Source: Agapetus fuscipes
Lineage: Eukaryota > Arthropoda > Insecta > Trichoptera > Glossosomatidae
DNA: 64,000 bases
Direction: 5' to 3'
Assembly (NCBI GenBank): GCA_951799405.1
Contig: OX637335.1
Location: 18,170,342 to 18,234,341 of the forward strand
The position numbers and the translations under genes are program-made. Below are positions 1 through 64,000 of the stretch, in pieces (position 1 is the stretch's first letter; the number at the start of each line of letters is the position of its first letter). The notes under the pieces were generated by a model that did no database searches, was not told the origin of the DNA, and saw nothing but the letters and a program-made list of their open reading frames with translations.

Positions 1-454
1 AATACTATTGTAGACATTAATTATTGTAGTAAGTACCTACATACATAGGGTTAATGAGAAATTATTATTAAATTAAATAGACTTAAATGCAGTTTGTAAA
101 TGTTTATGAATCTGTTAGCTTGATGATGACTTGTGGCAATTTCGTTATATATTTTTGCAGTATGATTTTTGGCAGCTTTTTATAACGATGTTACGGGCAT
201 TCATTCTACAAAAAAATAATAAATTAACCCGGCGTCAAATTCTACCTTATAACATTGTCACGGCGGGCAAACGTCAAAGATCTACGTGAGTATGGTCCCA
301 CAAAACCAATAAGAAAATATTAGTTTGCATTTCCTCTCCCAACCCTGCAATGTGACAAAACTTTTTTTTATTGATGAAATTTATAAAGTCAATGTTATTC
401 TCATTTTCCTTGAATTACAAAGATCATTTCGATGTACTGTTCTGTTTTTTTATA

Positions 455-532
455 TACTTACTGATTCTTAAGACAATTTAATTGAAAGGAAATATTTTAA
501 TCAAATGGTAGATAAGACAAACAAACACTGGG
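455..532. mobile_element. Right end of MITE family 1 (TIR TCGTCC..CAGTGCTTGTTTG)
   Basis: The stretch from AAATGGTAGATAAGACAAAC to CACTGGGTGGACGA matches the right end of the copies at 54878-55135 and 40846-41113. The left end is not identifiable here. Non-coding. Confidence 0.55.
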
Positions 533-879
533 TGGACGATTAACTAAAATCTTGCGATTCGTCTTTATGAGTTATTAAGAATTATCTCTCGATTGACGTA
601 AAGGAACCATTCCAAGCTCTTAGCAAATAAAGTGACATGAATTTACAGTTTTCCAAGATTTAATAATACATTATGGTGCTTTTGTAAATTATAGATTTGG
701 AATCTAGGCGCACAATATAACGATAAACTTGAACAATTTTCTTTGTGATCGAGAAATGAGCTCAGCTTCATACCACTTACTGTACTGCCTCCCGTTTCTC
801 GAATACAAAACGTTAACCAAAAATGTACGGAAACCAAAACAGTTTACAGTGCCCTGGCGCATGTTGCTAAGGCTCAGTC

Positions 880-1015
880 TAGCTAAATGAAAATGTAGGA
901 CTTGTTCATTCAACATAAGCCCTGTGACTCGTACTACCCTTCCCTGAAATAGATTTGACATAGGCAAATTGAATCAATTTTTACAGTAAAGATGGTCAGC
1001 CTCACATCAATTTAT
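880..1015 (-). mobile_element. LINE-tail repeat (family T), partial, reverse
   Basis: Reads in reverse as the recurrent unit containing the motifs CTGACCA, TTTCAGGGAAGG and GTTGCAGGG. It sits head-to-head with the forward copy that starts at about 1020, so the two 5' ends meet and form an inverted pair. Confidence 0.6.
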
Positions 1016-1019
1016 AAGT

Positions 1020-1300
1020 TATTCCTTGACTTACAGGTTGGAGAAAAGGGAGATTGAGAAGAGGCTGACCACCCATACTGTAAAAAATGGTTCTCTTTGC
1101 CAATGTCACCCCTGTTTCAGGGAAGGTCGGCAAGAGTTGCAGGGCTTATGTTCATTTGAGGTTGGGTTTTTTATATTGTAGGTCCACATGCGGCATGTGT
1201 AAGCGCGAAATTATGCGTGTCTGCTTGTGGGAATGCATTTAATATTAATCTCAAATGATACACATATCTTTGCAGCTTAGATTTAGATTAGATTTAGAAC
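1020..1300 (+). mobile_element. LINE-tail repeat (family T)
   Basis: Starts with TTCCTTGACTTACAGGTTGG, contains CACCCCTGTTTCAGGGAAGG and ends in TTAGATTTAGATTAGATTTAG. About 25 copies of this unit lie in the window, on both strands. It matches the sequence downstream of the LINE ORF ends at 17772 and 62226, so it is probably that LINE's 3' UTR or a SINE derived from it. Confidence 0.75.
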
Positions 1301-1616
1301 AAAGAAATTAACTAACCACCCCAAAGGCTTCATTATATTTAAATATGGTATCATTCTGTTTTTTGTTCTATGGTTTCCGAGTTTACCAAACGCGTTGCTA
1401 GAAAATCTGGAAAAGGAACTTTTTTATTCCTAAACTTCACAGGAACTACTACGAGAATATTTTACATGTTTCCTTAAAGTTTGATAAAAAAATCGGTTCA
1501 ACCGCTTAGGAGTCTAAATGAAACATACACACATATGTACGTACATTTTATTTGATAGATTTACCTAAATTTGTAATGTAAGAGATGGAAATGTATGAAA
1601 AAGGTGATAGATATGT

Positions 1617-1736
1617 ATGAAATTGAAAGAGGTATGCAAGGATAGGAAAATATGGAGGCAAATCTGCAGAAGCTCTGGCCACCCCTACCGAAATGGCGAC
1701 AGAGTTACAGCTACAATTGTAAAACGGTACGGATGA
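1617..1736 (+). pseudogene. LINE ORF2 C-terminal fragment
   Basis: An open frame of 39 codons reads MKLKEVCKDRKIWRQICR and continues SSGHPYRNGDRVTA to a TGA. The EVCKDRKxWRxIC core is the same as at 18000-18040 and 62380-62425, where it closes a longer LINE frame. C-terminal tails of this type (basic, WR, CK) are common at the end of non-LTR retrotransposon ORF2 proteins. The reverse transcriptase is absent, so this is a dead 5'-truncated copy. Confidence 0.55.
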
Positions 1737-1889
1737 GTTTAAACGTATAGTTTTATACTTTTGGTACAAGTTACAAGTCATGTTTTTATGTACATACAAG
1801 CCATTGTCATGTGCAGGAATTAAAAGAGCAAATCAATGGTGAGCCATACTGCAATCAATTATAATGAACGCTCGATAGAAGAAATGATG

Positions 1890-2172
1890 ATGGATTCATA
1901 ATTGCAAACAGCTTGGGAACGAAAAAGAGCCAAAGCAGCATTTCAAGAAAAGAGTGATGAGAGAGAATTTGGGCATCCCAAAGACCAGTCTAAAATTTCA
2001 TAAATGGGGATTACCTCCATCTCCAGAATGTGACTGTGGGGCGGAAAACCAGACCGTTCAGCACATAGCGGAGGAGTGTCCCATCAGAAGACACCCTCCT
2101 GGCCTGAAAGATCTCAATGAAGCCACGCCACGAGCAGTGAAGTGGATGGAGGGCTTAGATCTTCGCCTTTGA
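1890..2172 (+). pseudogene. LINE ORF2 C-terminal zinc-knuckle fragment
   Basis: The frame ending at 2172 contains HKWGLPPSPECDCGAENQTV followed by QHIAEECP, a CxC...H...C arrangement with a WGL lead-in. This is typical of the cysteine/histidine-rich end of several insect non-LTR retrotransposon ORF2 proteins. The segment upstream (1890-1953) stays in the same frame and is rich in Lys/Arg/Glu. No RT motifs are present upstream, so it is a truncated relic. It could come from a different LINE clade than the EVCKDRK fragments; the clade cannot be assigned from 90 residues. Confidence 0.6.
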
Positions 2173-2279
2173 CGCGGCCCAATGTCCAAGAATTTTTTTA
2201 AGCTTGGCCATACAAAAAGTACCTAAAGTAAGTAGTGTACAATTCGCATTCAAAATAGACTGAAATCTGTACAGTTTCT

Positions 2280-2510
2280 CAGACAATGTCCTGTTACTTA
2301 CTTTCCTTGATATCTTTTCCCTTCTAGATCCAAGCCACCAGAAATCCTTTTTATGCCGTCTGACCATCATGTTTAGAGGCCTTCCTTTGCTTCTTTTGTC
2401 TTCTTAAGGACTCCACTCCACTATCGTCCTGGTTCATTATTGGTCATTGAATCTAGCAACATGCCCTGACCACGACCACTAAAGCTTTGCCACTTTTATA
2501 CGATGTCAGT
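2280..2510 (-). pseudogene. Decayed LINE coding fragment, reverse
   Basis: Minus-strand translation gives GRPLNMMVRRHKKDFWW, resembling a frame at 52540-52690 (minus) that reads VMMARRHLKN and then a QDRVAWRDMGEA-type end. The two regions look like relics of the same LINE C-terminal region. Stops and shifts interrupt both. Confidence 0.35.
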
Positions 2511-2599
2511 AACTCTACGTATTTCGGTATTTTGTATCCAATCTGATATTAGTACTGTTACGATTTTCGTGGAGTCAATTGAATTAAAACTTTGATGAG

Positions 2600-3240
2600 G
2601 GGAAAGTGATGAGGGGGCTATTCCGGCCTAATTTTAGATCGAATAAATTTTAGTAATGTATGCATTTCATTTTGTTTTAGTGACCTACCGACTTAAGCAA
2701 AATCTGTGAATAGTTCTATATCGGAGCTGCTTTAGACTGTTAAAAAGTGAAAACAAAAGATCCTCCTGTTGCGTTACAAAACAACTTATTACAAGTGTTC
2801 TCAAATTGAATAAAACCTATGTTGCATCAAGTCGTAATGCCAGTATTTGCAGAAGGCTGCGATGATTGCCAATTAAACAATCTGAACCACAATTTTACGT
2901 TTAAGCTCAACCACGACGTTTTACTTATAAAGCATAGAAAATAAAACACTCACTAGAGGCGTTGTTTAAGTTACAGTATTTTTTGTCAACGCTTTTATAC
3001 TTGCTGTAGTGGTGTCGGACATTCTGTGACCATTTCCAAGGCACGCGATACGATGGAATACTTGCCAATTATAGTAGCTACTTACTCGTTAGCTTTTCTG
3101 TGACGGCATTTGATCGCGTGATGAGCCATCTTGCAATATTTTCTAACGTATGATTAAATCTGATCGTAATAGTGCAACGAACCTAGCTTAATTTCCCGCC
3201 AAAAATATTGCAAATAAGTTTAATGATTTAGAGAAGTATT
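2600..3240. other. Non-coding; short interspersed repeat at 2885-3000
   Basis: No gene seen. The segment near 2885-3000 (TTTAAGCTCAACCACGACG ... CACTCACTAGAGGCG) recurs at 53750-53870 and its TAGAGGCG portion at 6250. This is a diverged repeat family of unknown type. Confidence 0.4.
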
Positions 3241-3244
3241 CTGA

Positions 3245-3605
3245 TTACACCGGGTCAATTGAATGAAAATTGTGGTTATTTATTTTCAGATAAGGTGTTC
3301 ATACACAGAGTTGCTTTTGAACTGTATAGTTCGACGGCTTAGATACTAGTCTGGCTACAGAGAATCTCGGTCTCCATTTAAAGGTGAGAATAAAGATTTT
3401 TCCCGAAACATTGAGAACTGGCACATGCGAGATTTCGCCATAACATTCTACTTAGAATATTCGAGTAAATCCTCACACAATTTCTAACAAATGCAAATAC
3501 TTATATTATAAACAATTACTTAAGTACCTACATCTAGAGACTTCACAGACTCACACAGACACAACTCACACGGACACACAATTATAATTTCGCAACAGTG
3601 TGATT
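3245..3605. repeat. Diverged long repeat, possible solo LTR
   Basis: Co-linear with 28215-28560: both run from GGTCAATTGAATG/GGTTCAATTCAATT through TTATTTTCAG, a GAGAACTGG/GAGAATTGG block, ACATCTAGAGACTT and a CACAGACA-rich end. Two diverged copies with similar order suggest solo LTRs, but no terminal duplication was found. Confidence 0.4.
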
Positions 3606-3609
3606 ATTT

Positions 3610-4690
3610 GATGAGGTCACCATTATAGAAAGCTCCTTTTCTCAAAGAAACTCCCGTGTCTTTAAAAAAAGAGAAGAAAGGTAACGCAAAGTCACATAAT
3701 TATTGTAAGCCTTTGGCCTGTAGACTCAACGGGAGTCGATAGATCTTACAGTATCTACTCGTATTTGAAGATCGAATGCAATAAAAAATGGCATCGTATA
3801 AACAGCTGGTAATTTTTTTATGGTACAGAGATCAATTTTTAACACGCCGCCATATTTTATTCCGTCCTATCTTCAAATAGAGACTTCCAGCCCTATAATA
3901 ATCAATAATAACTCCTGACTCAATTAAATGCCTAGTTAGTATTGTATATCATAGAAACTATATCTTGAATTTCTGTAAGTAAAAAATATGTGTATTCTTT
4001 GGAATTAAACAATTTTTAAATCACATTGAAGCTTTTCTGAATTCTTAACAAAATCTATTATTTCGCCTAATGGTCAATGGATGCAAATTTTATTGCAACG
4101 TTGAATAATACGGCCGTCTTGTGCATGTGAAGAATGCACCACATATGAATGCACTCGATACGTGAAGGCGTCCGAGCTAGACGGTCTTCCCCAGGCTGAT
4201 AGAGGTGGCCAATATCATCAACACCTAACAAAATATTTCATTTGATTCCACTCAAAAATATATACTTATCATCATGTACACAAGAAAAAAGGGACTAGAT
4301 GGTATAAGACTTCAAAGTAGTTCAATAGGTTATAATAATAATTGGTCAATGTGAATAGTGCCTATTAGTAGCACTGGCTTCTAAAAGGGTGTTTATATGT
4401 GTTAAAACTTCTATTAAACAAAAGTGTGTTAAGTAAGCTTCTGAAACTGCTAACGTTTGTCTCTATTCTCAGACATTATCGTATTTTGAAAAAATGTTTT
4501 GGAAATATCTTGCTATCAATAATTAACACATAAAAATATGTAAAATAAACATTCTGGGGTATTATGTTTTTTCAGGTAGTTTCAGGAAAAATTTACGTAA
4601 AAATAAACTTCTGAATTTCTTACACTCTGATGTTTTTACGCAGGTAAGCAAGAACTTATGTTCATAAATACATGTATGTTGAATTTTAAG
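3610..4690. other. No gene recognised
   Basis: AT-rich sequence with no ORF of note and no repeat I could match elsewhere in the window. Confidence 0.4.
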
Positions 4691-4694
4691 TATA

Positions 4695-4905
4695 GCATGA
4701 GACTGGCCATACTGTAAAAAAACATTCACTCTGTCAATGTCACCCCTGTTTCAGGGAAGGACTGCAATGAGTTGCAAAAGCTATGTTAATTTTGAGATAA
4801 GGGTTTACTTTGATTTTGTAGTCACACATGAAATTACAAGGGTTTGCTTGTGAGCATGCATTAATTGCGAATTTTAAATTGTGATAAAGACTTACGACTT
4901 AGAAT
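4695..4905 (+). mobile_element. LINE-tail repeat (family T), diverged
   Basis: Contains GGCCATACTGTAAAAAA, the CACCCCTGTTTCAGGGAAGG core and the GACTTAGAATAATAG end. More diverged than the copies at 18155 or 55485. Confidence 0.65.
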
Positions 4906-5208
4906 AATAGATGCGGTTCCTAAGCGCATCGCAAAATAAATAAGCAAATTGTAATTATCGCCTGCATAAATATTTGCATAAAGTGCAGTTTTCTTTACTT
5001 CATCTAAATTTTAAATTCTAAATATTGTAATTTACGTAATATTATTGAGTGTAGAAAAAAGTGTAATATGTAACCCTAGGAAGGATAGTTAAAAAAATAT
5101 TATACCTTCTTGAAAATTTAAACCATATAATGAACTACATTGAATAGGAGTTTTTGGCACACACGGCCGGCAGTAAGGTGGCACGCGAGAGTTGCTTTCC
5201 GGGAACTA

Positions 5209-5353
5209 TTGCCGTGGTCTATGAGAGCTGGAGCTTCCAGACATTTCAGCGCTTCTTCAGCGTGATGATGGTGTGATGCTATAACACGCTGAAAAGCCCA
5301 CCGCAGACATGGGCGAAACGTCCGAAAGCTCCAGCTCCGTTCAACCACGGCAA
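5209..5353. repeat. Imperfect palindrome carrying a hammerhead-like core
   Basis: Arms about 5209-5262 and 5287-5353: TTGCCGTGG...GAGCTGGAGCTT on the left and its complement AAGCTCCAGCTC...CCACGGCAA on the right. The right arm contains CTGAAAA, a GCCCA/TGGGC stem and GAAACGTC. Confidence 0.7.
5285..5328 (+). ncRNA. Hammerhead-like motif, probably eroded
   Basis: CTGAAAA at 5289-5295 (the expected G8 is A), stem II GCCCA/TGGGC, GAAA at 5315-5318, then CGTC giving the U-H site. Stem I pairs only 2 bp. The core substitution argues against activity. Confidence 0.35.
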
Positions 5354-5639
5354 CAGATCGCAGAATACAACTCTCTAGAATGAAAAATTGCATCATCTGG
5401 TTTTCTGCATCTATGTATACTTCAAAATTTAGGTTGTGAAGACATATGAATATTAAAGTTTCATAATTAATGCATACATAGAGGCAGATATGTCCAAGTT
5501 CGCACTTTTACGTTGCACGTTTACAAACAAAATCTCAAATTAACATAACCCATGAAAGTCACAGTATGACTTTGACAAAATGATCCAATTTCTAAGAATT
5601 ATTTCTCATATCCTATAATACACGGTTCTATCAACAGTA

Positions 5640-5930
5640 AATTTGACCCTGGTTCAACAGATGCCATTGGTGAATTATTAATTAATAATTCATTAAAATA
5701 TTAAATAATTAATTATTATATGGGAATGTTAATGCCTATTTCTGGCCTGTTAAAATAGATAAATGAATTGCATTTTTTTTCACAAATATATTTTTTTAAA
5801 TGTAAAAACACCGCTTTGTCAGTAGTTTCTCTGAGGATGGCCAAGAGGCCGAAACCGGTCACAACTCGTTATTTTTGTTTGTAACTAAATAAAAATAAAT
5901 AAAGTAGAACTAAACAAAGTTTGTTATCAT
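5640..5930 (+). repeat. Repeat with hammerhead-like 3' part
   Basis: The left half (GACC..GGTTCAACAGATGCC...ATTCATTAAAATA) resembles 58765-58900. The right half carries the hammerhead-like core at 5831 and ends in an A/T-rich AATAAAATAAA-type tail. Confidence 0.45.
5826..5866 (+). ncRNA. Hammerhead ribozyme-like motif
   Basis: CTGAGGA (5831-5837), stem II TGGCC/GGCC closed by AAGA, GAAA (5851-5854), then CCGG and UC (5855-5860), which fits A15.1-C(CG)G-U16.1 and C17. Stem I is weak (U-A, mismatch, two U-A). The core is consensus; the fold is marginal. Confidence 0.5.
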
Positions 5931-6474
5931 TTTTTAATAAGTAAAAACACCATTTGAAAATTAATTCTATGCACAAAAACACGTTTTCAAACATTCTATC
6001 TGTTATAATTGTAATGTTAGTTTTTTTTACAATTTAGATTTTTTCAATCTGGTGTATTTTTGCATCTTGCACATCTCTTTATCAAACTTACATAGCCGTG
6101 CATAGGATTCGCATCTTTCTACTGCCCATCCAGGCGTCACTAACCATATCAAACAGAACTAGTGTACACTCCATGCCGATTGCACAAGACGTATAAACCA
6201 ACCAAACTCCACCATATCGTTTCACCGAAATCCATACAAACTTAAACGCTCCTTAGAGGCGATGTTTCCTTTTTAGTACATATTGTAGGTGAACGCTATC
6301 TATAAAGTTTAATACTCGGCGTACAGCTATCTTCTCTTTACTGTTAACTTCTAAGAGAAGCGAAACGTATGATGAAATTCCTAGAATCGACGTATAGAAA
6401 ACTACATATTTATGTGATCCGACTTTCATGTACATTGAGACAGTTTTTACTTCCCCTCCATATAGAGTGCCTTC

Positions 6475-6670
6475 TAATCTAATCTAATCTAAGTTGCAAA
6501 TATATGCAACTTTGGGGATTCACATTGTATGCATTTTCAAAAGCAAACACGTATAAGTGAGCGCTTGTACATGTGAACCTACAACATAAAAACCCAAATC
6601 TCAAATGAGCATACACCCTGCAACTCTTCCCGACCTTCCCTAAAACTGGTGACATTGGTAAAGTGAACCT
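6475..6670 (-). mobile_element. LINE-tail repeat (family T), reverse
   Basis: Begins with the reverse complement of the (TTAGA)n tail (CTAATCTAATCTAATCTAAG) and runs back to the GGGAAGGTCGG and CAATGTCACC equivalents. Confidence 0.75.
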
Positions 6671-6790
6671 TAAATATTTGTTTTTTTTTAGTTTACAACT
6701 CCTTAACTCTTTGCCTCTGAAAGAAAATCCTCCTGAAAATCCAATAGTCTATGGGTGGAATAAAAATAGTTAATTTGCTGATTGTTTTTA

Positions 6791-6836
6791 GCCACCTGAA
6801 GATGCAAACGGATTGTTTGCGAAACCAGTCGTGGAA
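6791..6836 (+). ncRNA. Hammerhead ribozyme-like motif (best-formed copy)
   Basis: Stem I CCAC (6792-6795) pairs with GTGG (6831-6834). The core CTGAAGA is at 6796-6802. Stem II TGCAAAC pairs with GTTTGC around the loop GGATT. GAAA is at 6821-6824. Stem III is reduced to A-U plus C-G around CA (ACCAGU), and C at 6830 occupies the cleavage position. Core and all three helices are satisfied. Minimal-stem-III hammerheads of this kind are known from Penelope-like retroelements and retrozymes. No Penelope RT is near. Confidence 0.65.
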
Positions 6837-6974
6837 TTATTATTTACTCGACGAAATCTAAAAAAAAATAGTTTTTTTTATCTTTGAAGTAAATTTGTAT
6901 TAAAATTTCATTTCCGCTACTATCAGCTTACTTCATAAATTCAATGTTACTCTTCTAAGCTACACGTATATTGT

Positions 6975-7230
6975 AACTTTTTCCCGCGATATCCCCGAAG
7001 GAGATATATATGATGAGTGAACCTATTTATTTTTATAGGTAAGGGGGCCTGCTTTACGCTTCCCACGAGGGGTCTGGTACTTATTTCTTGTGAAGGCTCA
7101 GTAAACCATGCCGGTATTTTATTTTGGGTTTGAAATGAACACCGAAACGGGAAATCGTTTTTGACATCCTTGGTGAGCTCTCGGCATGGAATGCAAGCAC
7201 TCTACCAACTGAGCCATCGACCGGACATTA
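6975..7230 (-). mobile_element. tRNA-derived SINE A, reverse
   Basis: Reverse copy. The head reads GGTCGATGGCTCAGTTGGTA (A box), with a degenerate B-box region following. The body has the recurrent CGTTTCGGTGTTCATTTC, AGAAATAAGTACC and AAATAAATAGG blocks. The 3' end is truncated. Confidence 0.7.
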
Positions 7231-8300
7231 CCGGTTTTCTAACAAGTATCTTTTTTTTTTCATTTAAGATTAATAAAACTCGTAGACAATTAATTTAAAA
7301 TACACAGACAGGAAAATATGTTTTGATAAGGCTATCGTAATCTGTCGTACTGTGAAATAGCTCATCCAAGCGTTAAAAAACGTCATGACTCATAACATTA
7401 TCTAACAACAATTTCTTTCCAGTTTTTATTTAATAGACCGTAAAATAAATCTTGAACTCAAATGACTTTCAACATTTTTTTTGTGTTGTCTTAAGATTAC
7501 CTCCAGAGCATAATGTAATCTAATCTGAATTGAAATCTTTATACGCCTTAATGTCATCCTCTCAAATATATTGCGAGGAAAAGAGGCAGATGCAATGAAA
7601 GAAAGCAAGTGTGAAAGAGATAGATAACAAAACGAAAAATTAGTAAATATATTTTTTATTGTTGACGTGCGTACACAGTTTATTAAAAGGAATAACAATG
7701 CAGTAACACAGACAACTTGTATCAATCGATTCTACTTCGTTTAAAGCTCTGCTAAGGACGCTATTGACATAATATCGGAGAATCAAGTGCATTAAGCATT
7801 TTATCACAAAATTTAACGTCTTCTGCAATCTGTATGCAAATCTTTTATTCTGAATAGAAGCAGTTTTTTTACACCAAAATAAAAATATACTGCATGAATT
7901 CTAAGACAAACGGGACTTCTACTAATAGATACAAAAGATCTTGAAGTACTTTCAACTTTATTTTCTTCTTGAATGTTTCAAGAAATTCCTTATTTATTTA
8001 GACGTACAAGCTAATCAAAAAGTTACAACATTATTTCTGTTTAAGCTATGGTTAAAAATACGAAAGTAATGAAATACAAAAAAGCCTCTCTCGCTGTTCG
8101 TGACCGTATTCCCTTTTGTTACCATCACGTTTTGTTGGTCGTTTCTTTCACGGCCATTCAGACGCAGACAGTCAGAAAGGATAGTCAGAAAAGATAGATA
8201 GAAAGGATAGTAGTTGTATAGATGAATGGCGGGGTGGATAGGCAAATCGCCATTGCACTTATGCTTGCGTCCATTTCTACATTTATTTTATGTGTAAGAT
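7230..8300. other. No gene recognised
   Basis: AT-rich, with short chance ORFs lacking any family signature. It immediately flanks the hAT element. Confidence 0.4.
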
Positions 8301-8308
8301 GTACGAAA

Positions 8309-9729
8309 CAAGGGCGCCCGCAGAATATTTTCCCAGGGGGGGCAAGGCCACCGGGGGGTCTGGGGGGTATGACACTTTACAGTAAAAAAGTAAAAGTCAA
8401 AAATGTTTTAAAGTAATATGTATTTGCTTCAAAATGAACTTAGGTGTGACATGATCTGAATGGATGTAAAATATTATGACTTGAACAAGAATTGTACTCT
8501 TCTCTTATCCATTCCAAAAACATTGATGGTCTTTTCTATTAGCTCATCTTTTTGTTGTTTTACTGTGTTCCTATGAACAGACAGTAGACAGAGGCCGGTA
8601 AGCCGATCGTTTGACATGGTGCTCCTTATCCAAGTTTTTACTCGTCTCAGAGTACTGTAAAGAAACATAACAGTAAACATTTTAAAGATATAAACCATTT
8701 TTACTCCTATAAACGAAATTAACCATTGTAAACTAAATTTCTGCCAACTACTGGTATACTTGACTTAGTATATATTTTAAAAGACTATTATGCAGAAATG
8801 GAATAAAAAATAAATAAGTTAGACCTATAAAATCTAAGTAAATTTGCATGCAATTTAAAAAAAATTTAACTATTATTCTCACCTGAATGACCTCTCAATA
8901 GTACAAGTTGTTGGTGGTAAACACAGTGCAATCTTGAGTGCCTTAGCAACTGACGGTAAAAAGTAAACATGTTCGTGTTGCAGAACATCTATAAGGTGCA
9001 TTTTCTCCAAGTCCTTATAATCAGCTGGTGTGTTTGCCCACAGGTCATACCATAGGACTGATTCGTCCTTAAAGTTGTCTAACAACTTTCCATACATTTC
9101 AGCAATTTTTACCACAGAACTTTCGTATTTTTCTTTGGGAAGGGCTTTCATGACTTTTGGATGCATGTTAAATATTTCAAAAGCAGGTTGGTTTTTTTCT
9201 GAAAACCTGTCACTCAAGGATTGCACCAAAGAGTCTAAATATGGAAGAAACACCGACACTCTAAAATAATCATTTAAGGTCTCAGATGGTTGGTTTGATC
9301 GATGTATTTGTGTTCCACCAATGACTCGTGGCTTTGTGAGAGTAACACACAGAGTGACAGTTTAAGAGGGTACAGTCAGTCAACAGAATGTACAGTCAGT
9401 CAACGCAGCAACCCCTGCCTTGCTGCCTACCATTACCATAGACTAAGTATCACTTGCTCTTCAGTGTCTTGCTTATTGTTGTCAATTACGTTGTTTCTTT
9501 CGCTATAATAATACTAGCATGCATGAATACTAGGGTTTGGTTATTTATGTAGTCATGTTTTTCGTTAACGTAACCTTATCCCGGCGTTTATGCGGAATTG
9601 CCGATATTTATTCATTTTGGACATTCTAAATTTTTCAAAACACTAAAACCTGACAAAAATTTATGCGCACTATCCTGATTCTCAGGGGGGGCAATGGCCC
9701 CCCCTGGCCCCTCCCTGCGGGCGCCCATG
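8309..9729 (-). mobile_element. hAT-superfamily DNA transposon, internally deleted
   Basis: The 8-bp duplication GTACGAAA lies at 8301-8308 and 9730-9737. The termini are inverted repeats: CAAGGGCGCCCGCAG at the left and, read in reverse, CATGGGCGCCCGCAG at the right, both followed by G-rich runs (GGGGGGGC). Eight-bp duplications and CA-starting TIRs are the hAT hallmark. At 1421 bp it is much shorter than an autonomous element (usually 2.5-5 kb) and holds only the last part of the transposase, so the 5' coding part was lost by internal deletion. Confidence 0.9.
8474..9361 (-). pseudogene. hAT transposase C-terminal exons (dimerisation domain), truncated
   Basis: Two exons on the minus strand. 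The upstream exon is open from about 9361 down to 8883 and reads KPRVIGGTQIHRSN..., FLPYLDSLV..., YFLPSVAKALKIALCLPPTT then TIERSF. An intron of 228 nt (8655-8882) has GTGAGA at the donor and TTTACAG at the acceptor. The last exon, 8474-8654, restores the hAT signature SFSTLRRVKTWIRSTMS across the junction and ends at a stop. These motifs belong to the hAT C-terminal dimerisation region of the insect 'repressor of protein kinase inhibitor/ZMYM-like' transposases. The DDE residues and zinc finger are missing, and upstream of 9361 the frame hits a stop. It cannot encode active transposase. The intact splice sites suggest recent origin. Confidence 0.85.
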
Positions 9730-9944
9730 GTACGAAACATTAATATCTTTTGGCTCAGAAACTTACTTCTTCTCGGATCTCCTTCATATTGATTTTTGGT
9801 AACATTGAACCTCGCTTTAATCATTAATTTAATATGAATTATATTTTAATAGTATGTCACTTACCAGTTTTTAACCAATTGCATATCCAACCAAATTCAA
9901 GTACAAGTTAATTTTCCAGCATAGTCTTCCTGAGAAATAACCGG

Positions 9945-10365
9945 TTTCAGGGAAACACGGCAGGAGTTGCAAGGTTTATGTTCACGTGAAGTTCTGTTTA
10001 TTTGTATGCACACATCGCACGCTTAATCATAAAGAGCAATAACTTTAAAAATAAGATTGTTGGGAAATCACGTTTGAAGTTCAGACAACCAGTACAACAT
10101 GTATGGGATGAAAAAGGCAACCGATGTTTTATCTCAGTCATGTTCGTCCGAATTGAACGCCTGTCGCATTCTACCTATTCTTCTCGCATTGTTCTTGCGT
10201 TTTATTACAAAATCTCGATTTTCCCAATTTTTAAGTTACTACTCTTTATTATTAAACGTGCGACATGCAGAATTTGTAGGCGCGAACCAACATTTGCATG
10301 TCTGTGGGCATGCATTTAATATGAGTCTTAAATTTTAACAAATCTTTGCAGATCAGATTATAGAT
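9945..10365 (+). mobile_element. LINE-tail repeat (family T), split by a TIR element
   Basis: The left part, 9945-10015, has GGTTTCAGGGAAACACGGC and GGAGTTGCAAGG. The right part, 10263-10365, has GACATGCAG...GCGCGAACC, GGGCATGCATTTAATATGAG and the ATTATAGATTATG tail. The interruption is the element at 10016-10262. Confidence 0.75.
10016..10262. mobile_element. MITE-like TIR element inside a LINE tail
   Basis: Inverted termini CGCACGCTTAATCATAAAGA and, from the right, CGCACGTTTAATAATAAAGA, about 35 nt matching with few differences. The flanking ACAT is duplicated at 10012-10015 and 10263-10266, and joining the flanks restores the LINE-tail repeat. 247 bp, no coding capacity. The 4-bp duplication does not settle the superfamily. 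Confidence 0.75.
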
Positions 10366-10369
10366 TATG

Positions 10370-13150
10370 TATAGACCCATAACTTTTCAATCTCCAAAGC
10401 TGCATTCAGATTTATGGTACTTAAAAAAGACCTCTAACTATCCACTGTCTTTGTCTGAGCGCGCAACTTAACTCGACACTGATGCGGGTTGCCCGCGAGT
10501 CAAGGTCACAGTTTTGACTTTCACTGTTGCCCCCCGCACCCCCCCCCCTCTGCCCCTCCTTTGCCACCACCCACATCTAGAGCCTCTGCAGGTCACTCGG
10601 CCGAACGCCGGCTTATCTACCAGAATCGATATAGCAGATTATATAGATCTAGTTACAAATGCTTACTTTTATTTATGATGTTCATTGACTTACATACTTT
10701 TAATCCTGTATTACGAGGATAATACATTACGCAAATCTCATATCCAATGCGTAAATCGAAAAAGTATGGAATATACGACGGCACTTCTAGAGAGTGTTTG
10801 AGTTTATGACATTTGTTTTATTTACGCAATAGAGTTGATTTAACTCAATTTTGTACACTACAGACACTCGATCTCGATTATTTTTGCATTTTTTTAAATC
10901 TATTGTCTAAGTCGCAAAGATTAGACATTAAACATTTAAGATTCATAATGAATACATGTTCACAAACAGATACGTGTGACTTCGAGTCACTTCATTTGAT
11001 CAAAACAGATTAATTTAGAGTCTTTTATACATCTTAGATTAATTTCTCCATTGTATATTCTTTTTACTTCACAAATAAATATGGTCTAGGATATTTTCGA
11101 AAATGATAAAGATATATGAAAACACTGGAAATCAAATTCTTATCATTTCCACACTTACAATAAAATCCTAGATTACCACCTTTAGTTTTATACGAAACAA
11201 TAAATAAAATTTAAAGTCTTTCACTGCAGCTTTTGTTTGAAAAAAAAACAAACGAAAGACTTGGCTAATCTTGTATATTCTTACGTCCATTCTTGGCATG
11301 TACTTCGCTCACGACTAGCCTGACCAACGACCAGTCATCGCTGACTTCCTCTATTATCTTAATGTACCTGTGCACCTTGCTCTGTTATTTAAATGTACCT
11401 ATGCACTCTCCTATTATTTGTATGTACTTCATATTCTATTATAATAGTACACATTTTGAGCAATGAAAACTCATTTCTGTTTATGGTTTGGGTCTCTCAC
11501 GTCCACGCAAGAACAAGTTGGGCTCAAATTATGTACTAGTCGAAACAATAGGTACATACAAAAAATTTGATAATTCATGCATAAAGTTTATAGAATAAAA
11601 AAATTAACCCCAAGCAGCTATGAAAAATATAATTATGCATATTAAAATTAAAATCTTCCAAAACTAAAACTACAATAAGGTGAAATTGTTCCTTAAAATA
11701 TAAAGTGAATCGATTATAGTGTGTACAAAAATATACAGAAATATAGAGAGTGACATTTTTTTTTCATACATTTATTTCATTTCCGGAAAAATACTAGATT
11801 GACGTTTACGATTCAAAACGACAAAAACATGTTGTTTTTTTTTCACTGATAATTTTTAGTAGTATTATTTCACTGTAACATTTGCAAATTTTTAAACACC
11901 CGCATCTTAATTAGCAAAAACACACTATAAACTTTAAGCAGCATAATTATTTTGTACCAACATCATACTCAACTTCATAGTTTGAAACCTGTATGAAAAT
12001 GTATGAGAACCAAAACAGCACCTATAAGGATTTTTTTAGTTTCCAAGCATTTTTGGTAAAACGCTATGCTTGAGTTTCAAAGTTATGTTGTATACTTTGG
12101 GGCACTGATTTTTTTCATAACGTGTGTGAAATGGGGGATTTTACATCCGCAATGAGAGATAAGAACGCACCAAAGAGGTCGTAAAGTTTATAACGTAAAA
12201 CGCTGTAATGCAATTAAATTTCCTTTTTACAGGCTCATATTTGTAATTAATAAATAAAACGGCCAAAGCTGTTGAACTTGTCAAAAATATAATGTCGATA
12301 TAAAAGCCTTTAATTAACCGTTTCATTACTTTTTACTATCTGACCTGACAGATATTCCAAATTGTAATCAGTTTGATAGTGATCGTTTTATGAAATTGTT
12401 GTAAGAAAAATCTGATAAACATTAAGAAAAATTGTAATTTATCTTTTACATAATTTGAAAAGCTTTCGCAATATTTTTCCAATTTGTTTTCAGACCATAA
12501 GCCTATTGCAGATTACATAAGTATACATTTTACATAACAAAAACGCGCAAATCAATACACCCGTTGTCGAGTGATGTGTTTACCAACAAACTACATTTCA
12601 TTTCAATTTAAAAAAAAATAGAAATAGTTTTCAGAAGGGCATTCCATTAATACAACAAATATTATTCAATTAATAATGTAAAAATAAAACACAAAGTCTT
12701 TCATCACGAGTTGATTTATTTCCTCAAGCGCTTTGAAGTTATCACATCATTATCAAGAGGGCAACTCAAATACTATTCATTCCAATAAAATTCACAATCA
12801 AAAGATAGTTACAAAAATTAAACAAAAGAAGCATGAAAATGAGAAGTCTAAAAACGCTACATTGCCATTTGCTTCTCACCATATATTTTCGACTTGAATT
12901 TAACTTTATTTTTTCTCTGATGATCTCTTACTTTCTGTCGTTCATTCTATTTTGTAATTCTTTATTTCTCATACAAATATATGAGTCAGTCTACGGACGG
13001 ACAAGCCGGGTGCACTGACTAGAAATCGCTCATGTAGTCGGAGAATAAATGGAAAAAAGAGAAATCCGGAATAGCGAACAATGCGGCTGGTCGGCTGCGA
13101 CAGTTTGTGAGTTGGAAATGTTCTGCTCACTGAATTGTATGGAGAGATAA
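10370..13150. other. No gene recognised; eroded hammerhead-like trace at 12724-12770
   Basis: Mostly AT-rich unique sequence with a short C-rich patch near 10530. On the minus strand 12724-12770 reads CCTCTTGATAATGATG...CAAAGCGCTTGAGG. The CCTC/GAGG stem fits a hammerhead frame but the core is mutated. Confidence 0.35.
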
Positions 13151-13152
13151 GG

Positions 13153-13201
13153 ACAAAACGTACGGAAATAATGTATGGGACATTATTTCCATACGTTTTG
13201 T
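13153..13201. repeat. Short near-perfect hairpin
   Basis: 22-nt arms (13153-13174 and 13180-13201) with one mismatch around the 5-nt loop ATGGG. Arm sequence begins ACAAAACGTACGG. Confidence 0.85.
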
Positions 13202-13479
13202 TTCAGCTTTTGAGTAAATGAAATTTCCCTTTCTACGCCGTTTGCCAATGCATAATTTTGCGACTTAATTTGCGTGTATTTTTTGTATGTAGAAATTCCG
13301 CAATTAAGTACTTTTTCACATTAGAAAGTTAATACTTTTTTTTTCATGGAACTTTTTTTGATGTCCATACAAAATTACGACAAATGTTATAGATTGCTGT
13401 AAGATTATCATGCCGTGAAGTAAAATTGCATACTTAAATTTTACTGTTTATAATAAGAAAAGTTTAAATGTAGGGTAAA

Positions 13480-13750
13480 TTGGTATGCGGCTGACCACCC
13501 ATACTGTAAAAAATGGTTCACTTTGCCAATGTCACCCCTGTTTCAGGGAAGGACGGCAAGAGTTGCAGAGCTTATGTTTATTTGAGATTGGATTTTTATA
13601 TTGTAGGTCCACATGCGGTATGTGTTATTAAATACGAAATACGAAATTATACATGTCTGCTTGTGGGAATGCATTTAATATAAATATCTTAAATGATATA
13701 TATCTTTGCAGCTTAGATTAGATTAGATTAGATTAGATTAGATTAAATGA
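13480..13750 (+). mobile_element. LINE-tail repeat (family T), well conserved
   Basis: GGTATGCGGCTGACCACCC at the start, CACCCCTGTTTCAGGGAAGG, then a tail of TTAGATTAGATTAGATTAG repeated to 13745. Confidence 0.85.
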
Positions 13751-14439
13751 ATTTTAACAACAATGAAAAAGAAATCTAACTGAAAATAAATAAACCTACT
13801 TACGCCCATGAAGTATTTTTGAAGTATTTTTTTAGATCCAATAAATTTTGCAGCAAATCTTTGTGTCGTTTTACGAACTCAATGGATTATCAAATTTAAA
13901 AACATATTCATGTAATATACCCATTTTTTTTTAATATTATTTGTTGCGTGTACAAAACATGTTCTACAATTATTAATCAAAATTAATTAAATTACAAAGA
14001 CTGCTCTTCAAAAATTAATTAAAAATTTAATAGAGACTTTGTTGTTTTTCAAAAAAGGGGGGAGTACGCCCGTCGATGGTCAACGCCCCTAAATTGCAAA
14101 AATGCGAAATCAACTCTAGCGAGTCCTATCTAAGCATGTACTAGATCCATCATGTTCTGCGAGGTCTACATTTTAATTAATATTTCATATTACAGTAAGA
14201 TTATCTGAGAAAAAATACACGTTGTGAATTAAAAATTACATTCTGGGTTGCGTTAATCGTTACACTTACCTACATACGGATATAATCATCCGTTAATCAC
14301 TTTTATTTCATTTGAGTTTCCACAATTCGTTAATCAAACAACAACAAAAAATAAGAAAAAATGAACTCACACATAAATTGATATTTCATGAAAAAGAAAA
14401 ATACTTCAAATGATGAAAACAACAAATATTGATCTCCCA

Positions 14440-14720
14440 CCAAAGGTGTCAGAAATGATATCCCGTTTCGGTGTTTATTTCAAACCCCAAAATAAAATAT
14501 GGGCAAAGTTTACTAAAGCTTAAAACAAGAAATGAGTACCAGCTCCCGGGGCAGCTGGGAAACCTCCTCTACAACTGAAGTGGTTGGCCTAACCTGTAAA
14601 AATAAATAGGTTCAACTGGCCACATGTAACCCCTTCATAGAGAACGCGGCAATAAGTTACGCTATATGCGTAGCTTAGTTGCATTTTATGCGTTTTGCTG
14701 TAGCAAGTTCGGTTTAGTTG
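14440..14720 (+). mobile_element. SINE A body, head missing
   Basis: Starts within GGTGTCAGAAATGATATCCC and runs through CGTTTCGGTGTTTATTTC, AATAAATAGGTTC and GTAGCTTAGTTGCATTT. The tRNA-like head is absent. Confidence 0.7.
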
Positions 14721-14729
14721 CGAACATCT

Positions 14730-15285
14730 CGTTATTTTCAAATAGAATGATTTTTTTTTTTTCATATAACGTGTAATTGAAGCAGTGTAACAACTAAAGA
14801 ATTTAAATTATCTTTAAACAATGAAACAATACAGGAATAGTATACAGATTTTCAGTGCTATATATTGTCACCTTGTTGAAGGCATATGCTTGCATTTATA
14901 CATATAGCACATACATAACGTAAGACTGTATGCATTATCTTCGACATGCTTCGCAAATTTCTAGTTGCACCAATCTCGTAAGTTTAACAATGAAATGGTT
15001 GACAAACAAAAGTCCATTGTTGAGGAAAACATACCCAAGAATGGCATGTGATGACACTTGGCAAAATAATAATTCTGCTATGAAAAGTTGACTTCATTAT
15101 GTTGTTATGAAATTTACAAGGAAAAGTGTTTTTTGTTGTTGTCACAAACTTATAATTGCAAATTAATTTTTACACTTGCCGTACATGTCTACATAATAAT
15201 TAATGTAATGGTTTGAAAGTAAATATTAATGTCCGCATTTCTTTCCATCATTTTTTATCCATATTACAATTTCATCGCTGTTTCA
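14730..15285. other. No gene recognised
   Basis: AT-rich sequence, no match to other parts of the window. Confidence 0.4.
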
Positions 15286-15289
15286 GGGA

Positions 15290-15546
15290 AAGGTGACCAA
15301 AGTTGCCTGAATAAGTGACATATTAAACTAACATGGTTTCTCAGATTAATGTACATTTTTTCCTATTGTCTACGAGAGAAAACACTAAAATATTGTGAAA
15401 ATCCTGTACTTTAGAAGTTTTTCATAAGCACTTTCTTATAATTAATTTACTTTCTATGAGAAGTAACACCCAACAGAATGTTTTATTTACGATTTTTCAA
15501 ATCAGTGGATCAGCATTTATTTAGTTTGAACTTTAAGGTGGTTATT
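15290..15546 (+). mobile_element. MITE family 2 (TIR ..CCTTAAAGGT..AATAAGTG)
   Basis: Shares order and sequence with 56727-56971: CTGAATAAGTGACATATTAA near the left, CCTATTGTCTACGA in the middle, AAATCAGTGGATCAGCA and ACTTTAAGGTGG at the right. The left TIR is overlapped by a GTTTCAGGGAAAGG scrap of the LINE tail. Confidence 0.7.
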
Positions 15547-15549
15547 GTT

Positions 15550-16865
15550 CATTTGAGATTTTGAAATGTAAATAAACATGCAGAATTAGCAAGCCCAATT
15601 ATCTTTTTTTTGTTGTTTTTGTATAGACACTAGACAGGTCGTTTAGTCTGTAGATGAATGATGGACTTTTGGTACGTGGATAATACAGAACCTACTGGTC
15701 TCAAAGATCAAAGCGCCTCTAAAAATACTCATCAAAGATATGAGTTAAACGTTCGTAAAACCAAATTCCAGATTATATAAACCAAAAAAATTAAAATAAA
15801 TAATGTTAAAAATACATTTAAACGTATCTTACATTTCTTTTAAATGGTTGTGATACATCCGTAACCTAAAAATTATATTTATGACAAAAATAAAAAACAT
15901 TCAGTTTGTAAAATAAAATAACTCTTTTAATCTTTTGCCTTAAAAATTCAAATATCTCATTCTGTCATTTAAATCGTACAAAACCTCACTCATTAATGCG
16001 TTCTTTAGATTCTTATCCTGTTCTCCAAGTACAAAAAAAAACTGTTTAAACATTTTACAGAAAAATGCATCGAAACTTAAACACTCACTTGGAGCGCTAT
16101 TTTAATTTCAGTACTTTTTTTTGTAAGTTCACTTTAAACGTAATGTATTAAACTTGAGATGCTGCGTCATCACAAAGAGGCGCCGCACAACAAATGTGAA
16201 TAATTTTCATAAATAAATTGTATGGATTTGTAAGAGTGTGCGCAGATCATCTGGCCTTGATATCATTTCGCTGACCGTGATAAACCCGAAGAACAACTTT
16301 CTTAAATGCTCTCAGCACAATTTATCTTATTCACGTATTGCTACCGTATTCACGCTGAGATTATCGAAGGTAGGTGAGAAGTGTGTGCAGTGCTTTTTTA
16401 TGCATTAAAAAAAAAATACTGATCCGAATGATTTGAAAACATTTACATTTTTGACAATTAAAATGAATAAAAAATGTAATGAACTATAACTGTGTTGTAA
16501 TACCACTAAGGGTACCACAGTCTTTTTAGATTCACCCGCATTTCTATTTTTTTTTTTCTTATCCATACCTCCTTTAACTAGGAGTGTCAAACTCATTAAC
16601 GATTCAAAAATTGACGTATTTCAATATAACTTAGACACCTTAAAAGGCAAATCACAACTTGATAATGTACTAATTTTTATTTATGTTCAATACCTACAAT
16701 TTGAATATTTACGTCGCTCGGGCTGTTAGAATTATTCATGATGTGTGTTTAACAAATTTGTTCAAGAATGAATATAGCTGAAACTATAAACCAACCGAGA
16801 GAGTGTTTGAATATGAAACTAGCAGAAATTTCTACAAGATTCTTGCCGGATTGCTAAAAGCTACC
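15550..16865. other. No gene recognised
   Basis: AT-rich; a CACTCACTTGGAGCG motif near 16083 echoes the diverged repeat at 2950 and 53810. Nothing else supportable. Confidence 0.35.
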
Positions 16866-16869
16866 GGTC

Positions 16870-17105
16870 TTTCTATATGTAATCTATCTATAATCTAAAT
16901 TGCAGCTCATATTAAATGCATGCCCGCAAACACGTGTAGTTCGCACTTCCAATAATGAATGTGTACTTACAAATAAAATCCAAACCTCAAATGAACATAA
17001 ACCCTACAACTTTTGTTGACCTTCCCTCACACAGGAATGACATTGGAAAATGAACCATTTTTTACAGTATGGGTGGTCAGCCTCATACCAACCTATAAGT
17101 CAAGG
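16870..17105 (-). mobile_element. LINE-tail repeat (family T), reverse
   Basis: Reverse copy from the CTATAATCTAAATTGCAG tail to the 5' end CCTATAAGTCAAGGA, including CACACAGGAATGACATTGG for the core. Confidence 0.75.
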
Positions 17106-17107
17106 AA

Positions 17108-17260
17108 TAGGTCTTTAATAAAGGTTTATAAAGTTTTCAACCCAACGAAGAGCGTATTTGAAAATATAAATGATATAATTTTGGTGCTCCGCCCAGATTA
17201 GACCCCACGATCTTCCATTGTAGAGTCCAATGCGTTACCACTAGACTAAGGACCGGTCAA
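17108..17260 (-). mobile_element. SINE B (tRNA-Gln-like head), reverse, partial
   Basis: Reverse of GGTCCTTAGTCTAGTGGTAA (A box) with the diverged B-box region near 17200, then the AAATATAAATGATAT and GGGTTGAAAAC body. It abuts the LINE tail. Confidence 0.65.
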
Positions 17261-17597
17261 AACATAATTGAGTATCACCTGGTATCGAGTTCCAGAGTGT
17301 CATTTCATAAACAATTTGTAATGGCTTTAATGTCGAGACGCCCGGTAGAGCTTTGTGAAAAAAAACCCAAGTTGCTCCTATTGCGGCCACGGCAATCAAA
17401 GTGAAATGCTGATAATTTCTGTAATAGAACCATATCAAGAGGCCGAACAGTGTAACGCATGCCTTGGTGATCCCAAACAATAAAGTCATCATTTTTGTTG
17501 ATGGATTTGGCACTTATTTTGTCAAATTCCATGAAAAAATTCATTAAAAGACTCCAAGATTCCATTAATAAACACATAAAAAAAGTGATGCCGTTGG

Positions 17598-17770
17598 TAT
17601 ATGGCTGACCACCCATGCTGTAGAAAATGGTTCACTTTGACAATGTCGCCGCTGTTCCAGGGAAGGTCGGCAAGAGTTGTAGGATTTATAGCCATTTGAA
17701 ATTTGGTTTTTATATTGTAGGTTCACATGCGGCATGCGCAAGCGTGAACTTGTACGTGTCTGTTAGTAAA
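17598..17770 (+). mobile_element. LINE-tail repeat (family T), 3' end lost
   Basis: From ATGGCTGACCACCCATGCTG to GTACGTGTCTGTTAGTAAAA, directly followed by the LINE coding fragment at 17772. Confidence 0.7.
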
Positions 17771-17771
17771 A

Positions 17772-18050
17772 ATGCATAAATGCGTAGTAAGATGGTTTGG
17801 GCATATGGAGAGAATGAATGAGGAAAGACTGACGAAGAAAGTATATGTTGGTAGAATAGATGGATGTCGTGGTAGAGGAAGACCGAGAAAGGTATGGATG
17901 GACCAAATATCCGAAATTGCGAATGAATGGAATATCCAGAGTCATAATAAAAGAAGAGCCTGTATGAAGAAAATTATGACTCTGGAGGAAATGAAAGAAG
18001 TATGTAAGGACAGAAAGAAATGGCGGTTGATCTGTAATGTTGGCGGCTAG
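17772..18050 (+). pseudogene. LINE ORF2 C-terminus (92 codons)
   Basis: The frame begins MHKCVVRWFGHMERMNEER, continues DGCRGRGRPRKVWMDQI and ends EVCKDRKKWRLICNVGG. RWFGHxxRM followed by GRGRPRK.W is the standard C-terminal signature of non-LTR retrotransposon ORF2 proteins, lying beyond the RT domain. The stop is followed by about 100 bp and then the LINE-tail repeat at 18155. The same order occurs at 62226-62770, which ties this coding family to the family T tail. The RT and endonuclease are missing, so the copy is 5'-truncated and inactive. The first Met is only the first in frame, not a real start. Confidence 0.8.
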
Positions 18051-18154
18051 GGTTTATTAAATTGGAATTTGTTTTATTTGTAAATGGATATTTTGTATTT
18101 GGATATTATTATTTAGTGATGTATAAAATGTAATTTGTCGTGTGTGTGTGTTCC

Positions 18155-18470
18155 TTGACTTATAGGTTGGTATGCGGCTGACCACCCATGCTGTAAAAAT
18201 GGATCACTTTGCCAATGTCACCCCTGTCTCAGGGAAGGACGGCAAGAATTGCAGGGTGTATGTCCATTTGAGATTTGGTTTTTATGTTGTAGGTTCACAT
18301 GAGGCATGTGCAAGCGCGAACTTGTACGTGTCTGGTTGTGGGAACGCATGTAATGTGAATCTCCAATGTAGCATATCTTTGCAACTTAGATTAGATTAGA
18401 TTAGATTAGATGTAAATTCCCAATATTACATATCTTTGCATCTTAGATTAGATTAGATTATACATTAAAA
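18155..18470 (+). mobile_element. LINE-tail repeat (family T) in its parent LINE 3' UTR context
   Basis: CCTTGACTTATAGGTTGG, GGCTGACCACCCATGCTG, CTCAGGGAAGGACGG, GGTTCACATGAGGCATGTGC, tail (TTAGA)n. A second short tail repeat, ATATCTTTGCATCTTAGATT, follows to 18458. Confidence 0.85.
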
Positions 18471-18887
18471 GACTCGAGAAAAGTGGTTAATTCCACTTCC
18501 TTTCAGGGAATAATAAGTGCATTTTATGTGCAGCTTAGCTGCAAACTCAGATCTACAATACCTGCATTAGTTTTTTCACATCAGAACATATTATATTATC
18601 AGGCCATGAAAAATATTCGTGTGGTGACGGATCTAGATGGGCACAGGTAGTTAGTTGAGAAGTTAAAGGCAAGCAAAAAAAGAATGGCTCTAATGCTGCG
18701 TAAGTCTGCCTTCTTTACCTGTGCAAAAAATAATTTCACGCGTCCCAATGGAGTAGTGGAAATTGCCGGATAAGTACTGCTAATTTATCATATTTCTGCA
18801 AACTTACACTTTGAATAATATAGTTACAATAAACAATAAAAAAATCTACTGCTAAAATTATTTGATCATACCCTAAAAATCACAACG

Positions 18888-19142
18888 CAACTAAGTTACA
18901 CAATTAGTGCAACTTCTTGCCTCGTTATCTCCTAAAGGTTTTGCGTAGGGGGTTCCCAGCTCCTGAGGGGGCTAGTGCTCATTTCTTGTGAAGGCTGAGT
19001 ACACATTGCTGGTATTTTATTTTGAGTTTTGAAATAAACACCAAAACGGGAAATAATTTCTGAGACACCCTCCTTGGGATTGGAAACCTTGCTCTCGGCA
19101 TGGAATGCAAGCACTCTACCAACTGAGCTATCGACCGGGACT
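18888..19142 (-). mobile_element. SINE A, reverse
   Basis: Reverse copy: head GGTCGATAGCTCAGTTGGTA (A box); the body includes GGTGTTTATTTCAAAACTCA and GTAACTTAGTTGCGTTG at the 3' end. Confidence 0.75.
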
Positions 19143-19604
19143 TCAATTATCTTTTTGCCATACGTAAAAAAACTGGTTGAATCAAAAATTGAGTGGAGAT
19201 TTCACTGCGCACTCTAGCTTGCTTTTGTTTCGACATGATGCTAATCAATAGCAATAAATAGAGTCGGAATTAAATTGTAGCTGCCCCTTCCTGGCTCGGT
19301 CGTTTTCTAGATGATTCATAGAGGTGCGCTTACAGTTGCCTTGGCCTGGAAGCAATAGCAATGTCCACTGAAGGCGAAAGCGGTCTGTGATAAGGAAATC
19401 AGGTCGCGGGTCGAAAAAATGTTAATGATACACATTGAGGTGATGCCACCTGAATCAGCGGCACAGAGCAAGAAACTAAACAACAAATAATGTGTTATTA
19501 ACTTGCTGACTACCAGAAACGATCTATTTTTTGTGTATCGTGTCAAAAAATATTTATGCGACTATAATCTATACCTTTGTTGCAAAGATATAGTAATATT
19601 AAAA

Positions 19605-19790
19605 ATATATATTAAATGCATGCCCACAAACATGCCCGCTTATAAATACTCACTCACAAGTTAAAATCCAGATCTCAAATAAACATAAGCCCTGCAGCTT
19701 TTTTCGACCTTCCCTGAAACAGGAGTGACATTGTCAACGTGAACCATTTTTTACAGCCTCATACCAACCTATGAGTCAAGGGAGAGCTAG
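19605..19790 (-). mobile_element. LINE-tail repeat (family T), reverse
   Basis: Reverse of the GGGCATGCATTTAATAT ... GGGAAGGTCG ... TGACTCATAGGTTGG order; ends at CCTATGAGTCAAGGG. Confidence 0.75.
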
Positions 19791-19799
19791 AGAGAAAAC

Positions 19800-21315
19800 T
19801 TTTAAATTGTTAACAACATTATATGGATGAGATAATATCCCGTCTTTTAAAAGTATCTTCATTTGCTTTTTAAATTATATTTGTCATCTTCTATTCTCTT
19901 CTGGATGTGTTAACTCTTTTATTTTTTTTTTCACGATTTTTGATCTTGAGGAACACGAATTTATTGCTTTTCCAACATCTGCACAAAATCGTCCACCCAT
20001 CTTTTCATGGTATTTCTACACTTATTTTGATCTCTTACTGAGAATTCTTACAGTTCAACTGCAATCTTTTTATCTTGACACATGACCATACAGTCACCAT
20101 TTTACCTTGAAGATTTTAGAAACAATGGTGATGACTTTCGTCGTGGAAAATGTTTGTCAAGTAGATACTCTTTTTGAATATTTTATGCACATACATTTGA
20201 ATCAATATCATTCACATTCTGACATAAATCTACACCGATTGAAATAAATTGACCTCAAAATAAGTTTATAGTTGAAAAAAGTGAAGAAAATCAATTACAT
20301 ACAATGTTTGGTATGACAAATTGACAGATTTTCTAAATGTAGAAAGAATGGTTATTTTCATAACATATCTAGCAGTATGATAGGTTAACAATTTTTTTGT
20401 AGTGGCGACAGACAAAGGGTTAACATCGCAGCTTCATCTCTACAAATACAAAATGCGAAGCAATCAAAATTTAGACTAGCGATTAAAAGAAAAACATCAA
20501 AGAATAATTACACTAAAAAAATATAGGCATACATTTATAATATTCAAATTCCTCCATGCTGCCATTTGAAGTACCCAAATGGCGTCTAATTTTTTAAGAC
20601 CAAGTAGTACGGGCGGTTCAAAAAACGGAAAAATCCACTTCTGATTGTCGATTTATTTACATAATTATCGGCCGCGAAGCATTTTATCTAAAATTTTATA
20701 CATCAACCCAATTTCACATGGGATCGAGCCCATAAAACGTGAACGGAGAAATCTCTTAACTACCGGTTCGATTAGACGAAAAACAATATTAACATGAAAT
20801 GTAACGTGTCAAAAAAAAAAACACTTCGAATTCTCGACCAAAATACAAGTTTATAAATTATCACTGGCCCTTTTCTCTTTGTACTGCACAATTATACATT
20901 TTTAATTTTTTTCCGTTCGCATAAAACGTGCACATTAATAAAGAGATATTAAATGTTTTTTGTATTCAATTTCGATTTTTTTTACTGTATCTATTTCGAC
21001 TGAAAAAAGATCTTTGTACCGTTGTAATAAATGTGTAATTAATGAAGCATTATTTTTTATCTCAATAAAAAAGGAATTTGGAATGTTTCAAATATAACTT
21101 GATTACTAAATTACGTAGAATCTAAACAACTTTCAACGCTACGATATGAAAACTATAAGGCTAAAATACAGAGCGTCCCAGAATATATCAACGCATTGGT
21201 AATGAAGAAACCTGAAATAATTTTGGAAATGAGGTCCTCACGTGAATTGGCACAGGCAAGTCACCCGGCCGGGTTGCTAAGGAAAAGGCATACAAATGTT
21301 ATGTTATTGGTTCCT
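19800..21315. other. No gene recognised
   Basis: AT-rich, no coding signature and no repeat shared with the rest of the window that I could establish. Confidence 0.4.
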
Positions 21316-21319
21316 TGGC

Positions 21320-21515
21320 TAATAGGTTGGTATGAAGCTTACCCCCATGTGGCAGGAATTGCAATATTTATGTTCATGTAAAGTTTGGTTTATTTTGTAT
21401 GGACACATGCAACATGTGCAAGCGAGAACTTGCATGCACCTGCTTGTGGGCATGTATTTAATATGAGCCTTAAATTTCAACATATCTCTGCAACTTAGAT
21501 GATACATTATAGAAT
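21320..21515 (+). mobile_element. LINE-tail repeat (family T), diverged
   Basis: TAATAGGTTGGTATGAAGCT, GGACACATGCAACATGTGC, GGGCATGTATTTAATATGAG, AACTTAGATGATACATTATAG. The central core is deleted. Confidence 0.65.
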
Positions 21516-21681
21516 GTCATTGTTACTAAAAATTGTATACCTAAACATTTTAGATTCTCTACGATCATAATCAAAAACATGTGAGTTCGCGTTTACACAA
21601 ATACAAATGACCTAATACAGGCCATAGCGAGCTGGGTCGTCTCTACAAAAAGTGGCAATTTCTAAGCGAAAAACACAACTA

Positions 21682-22174
21682 AAACGCAACTAAGCTACAC
21701 ATATAGTATAACTTCTTGCCTGCGTTATCCCGAAGGGGCTGCATGTGGCGCTTCGGGACCTATTTATTTTTACAGGTAAGGGGGCTGGCCTCACAACAAC
21801 CACTTTCAGTTGAAGTGGGGGTTTCCCAGCTCCCGGGGGGGCTGGTTCTCATTTCTTGTGAAGGCTGAGTAAACCTTTGAGATCGAACCCTTGCTCTCGG
21901 CATGGAATGCAAGCATTCTACCAATTGAGCTATCGACCTTTTTACGAGCTTGATCGTCGTCGCTACAAAGCGCCAATTCTCAAGCAAGACCTAGTTGCTG
22001 TAAGCTGGATGGACCTTTGGTGACCGGTCATTGGTAAAGGTTTTATGAATTTTTCAAACCAGCGAAGAGCAAATTTGAAAATATAAATGGTATATTTTTT
22101 GTGCTCCGCCGGGAATCGAACCCATAACCTTCCCATTCAGAGTCCGAAGTGTTACCACTGAACTACGGACCGGT
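21682..22174 (-). mobile_element. Composite SINE B+A (two tRNA-like heads), reverse
   Basis: Read on the minus strand. A tRNA-Gln-like head (22174-22110: GGTCCGTAGTTCAGTGGTAA, B box GGTTCGATTCCC) is followed by a body with CAAATTTGCTCTTCGC and CAAGCAAGACC-type blocks. At CAAGCTCGTAAAAAGGTCGA (about 21940) it passes straight into the SINE A head (TAGCTCAATTGGTAGAA, B-box GGGTTCGATCTC) and the SINE A body ending GTAGCTTAGTTGCG. The same junction occurs at 39799 and 47505, so this is a dimeric SINE subfamily rather than chance juxtaposition. Confidence 0.8.
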
Positions 22175-22339
22175 CAAATCGGAAAAATGATTTCAAAAAC
22201 AAAAATAAAAGAAGAAGAAAACGTGTACTTGATTGTAATCATTGACCGACCGGAAGATCAAAGCGTAATGTATTCCAGGGACGTGCCGGGTAATTTTCGC
22301 GCCGCGAAGGTCGGCTAGGCAGTGGCCCGGGGCGCCACA

Positions 22340-22380
22340 TCTCTCTATACTACTACTACTACTACTACTGCCACAAGTCA
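22340..22380. repeat. (TAC)n microsatellite
   Basis: About eight TAC/CTA units in a GC-richer patch (22260-22440). Confidence 0.8.
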
Positions 22381-22654
22381 CTACTCTGCTCCACCCGCTC
22401 TTTCCCCGCCGCTCTTTCTCCGCTGACACACTGACTCGCTTTCCAGGCCAGACGCGAGCGTGACCAACATTGCCTTATAAATGTATTATCCGAACGACAG
22501 GGTGAACCGCAAATGCGAAATGGATTTTTAATCATTTAAAAATGATGTAATTTTTGTAATGTATGCATATTTATTGTGATAAAATCAACACCTTTAAAGT
22601 AATACTAAATAAGTGATTTATTAAGCTAATTATGTCTTTTAATTATGAATTTGA

Positions 22655-22770
22655 TACAAGAGCAAATTTGAAAATATAAATGGTATTATTTTGTGCTCCG
22701 CCGGGATTCGAACCCATAACCTTCCCATTCAGAGTCCGCAGTGTTACCACTGAGCTACGGACCGGCAGAT
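22655..22770 (-). mobile_element. SINE B head and short body, reverse
   Basis: Reverse of GGTCCGTAGCTCAGTGGTAA and GGTTCGAATCCCGGCGGAGC, truncated after TTTTCAAATTTGCTC. Confidence 0.75.
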
Positions 22771-23029
22771 TATTAAGTTAGTATTTTTATAACGAAGATA
22801 AAGATTGTTATTATTTATTATAGACTAACAAATCTTGTGACCGCACTGTGAAATCTGTAGTTTCTTGTATTTTCAAGTTGTTCGCGCTAATACATTTGCA
22901 CCGTTGTATGTATAAATATGCATTGGCTCACTAACGCGGTCATTACCCATGTGAGCTGGCGCGAGCGGGACGCCCAATGCCATTATAAATCTGCTGTGTG
23001 AGACGGCGATACTCTAGATGAGAATGTGT

Positions 23030-23825
23030 GCGGAGAAAGAGTTGCATTAGGTAAGTCAAAGTCAAGGATAAACAGTGATTTCATAAACTTAAGTCATCGC
23101 CCTCCATGGATCACCAATTGAATAACTTTACATGAGATTACTGATGTGTTTTTACAACACAATTAGTTTCGTAAGAAGGTTACTGAGAATTTGAAGGGAG
23201 AAAGCATTGCATTGGGTAAGTCAAAGTCAAAGGTAAACAGTGATTTAATAAACTAAAGTCATCGCCCTCCGTGGATCACCAATTGAATAACTTAACATGA
23301 GATTACTGATGTGTTTTTAAAACACAATTAGTTTTATAATAAGATTACCTACTAAGAATTATATGGGAGAAAGAAGTGCATTAGGTAGATCAAGGATAAA
23401 CAGTGATGTAATAAACAAAAGTCATCGTCTTGCACAGATCACCAATTGAATAACGTATCATGAGATTACTGATGTGTTTTTAAAACACAATTAGTTTCGT
23501 TATAAAATAACTGAGAATTCAAAGGGAAAAAAAGTTGTATTGGGTAAGTCAAAGTCAAGGATAAACAATGCTTTAACAAAGAAAAAATATCGCCCTGCAT
23601 AAATCACCAATTGAATAAAATTACTGAAAATTGGAAAGGAGAAAGAGTTGCATTGGGTAAGTCAAAGTCAAGGATAAACAATTTAATAAACAAAGGTCAT
23701 CGCCTTCCGCGGATCACTGATAGAATAATTTAACATGAGATTACTGATGTGTTTTTAAAACACAATTAGTTTCGTAATAAGATTTTTGATCATTCGAAGG
23801 GAGAAAAAGTTACATTGGTCGATGA
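23030..23825 (+). repeat. Tandem satellite, ~165-bp monomer, about five copies
   Basis: GGGTAAGTCAAAGTCAAGG recurs at about 23049, 23214, 23542 and 23658, with a shorter variant at 23383. Spacing is about 165, 169 and 159, then about 115 for a truncated unit. Each monomer has ATCACCAATTGAATAA and GATTACTGATGTGTTTTTA followed by AAACACAATTAGTTTCG, a palindromic TTTTAAAAC core. Between-copy divergence is modest, so the array is not ancient. Confidence 0.85.
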
Positions 23826-23829
23826 AAGA

Positions 23830-24335
23830 GACCAAGAAGAATATCGTGAATAAACCAGTAATGATTTTGATGAAGCTTGACGTTGCGTGTGGTTGAAATA
23901 ATTTATTATTTACAAAAACAAATTTTGCTTAAAAGGCTTGACATTTTGACTTTCACGTCTCAATTCTTCAACTTCCATGGACAAATTCATAGTTAATACG
24001 TGTATTGTGATGACGGCAATCAAATCTGATGGCTATCTGAAGACGTATTCATAAGGTGACCTACCTGAGCCACCTCGGGTCACAGGTCACGCGGATGCTG
24101 CGCTGTTGATAAAACCGAAACATGGATATCAATCCATCTAACTAATGAGACAATCGAGATGTGAAGGTACTGTTAAATACCAGGTCAACACCAGGTCAAT
24201 AGTTAAAAAAAATAGTCCTCCAGCAATACAGTTTTTTTCTGGATCGTAAAGCCATTTCATAACTAATTCATAAACCATACTGATGAAATAGCTTGCGTCT
24301 TAGTAGTATTAGTGTGTAATAATAGATTTTCTATA
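23830..24335. other. No gene recognised
   Basis: Unique AT-rich sequence between the satellite and a LINE tail. Confidence 0.4.
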
Positions 24336-24339
24336 ATCT

Positions 24340-24545
24340 TAGTTACAAAGATGAATTAACATTTAAGAATCATTTTTACTTCATGCCCACAAGCAAGCAC
24401 GCTTAAGATCACGCTTACGTATGTCGACTTACAAAATTATTGAAAACCTTCCCTGAAACAGGGGAAATATTGCAAATTTAACCATTTTTTACAGTTTGTG
24501 TGGTCAGCACTCAGCATCATACCAACCTATAAATCAAGGAAACTA
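24340..24545 (-). mobile_element. LINE-tail repeat (family T), reverse
   Basis: TCTATAATCTTAGTTACAAA through CCTTCCCTGAAACAGGGG to CCTATAAATCAAGG. Confidence 0.75.
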
Positions 24546-24549
24546 AGAA

Positions 24550-25140
24550 CGAAATATTTGCTTAGTTAGTCTTCACCCTATTAGCCACACAACTTTTGGC
24601 AGTTGCATTTTTTGTATGTATTTTGTGTGTATTTGAAATACGTAATTAAAAACTGGATTTTTCACTTAAAATAATTGAGGCACTTGCCCAGTTTATCAAA
24701 CAATTTTTGAGACTACTGAATGATTTTCTTACTTAGTAACATTGTTTACGTTTATACTTAGGTCACAGATAAGATTTCTAGGTTCGCTGTCAAATTTAAG
24801 CATCACGCTTCAGGTGTTGTTTTTTCTACATTTATCAATAACGCCAATAATCTAGAGATCGTGCTCCGTACAAGCCGCGCACTGCATAAATACACTCTGC
24901 ACATAAATCAGCTACCAGTTTTCTCTTGCGAAGTAAACATATCGAGCATCTACAATGTGTGCGTAGTGTGTACGAAGCGATCTGCGCACGCGCCGACTTC
25001 CTGTTAGAGCGACTTTACACGGGGAAAAAATGTGTTCTTCATTTTCACATAAACGCTATTGAGAAAGTTTGCAACTTTAGATTTACTATACAGACACAGA
25101 AATACGCTTCCAGACGTTGAGATTTTCTTAATTAGTAATT
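24550..25140. other. No gene recognised
   Basis: A 64-codon ORF at 24926 has no family signature. Confidence 0.35.
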
Positions 25141-25254
25141 TGCTAGATTAGTGGAGGTGAATCTGAAGGGACTCTGACCACCCCTAACGGAATACAATCA
25201 ATGTCTCAACTTGGGTTAGGTTACATCTGCAATGATCACATACAAAAATAAGTA

Positions 25255-25680
25255 GAGGACGTAATAAGATGGAGCAGATCCAGAAGATGATTTTGAAGAG
25301 ATCGTGTCTCCAGAATGAATCATAAAAGACTCGCACACATTATAACTAATGAAATGGCAATAGGTCAACGAAAGCCCAGATGGAGGTCCTCCAAAAAGGT
25401 GGAACGATATCTTGATGTGCTAATCTCAGGATCCATGAGCCGATGTGCAGTTTTTTTTTTGTTTAGCAGAGAGAACTAATGTACTTCGGTCACGTTATAA
25501 GAAATGAGAAATACAGGGTAAGATTAAGGTGAGTAGAACTCAGGGACGCCGAAAGATACCGTGGCTGAAAAACCTACGTTCTAGTCCCTGTTTTGAGCTG
25601 CAGCATTCATAACAACCATCATGATCGCCGATCTTCGATAAAAGTGGCACCAAAAAGAGAAAAAGATCGAAAGACCTCTT
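25255..25680 (+). pseudogene. Decayed LINE ORF2 C-terminus (second type)
   Basis: Frame-shifted fragments read RVSRMNHKRLAHIITNEMA (about 25305), then LMYFGHVIRNEKYR (about 25473), WLKNLR (about 25560) and ITTIMIADLR (about 25610). YFGHxxRxEKYR ... WLxNLR ... MIADLR is the order seen at the C-terminus of RTE/BovB-like 'endonuclease-reverse transcriptase' LINE proteins. Several stops and indels separate the pieces; a fossil. Confidence 0.65.
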
Positions 25681-25784
25681 TATTTATATCATCGTCAAAA
25701 AATATTGTAACTACGAGTGAGATACAAAAATCCAAGGAGTTTATGCAAATATAACCTCAGATTTTTTTAAATGAAATTTGTAGC

Positions 25785-25935
25785 CTGGTTAATTTAATTG
25801 GTAGCTTGGTTACTATGAATCACCAAGTGGTAGCGTATAGTAACCAAGTGGTAAAAGAGTGGAAACTGAATGGTAAAGCAGTGGTGAAAAGTGGCAACGG
25901 AATGGTGACTGAATGGCAACCAAATGTGAAATGGT
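25785..25935 (+). repeat. Degenerate short tandem repeat
   Basis: Irregular repetition of GGTAAC, AAGTGGTA and GAATGGTAA-type words about every 10-20 nt. Confidence 0.5.
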
Positions 25936-26419
25936 TACATAAAAAGCACTAGCGGTAGTCGGCGAATTTTAATTGAATGATGACTGGAGTAATAATGTGT
26001 AATTCATTTAAGACGAATCGAATCGTGTTTCAGCCATACGGCTAGCGAGGCTACTAGCTTAGCGCAAAATCATTCTACTGGCACCCGAACTAGCGCCGTG
26101 CGAGCGGGCATCAAGAGTAAACTTTCGTTCCAATTTCGATAGTTAATTTTAATTAATTGAAATGGCTCGCAAAACAATTTTTTCTTTGTGGATTATAACA
26201 GTTGATGGGCCTGCTTTTAATTGCCGTAAGGCTGACGGCCATAACAGAGAAAGTATTCGCCGAGAAAGTCGAATCTGAATTTGGAGCCGCTCGTAATTCT
26301 TTCGTTTAAATTTAAGAGGCGTTACACCTCTCCCCCGGGCCATTGTTTATTTCACAAAATTATTCAAAAACATTTTTTAAATAATATTTCACTAAAAAAT
26401 TGTTTAATGCTCTTTTTTC

Positions 26420-26610
26420 TGTAAAAATGGTTCACTTTGCCAATGTCACCCCTGTTTCATGGAAGTTGGAGGGTGCAGGGTGTATGTTCATTTGAGATTT
26501 GGGTTTTTATGTCGTACGCTCGCATGCGGCATGTGCAAGCGCGAACTTATACGTGTCTGCTTGTGAGAATGCTTAAAGTTACATATTTCTGCAACTTAGA
26601 TTAGATAAAA
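26420..26610 (+). mobile_element. LINE-tail repeat (family T)
   Basis: AAAAATGGTTCACTTTGCCA, CCCCTGTTTCATGGAAG, CATGCGGCATGTGCAAGCGC, short TTAGATTAGA tail. Confidence 0.75.
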
Positions 26611-26639
26611 TTAAATTTTGCGCTAATAATCTACTGCGC

Positions 26640-26910
26640 TTTCTGGGAAGGAATTGCATGTGGTGAGTGGAACCTATTTATTTTTAAAGTGTACCGGCCT
26701 CACGCCAACCACTTAAAAGTTGAAAGGGGTTTCCCAACTCTCGAGGGGGCTGGTACTCATTTCTTGTAAACCATGTAAACCTTGACGGTATTTTCTTTTG
26801 GGTTTTTGAGATTAACACCGAAACGGGAAATCATTTCTGACACCCTCGGTGGGATTCGAGCCCGAGCTCTCGACATGAAATGCAAGCACTTTACCATCTG
26901 AGCTGAGAAA
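26640..26910 (-). mobile_element. SINE A, reverse, diverged
   Basis: Reverse of the SINE A body (CGTTTCGGTGTTAATCTC, AACCCCTTTCAACTTTTAAG) with head remnant CTCAGATGGTAAAGTGCTTG. Confidence 0.65.
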
Positions 26911-27269
26911 AAGTCGCGCAATTTACTTGATATGTGATATATCAAGGTGTATTTAAAAAAATATGTCAACTTAATGATATAAGTGGCTCCCATTTCTTTA
27001 TCAAACATCCGTCAGAGCTATAAAAGCCGTGAATAATATAAACGACTAAGCAAACACGGAAAATATTCGGCGCCTGGCGGATGTGTGGCATAGTCTATGT
27101 TATTATTATTATATTCATATACTATAATCATTCTGTTATTCAAGGTTTGCATATGAATTTCTTGTGTGTTTACCGGTTTTAAAAAACCTGAAAAAATTGT
27201 ACAATTGAAGTATAAAAAACCGCCATGAATAGAAGTGAAGAAATCTTTTCAAAATTATGACAAATATTT

Positions 27270-27520
27270 TCCTTGACTTATAGATTGATATAAAGATGAC
27301 CGCCCATGCTGTAACAAATGTTTCACTTTGCCAATGTCACCCCTGATGCAGGGAAAGTCGGGAAAAGTTGAAGGGCTTATGTTCATTTGAGGCTTAGATA
27401 TTCATTTGTAAGTACGCATGCAGCATTTGTAAGCGCGAACTTACACTTGCCTGATTGTGGGCATGCGTTTTATGTAAATTTAAATGATAATATATATATG
27501 CTATTTAGATTATAGATAAA
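27270..27520 (+). mobile_element. LINE-tail repeat (family T)
   Basis: TTCCTTGACTTATAGATTGA, CACCCCTGATGCAGGGAAAG, AAGCGCGAACTTACAC, TTTAGATTATAGAT end. Confidence 0.75.
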
Positions 27521-27775
27521 CGTACCTATAGTCGGAACTTTTTCGGTACAGATGTTAAAAAAATGTGTCTTGAATGAAAAAATCTCTTGAATAGACTGAA
27601 TCCCATATGTTAAGCTTTTTTCCAGTAGGAATACCAGAGCCAAACTCATGATATCAGATGGCAAAAAAATATTTATTGTCAAATCACCTTTACACCTTAG
27701 ATTATAGATTTCTGGGAGTAACTAAAAAAATATTAGAAATGTTTTTAGGCTTTTACGGCCGGATTCAGATGCTTA

Positions 27776-27949
27776 ATTTTTTGTTTCCGGGCTTTGACCG
27801 TGGTCCTTCTTTACTTCTTTTTTCTTTCTCTTCTTCTTGATACTTCTTGAAAAAGACACTTCTACGTCAGCTGAAGTCTTTAAAAAGTATCAAGAAGAAG
27901 AAAAGAAGCAAAAACTATGGACCACGGTCAAAGCCCGGAAACAAAAAAT
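27776..27949. repeat. Long foldback hairpin (~174 nt)
   Basis: Left arm starts TTTTTGTTTCCGGGCTTTG and includes CCGTGGTCC, a pyrimidine run and CTTCTTCTTGATACTT. The right arm is its complement, with AAGTATCAAGAAGAAG, GGACCACGGTCAAAGCCCGG and AAACAAAAAA. Even the centre (AAAGACACTTC / GAAGTCTTT) pairs, so nearly the whole length folds. No ORF of note. Confidence 0.85.
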
Positions 27950-28214
27950 CAAACAGAAAAAATAATCATATTCTCTGTCGTATTTCTGATAGATAATTTG
28001 ATTTGCGTGAACCCTAATTGATGTGCAGAGCTATATAGAATAAACTTACACATCTGCTTCAGTGTGCTGTCATAAAAGCGCTATTCAGGACAACAAACTC
28101 GTACAACACATCGAGAACGCATCTCATTACGAGGCAGATACACCAAGATGGCATCTGCGGTCTGAGGCATTGTCTTCTCACAATAAAAATCATAAACCTA
28201 AATAAAAAGACCAA

Positions 28215-28560
28215 ATTGTCATTATTTCCGCGGGTTCAATTCAATTAAAATTTCGGTTAATTTATTTCAGATTCAGTTCACATACAGAGTCACTTTATAC
28301 CTACACAATGCAACGATCGGTTGACTTCTAACGCTGTAGAGCGTTTTGGACCTTATTTTATAGCAATAGTAAGGATCATTCTCGAATAATTGAGAATTGG
28401 TATCTGCGAGACTTTACTAGAACATCAGACCAGACACTCGAACAATACAAATACAATTATATAAGTACGTATTTCTAGAGAGACTTGGCAGACTTTATCA
28501 GAGACACTAACACAGACAAACAACTCATAAAATTACATATTCGTTACAATATGTTTGTTC
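28215..28560. repeat. Diverged long repeat, partner of 3245-3605
   Basis: Same block order as 3245-3605, starting GCGGGTTCAATTCAATTAAA and ending with CACAGACAAACAACTC and TTCGTTACAATATG. Possible solo LTR of an element type distinct from that at 31915. Confidence 0.4.
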
Positions 28561-28794
28561 CCCGTGGACTCCTAAACCGCTCAAACAATTGTAATTTTAT
28601 TTTCAGGAAACTTGTAAAATACTCTCAAAAGTGTTACTGTGAAATTTGATGTTGATCGAATGAAAAACAGACTTCTATTCCAGATTTTCAGCAACACGGT
28701 CTGTAAGCTATGAAACCATCCAATAGAAAGAGATCATTATTTCAATGAACGGTTAATGTTGAAACCTTTGCGATGTTGTTCTCAATTTGATAAT

Positions 28795-29050
28795 AATAAT
28801 ATTATGTTGATTTATTTGATGAGCGCTATTTTGTATGAATCACACCTTAAAAGCTTTGGTTGCCGATGTGAAAAGCGCCAATATTCAAACAAGACCCAGT
28901 TGCTGTAAGGCTGAAAGTAAGTGATTAATTTTTCAACCCAGCAACAAGCACATTTGATAATTGTAAAAAAAATTATCGCTCCGCCGGGATTCGAACACAC
29001 TACCTTCTAACCACGAGTTCGAAGTTTTAACCTCTAAACTACGGACCGGT
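28795..29050 (-). mobile_element. SINE B, reverse, full length, diverged
   Basis: The minus strand begins at GGTCCGTAGTTTAGAGGTTA (29050), then GTTCGAATCCCGGCGGAGCG, the CTTGTTTGAATATTGGCG body and the 3' end AAATAGCGCTCATCAAATAA. Confidence 0.75.
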
Positions 29051-29059
29051 CACAAGATA

Positions 29060-29745
29060 TGTAGGTATATCTACCCACTTATCGAATTAAGATTTCCGAT
29101 TGTGAAATATTATATACTCAAGAGTAGCGTAAACAGAAATACATATAGAAGATACAACAGCACCTCTAGTGACTGCTATAGTTTTCATACATCTTTTCTG
29201 TTACGCGATAGGTGCGTATTTACGCAACGCTTTATACTCGTAGTAGAGATTCCTACATGAACAGTTAAATAACCACTCGAAAAAAAATGACAAGGTCAAA
29301 CTTTCCTATGTCACATTTGACGTATACAACCAAATCCGGCTATCTAGGATTTTTTCCGAACATGAAATAAATATATGGAAATACTGGAAATCATTTCTTC
29401 ATCATTTGCATATGTGTAAATCGTTGTTAAATAAATTCTAGATTTCCACTTTTGGTTTCATACGAGGGGGAAAAAAGTAAACCGCGAAAGTCACGAGTTG
29501 CTAAATCTGCCTAACCTAGTAAGGCAAAAAAAAGACAATAATAATATTGTCTAGTAATATTATTATTATTATTTGCGAATAATAAAAATATGACCGAGAT
29601 TATATGTTGTCGGTCGTATTCGCAGAACTAACTAGTATTCTTTACGTACTTATATGAATTTTCATTTACTTTAAGCATTTTAAACGCTGAAAAAACTATA
29701 ATAGACTCATTTTTCTCGGCGAGCAAACGTCACTCTTGAAAACAA
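29060..29745. other. No gene recognised
   Basis: AT-rich with an ATT/AAT-rich inverted patch at 29537-29575. Confidence 0.35.
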
Positions 29746-29749
29746 ACAT

Positions 29750-29995
29750 ATTCCTTGACTCATAAATTTGTATGAGGCTGACCACCCATACTGTTAAAAA
29801 TGGTTCACTTTGCCAGTGTCACCCCTGTTTCAGGAAAGGTCGGTAAGAGTTGCAGGGCTAATGTTCATTGCAGATTGGTTTTTATGTTTTAAGTCCACAT
29901 GCAGCATGTGTAAGCGCAAACTTATTCGTGTCTGCGTATACAAATGCATTTAATGTGAATCTTAAATATAATGTATATTTGCAACTTAGATCATA
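29750..29995 (+). mobile_element. LINE-tail repeat (family T)
   Basis: TTCCTTGACTCATAAATTTG, GGCTGACCACCCATACTG, CACCCCTGTTTCAGGAAAGG, CAACTTAGATCATAAAC. Confidence 0.8.
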
Positions 29996-30394
29996 AACAG
30001 CGGTCGCGAAATAGTGCCAAAAAATCAACCACATCATTAAATTATTTATAATCTGAAATTATACCACGCAGTGTAAAACATTTCTTTTTTATGCATCATT
30101 TGATTTTTGAATACTTTATATAATATTTACGAGGTATGGCACTATAAAAACATAAAATTCTAAACCGCACATTAAAAGTTGAGACTGCAATAAAATTTCA
30201 TAGTTTGTTCCTATATTCACACACAAAAAAAAACAATATGAACTGAGTGAAAGAATATATTCATTCACACCTCCATATTTACGAACATTGAAAAGGGTGC
30301 GAAATTGAACCTGGTCATTCGGCCGGATCACTCCCAAATCTGGCCGTCATAGGCGCTAGTCTCTCATCCATGCAAACTTTTTATCTGCTTGTTT

Positions 30395-30560
30395 CACTTT
30401 TGCCATTGCAATTCCTGGTTTCAGGGAAAGGCGCCAGGAGTTGCAAGGTTTATTTTCATGTGAGTACACATGCAGCATGTGTAAGCGCGAACTTCCATGT
30501 GCCTGCGTGTGGACACGCATTGAAAATGAGCCTTTAATATCAATATATCTTTGCGACTTA
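30395..30560 (+). mobile_element. LINE-tail repeat (family T), 5' part missing
   Basis: ACTTTTGCCATTGCAATTCC, GTTTCAGGGAAAGGCGCC, AGCATGTGTAAGCGCGAAC, TTTGCGACTTAGGTTATA. Confidence 0.7.
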
Positions 30561-30579
30561 GGTTATAAATTTTATAACA

Positions 30580-30815
30580 AAAGCTGATTCACTGATTTGA
30601 GGAATCGTGGATAAAATATTTTATTAGATGTTACTTCTCACAGTAAGTCAATTAATTAAAGATAACAAACTTCTAAACTACAGGATTTTCACTTTTTTCG
30701 TGTTTTCTCTCGTAGAAAATAGGAATAAACGGTGCATTTATCAGATAAACCCATGTTACTCGTAACTTAATATATCACTAATTCAGTTTTACCTTTAAGG
30801 TTAATAAAATTACTT
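30580..30815 (-). mobile_element. MITE family 2, reverse
   Basis: Reverse of the 56727-56971 copy: GCTGATTCACTGATTTGAGG, AAATCCTGTAG equivalent, CGTAGAAAATAGG and the TIR end near TTACCTTTAAGG. Confidence 0.7.
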
Positions 30816-31274
30816 TGAATACTGACATTTTTAATCCAATTCTAAATTTGTTCATGGAATTATGAATGCACGCAGTTAACGGCTAATCTAATTATTTTCA
30901 GTGATTGCCGACAGAGGCGCGCTGAGTGCCCGCCATACATAAACCGGTGGTGTGTTATGTTATGCATTTCTCTTGGTAAATGAACAAATGGAGCGATCGC
31001 TAAAAGAAATGCACTGCGCTCGATTCCGCGACTGGAAACGCCAGATGTGGCCAACCAAAGCACGCAGAGATTATCTTCTATTAAAATGTTGTTAAATAGA
31101 CATTAAAAAAATGACAGCGTGCATTATACAAAGTATAGAGCTTAAGTATGAAATGAAAATTGTATGCATCGTTTTTATGATTTTCATTAATTTTATTTAT
31201 TACCTGTAATGTAACGATTATAGTAAAATATGGATAATATGTGCATATTTTATAAATTTTACAAGCGAAACGCA

Positions 31275-31588
31275 ACTTGGCATATAGTGCAACCCTCTGC
31301 CACATTATCCCCGAAGGAATTCGTATGTAGCGAGTGTAACCATTTTATTTTCACAGGTAAGGGAGCCAGCCTTACGCCTAACACTTCAGTTGAAGTGGGA
31401 GTTTTCCAGTTCCCGAGGGGGCTGGCACTCATTTCTTGTGAAGGCTTAACCTTGTCGGTATTTTACTTTGGGTTTTAGAAATAAACACCGAAACGGAAAA
31501 CCATTTCTGACACCCTAGGTGGGATTCGATCACTTGCTCTCAGCATAAGAATGCAAGCACTCTACAAACTAAGCTAATGACCAGACGT
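31275..31588 (-). mobile_element. SINE A, reverse, near full length
   Basis: The minus strand starts in the degraded head near 31588 and passes through GTTTCGGTGTTTATTTCTAA, CCCCTCGGGAACTGG and AAATAAAATGGTT to the AAGTTGCGT 3' end. Confidence 0.75.
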
Positions 31589-31910
31589 AATGAAACCAAA
31601 TTATCATTCTGTTGCTCTGAAACAAAACGGTTTTTTAAAGTATATACTTAGATAAATTTGATGAGACAGCAATATTTTAGAAATTATCTCGAACTTGAAG
31701 TCCAAAACCTGTCGTTAACACATTTTTAAAGATTTAAAGTATTTTATTTAAAAAAACTGAAGAACTGAGAACCAACATTTGAGGCAAAGAACAAATTTCA
31801 ACAAATCGGTTTATTTATATTATCTATTTTGTATGCTGTGCAAAAAATACATTTCATGTTTTTCTATGAATACACACATATTTTTAAGTCACAAATCTAA
31901 CATGGTATTC

Positions 31911-31914
31911 ATAT
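31911..31914. other. Target-site duplication (left), ATAT
   Basis: ATAT flanks the LTR element on the left and again at 35195-35198. If the LTR is taken to start one base later, the duplication would read ATATT (5 bp). Confidence 0.85.
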
Positions 31915-32368
31915 TGTTACGTTTTACCTGGGTTCTTTTAATTAAAACACAAGTTTAACACAAGTTAGCCATACAGTTTATTTACACAGACTTTCTTACA
32001 ATAGATTTATTTTTAACAGACTTATTCTAACAGATTTATTTTAACACACTTATTTATTTCGTACAGATTACATTTATTTTACACCATTTTGGTCGCCCTA
32101 GTAACTAGATACTCCTCTGTGTGAGTGCTTCGAAGACTGACTCGCTTCAGCCCATTGTCGCCCTTCTTATAGCGGAACCTAGGGGCCATTCCAGCCTGCC
32201 CTAGAAACTTCCACTACCACAGTTGTATAGACGATTCTGGACATATTTATTTCATGAAGAGTCCATTTCCTACCTACATACACACCTTACAATTACAATC
32301 GTCTGGGCCAGAACATTCTCTCAAAACACACGTACACCAATAAACATCTACCAGTGTATTTCGTTACA
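31915..32368 (-). repeat. 3' LTR
   Basis: 454 bp, paired with 34741-35194. In minus-strand sense it begins TGTAACGAAATACACTGG and ends AAACGTAACA. Several AATAAA motifs lie in its latter part and can serve as polyadenylation signals. Confidence 0.95.
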
Positions 32369-32381
32369 TTATCCCCCCCTT
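32369..32381 (-). promoter_or_regulatory. Polypurine tract
   Basis: Minus-strand AAGGGGGGGATAA directly abuts the 3' LTR, where the plus-strand primer of LTR elements lies. Confidence 0.85.
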
Positions 32382-32406
32382 AGACTGTTCCGCCCCGGAA
32401 CAGTCT
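32382..32406 (-). promoter_or_regulatory. Perfect 11-bp hairpin beside the PPT
   Basis: AGACTGTTCCG, loop CCC, CGGAACAGTCT. It lies between the ORF stop and the polypurine tract. Function unknown; an RNA packaging or processing signal is a guess. Confidence 0.8.
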
Positions 32407-32411
32407 TTTCT

Positions 32412-34367
32412 TTAAGAAGGTACGGGCAGTTTGACCCACAGTTGCATCCAGTGGTCAGGAAAAATGACGTTCCACGGAATTTTCCCCTTAGGGTTTTGCC
32501 CGTCATTGCTGGCTGGTGTGGGGGGGGGGTGCTTTCCTCTTGGCGGCCGGCATGGGCGCCTTTCCTTGGCTGGGGGCACCGCTTTGCGTCCCCGGGCGGC
32601 CACCGCTCCTAGGCCCCGCTTGCTCGCCGGCGTCAAAGGATCAGAATCCTTGGTCGTTGGAGCCGCTCTCCTGCTCGGAAGCGAAGTTCTCACTCTCGCT
32701 CTCGTCCTCTGACTCGCTGGGTTGCTTCCTCCCGCGCCATGCTTGGGTCGTCCCTTCTGCTTGCTCTGCTTGGCTGAGCCCCTGCGGGCGGGGGCGCGGC
32801 GCCTGCGGGAGGGGTGCTTTCCTCTTGGCGGCCGGCATGGGCGCCTTTCCTTGGTTGGGGGCGCCGCCTTGCGTCCCCGGTCAGCCACCGCTCCTCGGCT
32901 CCGCTTGCTCGCCGGCTCCTGCGTCAAAGGATCAGAATCCTTGGTTGTCGGAGCCGCTCTCCTGCTCGGAAGCGGAGTTTTAACTCTTGCTCTCGTCCTC
33001 TGACTCGCTGAGTGGCTTCCTGCCGCGCCATGCTTGGGTCGTCCCTTCTGCTTGCTCTGCTTGGCTGAGCCCCTGCGGGCGGGGGCGCGGCGCCTGCGGG
33101 AGGGAGCGCCCCCCTCCCCCACTGACGGGTCAAAGTCAGAGTCCGCCTCCTGTCCGGAGCCACTCGGGTTGTACGAGCCATCTGAATCCCCTAATTCATC
33201 CCTGCTGACTTTGGGTCCCCGCACTTTGGTTTCCGGATCTGTTTCATACTCCTCGTTAGAGTAACCTCTCTTGACAATAGCAGCAGCGGACCTTCTGGGC
33301 CTGCCTCCCGTGGCCTCGCCGCGGTCAGTCACCGGCCTCTCCTTCATCAGCCCCCTGGCGTGCGAGGAGACCTGCTTTGGCAGCAGCAGGAAGCCCACCA
33401 CCCTGCTGACCAGCTCCGTGGGCGCGCCCCTCTTGTCCAAGCCCAGCTTCTCGCACAGCGTCCGCAGCTGCTTGGGCTCCAGCTTCTGCACCTCCTCCAG
33501 CTTGGCCTTGTGCTCAGGCGTGTCTTTCTCAAACTCGTAGCCCTTGAACTTCTTTTTGTTGCGCTTGATGAGGTTCGTGCGGCACAATTGATTGTACCGG
33601 AACTTGAGGTCCTCCATCTTGAACCTGGAGATGGCCACCTCCACGTCGGGGATGTGGTCGATGGGGATGCCCCGGCCCGCGGGCACGGGCACCGGCGGCT
33701 CCACGGCCTTCTTCTTCTTGGGAGCCTCCTCCACGGCCTCCTCCGCCTTCTTCTTGGGCGCGGGCTTCTTCTTCACACTGTTGGCCTTCTTGGCCTTGCC
33801 CTTCTTGTCCTTGGCGTCCTCATCCTCCTCCTTGGCGTCCGTCTCCTCCTTCGCATCCTTGTCAGCCTTCACCTCGGCCGAGTCACTCTTGCCGTTTTCA
33901 GCCGACTTGACATCATCTTTGTCATCTTTGCTGTCAGCTGCGTCCTCAGCCTTGAGCTGGCCGTTGTTTTTGGCCTTCAGGTCTCCCTTCCCCAACTTCT
34001 GAGACGACTCATCCTCAGTTGACATATCGGCCTTTTTGTCATCCTGATTATCACTTAATTTTACACTATCAGTGTCCACCGACATTTTTAAGGCTAGGTT
34101 TTTAGCCCTCTCCTCCTTCCAACCAGCTAGGTCTTCCCTCAAGCTCTTGAAGTTGGCAGCCATCTTTGTTTTAAACTCTTCCACGGCTCGCTCGCGGTCC
34201 CCTCCAGACGCCATGACAAAATATGCCGGGTCTTCGCCTGACTGTTCCAAGGCCTCCATGAGGCGTGCTTGTAAGGCTGCCTTCCCTCCTGAGGTCTCCA
34301 GGTCCCTCTCCAGAAGCTCATTTTTAAGCTCCGAGACTTTGAGGTCCTTGATGTTCACCTTAGCCAT
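32412..34367 (-). CDS. Chimeric SAP-DEK-like protein of the LTR element (651 aa)
   Basis: Start chosen at 34367 (context AAAAATGG); the frame upstream offers no ATG. Residues 1-48 form a SAP-type helix pair (VSELKNELLERDLETSGGKA), followed by a charged coil to about 95. Residues 100-225 are Lys/Asp/Glu/Ala-rich. Residues 226-335 match the DEK domain: PVPAGRGIPIDHIPDVE, then FKGYEFEKDTPEHKAKLEE, then the DEK SAP-box (LRTLCEKLGLDKRGAPTELV, GFLLLPK). Residues 390-420 are acidic. Residues 423-614 hold two Arg/Pro-rich units of about 97 aa in tandem. The tail NVIFPDHWMQLWVKLPVPS is unlike DEK. The usual DEK C-terminal domain is not seen. DEK is a nuclear DNA-bending and histone-binding chromatin protein. 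An N-terminal SAP segment is a feature I associate with insect Gypsy gag proteins, so a gag-DEK fusion is my inference. The ORF is intronless and GC-rich against AT-rich surroundings. Confidence 0.85.
   Translation of the reverse strand: MAKVNIKDLKVSELKNELLERDLETSGGKAALQARLMEALEQSGEDPAYFVMASGGDRERAVEEFKTKMAANFKSLREDLAGWKEERAKNLALKMSVDTDSVKLSDNQDDKKADMSTEDESSQKLGKGDLKAKNNGQLKAEDAADSKDDKDDVKSAENGKSDSAEVKADKDAKEETDAKEEDEDAKDKKGKAKKANSVKKKPAPKKKAEEAVEEAPKKKKAVEPPVPVPAGRGIPIDHIPDVEVAISRFKMEDLKFRYNQLCRTNLIKRNKKKFKGYEFEKDTPEHKAKLEEVQKLEPKQLRTLCEKLGLDKRGAPTELVSRVVGFLLLPKQVSSHARGLMKERPVTDRGEATGGRPRRSAAAIVKRGYSNEEYETDPETKVRGPKVSRDELGDSDGSYNPSGSGQEADSDFDPSVGEGGAPSRRRRAPARRGSAKQSKQKGRPKHGAAGSHSASQRTRARVKTPLPSRRAAPTTKDSDPLTQEPASKRSRGAVADRGRKAAPPTKERRPCRPPRGKHPSRRRRAPARRGSAKQSKQKGRPKHGAGGSNPASQRTRARVRTSLPSRRAAPTTKDSDPLTPASKRGLGAVAARGRKAVPPAKERRPCRPPRGKHPPPTPASNDGQNPKGKIPWNVIFPDHWMQLWVKLPVPS
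32526..33101 (-). repeat. In-frame tandem duplication of ~291 bp in the DEK-like ORF
   Basis: Unit 1 (33101-32811) and unit 2 (32810-32526) both encode SRRRRAPARRGSAKQSKQKG ... RGRKA.PP.KERRPCRPPRG. Unit 2 lacks two codons (Gln-Glu). High DNA identity points to recent duplication. Confidence 0.85.
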
Positions 34368-34382
34368 TTTTTTTTTTAACAA

Positions 34383-34722
34383 AAATTTAAATTTACTTCA
34401 AAACAAATTAATGTTATTAATTTGTTATAATAAAAATTATAAATAATATAATATTTAAATAATAATGATATTAGATAATGATTATTTACTTTGCTTCGTC
34501 ATCGGCTAATGAGTATTTACAAACACTAACGCAATATTATTAACACGTTATCTATCCACACTTCAATCAAATTTTTAGCGGGTAACCACACGATCGTTTT
34601 TAATTCAAGTTTAATCAGTTTTATTTAAAACTTTTTTTTTTTATTCATCAGTTTTTATTATGTTGTCCACATATATTTTTCAAAAGTCTCAAGCACAGTT
34701 TTTACTTGGTACTTGGTTTTAA
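34383..34722 (-). other. Leader of the LTR element
   Basis: AT-rich 5' untranslated stretch between the primer site and the ORF; no other ORF. Expected place of packaging signals, none recognisable. Confidence 0.6.
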
Positions 34723-34740
34723 ACTTCACACCGACACCAT
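34723..34740 (-). promoter_or_regulatory. Primer binding site
   Basis: Minus strand, one base inside the 5' LTR: TGGTGTCGGTGTGAAG. TGG pairs with the CCA end of a tRNA. Which tRNA is not determined; it would need a 3' end of the type ..CCGACACCA. Confidence 0.75.
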
Positions 34741-35194
34741 TGTTACGTTTTTCCTGGGTTCTTTTAATTAAAACACAAGTTTAACACAAGTTAGCCATAC
34801 AGTTTATTTACACAGACTTTCTTACAATAGATTTATTTTTAACAGACTTATTCTAACAGATTTATTTTAACACACTTATTTATTTCGTACAGATTACATT
34901 TATTTTACACCATATTGGTCACCCAAGTAACTAGATACTCCTCTGTGTGAGTGCTTCGAAGACTGACTCGCTTCAGCCCATTGTCGCCCTTCTTATAGCG
35001 GAACCTAGGGGCCATTCCAGCCTGCCCTAGAAACTTCCACTACCACAGTTGTATAGACGATTCTGGACATATTTATTTCATGAAGAGTCCATTTCCTACC
35101 TACATACACACCTTACAATTACAATCGTCTGGGCCAGAACATTCTCTCAAAACACACGTACACCAATAAACATCTACCAGTGTATTTCGTTACA
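34741..35194 (-). repeat. 5' LTR
   Basis: Near-identical to 31915-32368. Carries the promoter described in the next entry. Confidence 0.95.
34961..34997 (-). promoter_or_regulatory. LTR core promoter (TATA-like box and initiator)
   Basis: Minus strand: TATAAG at 34997-34992 and, 31 nt from its start, TCAGTC at 34966-34961. This spacing and the TCAGT initiator suit an arthropod Pol II promoter. The R region would start near 34965. The same pair exists in the 3' LTR. Confidence 0.65.
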
Positions 35195-35199
35195 ATATT

Positions 35200-35575
35200 A
35201 ATTTCAGTTCTCTCTTGCTCCATCTGAACAGTCCAGAGTTGGGCGCCACTTGGCTGATAGTCAGGTAAGGAGAGAAAAACTGGCTCTGAGCAAAAAATCA
35301 AACTGCGGGGCGACTCTCCAGTGCAAGAAAGCCAGTGGCCCAGTTACTGGCGCGCTCTTACATAACCGGGGAGCCGGCCTTCGAGTCTCCGGGCCTCCTC
35401 TCTAAGAGATCTCTTCTAGAGGAAGAAGAAGTGGATGTGTGTGTGTACTAGCAATAAAGATGAGCGGCCGCCTCAGGGCTGAGTGCGGTGGATATGCGAC
35501 AAGATGAATTGATTGCTTACAATTTTGTAAACCACAAATAACAGTTTTTTTTCGTTAAATAGACGAATTATTTGT
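35200..35575. other. No gene recognised; GC-richer patch
   Basis: 35300-35480 is richer in GC than its surroundings and contains a purine run (AGAGGAAGAAGAAG) and (TG)n. No coding signature. Confidence 0.35.
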
Positions 35576-35577
35576 GC

Positions 35578-35820
35578 TCTTTGACTTCTAAGTTGGTATG
35601 AGACTTACTATACAAACTGTAAAAAATGGTTCACTCTGCCAATGTCATCTTTGTTTCAGGGAAGGTCTGTAAGAGTTGCAGGGCTTATGTTCATTTGAGA
35701 TTGGGTTTAAGTCCATAAGCGGCATGTGTAAGCGCAAATTTGTATGTGTCTGCTTATGGAAATGAATTTAATATGAATCTTAAGTGTAATATATTTTTGT
35801 AACTTAGATTATATATATAT
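35578..35820 (+). mobile_element. LINE-tail repeat (family T)
   Basis: CTTTGACTTCTAAGTTGG, AAAAAATGGTTCACTCTGCC, GTTTCAGGGAAGGTCTG, TAACTTAGATTATATAT. Confidence 0.8.
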
Positions 35821-36170
35821 TATACACCGCTGTGGTACTAAGTTTATTTTGTTAGTTAATTGAAATATTTTCAGTCAATCCAGACGTTTGTAAGCTGGTT
35901 TCAAAAACTAAAGAAGAATATACAAAGAATCATAAAAATCTGTTAAATAACAGGGTTTTTCACAACACGTCTGAAGCTGATCCATGGATCGCCGTCTTTT
36001 AATATGGAAAATTTACGTAAATTGACGGCTAAGCCGTGGTTTTGCTGTGCGTGAATAACTCCGTAAGTGTTTAATTTTTTACTCAATTTAAGAGAGTTTT
36101 GTTGAATGGCTTATGTTTTTTTTTACTAAAATCAGTATACGTATCTTGGGCAATGATGTTCACCCTATCA

Positions 36171-36225
36171 AACCACACACACACACACAGAAACACGTAT
36201 GTACGTATAAAGATACACTCTCACA
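36171..36225 (+). repeat. (CA)n microsatellite, two blocks
   Basis: CACACACACACACACACA at 36173-36190 and a second CACACACACACA block at 36213-36224. Confidence 0.85.
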
Positions 36226-36544
36226 CACACACATACTCGCCTTCGAGTCATCAAAAGCTTTGTGCTAAATTAAATGGTGTCACCACACAGCACATAGTAT
36301 CGACTTGTTTGTCTATGAAATTGACGAAAAAAATACAAGCCAACAAATCATTCATACGCCATCTGCAAAAATATATTTATATCCGTTTCTATTCTACTAC
36401 GAATTTAATTTTTTGTATTACAAAATGTTTGTGTATGAGTGTATTTTGTAGGTTTATTTGAGTTGTATTTAAATAATAATTTATTGTGAAATACAGCAAT
36501 ACACTTAAAAATTTATTAGGACTGTTAATTTTTTCAATCAATCC

Positions 36545-36760
36545 TTAATCTGAATTGCAAAAATATAAATGAACATCTAAAAAGTTTACGCTTACACATG
36601 CTGCATGCGTACTAGTAAAATAAGATCCAAATCTTAAATTAACATAAACCCCACAAGTCTTACCGAAGTTTCCTTAAGCGGTGATTGACTTGGCAAAAGC
36701 TTACCAATTTTTACAGTGTGGATAGTCAGTCTGATATCAACACATATGTCAATGAACTAT
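36545..36760 (-). mobile_element. LINE-tail repeat (family T), reverse, diverged
   Basis: CTTAATCTGAATTGCAAAAA through CACATGCTGCATGCG and GTTTCCTTAAGCGG to the 5' end CACATATGTCAATGA. Confidence 0.65.
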
Positions 36761-36764
36761 TTAA

Positions 36765-38895
36765 TAAGTGACTAATTATTCAATAAGTGACGGCGCTATG
36801 GTCAAGCGCATCAAGACGGTAACTTTGACTCGTGTTTGAAACAAAAACTAAATTGGTTCAATTTCCTTTGAGCCCCTTGACGATACCTGACCGTAAGGAA
36901 TTATAAAATAAAAACTGCAATCAATATTAACTATCAAGTATCAATCCTCTTAGGCAGGACTATAAAACTGTATAATAGTTCAAGTGCATTCAAAATGAGT
37001 TTAATTATAGTCCTTATAACTTACATGGAATAAAATATTTTTTGTAATCATTTAAATGTTTTATTTCGTAAACATGGATACAAATGAATGTAATTTATAT
37101 TATAATTAAAAAATATAACTACAAGTACGCATTCTGTTGTAGAAAGCTTAATGCATTTGGTGTTTAAAAAATGTGGAATTTAACTGGGTCGTATTTTAGA
37201 GACAATAAAATTTTCCGACGTGAAAAATGTCTACCCGGTCGGGTATTGTTGAAAAGTGAAAAAGTAGGTCGCACATATTAGCATACTAAAGAAGGCGTCA
37301 TCAGAATCACGGTCCGGATCAGCCCAACCTCAATTATATTCAAATCTATCTTGACGGATGCAAAATGATTATTTATTTTCCCAAAAAAATCTCCGAATAT
37401 TTTTGTATACCCCATGAAATTTTCTTTATTTATTTACATCGAACTTAAAGTCCTATGTAAAAAATATAATGTAAAGGGATGGTACAAAATTAGCATCCTT
37501 ATGTACCTAGGTACCTCAGAAGGTAGGTACTATTTTTAACTTCTTTGTAAAAATACACAAAAAAACGTTTTAATTATCAAATCCTCCAGTTCGCTTCATA
37601 GAAGTATCAAAAGATTCTAATAAGAAAATTTCCATTGAAAATTCATTTAACTTGTAAAAAAAAATGGTGGAAATGAGAAGAAAATAAAAAAAAAACTATG
37701 ATTACAATCAACTTGTATGAATTATTATTATTACTATAAGCCGACATTTATTTTCAACCATACTCGACTTATGCGCTTACCAACGAACAGCATTTCATTT
37801 TATATAAAATGATTTTATGAAAAAATCAAGAGATTAAAATTGTAGACTTATGGAAAAAAATTATTTTAACGACAAAAAATCAAAAAAATATTCACCTTTT
37901 TTAACGAAGTCCCAAACAATAATCCAATGTAGCTTTGCAGAAAAACACCTTCAGGATCTTGTCACTTCCAAAAGGCAAAATCAATGTCAAAAAAACACAA
38001 AATCCGAAACAAGAAAACAACACTCGCGTTTTTTGTGGCAGTCTCTCTTCACAAAATTACATTCACATGTACATGTGTACGAGTAGATACTTCGTATATA
38101 TTATGATGCGACTGATGCGGATGATAGTTGTTGTGGTTAAAATACGGCCTTGTGTTGCGTTGGCCTGTGGCAGTCGGTTACTGGGTTGGCTGGTATAACC
38201 GGAGGTGGCTTATATAGACGAGAAAGTACGCGACCGCCCACCCCTTTCTCCTCGCGACGGAGGCAAGAGTTGCCGGGAGTCTGTCCAGGATATGACTTTC
38301 CATTTCGTTTGCGTGGAATTTGGATCCTTCCTCCGCCAGATATTAGTAATTCTATGAGCAAATATTTAATGCTAGTGAGATATACCTACGTGTGTGTTAA
38401 AACTATGAAAAAACTCGTAATTCATTTTACTTTTAAAGATATAATATATCAATAATTTAGTAATATGAGTCAATAGAAATCGATAAATTTAAGGTATGAG
38501 TCAAAAACGTATATTAAAAATCAATATCGTTATTTTTTTGTGTAATAATTGTATTTTTTTATTTCAAAGGCTATGTAGATATTCGAAATGTGTATTAAAA
38601 CGTAAAATTTCAAGAAAAATACTCTTAAAAAATTGTTATTATTTTTTTAATTCTATTATTAACATTACACTTTACAATTCTGTATTAGTATTTTTGTTAT
38701 TTCGCCAGTCTTCTTAATTTTTATTATTTTAGTTCGTTTAGTTATTTTAATACATTACTGATTTCATATTGATTTAGTTTGAGCTGGATTATTTATTAAA
38801 TCTCTCATAAAACAGTGTTTCATTTACAAATCGACATATCTTACTACAAAAATGCTACCCTTATGAGGTAATTACGTTTGTATTTTGAAATACGC
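36765..38895. other. No gene recognised
   Basis: AT-rich. A GC-richer block at 38150-38340 contains GGCTTATATAGACG, which could be a TATA box of an old LTR or promoter, but no partner elements support this. Confidence 0.3.
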
Positions 38896-38902
38896 ATTTT
38901 CT

Positions 38903-39226
38903 CCGGTCCATAGCTCAGTTGGTAGAGTGCTTTCATCCCATCCTGTGAGCTCGGGTTCGAATCCCACCGAGGGTGTCAGAAATGATTTCCCGTTTCGGTG
39001 TTTATTTCAAATCCCAAAAAAAAATACCGGCAAGGTTTACTAAGCCTTCACAAGAAATGAGTACCAGCCCCCTTGGGAGCTGGGAAACCCCCACTTCAAC
39101 AGAAATGGTTGGCGTAAGGCCGGCCCCCTTACATGTAAAAATAAATATGTACCACTCGCCACATGCGCGACCACTCGGGGATAACGCGGTAAGAAGTTGC
39201 ACTATATGTGTAGCTTAGTTGCGTTT
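38903..39226 (+). mobile_element. SINE A, full length (tRNA-derived)
   Basis: A box TAGCTCAGTTGGTAGAG and B box GGGTTCGAATCCC are correctly spaced in the head (38905-38972). The body follows: GTTTCGGTGTTTATTTC, CACAAGAAATGAGTACC, AAACCCCCACTTC, AAATAAATATG, then GTAGCTTAGTTGCGTTT at the 3' end. The head resembles a tRNA gene but lacks a matching acceptor stem, so it is not a functional tRNA. Pol III transcription is expected. Confidence 0.85.
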
Positions 39227-39243
39227 GCAAATGCTTCTTACTT

Positions 39244-39372
39244 GGGCCCGGTATTTTCAACGCTAGCACATGTGACTTTAAACTGATAAAAAACTACCCT
39301 CACGATTGACATAAGTGCGTCCTTTTCACTCAGTAAGAAGTCGCTATGCTTGCGTTAAAAATACCGGACCTT
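39244..39372. mobile_element. MITE family 3 (TIR GGCCCGGTATTTT)
   Basis: Inverted ends GGCCCGGTATTTTCAACGCT and, from the right, GGTCCGGTATTTTTAACGCA. Nearly the whole 130 bp folds back. Related copy at 43691-43832; a longer element with similar ends lies at 41265-41685. Confidence 0.75.
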
Positions 39373-39565
39373 AAAACTTAAATAAATGGCTAAGTAACAT
39401 AAAATCTTTACAACTAATATTAAGTGTGCAGTACAAAAGTTTCACATATCTCTACTCAAGCTTATACCTTTGTTCTTAAACTGTCTACATACCGTCCTAC
39501 ATCCTAAATTGATTTCATCGTAAATGCTCCATAAATTTAAACTTATTTTACGGTCCGTAGACAGG

Positions 39566-40013
39566 CCGGTCCGTAGTTCAGTGGTAACACTTCGGACTCT
39601 GAATGGAAGGCTGTGGGTTCGAATCCCGGCGGAGCACAAAAAACATACCATTTATATTTTCAAATTTGCTCTTCGCTGCGTTGAAAAATTCATAAACCTT
39701 TACCAATGACTGGTCACCAAAGGTCCATCCAGCCTTACAGCAAGTGGGCCTTGCTTGAGAATTGGCGCTTTGTAGCGACGACAACCAAGCTCGTAAAAAG
39801 GTCGATACCTCAATTGGTAGAATGCTTGCATTACATGCTGAGAGCAAGGGTTCGATCTCAGCCCCCCCAGGAGGTGGGAAACCCCCACTTCAACTGAAAG
39901 TGTGAGGACGGCCCTCTTACCCGTAAAAATAAATAGGTCCCGAATCGCCACATGCGAACCCTTCTGGGATAATGCAGGCAAGAAGATACACTATATGTGT
40001 AGCTTAGTTGTAC
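39566..40013 (+). mobile_element. Composite SINE B+A
   Basis: SINE B head (GGTCCGTAGTTCAGTGGTAA ... GGTTCGAATCCCGGCGGAGC) and body up to CAAGCTCGTAAAAAGGTCGA (about 39799), then the SINE A head (CCTCAATTGGTAGAATGC, GGTTCGATCTCAG). SINE A lacks the GTTTCGGTG block (internal deletion) but keeps the 3' half to GTAGCTTAGTTG. Confidence 0.8.
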
Positions 40014-40341
40014 AGGTTTCTTTATAGTTTTTTACTCTAGATATTCAACTATTTACCAGGACCCGATCTAGGGAGCTCAAATCCGGCCAATAAGTGGGGT
40101 GACATAAAATCTAGTTACACTGAAATTAATAATAGAAAAATACAAATATACACACACCATACAAAATGGTACTGCCATCTTTTGATGTGCGATTATTATC
40201 AGCTTTATTTTTTGTATATATCATAATTATGAACTGAATTTCTCCGTGATGACGTCCGCACATTTCAAAATGACAAATTCATTGTGACGAATTTTGTTCC
40301 TAAAATATAAAAATCAATAAATTGTTTTTTTTTTGCAAGAG

Positions 40342-40388
40342 TCACTGCTCCTGAGGATGCCTTTATCAGGCGAAAATATTCGAGTAAC
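40342..40388 (+). ncRNA. Hammerhead ribozyme-like motif
   Basis: Stem I TGCTC (40346-40350) pairs with GAGTA (40382-40386), 5 bp including one wobble. Core CTGAGGA (40351-40357); stem II GCCT/AGGC around TTTATC; GAAA (40372-40375); stem III A-U, A-U around TA; UUC cleavage triplet ending at 40381. All core positions are satisfied. Confidence 0.6.
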
Positions 40389-40845
40389 AAAAAATAATAA
40401 TAAAATTGTAAGTGAATTAAAACTGTGTTTTTTTTAAATAAGTAGACGTGTGACATCTGTCTGCCTGCCGAAAATAAATCTAATTTTAGACATCCGATAT
40501 CCGTTCCAAAGCATGTATTTTGAATGAAATCCTCTCGAACAATATGTTTATCTTTTTTTTTGTGTCTTTATTTCTAATCTTTTATAACATTTTTGTGTAA
40601 AGCATAAAGGGGTTGTATTAGAATTTGGACATATTTATTTGCATATAAAAAGCGTGAGTTTTTCCTTGATCCTAAAGAAAAAAGTTATCTTTTCTTTTGA
40701 AGGAATAGCTTTTGCCCACGGCGACTATTTTACTAAATCTACATATTTCCCAATCACAACACTTTATGTAATGTCACCATTAACACATGTTTAAGTCTAT
40801 CGGATGATAGTTGCAAATAAATGTGTGTTTATAGGAAATTGCCGA

Positions 40846-41113
40846 TGACAAGTCGCCTCAGTGCTTGTTTGGCTTATCTACCGATTGATTTAAAATTCAG
40901 CTTTCAATGAAATTGTGTTAAAAAACATATTCTGCACAATCTTAGCTTAAAAAAACGTAAAAGATAATGTGATAGTTGTTTAAAATATCTTTTAAATCAA
41001 TTTTAAGTTTTCATAAGATACGTTGGTGTAGTACACTGTACACATATAAACATTGCTCATGCGAAATTACCTCTGATGGGCATAATACAAACAAGCACTA
41101 AGTGGACGAAGTG
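40846..41113 (+). mobile_element. MITE family 1, complete
   Basis: Left end TCGCCTCAGTGCTTGTTTGG; right end, inverted, TCCACTTAGTGCTTGTTTGT. Interior blocks TTTCAATGAAATTGTGTTA and CGAAATTACCTCTGATGG are shared with 61487-61976. Non-coding. Confidence 0.75.
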
Positions 41114-41264
41114 TCTTCAAGGCGCGTGCCTTTAAAATGCAGAATGATTGACAGTAAACATACTTACCTACTGCTTCAACCATTAAGAGGAACAAAATGT
41201 AATAAAAAGCTGATGACAAGAAGAAGTATTACAAGACGCTAAAATTCTTTATAACTCTAAGACC

Positions 41265-41685
41265 CGGTATTTGCATGCTTAGTTAAGTTAACTAAAATGC
41301 AATTTTACTACTTTTTAACCCGTCGAATTTAACCAGTAAATACCTACTCGTATTTAGTTCGCGAACTAACGATTTTCAAGATGGCGTCGTCTTCACCGAC
41401 AGCAGCTGTTTTTTTATGTAAGGATACATCAAATTTGTCGCAAGCGGAACATTTTTTGTGCCGTTTTCAAATTAATGAAGGTTAGACATTAGATGTTCAT
41501 GACCAATTGTTTGTTTTATTGCTTCTGAATGGCATTGTAATTATTTCTAAGATTTTGGGGCGGGGCTTGTCCCTTCGGCACTTTTCAGTTTTAGTTAACT
41601 CGAACTGGGGTATTTTGAGTTATAACTTATAGTTAAAGTAATAGGTAAAAACCATAAGTAATCTTGAAAATACCGGGCATTTAAT
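41265..41685. mobile_element. Larger TIR element with family 3-like ends
   Basis: Left GACCCGGTATTTGCATGC with TTAGTTAAGTTAACT inside it; right, inverted, GCCCGGTATTTTCAAGATTA, and an inverted TTAGTTAACTCGAAC block. ~420 bp, no transposase. Confidence 0.55.
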
Positions 41686-41689
41686 TTAC

Positions 41690-42900
41690 AAAAACAACTG
41701 TCTATCGGTTCATGGATCCTTAATGAGGATATCCAGCTTTGTTTCAACCTTTTAAGAGGTCTCTCAGCTTGGCGTTGACCTATTGGTATCTCATTAGCTG
41801 TGATGTTTGCGACTATTTATGACTCATGCTGACGACATGGTCTTTACAAAATTACCTTCTGGATCTGCTCCATCTCACTGTGTTTTCTATATTACAGGCG
41901 TTTCATATGTTATTATTTCGAATGCGATGTCACAATTTTCTGCCTGTGATCATTCTAAGAACTTTATGTATTTACTAATCCTTTTTTATTCTCCTGGTGT
42001 CCTCTCTAGCTTCCACACAGTAGGTCATAATTTTTTTTATAAAAAGGTATAAAATGTTTTCGTTGCATAAAGTAAAATTTCTTACTATAATCCTTATTTT
42101 TTTAGTTATTTTAGTTTTTTTTATAGATTAAGGTAGGTTAGAATATTGTTGCAACATTAAATGACTACCAAAAAAAATCACACGTACGTAATTTTCCTAC
42201 AACTCTCGCTTTCTATTATGCAAAAAAAACAAGCAGCCAACTGCAGGTATTCCAAAACATGAAAAACGTCAACAAACACTTCGCAATACCATCAACGTAA
42301 AACCTACATTCACAACATGGTTTTTTGGTGCATTAGTCATCATTTCACCCAGTACAAAACACTAATTTAAAACTATTCAATCTTATATAAAAAAAAATAC
42401 ATGCAAGCTTAAACAGCGTCTCTATCGAGTGTTTAAGATTTCACACAATTCTGATAAAACGCTCACGTTAAGTGTTTTACTTTGGGTACGATTACAGCGT
42501 ATAGCGTAACTCGACAGTACCCGGAGATAGAGGAAAAAGAGAGGGACAGTCCATTCATGCTTCCCCTCTTGTTGTGTCTCTTTCCTCCCCAATCTTGTAC
42601 CTCTCCCCCACTCTTGTTCCTCCCCCCCCCCTCGATTTAAGACTCCCACCATTACTGAGCCTCTTCCCCCCTTGATCTCCCCCCCCCCTCACAAGGAGGC
42701 TTTGTCTTCTCTGGGCCAAACGGAGCGCGGCCGCACTTTCTCTTCAACAGACAAATAGGATGTGAATTATCATACAGTATTATAATACTAACCCGTTCTC
42801 TGCTGAGAACAAAAAGCAAATATTATCAATTAACACAGCTGTATAAATATATTATCGTTGCACATCAAAACAGGCAAAGTGTCAAATGTTAAGAAGAAAA
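41690..42900. other. No gene recognised; pyrimidine tract at 42540-42700
   Basis: AT-rich, then a strongly C/T-biased strand with runs of C (up to 10) at 42540-42700. Confidence 0.45.
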
Positions 42901-43039
42901 TGTTTTTTACATCTACATCATCATACGAGTATCTCCAAAATCAACTGATGCAATGGCATTTACACGGCCAGTTCAAGAGATTGTAGTCAGTTAAGAACGC
43001 CAGCAGCTATCCACTCATCTATGGACAGAGCAAGTACTG

Positions 43040-43395
43040 TCACATCACAACGCCGCTTCTGCAGAAGCTCCGCTAGCTGAGCATTCCACAACGAATTTAA
43101 TTCATACTGGGTTTCACAGTACACAAAGTACGGAGTTGGTCAGAGTAGCTGCAGGAACTGGTAATCCCAAGAAGTCTTAGCGAGAGGGAGCTCACTCTGC
43201 AATCTTTGGAAGGAACACTCACAACTGTCGCCTCAAGATCATCAAGAAAATTGACCACATTGTTTGGTGCAAGATCGTTAACCTGGAATCAATTGCCGAC
43301 AGATGGAAGTGCTAGTAAAAGTGTTGAATGCTTCAAACAGGGAATGAAGACCCACCTCTTCGCTGCGTCAGAGCTGAAAGCACTTTTGCAGTAAC
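43040..43395 (+). pseudogene. CR1/L2-like LINE ORF2 C-terminal fragment
   Basis: A frame with stops reads LLQKLR-LSIPQRI near 43055, then from 43140 ELVIPRSLSERELTLQSLEG, and an open end FGARSLTWNQLPTDGSA ... SVECFKQGMKTHLF. The pattern 'L..L.WLP...RI' then 'P R...' then 'LWN.LP ... S...FK..LKTHLF' is the C-terminal region of CR1/L2-type LINE proteins. Here the W is displaced and stops occur, so it is a relic. Confidence 0.7.
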
Positions 43396-43690
43396 AGAAG
43401 TTACGAACCGGTCAAAGTACAAATCATCATCATCCATACGCGTAAAACGAGAGATTTCGTGTCTGGCAGTGAAAAGGTTACGCTCTCGAGTACCCTGTAC
43501 CACACATGCAACGCGTTCAGTTTTCAACAAATTTCGAGCGCTTGTTCGTAAAACGCAGTAATGTTTAATTTATTGAGCTTGTATGCGAGAAATTAAACTC
43601 GAGTCCGCTAATATCTTTGGTACAGTAAATACTTTCTTTCTTGCATATCTTAGACACCCACTTGAGCGACCTTCACTAGTTTTAATGAAG

Positions 43691-43832
43691 GTCTAAGGCC
43701 CGGTATTTTCAATGTTAGCATAGCGACTTTATACTGAGTGAAAAGGACGCACTTATACAAATCGTGTGGGTATTTTTTTTATGAGTTTGAATCCACATCC
43801 ATATGCTAACGTTGAAAACACCTGGTCTAGAG
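43691..43832. mobile_element. MITE family 3
   Basis: Left GGCCCGGTATTTTCAATGTT; right inverted AGACCAGGTGTTTTCAACGT. Shares GTGAAAAGGACGCACTTAT with the 39244 copy. Flanked by TCTA on each side, possibly a TA duplication. Confidence 0.7.
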
Positions 43833-43967
43833 ATAAATAGTTCATTGAATGATTATATTTATCATAACTTCTTCTGGTATCTCGAAGATTGGTGGAGGCC
43901 TACGTCGAGGAGTGGACTGAAAAAGGCTGAGGCAAAAATATGTGGGGCTAGTTGTATAATCAGCCTA

Positions 43968-44215
43968 AACGCAACGCGACTAAGCTGCACATAAATTGCA
44001 ACTCCTCGCGTTGTCCCCAAGATTGCGTGTTACTTGTGGCTTTGGAACCTGTCTATTTTTTTAAGTAATGGGGCTAGCCTTACGCCAACTACTTCACTTG
44101 AAGCGGGGGTTTTCCAGCTTCTGAGAAAGCTGGTATTCATTTCTCATGAGGGGCGAGTAAACCTTGCCGGTATTTTTTATTCTGAGTTTGAAATAAACAC
44201 CGAAAATCTTCTCGT
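43968..44215 (-). mobile_element. SINE A body, reverse, head lost
   Basis: Reverse of GTGCAGCTTAGTCGCGTTGC (3' end) back to GGTGTTTATTTCAAACTCAG. Confidence 0.7.
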
Positions 44216-44219
44216 TTTA

Positions 44220-45310
44220 GGGCCCCCAATGGGCTAAATCTGGACCTGCTCACGATAATGGTTTATCATAAGCATCGAACCTCTAGTTACAGCTGCAGCA
44301 TCTTAAGTAAAATAGTCATGGTAGTCACTGAAATTTGATATGAATGATTTTTTATGAAGCACTAAGCAAAAATCCCTACCTCAAAAATAAATAAAAAAAT
44401 CATTAAGTACTTGAGTGTTGAAAAGAATAAACGACACATAAAAAAAATGTGGAATTAAAAAAATCATGTTAATTAACTGGGTCGGCCATAAGTCAAAAGA
44501 AAAAAAACCTACACGCATGTTCTCTCATCGTTTTATGAACACAATCTGCCATAAGGTGTATTTGAGACCAAAAACAACTTTGGCTATTCAAAAAAATATT
44601 TATAGGGTTAGCTTTCTATATATTTAAAAGAATTGAAAATATTTTTTTTTATTTTTTTTTCCTTCAAATCAGCTGGTAATATGCCAAAAACCATTTAAAA
44701 AAGGCTGACTTTCCAGCGCGACTCACTTGTTATTCATAAATATTTCAATGCCAAATATTTCATTTTTCGATAAAGTATTTATTCAGTTAAATTGAGACGA
44801 TTTTCGAAAATTCATTTTTTTCTTATTTACTGAGTTATAAATTTTGTTTCAAAATGTGTTTACGTAATATTTTTTTGTACGCGTTTTTAGTTCCTCCTGA
44901 TCATTTTCCGCAAAAACCACATCGTGGTTAAGTGAAACAAATGTTTTTAATTGTTTTCGTATATATTTCATTTGTCTAACAAAAAGAGGTAACATGTAAA
45001 GGCCTCTTGTAATTTTCGATTTTTGTTAATTTTCTATTTTTTACATAGATGGCGTTGGCCTATCCAATTTGATGGTTAGGCCGACAGAGGTGAAAAAACA
45101 GTTTTCTTGAAGACCGATCGGGACACATGTATACATTATGTTCACATATTATATACGTATAAAATATGCAATAGGTATATGTGTAAATAAAATATACAGA
45201 ATACGCGTAAAAATTCCGATATATGTTGACGGTACGACGGAAAAGAGACATGAACACCATGTCGAGTCGATAGAGTCGATAATAATATAATTTTGTATTC
45301 ATTTTCAGGA
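44220..45310. other. No gene recognised
   Basis: AT-rich region leading to the minisatellite array; no coding or repeat signal found. Confidence 0.4.
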
Positions 45311-45315
45311 TTCCA

Positions 45316-46874
45316 CGACATATCGATAAAAGACAATTCGTCCAACGATTACTCGGCCATAGACAAATCGGTCACACGACACTTCGTCCTCACGACTTTT
45401 CGGCAAACGAAATTTCGGTCAAAGACAAATCGGTCAACGACAACTCGTCCAACAACAACTCGGCCATAGACAAATCGGTCACACGACACTTCGTCTACAC
45501 GACTTTTTGGCCAACGACATTTCGGTCAAAGACAAATCGGTCAACGACAACCCGTCCAAAGACAACTCGGCCATAGACAAATCGGTCACACGACACTTCG
45601 TCCACACGACTTTTCGACCAACGACTTTTCGGTCAACGACATTTCGGTCAAAGACAAATCGGTCAACGACAGCCCGTCCAAAGACCCGGCCATAGACAAG
45701 TCGGTCACACGACACTCCGTCCACACGACTTTTCGGCCAACAACATTTCGGTCAAAGACAAATCGGTCAACGACAACCCGTCCAAAGACAAGTCGGTCAC
45801 ACGACACTCCGTCCACACGACTTTTCGGCCAATGACATTTCGGTCAAAGACAAATCGGTCAACGACAACCCGTCCAAAGACAAGTCGGTCACACGACACT
45901 CCGTCCACACGACTTTTCGGCCAACGACATTTCGGTCAAAGACAAATCGGTCAACGACAACCTGTCCAAAGACAACTCGGCCATAGACAAGTCGGTCACA
46001 CGACACTCCGTCCACACGACTTTTCGGCCAACAAAATTTCGGTCAAAGACAAATCGGTCAACGACAACCCGTCCAAAGACAAGTCGGTCACACGACACTC
46101 CGTCCACACGACTTTTCGGCCAACGACATTTCGGTCAAAGACAAATCGGTCAACGACAACCTGTCCAAAGACAACTCGGCCATAGACAAATCGGTCACAC
46201 GACACTTCGTCCACACGACTTTTCGGCCAACGACTTTTCGGTCAACGACATTTCGGTCAAAGACAAATCGGTCAACGACAACCTGTCCAAAGACAACTCG
46301 GCCATAGACTCGGTCACATGACACTCCGTCCACACGACTTTTCGGCCAATGACATTTCGGTCAAAGACAAATCGGTCAACGACAACCCGTCCAAAGACAA
46401 GTCGGTCACATGACACTCCGTCCACACGACTTTTCGGCCAATGACATTTCGGTCAAAGACAAATCGGTCACACGACACTTCGTCTACACGACTTTTTGGC
46501 CAACGACATTTCGGTCAAAGACAAATCGGTCAACGACAACCTGTCCAAAGACAACTCGGCCATAGACAAGTCGGTCACACGACACTCCGTCCACACGACT
46601 TTTCGGCCAACAACATTTCGGTCCAAGACAAATCGGTCAACGACAACCCGTCCAAAGACAACTCGGCCATAGACAAGTCGGTCACACGACACTCCGTCCA
46701 CACGACTTTTCGGCCAACGACATTTCGGTCCAAGACAAATCGGTCAACGACAACCCGTCCAAAGACAACTCGGCCATAGACAAATCGGTCACACGACACT
46801 TCGTCCACACGACTTTTCGGCCAACGACTTTTCGGTCAACGACATTTCGGTCAATGACATTTCGGTCATATACA
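45316..46874. repeat. Higher-order minisatellite: 15-bp units in ~107/92-bp repeats
   Basis: Basic unit about ACGACAWTTCGGTCA (15 bp, some 16). Seven variant units in fixed order form a 107-bp repeat; a 92-bp version lacks the unit AAGACAACTCGGCCA. About 15 higher-order copies, very similar to one another. CpG-rich. Long stretches are open in several frames on both strands (for example a minus-strand frame repeating DGVSCDRLVYGRVVFG), but no start context, splice or domain suggests a gene; the openness follows from the unit lacking stop words. Confidence 0.9.
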
Positions 46875-46887
46875 ATATATGGTATTC

Positions 46888-47270
46888 AACCGGTCCGTAG
46901 TCTTATGATTTACACTTCTGACTCGTAAATGGAAGATTGTGTTTAGAGGGCTCTTGAGGTGTGATACACAAAAAAACAGCGCTCACCAAATAAATCATCC
47001 TAATTTTATTATTATTATTGTGGGTTCGAATTCCAGCGGAGCACAAAAAAATATAAGTACCATTTATATTTTCAAATATGCCCTTTGCTTGGTGACAAAA
47101 AATCATATACCTTTCCCAAAGCCCGGTCACTAAAGGTCCATCCAGCATTAGAGCAACTGGGTCTTGCTTAAGAATTGGTAATTTCTACAGCGACGACCAA
47201 GCTCGCAGAGGGCTTTTGAGGTGTGATACACACAAAAACAACGCTCACCAAATGAATCATTATTTTTTTT
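46888..47270 (+). mobile_element. SINE B interrupted by a SINE B 3' fragment
   Basis: Head GGTCCGTAGTCTTATGATTT to GGAAGATTGTG (46941). A fragment then runs from TTTAGAGGGCTCTTGAGG to (ATT)n at about 47018, after which the head resumes at GTGGGTTCGAATTCCAGCGG. The word ATTGTG lies on both sides of the fragment as a target duplication. The SINE then continues to GGTGTGATACACAC. Confidence 0.75.
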
Positions 47271-47796
47271 TAATTGTCGAAATAACGAATCGTGAAAATA
47301 AATAGTTTGTTAACGAACAGGTTTTCTAAGATATTCTGTGGAGCACATCTATATGTGACCGAAAGTCGTTTGAACGAAATTTCGTGTGAACGAAAAAACC
47401 TTTCCCAATGACCGGTCACCAAAGGTCCATCCAGCTTTACTTTATCCAGCAACTGGGTCTTGCTTGACAATTGGCGCTTTGTAGCGACGATGACCAAGCT
47501 CGTAAAAATGTCGATAGCTCAATTGGTAGAATGCTTGCATTCCATGCCGAGAGCAAGGGTTCGATCTCAAGGCTTACTCAGCCTTCACAAGAAATGAGAA
47601 CCAGCCCCCTCGGGAGCTGGGAAACCCCCACTTCAAATGAAGTGGTTGGTGTAAAGCCGGCCACTTTACCTCTAAAAATAAATAGGTCCCGAATCCCGAA
47701 GTGACACTAAATACTGTAACTTCTAACTATAAAAACTAACTATGTAACTACTAACTTTATAGTGTAACTACACATAATGTGTAGCTTAGTTGCGTT
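47199..47796 (+). mobile_element. Variant SINE B' joined to SINE A
   Basis: 47199-47500 is nearly identical to 49199-49490. It lacks the tRNA-Gln-like head and instead has GAAAATAAATAGTTTGTTAA and three 15-bp units (GACCGAAAGTCGTTTGAACG...). From CAAGCTCGTAAAAATGTCGA (47505) it enters a SINE A with a deletion after the B box and runs to GTAGCTTAGTTGCGTTC. Confidence 0.7.
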
Positions 47797-47799
47797 CTG

Positions 47800-47878
47800 T
47801 GCTCCGCCGGGAATTGAACTTACAACCTTCCGATTAAGAGTTGGAAGCGTAGTCAATAGACTAAGGACCGATCTTTTT
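47800..47878 (-). mobile_element. SINE B head only, reverse
   Basis: Reverse of GGTCCTTAGTCTATTGACTA and GTTCAATTCCCGGCGGAGCA. Confidence 0.6.
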
Positions 47879-48144
47879 GCACGCATTTGGAAAAAAAATG
47901 TCGAATTCTAAGAAATATTATTATTTATTATACAACAAGTAGGTAGGTACCTTTTGTTGGTATAACTTTTTCCTCGCTGACGATATTCTGCTGGCCATGT
48001 TGTGCTATTATTGTTATTTGAGATGCAGGTGTTTTCTTATGTAGGGCTGTCAAAAATATATTGTCTTCATGCGTGAAATTAATTTAAAAAAAAATTTTCA
48101 TTACTTTGGTTTAGCTCAAAATCTATAATCTATAAATCGCTATT

Positions 48145-48690
48145 GCCATTTACGGCTCATATTTAATGCATAACCACAAGCAGGCACATTTAAGTTCGTG
48201 TTTACACATGTTGTACAATAACAGTAAAAAATATAATATCAGGATGATTTATTCGGTGAGCGCTGTTTTTGTGTGAATCACACCCTCCTCCTTCGAGCCC
48301 TCTGCGAGCTTGGTCGTCGCTGTAGAAAGCTCCAATTCTCATGCAAGACCCAGTTGGTGTAAAGCCGGATCGACCTATGGTGACCGACCTTTGACAAAGA
48401 CAGATTAATTTTGCAACCCAACGAAGAGCAAATATTAAAAATGAAATCTTTTTTTTGAGCTCCGCCGGAATTCGAACCCACTTCCTTCCGATCCGGATTC
48501 AAAGTTTTAACCACTAGACTGCGGGCCGGTCTGCCTTTTTATGTGTCTTTATCTACAAAATAAACCAAATCTCACATGAACATGAACTTAGCAACTCTTA
48601 TCGCCCTGTTTTGAAATCGGGGTGGCAATTGCAAAAGTGAACCAAGTTTTTTTCTGTATGGTTGTCAGCCTCATACCAAACAACTAGTTA
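48145..48690 (-). mobile_element. LINE-tail repeat (family T), reverse, split by SINE B
   Basis: 3' part 48145-48215 (CATAACCACAAGCAGGCAC, ACACATGTTGTAC) and 5' part 48555-48690 (CTCACATGAACATGAAC, GAACCAAGTTTTTTTCTG, ends AACTAGTTAAGG). The gap is filled by the SINE at 48235-48535. Confidence 0.65.
48235..48535 (-). mobile_element. SINE B, full length, reverse
   Basis: Minus strand: GGCCCGCAGTCTAGTGGTTA head, GTTCGAATTCCGGCGGAGCT, body with CTCTTCGTTGGGTTGC, and the 3' end GGTGTGATTCACACAAAAAC, GCGCTCACCGAATAAATCAT. Confidence 0.75.
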
Positions 48691-48976
48691 AGGTTAATAA
48701 TTATAGGCATTATTTCCTCTAAAATTACTCACCTTTGATATCTCTTTAAATATTAATTTATATTGACAGACTGCATTTGCGTCAACCCTTGTGAGTGATA
48801 AAAAATATATGCATGCGTCAGTTTGTGTAGTGGTGTGAGAAAAACTAACACACTGTTTTTTTTTTGTACATTGATGGGATAGCTCCAAAACTTAATATAT
48901 ACATTTTGTATTCTTTTCAAAACAATTCAAAGATTTCAATTAATGATATTTCAAAATAAAATTGACAGTTAATTGT

Positions 48977-49495
48977 GACCGGTTTGTAGTTCAGTAGTAA
49001 CACTTCGAACTCTGAATGGAAGGTTGTGGGTACGATTCCCGGTGGAGCAAAAAAAAAACATTTATATTTTCAAATTTTCTCGTCGCTGGGTTGAAAATTC
49101 ATAAACCTTGACCAAAGACCGGTCATCAAAAGGTCTATCCAGCCTTACAGCCACTGGGTCTTGCTTGAGAATTGGCGCTTTCTAGAGCGACGATCAAGCT
49201 CGCAGAGGGCTCTTGAGGTGTGATACACACAAAAACAACGCTCACCAAATAAATCATTCTTTTTTTTTAATTGTCGAAATAACGAATCGTGAAAATAAAT
49301 AGTTTGTTAACGAACAGGTTTTCTAAGATATTCTGTGGAGCACATCTATATGTGACCGAAAGTCGTTTGAACGAAATTTCGTGTGAACGAAAAAACCTTT
49401 CCCAATGACCGGTCACCAAAGGTCCATCCAGCTTTACTTTATCCAGCAACTGGGTCTTGCTTGACAATTGGCGCTTTGTAACACATAAAAACAGC
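48977..49495 (+). mobile_element. SINE B followed by variant B'
   Basis: Head GGTTTGTAGTTCAGTAGTAA, GGTACGATTCCCGGTGGAGC and body to GGTGTGATACACACAAAAAC, then from about 49258 the B' segment that duplicates 47199-47500, ending GCGCTTTGTAACACATAAAA. Confidence 0.75.
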
Positions 49496-49958
49496 GCTCA
49501 CCAATTAAATCAGCCTATTTTTTATTTTTTTAAATAACCTCGATTTGGAGATCCCTACGTTTGACAGTATGCCAATGTATTATAATGACCGGATAGCAGA
49601 CAAAGTGAATAATATCAATGTATTGGTAGGGTCTGGCCGTCTTAGTGTGGAATTGTAGAAAAAAATATTATTATTTTAGCTAGCACATCTGCCGGCACAC
49701 AGTCAAAGTTAAACATTATAAAAAAGTGCTAACCTTATTTAGTTACGACATTTATCAACAGATTACGAATTTTACGATTTTTTACGAATTCCGTGTATCT
49801 ATAACTCCCTCATAAATATTGTGCTCGGAGATGTACCGTGCAAGCGTAACTTACAAACAAGTAACTTCTTACAAATCTCGTGTGGGGAAATGCTTACAAA
49901 ATCTGTTATACCTTCAAAATCATTTAAATATTTTTCTTCATCGTCTAGTGCTACTTCT

Positions 49959-50042
49959 TGACCGGTCGGTGATTTAGTGGTTTTAACTCTACGGACTCGT
50001 AATCGGAAGGTCCTGAGTTCAATTGCCGGCAGAGCATTACAA
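49959..50042 (+). mobile_element. SINE B-like tRNA head, diverged
   Basis: GGTCGGTGATTTAGTGGTTT and GAGTTCAATTGCCGGCAGAG; no body follows. Confidence 0.55.
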
Positions 50043-50059
50043 ATATCAGTAATTGTCAT

Positions 50060-50400
50060 ATAGACTGCTTTCAGAAGCCTGGAAACCAGGCGCAGCATGT
50101 AGTCCTTATGGTGCTCTCTCATAGAACCTTAAAGACAGGCCCACCCTGTTGGAGAGCAATAGGCTGTATGTGCCAGGCGACTACAGCCGTACGCATGTCG
50201 TCGCACAGCATCCTGTAACTCGAAGTATAAAACTCTTGAATGAGTCTAATAACTTTCCAAAAAATTGCACTTGCAATTTAAATAGATTTTTAAAAATATG
50301 TGAGATTTCCACCCAACGTGTAAAGGCTGAGAGGGTGCACTGTTATTAGAAAAACCTTTAGTGCACAAAATAAAGACTTTACCTTCACACCCTCACACGC
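50060..50400 (+). pseudogene. Jockey-like LINE ORF2 C-terminal fragment
   Basis: Frames read SLETRRSM (about 50074), then PTLLESNRLYVPGDYSRT ... VVAQHPVTRSIKLLNESNNF. The intact LINE at 58996-61491 ends SLESRRNGSL ... PTLLESFELYVPDGYGRG ... DVMAQHALTRSVTLINSAD, so this is a diverged, frame-shifted relative cut to its last ~100 codons. Confidence 0.75.
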
Positions 50401-50450
50401 TGACACTTTAAACGTTTGATTCCGTATCTGGACCATTTAGTAATTATTTA

Positions 50451-50496
50451 GTCACCTGAAGATGCAAACGGATTGTTAGCGAAACCGGTCGTGGAA
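50451..50496 (+). ncRNA. Hammerhead ribozyme-like motif
   Basis: Stem I TCAC/GTGG (one wobble), core CTGAAGA (50456-50462), stem II GCAAAC/GTTAGC with one mismatch, GAAA (50481-50484), ACCGGU minimal stem III, C at 50490. Closely related to the 6796 copy. Confidence 0.6.
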
Positions 50497-50516
50497 CTTA
50501 AAATACTCGCCGTAAT

Positions 50517-50758
50517 CAGTACCCTTAGTACGAGTTGCAAAACTTGAGTAAAGTCAAGTTTACGGAAAGTATTAAAGAGTGATTTTCCCCAAAATCTGCC
50601 GTTTTTGTTTCTTACACTTTATGGTCTTAGCAAAAGAGTTACAGTGATGAAGAAAATCAAGTTCAAACAAAAACGGCAGATTTTGGAGAAAACCACTCTT
50701 TCATACTTACCGTAAACTTTACTTTACTCAAGTTTTGCAACTCGTAACAAGGGTACTG
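50517..50758. repeat. Long inverted repeat (94-nt arms) next to the hammerhead-like motif
   Basis: Arm 50517-50610 (starts CAGTACCCTTAGTACGAGTT, ends GCCGTTTTTGTTT) and arm 50665-50758 (its complement, ends CGTAACAAGGGTACTG); loop about 54 nt. Few mismatches. Confidence 0.85.
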
Positions 50759-50988
50759 AACTGAAACTCGTCTCCAGATCAACTAAGATCGTAGATTAAA
50801 GTTCCTAAAAGTGTGTAATAAAAGTGCATTTGGTATCGTCCTCGCGCTCTCTGCTCTAGGAAGAGTCACAATCTGCGACGAAGAAGTCTCCGAAGCGCGG
50901 CTTTTAGTTTCGGAGCATATTTTAAACAAATACCTCGTTGAAGACATGGACATCATTGTCATAATCACATAGTTTGGAGCATGTATAT

Positions 50989-51519
50989 CAGAGGTGCCCA
51001 ATGCCCATACGGTCGATTGCGGTAGGTTTTAAGGTCGATCGCCGAGGATAGCTAAATTTGTCAGTGATCGACCTTAAAAATGTAGTTTTTTGCAAAAGAA
51101 AAAAGCGACGTATAGAAATGTGAAGTTTTATAAAGATTGTACTGTCTGCTTGGCGTTCTTTCTTCGCAATATGGAGCGCGCGCAGTATGTTGTCGGCAGA
51201 GAATATCCCTAACTGCGAACATTTTGTGGAGGACCACCAATGTCACGCTTCGACATAAGCATCAACATAATTTTTTTTTAATATTGTACCAGTTTTATTT
51301 TAATTTCTTTTTGTAATGTTAGAGATTAAAAATTTAATACAGATTTGACATTTTGCACTCAATGTAGTTTTATTTATGCAATTGTTTTTCTTAATAAATA
51401 TATTTTATACATTATCAATTATGAGTTATATTTGGTGGGCTAAACAGTTTAAATGTCGATCTCCTTGTCATAATTTTTTGCTAGGTGGATCTCCTTAAGA
51501 AAAAGTATGGGCACCCCTG
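50989..51519. mobile_element. hAT-type MITE (TIR CAGRGGTGCCCA)
   Basis: Left CAGAGGTGCCCAATGCCC; right, inverted, CAGGGGTGCCCATACTTTT. Flanks ATGTATAT / ATGTATTG agree at 6 of 8 positions, as for an aged 8-bp hAT duplication. Inner blocks GGTCGATC..AGG are also inverted. 531 bp, no transposase. Confidence 0.75.
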
Positions 51520-51529
51520 ATGTATTGTA

Positions 51530-51875
51530 CTCTTGCATTATTTTATGTAGAAACTTAATCGCCATGTTGCACTACGGGGATCGCCCATTATGTCTATAAC
51601 ATGTAAATCTGTCTGCGTATCTCATTTTACTAAAAAATGTCGTTTAACGCCACAAACTTGTCTTCGCTTTTTATAAAAATGGACCACCTATAGTAGAGTA
51701 GAGGGCCACCTAGAGTAGAGATATATAGTAAGCGTTAATTTGATGCCTATGACCGGATCTCGTCTATGCAACCTCTATGTTAAGATTAACCTAAGCCTTG
51801 TTCATATTAGATCTAAATCTCGTCTCCTACTTTGAGTTTTTATTTATTTACTGACGTTATCTCACTTTAAGAGCT
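51530..51875. other. No gene recognised
   Basis: AT-rich, unremarkable. Confidence 0.35.
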
Positions 51876-51879
51876 CATT

Positions 51880-52096
51880 TTGATCTTGGTCGTCGATACA
51901 GGACGCGCCAATTCTCAAAAAATACCATGTAACTGTTAAACTGGATGGACCTTCTCTTACCGGATATTGATAAAGGCATGAGTTTATCAACCCAGCGAAA
52001 ACCATAGGTAAATGTTTTGTTGTTAGGCCCACAGGGAGTCGAACCCATGAACTTTCAATAACGATCTGTAGCGTTAACCACTTACCTACGGACAAA
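51880..52096 (-). mobile_element. SINE B, reverse, diverged
   Basis: Minus: GTCCGTAGGTAAGTGGTTAA head, GTTCGACTCCCTGTGGGCC, body CATGCCTTTATCAATATCCG and TTGGCGCGTCCTG. Confidence 0.6.
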
Positions 52097-52509
52097 TTGA
52101 AATAATATACATATTTGGCATTCAGAGGCTTTCTCACACAGGTATCAGAATGCAAAAGAAGACGTCTGCAAAGCATGAAAAGCTACTTTGTTTTTTTTTT
52201 CTACAACACTTCTATAACTGTAACAAGGCTACCCATTATCCTTGGCAGTGCTGTCTCCATTTCTTCTATCCGTGCATACATCTTTTATTCATCTCTATCA
52301 CCTTTTTCATTCATTTTCTCCTTTTGCATTCACTTTATATACCCCATTCTTTCACAATATCTCAAATTTGAGTATGCCCCACTTTCTTCGGTTCTCCTTT
52401 TCCTTTCATTTGTCCTCTGTATACTCACTTTACGTTCACAAAATTACCTACATATTTTTCAACTTTTTTATGAGTCCTCATATTCATACTTACTTGGTCA
52501 ACCATTCTG

Positions 52510-52690
52510 ATCTACTGCAGAACTAGGCCTCCCCCATATCTCTCCAGGCAACTCTATCCTGGGCCTTCTGCATCCAGTCACAAGCAATTCTTCAAATGTC
52601 GCCTGGCCATCATGACAGAGGCCTTTCTTTACTTGTTTGCCCTGACGAAGTCTCCACTCTATATCCTTTTGAGAAAAATTCTCCTCGCCT
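52510..52690 (-). pseudogene. Decayed LINE ORF2 C-terminal fragment, reverse
   Basis: Minus strand frames read MMARRHLKN and then WMQKAQDRVAWRDMGEA, a common LINE C-terminal ending. Frameshifts are present. Confidence 0.5.
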
Positions 52691-52699
52691 AAACTAAAA

Positions 52700-53030
52700 T
52701 AAACTTTTTATTCTTTTTAAATTTCCATTTTACGTAACTCTGAAGTTACGCACAGATTATGACTAAGGCTTTACGTTAACGTCTTACGAGTCCAACACGT
52801 TTGACGTACACATCCGCCAGTTGCGACATCTCGTACAAAATATAAGAGATCCGCACTCCACTCACCCAAGTACCAAACTAATGAGTATGCAACAAAACAT
52901 TGAGTTATTATTTAAGGGGAGATGAAACTAGCTTACGGAGACAAACCTTACAAACAGACCTATCAACTACAGAGCTGACTAACATAATAGAATACAATCC
53001 AATTTAGGTTAGGTTTACGGTCGCTCGTTA
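52700..53030. other. No gene recognised
   Basis: AT-rich sequence, nothing supportable. Confidence 0.35.
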
Positions 53031-53035
53031 GAAAT

Positions 53036-53345
53036 ATTTGTAAAATTACTTATAGGATATCTATACGAACCCTTAATTAGAGAATTTCAGAACTGTCGAC
53101 GTTTCGTTCACTTCTTATCCAACATCAACAAGATACACATCATTGTTGGACGGAGGGCAGGGATGAACTTTTCTTCATTGTTTTTTGCATCGTTTCATCT
53201 TGTTCATACTTGCCCTCCGCTGAACATGGATGTGTCTCCTGATGATATTGTATAAGAAGCCAACTAAACGTTAAAAACACCGAAATTCTCTTACTTACGG
53301 TTCATATAAATATTCGGTTATTAATTTTTTTCTAAGTAATTTTAC
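53036..53345. repeat. Inverted pair of a repeat with degenerate hammerhead-like cores
   Basis: Left arm about 53036-53130 and right arm about 53237-53345 are complementary. In sense orientation each reads GATAAGAAG..AAC(G/T)AAACGT..GAAATTCTCTTA-like blocks. The left arm (minus strand) retains GAAACGTCGACAG. The right arm retains CTGATGA but has TAAA for GAAA. Confidence 0.65.
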
Positions 53346-53349
53346 AAAC

Positions 53350-54065
53350 AAAATATAATACTTTATAAGCATGTGAAATCTTATGTTTTTTTTGCTTCAT
53401 CTATCTTATGTTTCGACACACAATAATAATAAAATGTTCAAAATTGCCTAATTTACCAGTCATTACAATACAACGCATGCGCACGATTACCGCGTTGAGA
53501 TGACATTTTAGCAATGCCGACAATGCAGAAAAAAAAATCTAACATCTGTACCTTTTGCCTGTTAGCAGTGTGCTACCACTCGGAGTATCATTGTTCTCTT
53601 TCTATCTAATGAAGATTTGAATTGAGGTAGGTTGAAACGGGCATGACATCTCAAAATAGTTTCGACTCCACAATAATATTATAACTCAATGCAACGAAAT
53701 AACACACTCAATGCCTGCGTAATTAGAAATACCTCAGTACTCCAACTACAACATTGCGTTTAAGCTCAACCACAGCGTTTTAAAAATAATGTCTTTATAC
53801 AAAAACGCTCACTAGAGGCGGTGTTTTAGTTTCCATACATTTTTTAGTATGAAAGCAAAGTTTGGCACTCGGAAAAAGAGTACCAATACCCTAAAAAACC
53901 TATTCGTCGCTAGATAGATGTGGCACAATACGAACATAAAATCATCGTGTGCCACATTTGACAGTTCAATTTATTTCTGTAATCATTTCGTAACCCGTGA
54001 GTAGCTGACAAGTAAATAAGCCATGAATGCTAATCACACGACTCCAACGGATTTATCGATAATGG
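53350..54065. other. No gene; diverged repeat at 53750-53870
   Basis: The block TTTAAGCTCAACCACAGCG ... CGCTCACTAGAGGCG matches 2885-3000. Confidence 0.4.
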
Positions 54066-54071
54066 ACTCAG

Positions 54072-54402
54072 CAAGTCCGGTCAATAGCTCAGATGGTAGA
54101 GTGCTTGCATTCCATGCCGTGAGCTCGGGTTCGAATCCCACCGAGGGTGTCAGAAATGATTTCCCGTTTCGGTGTTTGTTTGAAACCCTAAAATAAAATA
54201 CCGGCCAGGCTTTTACTCAGCCTTCACAAGAAACTAGTACCAGCCCTCTCGGGAGCTTCGAAAGCCCCACTTCAACTGAAGACGTTGGCGTAAGGCCGCC
54301 CCCCTTACCTCTGAAATAAATAGGTTCAACTTGCCACATTCGACCCCTTCGGGGATAACGCGGCAAAAAGATACACTATATGTGTGGCTTTGTTGCGTTG
54401 CG
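54072..54402 (+). mobile_element. SINE A, full length
   Basis: Head GGTCAATAGCTCAGATGGTA, B box GGGTTCGAATCCC, then the complete body and GTGGCTTTGTTGCGTTG end. One of the two best full-length copies. Confidence 0.85.
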
Positions 54403-54524
54403 ATGCGACTCAGCACATGAATTGACATAGAAAAATTGTGACGTCACGCAGACGGGTCTCTAGGTAAAATCCAAATAAAATATTTTATTATTGGTCGCAA
54501 AGGACTGTTGTCAAATACAAGTGT

Positions 54525-54772
54525 TGCTTATAGGTTGGTATGTGGCTGACCACCCATGCTGTAGAAAATGGTTCACTTTGCCAATTTCACCATTCAGGGA
54601 AGGTTGGCAAGAGTTGCATGGTGTATGTTCATTTGAGATTTGGGTATTTATGTTGTAGGTTTACATGCGGCATGTGCAAGCGTGAAAATGTATGTTTCTG
54701 CTTGTGAAAATACATGTAATTTGGATCCCTAATGTTACATATCTTTGCAACTTAAATTAGATTAGATTAGAC
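54525..54772 (+). mobile_element. LINE-tail repeat (family T)
   Basis: TTATAGGTTGGTATGTGGCT, CATTCAGGGAAGGTTGG, tail TTAAATTAGATTAGATTAG. Confidence 0.8.
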
Positions 54773-54877
54773 GTTAACCCGCAGAGGAAAAAGTTCGAAA
54801 TGCAAATTTGTCCATTTGCTTGCCTACTAAAATTTCTTAAAAAATGAACTTATTTTGCTATATTTTTTCAACTTAGG

Positions 54878-55135
54878 GCTTGTTTGTTTTATCTTCAACA
54901 GAGCTAAATTCACATGAGATTTGTTTGTAGTTTACTTGACCAATGTATCTTATGAAAACTGGAAATTTATTTTGAAAATATTTAAAACAACTCTCACATC
55001 ATCGTGTTTTTTGTATTTTCTTAGCTCAGATTGTGAAGAATGTGAAAATGTGAACAAAGATGAACTTTAAATTAAAGACAATTTCATTAAAAGGTCAACT
55101 TTGAATCAAATGGTAGATAAGCCAAACAAGCACTG
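54878..55135 (+). mobile_element. MITE family 1
   Basis: Left AGGGCTTGTTTGTTTTATCT; right, inverted, TCCCCAGTGCTTGTTTGG. Confidence 0.7.
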
Positions 55136-55184
55136 GGGAGACGAAGATTGCCGGTATTTTATTTTGTGTCGGAAATTTTATCCC

Positions 55185-55440
55185 TTGACTTATGGGTTGG
55201 TATGAAGCTGAGCACCCATACTGTAAAAAAAATATTCACTTTACCAATGTCACCTCTGTTTTAGGGAACGTCGGCAAAAATTTCAGGAATTATGTTTATT
55301 TGTGGTTTGGATTTTAATTTGTAAGTACCTACACAAGCAAGGTTTGTAAGCGCGAACTTACACGTGTCTGTTTGCGGGCATGCATTTAATATGAATATCA
55401 AATGCTAACATATCTTTGGAACTTAGATTATAGATTATAG
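55185..55440 (+). mobile_element. LINE-tail repeat (family T), nested in SINE A
   Basis: CCCTTGACTTATGGGTTGG to TTAGATTATAGATTATAG. GAAAT lies on both sides (left CGGAAATTT, right TAGAAATAAA). Confidence 0.75.
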
Positions 55441-55478
55441 AAATAAACACCGAAACGGGAAATCATTTCTGACATTTG

Positions 55479-55735
55479 GGGTTCCTTGACTTATAGGTTG
55501 GTAAGCGGCTGACCACCCATGCTGTAAAAATGGTTCACTTTGCCAATGTCACCCCTGTTTCAGGGAAGGACGGCAAGAGTTGCAGGGTGTATGTCCATTT
55601 GAGATTTGGTTTTTTATGTTGTAGGTTCACATGAAGCATGTGCAAGCGCGAACTTGTACTTGTCTGGTTGTGAGAATGCTTGTAATGTGAATCTTCAATG
55701 TAACATATCTTTGCAACTTAGATTAGATTAGATTA
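55479..55735 (+). mobile_element. LINE-tail repeat (family T), nested in SINE A
   Basis: TTCCTTGACTTATAGGTTGG to a (TTAGA)n tail ending GATTAGACAT. GACAT is duplicated (55474-55478 and 55731-55735). Confidence 0.85.
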
Positions 55736-55814
55736 GACATCCTCGGTGGGATTCGAACCCGAGCTCTCGGCATAGAATCCAAGCCCCCAACCAACTGAGC
55801 TATGAACCGGGCAT

Positions 55815-56320
55815 GATGAAACCAAATTATTCTTCTGTTGCTCAGAAACAAAGCCGTTTTTTGAAAGTATGAAGTACTTAGATAGATTTCATGAGATTGC
55901 AATATTTTAGTAATTATCTCAACTGTGCATTTAGAATGTACTCGAAATAAAAATTTGTTTATTTGATATACTAAATATATTCCACTCTCTAATGTAAAAT
56001 GTTTTCTCTCTCGTTAATTGAAAAATATATTAACGTCTACATGGTTGATAATAAATGCTTACAAATCAGTTTTCACAAAAAAACATCATGTTTTCTTACT
56101 ATTTGATTGTTCACATAGAAAATATGAGCAGTCCACAAATTGAGATATAAAAACCATGGTCTGTAAACTGTAATACGGCAAGAAACAACGTATGGCACAT
56201 AACTGTCAGCCAATCCAGTCAAATACAGCCGTGTAAAACGCAACAGTAGAGTAAATTGAATATCTAAAATTAGGAACTGCTTTAGTTGTGAAATTCATGA
56301 CAAATTTATTTTCTTTTATA
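55815..56320. other. No gene recognised
   Basis: AT-rich sequence without coding signature. Confidence 0.35.
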
Positions 56321-56322
56321 TT

Positions 56323-56700
56323 GTAAGGATTTTAGGGTTCAAATTCTCTTAAAATTAAAAACTGGTCTTTTTTTAGGATATTTATTTTACAGTTAAATTA
56401 GTTTATTGTACACTTTTACATTTATTTAGAAATTTTTACTTTAACTAATTTAACAGATGGTTTGTGCTCACTTATGCTGTTAGTCTTCACATAAGGTCGC
56501 AAGAGAGCTCTCTGCCTGCAAGCTGGTCGCTATTTTTTATACCCCAGCGATAAAAGTTTCTAAAGGTGAATTTTTCTAGAAGCTTCTCGAAGCACATGAC
56601 AATCTGGTGACTTCTTTATGAACTCAACAATCATCAATCCTACCCACCAATATAAAGAATTCCTATCGGCTATAACTAATACCTATACCTATCTAAATAT
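56323..56700 (-). repeat. Possible solo LTR
   Basis: Begins TGTAAGGATTTTAGGGTTC, then CTCTTAAAATTAAAAACTGG and TTTATTTTACAG, a layout parallel to the LTR at 31915 (GGGTTCTTTTAATTAAAAC). The far boundary and a duplication were not found. Confidence 0.3.
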
Positions 56701-56726
56701 TTATAATGCATATTTGCATAACAATA

Positions 56727-56971
56727 TTGATACCTTAAAGGTAAAACTGAATAAGTGACATATTAATGTTTTCTCAGGTAAATGCACTTTTTTCCTATTG
56801 TCTACGAAAAAAAATAGTGCAAAAGTGTGAAAATCCTGTAGCTTAGTACTTTTGGATGAGCACTTCTTAATTAGTTCACTTATTATGAGAAGTTTCACCC
56901 AATAAAATGTTTTATCCACGATTCATCAAATCAGTGAATCAGCACTTATTCCCACCTTTAAGGTGTTGATA
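56727..56971 (+). mobile_element. MITE family 2, complete
   Basis: TIRs: left TTGATACCTTAAAGGT..AATAAGTG; right, inverted, TCAACACCTTAAAGGTGGG..AATAAGTG. About 245 bp. Confidence 0.75.
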
Positions 56972-56974
56972 TCA

Positions 56975-57650
56975 TATGACAGAAAATATTTTTGACAATT
57001 TTTTAATGACATGTACATTGCAAAAAAACAACTTTACACGATACAATAATTCCAAACGATTAAATACATTTTATTTTTTTTACTAAAATATTGTAATACT
57101 GAAAACAAATCTTGAAAATATCTTTTGATAAACGGTCAAAGTCGATGGTGTTGCAATCTACATGAGAAATTTCTGTTCGCGTACTAAGGTACACTTATTT
57201 ACTATTACTTAAGACTTGATTTTCCCTGAAAAAAAACGTGTCAGTTACATAAACGGATCTCAAAAAAAAAATCTTGCGACATTTATGTGAAGACGGATAT
57301 GTCCTTGATATAGAAAGCATACGGAACCAAAGTGAATATCGAATTCTTACGTTAAGTTAGTGAGTCAACGATAAAACAAATCTATCTTCTTGTTTGGTCG
57401 ATAGCTCAATGATTGAGTGATAGCTCTCTGTGAAGCCTGCCCCTGCACTCTGCAGTCTCTGCTTAATATCTAGCGATTATATCGCTCGCTATCTACAGAT
57501 ATGATCGCTACAACAGTCGAAACTTCGCACCCTGGGCTTGTAGCCAATCTGTATCAGAAATGATTTCCGAATTTCCAAAAATTATTTTTGACCAAATCTT
57601 AGTACCGACAAAGTTTACTTTCAATTTTTGGAAGAAATGCCATGTAGACG
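56975..57650. other. No gene; SINE A head scrap near 57395-57425
   Basis: GGTCGATAGCTCAATGATTG at about 57399 resembles a SINE A head, and ATCAGAAATGATTTCCGA at 57553 resembles its body; the rest is altered. Confidence 0.4.
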
Positions 57651-57654
57651 AAGC

Positions 57655-58097
57655 AGACACGTGTTACATTCACTCTTACAAATGTTGCATGTAAACTTAC
57701 CAATCAAAATCTAAGCCCCAAATGAACATAAACCCTGCAACTCTTGCCAACGTTCCCTGAAACAGAAGTGACCTTAATAATAATATTAGGATGATTAATT
57801 TGGTGAGCGCTGTATTTATGTGAATCACACCTCAAAAGCCCTCTGAGAGCTTAGTTGTCGCTATAGAAAGCGCCAATTCTCAAGCAAGACCCAGTGCCTG
57901 TAAGGCTAGATGGACCTTTAGCAAAGGTACATGATTTTTTCAATCCAACGATGAGCACATTCGAAATTGTAAATGGTATATTTTTTTGCTCCGGCGGGAT
58001 TCGAACGTACTACCTCCCATTTACACAAACCTAGGCAAAAGCGAACCAATTTCAACAGTAAGGGTGTTCTGCCTCATATCAACCTACAAGTCGAAGG
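57655..58097 (-). mobile_element. LINE-tail repeat (family T), reverse, split by SINE B
   Basis: 57655-57775 (CACTCTTACAAATGTTGCAT, CGTTCCCTGAAACAGAAG) and 58020-58097 (AAGCGAACCAATTTCAACAG, CAACCTACAAGTCGAAGGA) enclose a SINE. Confidence 0.7.
57776..58019 (-). mobile_element. SINE B, reverse, head truncated
   Basis: Minus: GTTCGAATCCCGCCGGAGCA, the CTCATCGTTGGATTG body, CAATTCTC-type block, 3' end GCGCTCACCAAATTAATCAT and an (ATT)n tail. Confidence 0.75.
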
Positions 58098-58099
58098 AT

Positions 58100-58458
58100 T
58101 GCAAGTACGTGCTACAATTTACAAAACAGCTTTATCATGAAATGTTGCACAACAGCCGCGTCACATGTTTCCAAAATTATGTCACGAAGATAATTTGAAA
58201 GAAAAAAAGCGGTCGCCACATCCTTGTCCGGTGTGAGTCATGTTTTATTAATTTCTCTCCCATCTAGGGGGAAGCCCGATCGTAAACACAAGGCGTGAAA
58301 CACTCAGCGCAATAGTAGGCTGGTCTGCACCCAATTCCGAGCTCACTTTCGCTTATTGTATTCGAGCAAGCATTGTGGGAGTGCTTGCTGCAATTAAAGT
58401 GAGAAACATGAAGCAAGTGCACTAAAACCCGAGGGAAATAAAATGTCCAAAGTGTGGA
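58100..58458. other. No gene recognised
   Basis: A GC-richer stretch at 58250-58400 has no coding signature. Confidence 0.35.
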
Positions 58459-58459
58459 C

Positions 58460-58660
58460 CAGTGTTCTCTAACGTTTGTGAGCAAAGGCCACATTTGTTG
58501 TTTTTGTTATGATCAAAGACCATTTTGGTTGTTTCTTTTTTGACCAAAGACCATTTTGGTAGTTTTTTTTTTAACAAAGACCATTTTTGTAGTTATTTTT
58601 TTTACAAAGACCTTTTGGTTGTTATTTTATCAAGGACCACATATTATTCGACAGTAGTTA
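58460..58660 (+). repeat. Degenerate ~34-bp tandem repeat at a hAT-like end
   Basis: CAGTGTTCTCTAACGTTTG (58460) is a hAT-type terminus. It is followed by five units of the form CAAAGACCATTTTGGTAGTT plus a T run. No matching second terminus was identified. Confidence 0.55.
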
Positions 58661-58903
58661 ACATATTTACTTCCCATTTAAAAAAAAAACATTTTTTATA
58701 CATGATCGGTCACGTATTTGTAACAAAAATTGTAAGGCAGGTTTGATTCCCGCCTGGTTCCCTGACCATAACTTTGACCTTAGTTTAATAGATGTCTCTG
58801 AATAATTCATTAAAATAAAAAATAATGAACGATTTCAATACCTGTTTCTGCAAAATACGTTGATGAATAGCATTCCTATTCAGAAATTTAAAAAAAACAA
58901 AGA

Positions 58904-58905
<2 letters not shown>

Positions 58906-58951
<46 letters not shown>

Positions 58952-61489
58952 TGCACAACAGGTTTCCCTTTTTACAGTGCACCCTCACACAGTCATTAAC
59001 AAGCTGGGAGGAGCTCTTTAACTAGATCTTTGAATGATTCTAAGTTAATGTAAAAAATGTCTATGTCAGCGGAATTAATCAGAGTAACACTCCGAGTTAA
59101 GGCATGTTGTGCCATGACGTCGGTACGGGACAGCGGTACATGAAAAAGTTCATGCCGTCTTCCCCGGCCGTAGCCATCTGGCACATAAAGCTCAAAACTC
59201 TCTAACAGGGTGGGGCTGTCAATTAAGCCGTTAATGATCTTGTAACAAAGCACCATAAGAGAACCGTTGCGCCGAGATTCCAGGCTCCTGGAGCTGGTTT
59301 TCTCAAGTAATTCCTCATGGTGCATAAACTTGGGATAATTCCCATGTATTCTCATGAGGAGGTACCTCAAAAACTTTTTTTGAATTTGCTCCAAAAGATC
59401 TACATACTTCCGCTGATACGGGGCCCAAACCTCGACAGCGTACTCTAATTTAGAACGTACAATACAGTTGAAGACATCCACCATAGCTCTCGGTGACTCA
59501 AAATTATTGCTAATTCTGATCACAAAGCCCAATAACTGGTAGCATTTCGTCGTCAACTGTGTTATATGTTCTGTAAACTTCAGACCAGGATCAAAAACTA
59601 CGCCCAGGTCCCTAAATGAAAAGACACGAGCCAGTATCGACCCACCAATACTGTACTCATGGATTATGGGACAAGCGGATCTTGTGAATGACATGACAGA
59701 ACACTTGCTAATGTTGAAGTTCAATCCATTATTATTGGACCACATCAGCAGAGAGTTCAAATCCATCTGTAAATTAATACAGTCTTGAAAATCTTTGATT
59801 TCTGTATAAATTTTCATGTCATCAGCGTAAAGAAGACAAGAACTATTTTTGATCTTGTCCGCAATGTCGTTAATGAACACAATGAAGGCTAGAGGGCCTA
59901 AATTAGAGCCTTGAGGAACTCCTGAAGTTGGAAAAAAATTAGCCGAATGTTGGTCATTTATTTGCACAAATTGGCTTCTGTTTTTAAGAAATGAAGAGAA
60001 AAAGATTAAGAGAGGTTTTGTAAAACCAAAATCGTCCATCTTCTTCAAAAGAACATCATGATTCACACGATCAAACGCCTTGGAGAAATCTGTATATATT
60101 ACATCAGTTTGCCTGCGAGAATCCAAGTTGAGGGCAATATTTCTACTGAGGGTGAGTAGATTTGATACTGTGGATCTCTTGGGCAGAAATCCGTGTTGGT
60201 GTATGTTGATTCGGGGCTTGATTTGCCACATAAGGTTTTTGTGTATCAAGCACTCAAACACTTTGGCGAAACTTGATAAAATAGAAATCGGCCTATAATT
60301 TCTAACATCACTTTTATCATTTGACTTATGTACTGGCATGACTCTTGTTATCTTCCAGGCTGATGGATATGTACATGTCTTCAGGGATAAGTTGAAGATG
60401 AAACATAAGGGTTGAGCAAGGGGCTTAGCCATAGAAGATACAATTCTCGGGGGAATGTTGTCAGGGCCAGTTGCTTTATTGGATTTTAATCCAAGCAGAT
60501 AAGTCTTCACCTCAGTCAAAGAAAAAGGACTGAGTGATATGGAAGATTGCTCGTGCTTACCATGGGGGGACTCAGATAAATCTACGTGAGGGGTCTGGGT
60601 GCTGTAGACCGATTGGAAATACTTAGCAAAAGTTTCCGATATTATTCTGGGATCAGATATAATCTGATCTCCATCAGAAAGCTGAAAAGTTGTATTACCA
60701 CCGGTCCTGCTGGATCTGATATAAGACCAGAATTCCTTGGAATCACATCCTATCCCAGTCTGAATCTTACTCATATACAATTTGTGTGCTTCCTTTATAT
60801 TATGTTTAACTTGCGCTCTCTTTGTAGAGAAAGCCTTATAATTGCTTACACTTTTATTTTTTAAGTAATTTTTGTGCAAGCGTTCCTTACACTTGATATT
60901 AGCAATGATGCTACTATTAAACCATACTGGGTAAGTGGAGTTACATTTGGCAGCGTATTTTTTACATGGAGCACACAAATTACATATTTTCAATAAAACA
61001 TTATAAAAGTATTTTACAGCGGTATCAATATGTTTACAATTATATAGGTCAGACCAATCATAAAAACTAAGTATATTCTTACATCTATCAGTGTTTAAGT
61101 ACTTAAAATTAATTATTTTGTTCCACCTAAATATATAGTCAAAGTCGGTAACATTAATATTAAAATTATTATTATCCACATTGTGAATATTATTTATATG
61201 CCTATCGTCGCTAGGAGTGGATCTGGGATGTGCTTGCAGTCGTCCACAGGCCAGAGGCGTAGTGTTCAGCCTCGCGGTGACTGCAAGCGTGGGGTGATGG
61301 CGATCTTCACTCACTAGGGGCTCCAGGCAGCGCACCACTTTACATAATATATTTTTATTACTAATTACTAAATCAAGCATGTTGTTGTAGCCATTTTTGA
61401 TTGTATTACACTGTTCTAAATTATTAGCACTTAAGAAATAAGAGTAGTCAAGCAGGACAGAATCGCTCTCATTATTAAGATTAAAATCT
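58906..61489 (-). mobile_element. Jockey-like LINE, 5'-truncated
   Basis: Minus orientation: broken ORF2, a 45-bp 3' UTR and a 45-nt poly(A) (58906-58950 as T). The 5' end lies inside the endonuclease domain and abuts MITE family 1 at 61487-61489. No target duplication visible. Confidence 0.9.
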
Positions 61490-61491
61490 CC
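58996..61491 (-). CDS. Jockey-like LINE ORF2, 3' part (endonuclease end plus reverse transcriptase)
   Basis: The frame is uninterrupted from the breakpoint: GDFNLNNESD (endonuclease motif) at about 61489-61460, then through MLDLVISNKN (Met at 61380). Counting from that Met: RT motifs SNKATGPDNIP (300-310), RNYRPISILSS (360-370), TDFSKAFDRVNH (430-441), SGVPQGSNLGP (486-496) and the catalytic YADD (518-521), then SKCSVMSFTR and a C-terminal LESRRNGSLM...LPAC. ORF2 of such elements makes an endonuclease/RT for target-primed reverse transcription. With most of the endonuclease gone it cannot transpose, though the RT is intact in sequence, so the insertion is young. The short 3' UTR and poly(A) suit the Jockey clade; CR1-like assignment is the main alternative. 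Confidence 0.9.
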   Translation of the reverse strand, partial: GDFNLNNESDSVLLDYSYFLSANNLEQCNTIKNGYNNMLDLVISNKNILCKVVRCLEPLVSEDRHHPTLAVTARLNTTPLACGRLQAHPRSTPSDDRHINNIHNVDNNNFNINVTDFDYIFRWNKIINFKYLNTDRCKNILSFYDWSDLYNCKHIDTAVKYFYNVLLKICNLCAPCKKYAAKCNSTYPVWFNSSIIANIKCKERLHKNYLKNKSVSNYKAFSTKRAQVKHNIKEAHKLYMSKIQTGIGCDSKEFWSYIRSSRTGGNTTFQLSDGDQIISDPRIISETFAKYFQSVYSTQTPHVDLSESPHGKHEQSSISLSPFSLTEVKTYLLGLKSNKATGPDNIPPRIVSSMAKPLAQPLCFIFNLSLKTCTYPSAWKITRVMPVHKSNDKSDVRNYRPISILSSFAKVFECLIHKNLMWQIKPRINIHQHGFLPKRSTVSNLLTLSRNIALNLDSRRQTDVIYTDFSKAFDRVNHDVLLKKMDDFGFTKPLLIFFSSFLKNRSQFVQINDQHSANFFPTSGVPQGSNLGPLAFIVFINDIADKIKNSSCLLYADDMKIYTEIKDFQDCINLQMDLNSLLMWSNNNGLNFNISKCSVMSFTRSACPIIHEYSIGGSILARVFSFRDLGVVFDPGLKFTEHITQLTTKCYQLLGFVIRISNNFESPRAMVDVFNCIVRSKLEYAVEVWAPYQRKYVDLLEQIQKKFLRYLLMRIHGNYPKFMHHEELLEKTSSRSLESRRNGSLMVLCYKIINGLIDSPTLLESFELYVPDGYGRGRRHELFHVPLSRTDVMAQHALTRSVTLINSADIDIFYINLESFKDLVKELLPAC

Positions 61492-61976
61492 CCTTCAGTG
61501 CTTGTTGGACTTGTTTTATCTACCAGTTGATTCAAAGACGATCTTTCAATGAAATTGTGTTAAATATCACATTCCTCACAATATGAGCTAAGAAAAATAC
61601 ATAAAACACGATAATGTAAGAGTTTTTTTTTTTTAATTTTTATAAAAAATTTCAAGTTTTCATAAGACAAGTCCAGTGGCGAAGGGTGCCATATAACTCG
61701 ATTCCCATCGGCTTCCATTTTAAAATGAGGCAACAAAGAAGTTATAAAATATAGGCACAAGGTAAAAAAAATACTTTTAAAACCAAAGAAACAATACGTA
61801 TTTTCCCCCCATTGAAACCATGCAGTCTACTTTATTATCATTTTTGCCTCATTTTAAAAGGGAAACCGATGGGAATCGAGTTGTAAACACATTGGTCCAG
61901 TAAACATTCAAGCATTGCTCCTGTGAAATTACCTCTGATGGAGGTAAGACAAACAAGTACTAAGGGGACGATGAGT
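61487..61976 (+). mobile_element. MITE family 1 with a nested foldback
   Basis: Left TCTCCCCTTCAGTGCTTGTT; right, inverted, TCGTCCCCTTAGTACTTGTT. Blocks TTTCAATGAAATTGTGTTAA and GAAATTACCTCTGATGG match 40846-41113. The extra length is the foldback at 61672-61907. Confidence 0.75.
61672..61907. mobile_element. Foldback element nested in MITE family 1
   Basis: AACTCGATTCCCATCGGCTT ... TTTTAAAATGAGGCAA and its complement TTGCCTCATTTTAAAA ... CGATGGGAATCGAGTT. GTCCAG flanks both sides (61671 and 61903). Confidence 0.65.
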
Positions 61977-62221
61977 TTAAAATAGTGAGAACAGTGCATT
62001 CTGTAATGCGTTTGGTTTCCTGCACGTCGTGACGGAGTCGTAATAAGTGCTGGTGAACCGGATGTTGAATGTCCTCGAAAGAAAGTGACGGTATTTGCTA
62101 TAATATCATTCCACCCACTGTGTGTCTATGTATACGAAACTCACAACACAGTATAGTGCCTGACTTTTCTGAGACAGACTTCATACAAGGCCAGTAAATA
62201 ATGGGCAGTTATTGAATATTT

Positions 62222-62426
62222 CTAAGTGTATCTGGATGGATGTCGTTGTAGAGGAAGACCGAGAATGGTATGGATGCACCAAATTTCCGAAATTGCGAAT
62301 GAATGGAATATCCAGAGTCATAATAAAAGAAGAACCTGTATGAAGAAGGTTATGACTGTGGAGGAAATGAAAGAAGTATGTAAGGATAGAAAGAAGTGGC
62401 GGTTGATCTGTAATGTTGGCGGCTAG
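62222..62426 (+). pseudogene. LINE ORF2 C-terminus, second copy
   Basis: DGCRCRGRPRMVWMHQISEI ... EMKEVCKDRKKWRLICNVGG matches 17860-18050 almost residue for residue but is cut about 30 codons later at the 5' side. It is followed, after about 95 bp, by the family T tail. Dead copy. Confidence 0.8.
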
Positions 62427-62514
62427 GATTTATTTAATTGGAATTTGTTTTCTGATGTGGTGTTGATGTACATACGTGTTATTATTTATTGATTTAAAAA
62501 AAAAAATTGTCGTG

Positions 62515-62775
62515 TATGTTCCTTGACTTATTGGTTAGTATGCGGCTGACCACCCATGCTGTACAAATGGTTCACTTTGCCAATGTCATCCCTGTTTCAG
62601 GGAAGGACGGCAAGAGTTGCAGGGTGTATGTCCATTTGAGATTTAGGTTTTATGTTGTAGGTTCACATGCGGCATGTGCAAGCGCGAACTTGTACGTGTC
62701 TGCTTGTGAGAATGCATATAATGTGAATCTCTAATGTAACATATCTTTGCAACTTAGATTAGATTAGATTGAATA
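62515..62775 (+). mobile_element. LINE-tail repeat (family T) in LINE 3' UTR
   Basis: TTCCTTGACTTATTGGTTAG, GGCTGACCACCCATGCTG, CTGTTTCAGGGAAGGACGG, (TTAGA)n tail. Confidence 0.85.
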
Positions 62776-62904
62776 TTTCTAAGTGTATCTGAATAAGCAA
62801 TACATAAACAATTTCCTATCACTTTATTGTAATGAATATTCATCGTGCACTTCTTTCTTTCAGATATCCGATAAATCTATTTCTGCCACTTCTTCGTCCT
62901 GTGA

Positions 62905-63010
62905 GCTGGACTGCCAGCTCGTTCCGCCAGTGCTTGTTTGGCTTATCTACCGTTTGATTTAAAGATGACTTTTCAATGACATTGTCTTTAGAATCACATT
63001 CTACACAATC
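62905..63010 (+). mobile_element. MITE family 1, left end only
   Basis: TCGTTCCGCCAGTGCTTGTT and TTTCAATGACATTGTC; cut where a reverse LINE tail begins. Confidence 0.65.
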
Positions 63011-63011
63011 C

Positions 63012-63175
63012 TACACATGATTTACAACATAAAAACCCCAATCTCAAATGAGCAGACGCCCTGCAACTCTTCCTTTCGACCTTCCCTGAAACAGGGGTGG
63101 CATTGGTAATGTGAACCATTTTTTACAGTATGGATGTTTAGCTTCTTACCAACCTTTAAGTTAAGGAAAGTTATT
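63012..63175 (-). mobile_element. LINE-tail repeat (family T), reverse, 3' truncated
   Basis: CCAATCTCAAATGAGCAGAC, CCTTCCCTGAAACAGGGG, ends CCAACCTTTAAGTTAAGG. Confidence 0.75.
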
Positions 63176-63304
63176 TATATTTAAAGTCAGGTATACTTAA
63201 ATAAAACTTATTATTCACATCTACAGCTCAATATTACAGTGTCCTATTGAAAATGACGTTTAAGCAAGTCGAAAGTACACGAGGAGAAATAAATACTCTA
63301 TCTA

Positions 63305-63545
63305 TCTATAATAATCTATACCTAATCTAAGCTACAAAGATATGTTAACATTTAAGGTTCATATAAAATGCATGGCCACAGACAGGCACATGTAGGTTCG
63401 CGCCTACACATTCTGCATGCGTGCATACAAATATACTAAACCTCACATGAACATAAACCTTGTAACTCCTCCCGCCTTTCCCTGAAACCGGGGTGGCATT
63501 GGCAAAAGTGAACCGATTTTTACAGCACGGAGGGTCAGACTCAAC
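63305..63545 (-). mobile_element. LINE-tail repeat (family T), reverse, diverged
   Basis: CTAATCTAAGCTACAAAGAT, ATGCATGGCCACAGACAGGC, CCTTTCCCTGAAACCGGGG. Confidence 0.75.
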
Positions 63546-63564
63546 TTTTGAAAATAAAACTATG

Positions 63565-63900
63565 TGTTTTTTAAACATTTTTAACTCTCTCATCAATATT
63601 TAATGTGCATGTTCAAAGCAGTGACATCTCTTTCACTTACTTATTCTCACATGCCACTTACTACTTGCCACTTGTCAGTCTGAAGCGAGCATCACAGCCT
63701 ACCAGACTATTATCATCATGTATTTACGACTAACGAACAATATATCACTGGGTTATTGTGCTAAATGCCTACTTGCGCACTAAATTACGCGTAGTTTCCT
63801 GAATATCATTAACAGATAAAGAACTGAACTGCGCTATCTACTTTTGAACATCGGCAGCACATTTTTAAAACAATAACACCCTTTGAATATTGTACGATTA
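63565..63900. other. No gene recognised
   Basis: AT-rich sequence upstream of the 5S-like region; no obvious Pol III upstream element. Confidence 0.35.
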
Positions 63901-63902
63901 CA

Positions 63903-64000
63903 TTGAACGACGTTACCATGTTGAAAGCACCGGTTCTCATCAGATCACCGAAGTTAAGCAACATTGGGCGCGGATGCTACTCGGATGGGTGACCGCTCAG
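63903..64000 (+). rRNA. 5S rRNA-like sequence, cut by the window edge
   Basis: Aligns without gaps to the first 98 or so bases of an arthropod 5S rRNA: GATCACCGAAGTTAAGCA (loop B/helix III) and GGGCGCGG, then CTCGGATGGGTGACCGC (internal promoter box C area). The first ~20 bases are diverged (starts TTGAACGACG) and there are scattered changes, so it may be a pseudogene or a 5S-derived SINE head rather than a working gene. Confidence 0.75.

Follow-up and report, generated by a model that had tools for sequence, protein, structure and literature searches.

Has an LTR retroelement taken up a host chromatin gene and moved with it? This question is raised by a locus in a stretch of 64,000 nucleotides from the trichopteran Agapetus fuscipes (GenBank assembly GCA_951799405.1, contig OX637335.1, positions 18,170,342 to 18,234,341), hereafter referred to as the window. 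At 31915–35194, on the minus strand, the window holds a complete and fairly young LTR element that bears DEK-type sequence and shows no pol domain. Our reading, to which we assign a probability of roughly 75%, is that this is a non-autonomous LTR retroelement that was made by LTR-mediated retroposition and transposed again after the capture.

Architecture of the element and its insertion

The element is bounded by two LTRs of 454 bp each. It lies on the minus strand, so the right-hand copy (34741–35194) is the 5' LTR and the left-hand copy (31915–32368) is the 3' LTR. The two copies differ by four substitutions, that is, they are 99.1% identical (0.88% divergence, 95% interval 0.24–2.2%), and blastn recovered no further match to them inside the window. 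On the plus strand the LTR ends read TGTTACG...TTACA, i.e., TGT...ACA, which is of the TG..CA type. Directly outside both ends stands ATAT, at 31911–31914 on the left and at 35195–35198 on the right; as a target-site duplication of only 4 bp, this is weak evidence when taken alone. Within the 5' LTR, TATAA at base 198 is followed by TCAGT at base 229, a spacing of 31 nt, and AATAAA occurs at bases 118, 291, 311, 329, 358 and 387, five of these after TCAGT.

All internal features are given on the minus strand. One base from the 5' LTR, a primer-binding-site-like sequence, TGGTGTCGGTGTGAAG, starts with TGG (34724–34739). It is not known to fit any tRNA. An AT-rich leader follows (34368–34723; GC content of 23% over 34368–34741), and after it comes a single long ORF (32412–34367), which comprises 651 codons plus a stop when counted from its ATG, or 656 codons if started at a TTG five codons upstream. 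Beyond the ORF, a perfect 9-bp inverted repeat, GACTGTTCC / GGAACAGTC (32383–32405), lies beside a polypurine tract, AAGGGGGGGATAA (32369–32381), that abuts the 3' LTR. The 1-kb bins 32001–33000 and 33001–34000 have a GC content of 54.5% and 61.5%, respectively, while the remaining 62 bins of the window range from 27.9% to 48.7%.

The original prediction of a young LTR retroelement is thus borne out by the 454-bp LTRs with their four differences, the ATAT duplication and the polypurine tract. The TGG-starting primer site and the TATA plus TCAGT promoter that it had named are also both present, the former only as a site-like sequence. A Pfam search of the long ORF at E-values up to 10 listed SAP, together with SAP_new25 and Rio2_N below the cut-off, and no domain of pol (polymerase, protease or integrase). 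Since no pol domain was detected in the element, the enzymes would be needed in trans.

A layout of this kind might also be read as an ordinary host SAP-DEK retrogene that came to lie, by chance, between two unrelated solo LTRs. The compact ORF and the codon-biased DEK core described below would suit such a gene, but the two LTRs are 99.1% identical. Moreover, the target duplication lies outside the whole unit, and the primer-site-like sequence and the polypurine tract lie directly inside the LTRs; because of these three features we rejected the coincidence as extremely improbable.

A DEK-type ORF behind a SAP-domain N-terminus

The claim that a single 651-codon ORF with DEK homology stands in place of gag and pol was upheld. 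In addition to showing no pol domain, the ORF matched solved chains named Protein DEK (PDB 8kcy, E = 1.8e-12; 2jx3, E = 1.9e-11) and two insect proteins (E = 3.1e-64 and 1.1e-53). One of the latter is named Protein DEK and the other "hypothetical"; both, including the hypothetical one, carry the DEK_C domain (PF08766), which Pfam did not find in the ORF. P0002 is from the moth Eumeta japonica, and P0001 is from the moth Scirpophaga incertulas. They were the two matches among 7996 scored candidates, which were those sharing the most words. With the DEK core alone as the query (residues 222–345), 1 of 77 matched, and the Scirpophaga protein was not among the matches. Judged by sequence, the two moth DEKs are the nearest relatives within the candidates sampled.

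Alignments with the DEK chains and the insect proteins place the DEK core (pseudo-SAP/SAP) at residues 225–340 (33348–33695, minus strand). ORF residues 230–443 are 53% identical to the Eumeta DEK over 221 aligned columns. Four residues are missing from the core relative to both moths, and at residues 225–339 the ORF keeps 63 of the 100 positions that are identical in both moths, a count that comes without a baseline. After the core, a stretch GGRPRRS...DSDFDP is common to the ORF and both insect proteins.

The alignment with the Scirpophaga protein starts at a KMS motif (ORF residues 94–96) that both sequences share. The Met at residue 95 (34083–34085, minus strand), within KMSVDTD, is aligned with Met 35 of that protein (KMSGDTD), and its context, KMSVDTDSVKLSDNQDDKK...STEDESSQ, is aligned with KMSGDTDKAKISDNQDEDKK...STEDESSQ. 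Met 35 is not an annotated start; we infer that it is the true start of DEK and that the preceding 34 residues are a prediction error. The Eumeta protein has no KMS start, so the 5' join is placed from the Scirpophaga protein alone. From residue 95 to about residue 450, the DEK homology is uninterrupted by inserted non-coding sequence in the comparison with the insect proteins. The DEK-type coding sequence in the element is, from these alignments, apparently intron-free.

Third-codon GC reaches 0.94 over residues 225–350, in a neighbourhood that is AT-rich (1-kb bins of 28–49% GC). This value is in keeping with a source gene of biased codon usage and with little subsequent drift, and it is a measure of composition rather than a test of selection. 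Third-codon GC is lower, at 0.5–0.6, both in the N-terminus and over the first residues of DEK, and it is therefore no marker of the SAP-DEK junction.

On the sequence evidence, the ORF is a chimera, in which a 94-residue N-terminus with a SAP domain is joined to a truncated DEK. SAP domains are a type known to bind DNA. The one found here occupies residues 6–41 (34245–34352, minus strand; Pfam PF02037, E = 9.9e-12). After it, a structure model of the ORF predicts a helix at residues 58–97, but this model was of low confidence (mean pLDDT of 44.8) and too poor to use. The position of the 94-residue N-terminus and a general resemblance suggest that it probably comes from the start of the parental Gag. 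When relatives of the N-terminus were sought, none of 253 candidates matched at E-values up to 10 (only proteins of about 358–1139 aa were eligible), and a literature search for a SAP-domain Gag found no relevant title.

These features could belong to a fusion that serves the element. In such a case, the SAP/helical N-terminus would join Gag particles, the DEK part would bind chromatin, either as a tether for the preintegration complex or as a counter to silencing, and the ORF would be under selection. The in-frame join, the intact ORF, the SAP domain in the N-terminus and the third-codon GC of the DEK core amid an AT-rich region all speak for this explanation, but the tail of the ORF appears unconstrained, and we consider it unlikely. 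Somewhat less likely still is a propagating family whose sole protein is a chromatin-binding SAP/Gag-DEK fusion serving the element in integration-site tethering or escape from silencing, DEK being a hijacked targeting factor.

Frame changes and a tandem duplication in the tail

Past about residue 445, the in-frame alignment with DEK is weak. A frame-changing alignment tracks both moth DEKs through frames 0, 2, 0 and 2, and tblastn with the Scirpophaga protein, with low-complexity filters off, also recovered the second frame. For the control, ORF residues 448–532 were aligned with 150 residues from each of the two DEKs. With frame changes allowed, the scores were 122 (Eumeta) and 107 (Scirpophaga); for either DEK, this exceeded all 200 residue shuffles (highest scores of 77 and 93) and all 200 shuffles of the DNA by codon (highest scores of 84 and 80). 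When frame changes were disallowed, the scores fell to 66 and 88, respectively, values reached by 6/200 and 2/200 residue shuffles. Thus, the Eumeta protein makes a stronger case for frame changes than the Scirpophaga protein does.

The region in which the DEK homology switches frames (32519–33104, minus strand) is duplicated in tandem, each unit being about 0.29 kb long. Sequence comparison delimited the copies as 33104–32804 and 32813–32519, with 10 bases in common at the join. They differ at 18 of 295 positions (6.1%, interval 3.7–9.5%) and by one 6-base indel, and the ORF remains open across them. A chance of 0.0035 obtained for the open tail was discarded, since a random-sequence null is unsuited to a tail derived from coding DNA. 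The 18 changes are spread evenly over the three codon positions (6/6/6) and 12 of them are non-synonymous when read in the ORF frame, so that the tail bears no sign of constraint. The loss of DEK homology points to a probable 3' junction between DEK and the element at a run of 10 C on the minus strand (32520–32529), and this run is a plausible template-switch point.

What the element ORF has in common with the DEK protein, as represented by 8kcy, 2jx3, P0001 and P0002, is the core domain. The original prediction that the cargo is a DEK chromatin gene is supported to this extent, with a matched part that is apparently free of introns. It does not hold for the ORF as a whole, in which, unlike in the DEK protein, a SAP-bearing stretch of 94 residues precedes the DEK part (the apparent SAP-DEK chimera), no DEK_C was found, and the tail is frame-changed and duplicated.

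Order of events

LTRs are normally identical at insertion. Here they have diverged far less than the tail copies (4/454 versus 18/295 positions; Fisher P = 6e-5), and the tail duplication is thus probably older than the present insertion at 31915–35194, unless gene conversion kept the LTRs alike; such conversion could make LTRs look younger. If the duplication postdates the capture, then the DEK-bearing element probably transposed at least once before. This argument falls if the duplication was inherited from the DEK gene of the host.

The divergence values bear on a further explanation, according to which a single chimeric insertion was made at the time of capture, never became mobile again and is now a decaying pseudogene. 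It would agree with the single copy in the window, with the missing DEK_C and the four-residue gap in the core, and with the even codon-position spread and frequent residue changes of the tail duplicates. However, the ORF is open across 651 codons, and a divergence of 6.1% in the tail against 0.9% in the LTRs needs an earlier round, provided that the duplication postdates the capture. We regard a one-off retrocopy as possible but doubtful.

Proposed origin by LTR-mediated retroposition

Under the reading that we prefer, retroposition followed by renewed transposition, the capture would have taken place while the RNA of a Ty3/gypsy-like parent was being reverse-transcribed inside a virus-like particle. 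The polymerase would have left the parental RNA for a spliced DEK mRNA and later returned to it. The DEK cDNA, presumably joined at the DEK start codon and thus fused in frame, would have replaced the stretch from the beginning of gag to the 3' end of pol. The resulting element would be transcribed from its own LTR. After the capture, the DEK tail would have gained its frameshifts and its tandem duplication, and renewed transposition would then have brought the DEK-bearing element to its present site, where it would have been inserted by enzymes supplied in trans. The Ty3/gypsy-like class of the parent is suggested by position and general resemblance.

By analogy, the layout of the element, with an element 5' end and short coding start, an in-frame cellular coding sequence and an element 3' end, fits the route of LTR-mediated retrocopies. 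In PMC5408686 and PMC8232201, that route is described as template switching by reverse transcriptase, at microsimilarity, with the RNA of the element and a packaged mRNA as the two templates. The animal LTR-mediated retrocopies of Tan et al. (2016), as described in the same two papers, likewise have spliced cellular coding sequence between LTRs and a proposed origin by template switching. What may set the DEK element apart is its in-frame fusion behind an element-like N-terminus and a duplicated tail suggesting more than one round of transposition.

Searches for relatives and known systems

Inside the window, there was neither a second copy nor an autonomous parent, nor was an intron-containing DEK gene of the host seen. 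Viral contigs, a poor place for arthropod elements, were searched with the ORF, its first 93 residues and two short patterns of LTR/polypurine sequence; these gave 17, 3, 0 and 0 pattern matches, respectively, and no confirmed relative. Phage records, also a poor place for such elements, gave no match to the 3' LTR. A 19-base match in a bacterial contig was taken as chance. Among the literature matches listed, none was by its title a DEK-carrying LTR element, which is no proof of absence.

Gene capture by LTR elements is already known. Bs1 of maize, as described in PMC5408686, is likewise an LTR element whose hybrid ORF includes sequence transduced from cellular genes, but it carries other genes in another kingdom, whereas the cargo here is DEK. 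The LTR elements of bdelloids with a captured ORF3 also hold an additional captured ORF, and they keep gag and pol according to PMC5408684, while the DEK element shows no pol and at most the start of gag. In an insect, the diamondback moth, the Pxyfem/PxyMasc retrocopies are likewise partial cDNAs joined to gag-type LTR-element fragments. According to PMC9674220, their LTRs were not identifiable by the authors and the copies are organised as W-linked arrays, whereas the DEK element has intact LTRs and a target duplication.

The last system suggests by analogy that the DEK element may give rise to small RNAs that target the DEK gene of the host, much as PxyMasc of Plutella xylostella is silenced by means of cDNA fragments. 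There, as PMC9674220 describes, W-linked PxyMasc cDNA pieces beside gag fragments yield silencing RNAs. The ORF of the DEK element, however, is in the sense orientation relative to the LTR promoter, and the present insertion alone would give no antisense RNA; a role of this kind seems quite improbable.

Significance

In conclusion, the element is a well-preserved case of apparent gene capture by an LTR element, in which the captured sequence is a truncated DEK fused in frame. DEK is unusual as a captured gene, and the element seems to have carried this cargo for some time. The predicted role as a mobile vehicle that spreads a functional chromatin gene goes beyond the one insertion seen, and our guess is that the SAP-DEK protein is a cargo slowly losing its function. 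Animal LTR elements with a recognisable in-frame cellular gene, intact LTRs and a target duplication lend themselves to the study of how host genes are picked up. Should the DEK part still be produced and under selection, a chromatin protein would thereby be tied to the targeting or silencing of retroelements. Otherwise, the locus would represent a well-preserved capture that is part-way through decay.

Sequence context of the DEK element

The flank to the right of the DEK element, an LTR retroelement carrying a captured DEK-type ORF, resembles the end of a second LTR with a leader (35195–35540, minus strand). Read on the minus strand, the sequence TGGCGCCCAAC lies at 35238–35248, 40–50 bases from the DEK element insertion, and we take it to be a tRNA-Lys-type primer site. 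The adjoining frames were surveyed as a stop-to-stop list only, and neither gag nor pol remnants were recognised. The DEK element may sit nested inside an older LTR element.

Other repeats and RNA-gene predictions in the window

In an 832-codon frame on the minus strand (58996–61494), the reverse transcriptase family PF00078 matches at E 1.1e-32; this frame is probably a non-LTR element. Two directly repeated copies of ~460 bp, 90% identical and spaced 2.0 kb apart, occupy 47018–47483 and 49024–49480. Densely packed near-tandem repeats fill 45205–46921; part of this array is open as an R/Q/H-rich frame, and a Pfam search with the frame at 45577–46182 returned no match.

A tRNA-Thr was predicted at 28976–29048. 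Because this prediction is located within one copy (28972–29048) of a repeated 77-base family, it is perhaps a tRNA-derived repeat rather than a gene. A 5S rRNA match (63.1 bits) at 63903–64000 is partial, being cut by the window end.

Repeats of roughly 250 bp, about 70–95% alike, are scattered through the window as one family. Seven copies are given here by coordinate (1046–1294, 13472–13738, 18147–18405, 29748–29995, 35578–35813, 55481–55737 and 62516–62770), and others are present besides; these dispersed repeats are possibly SINEs.
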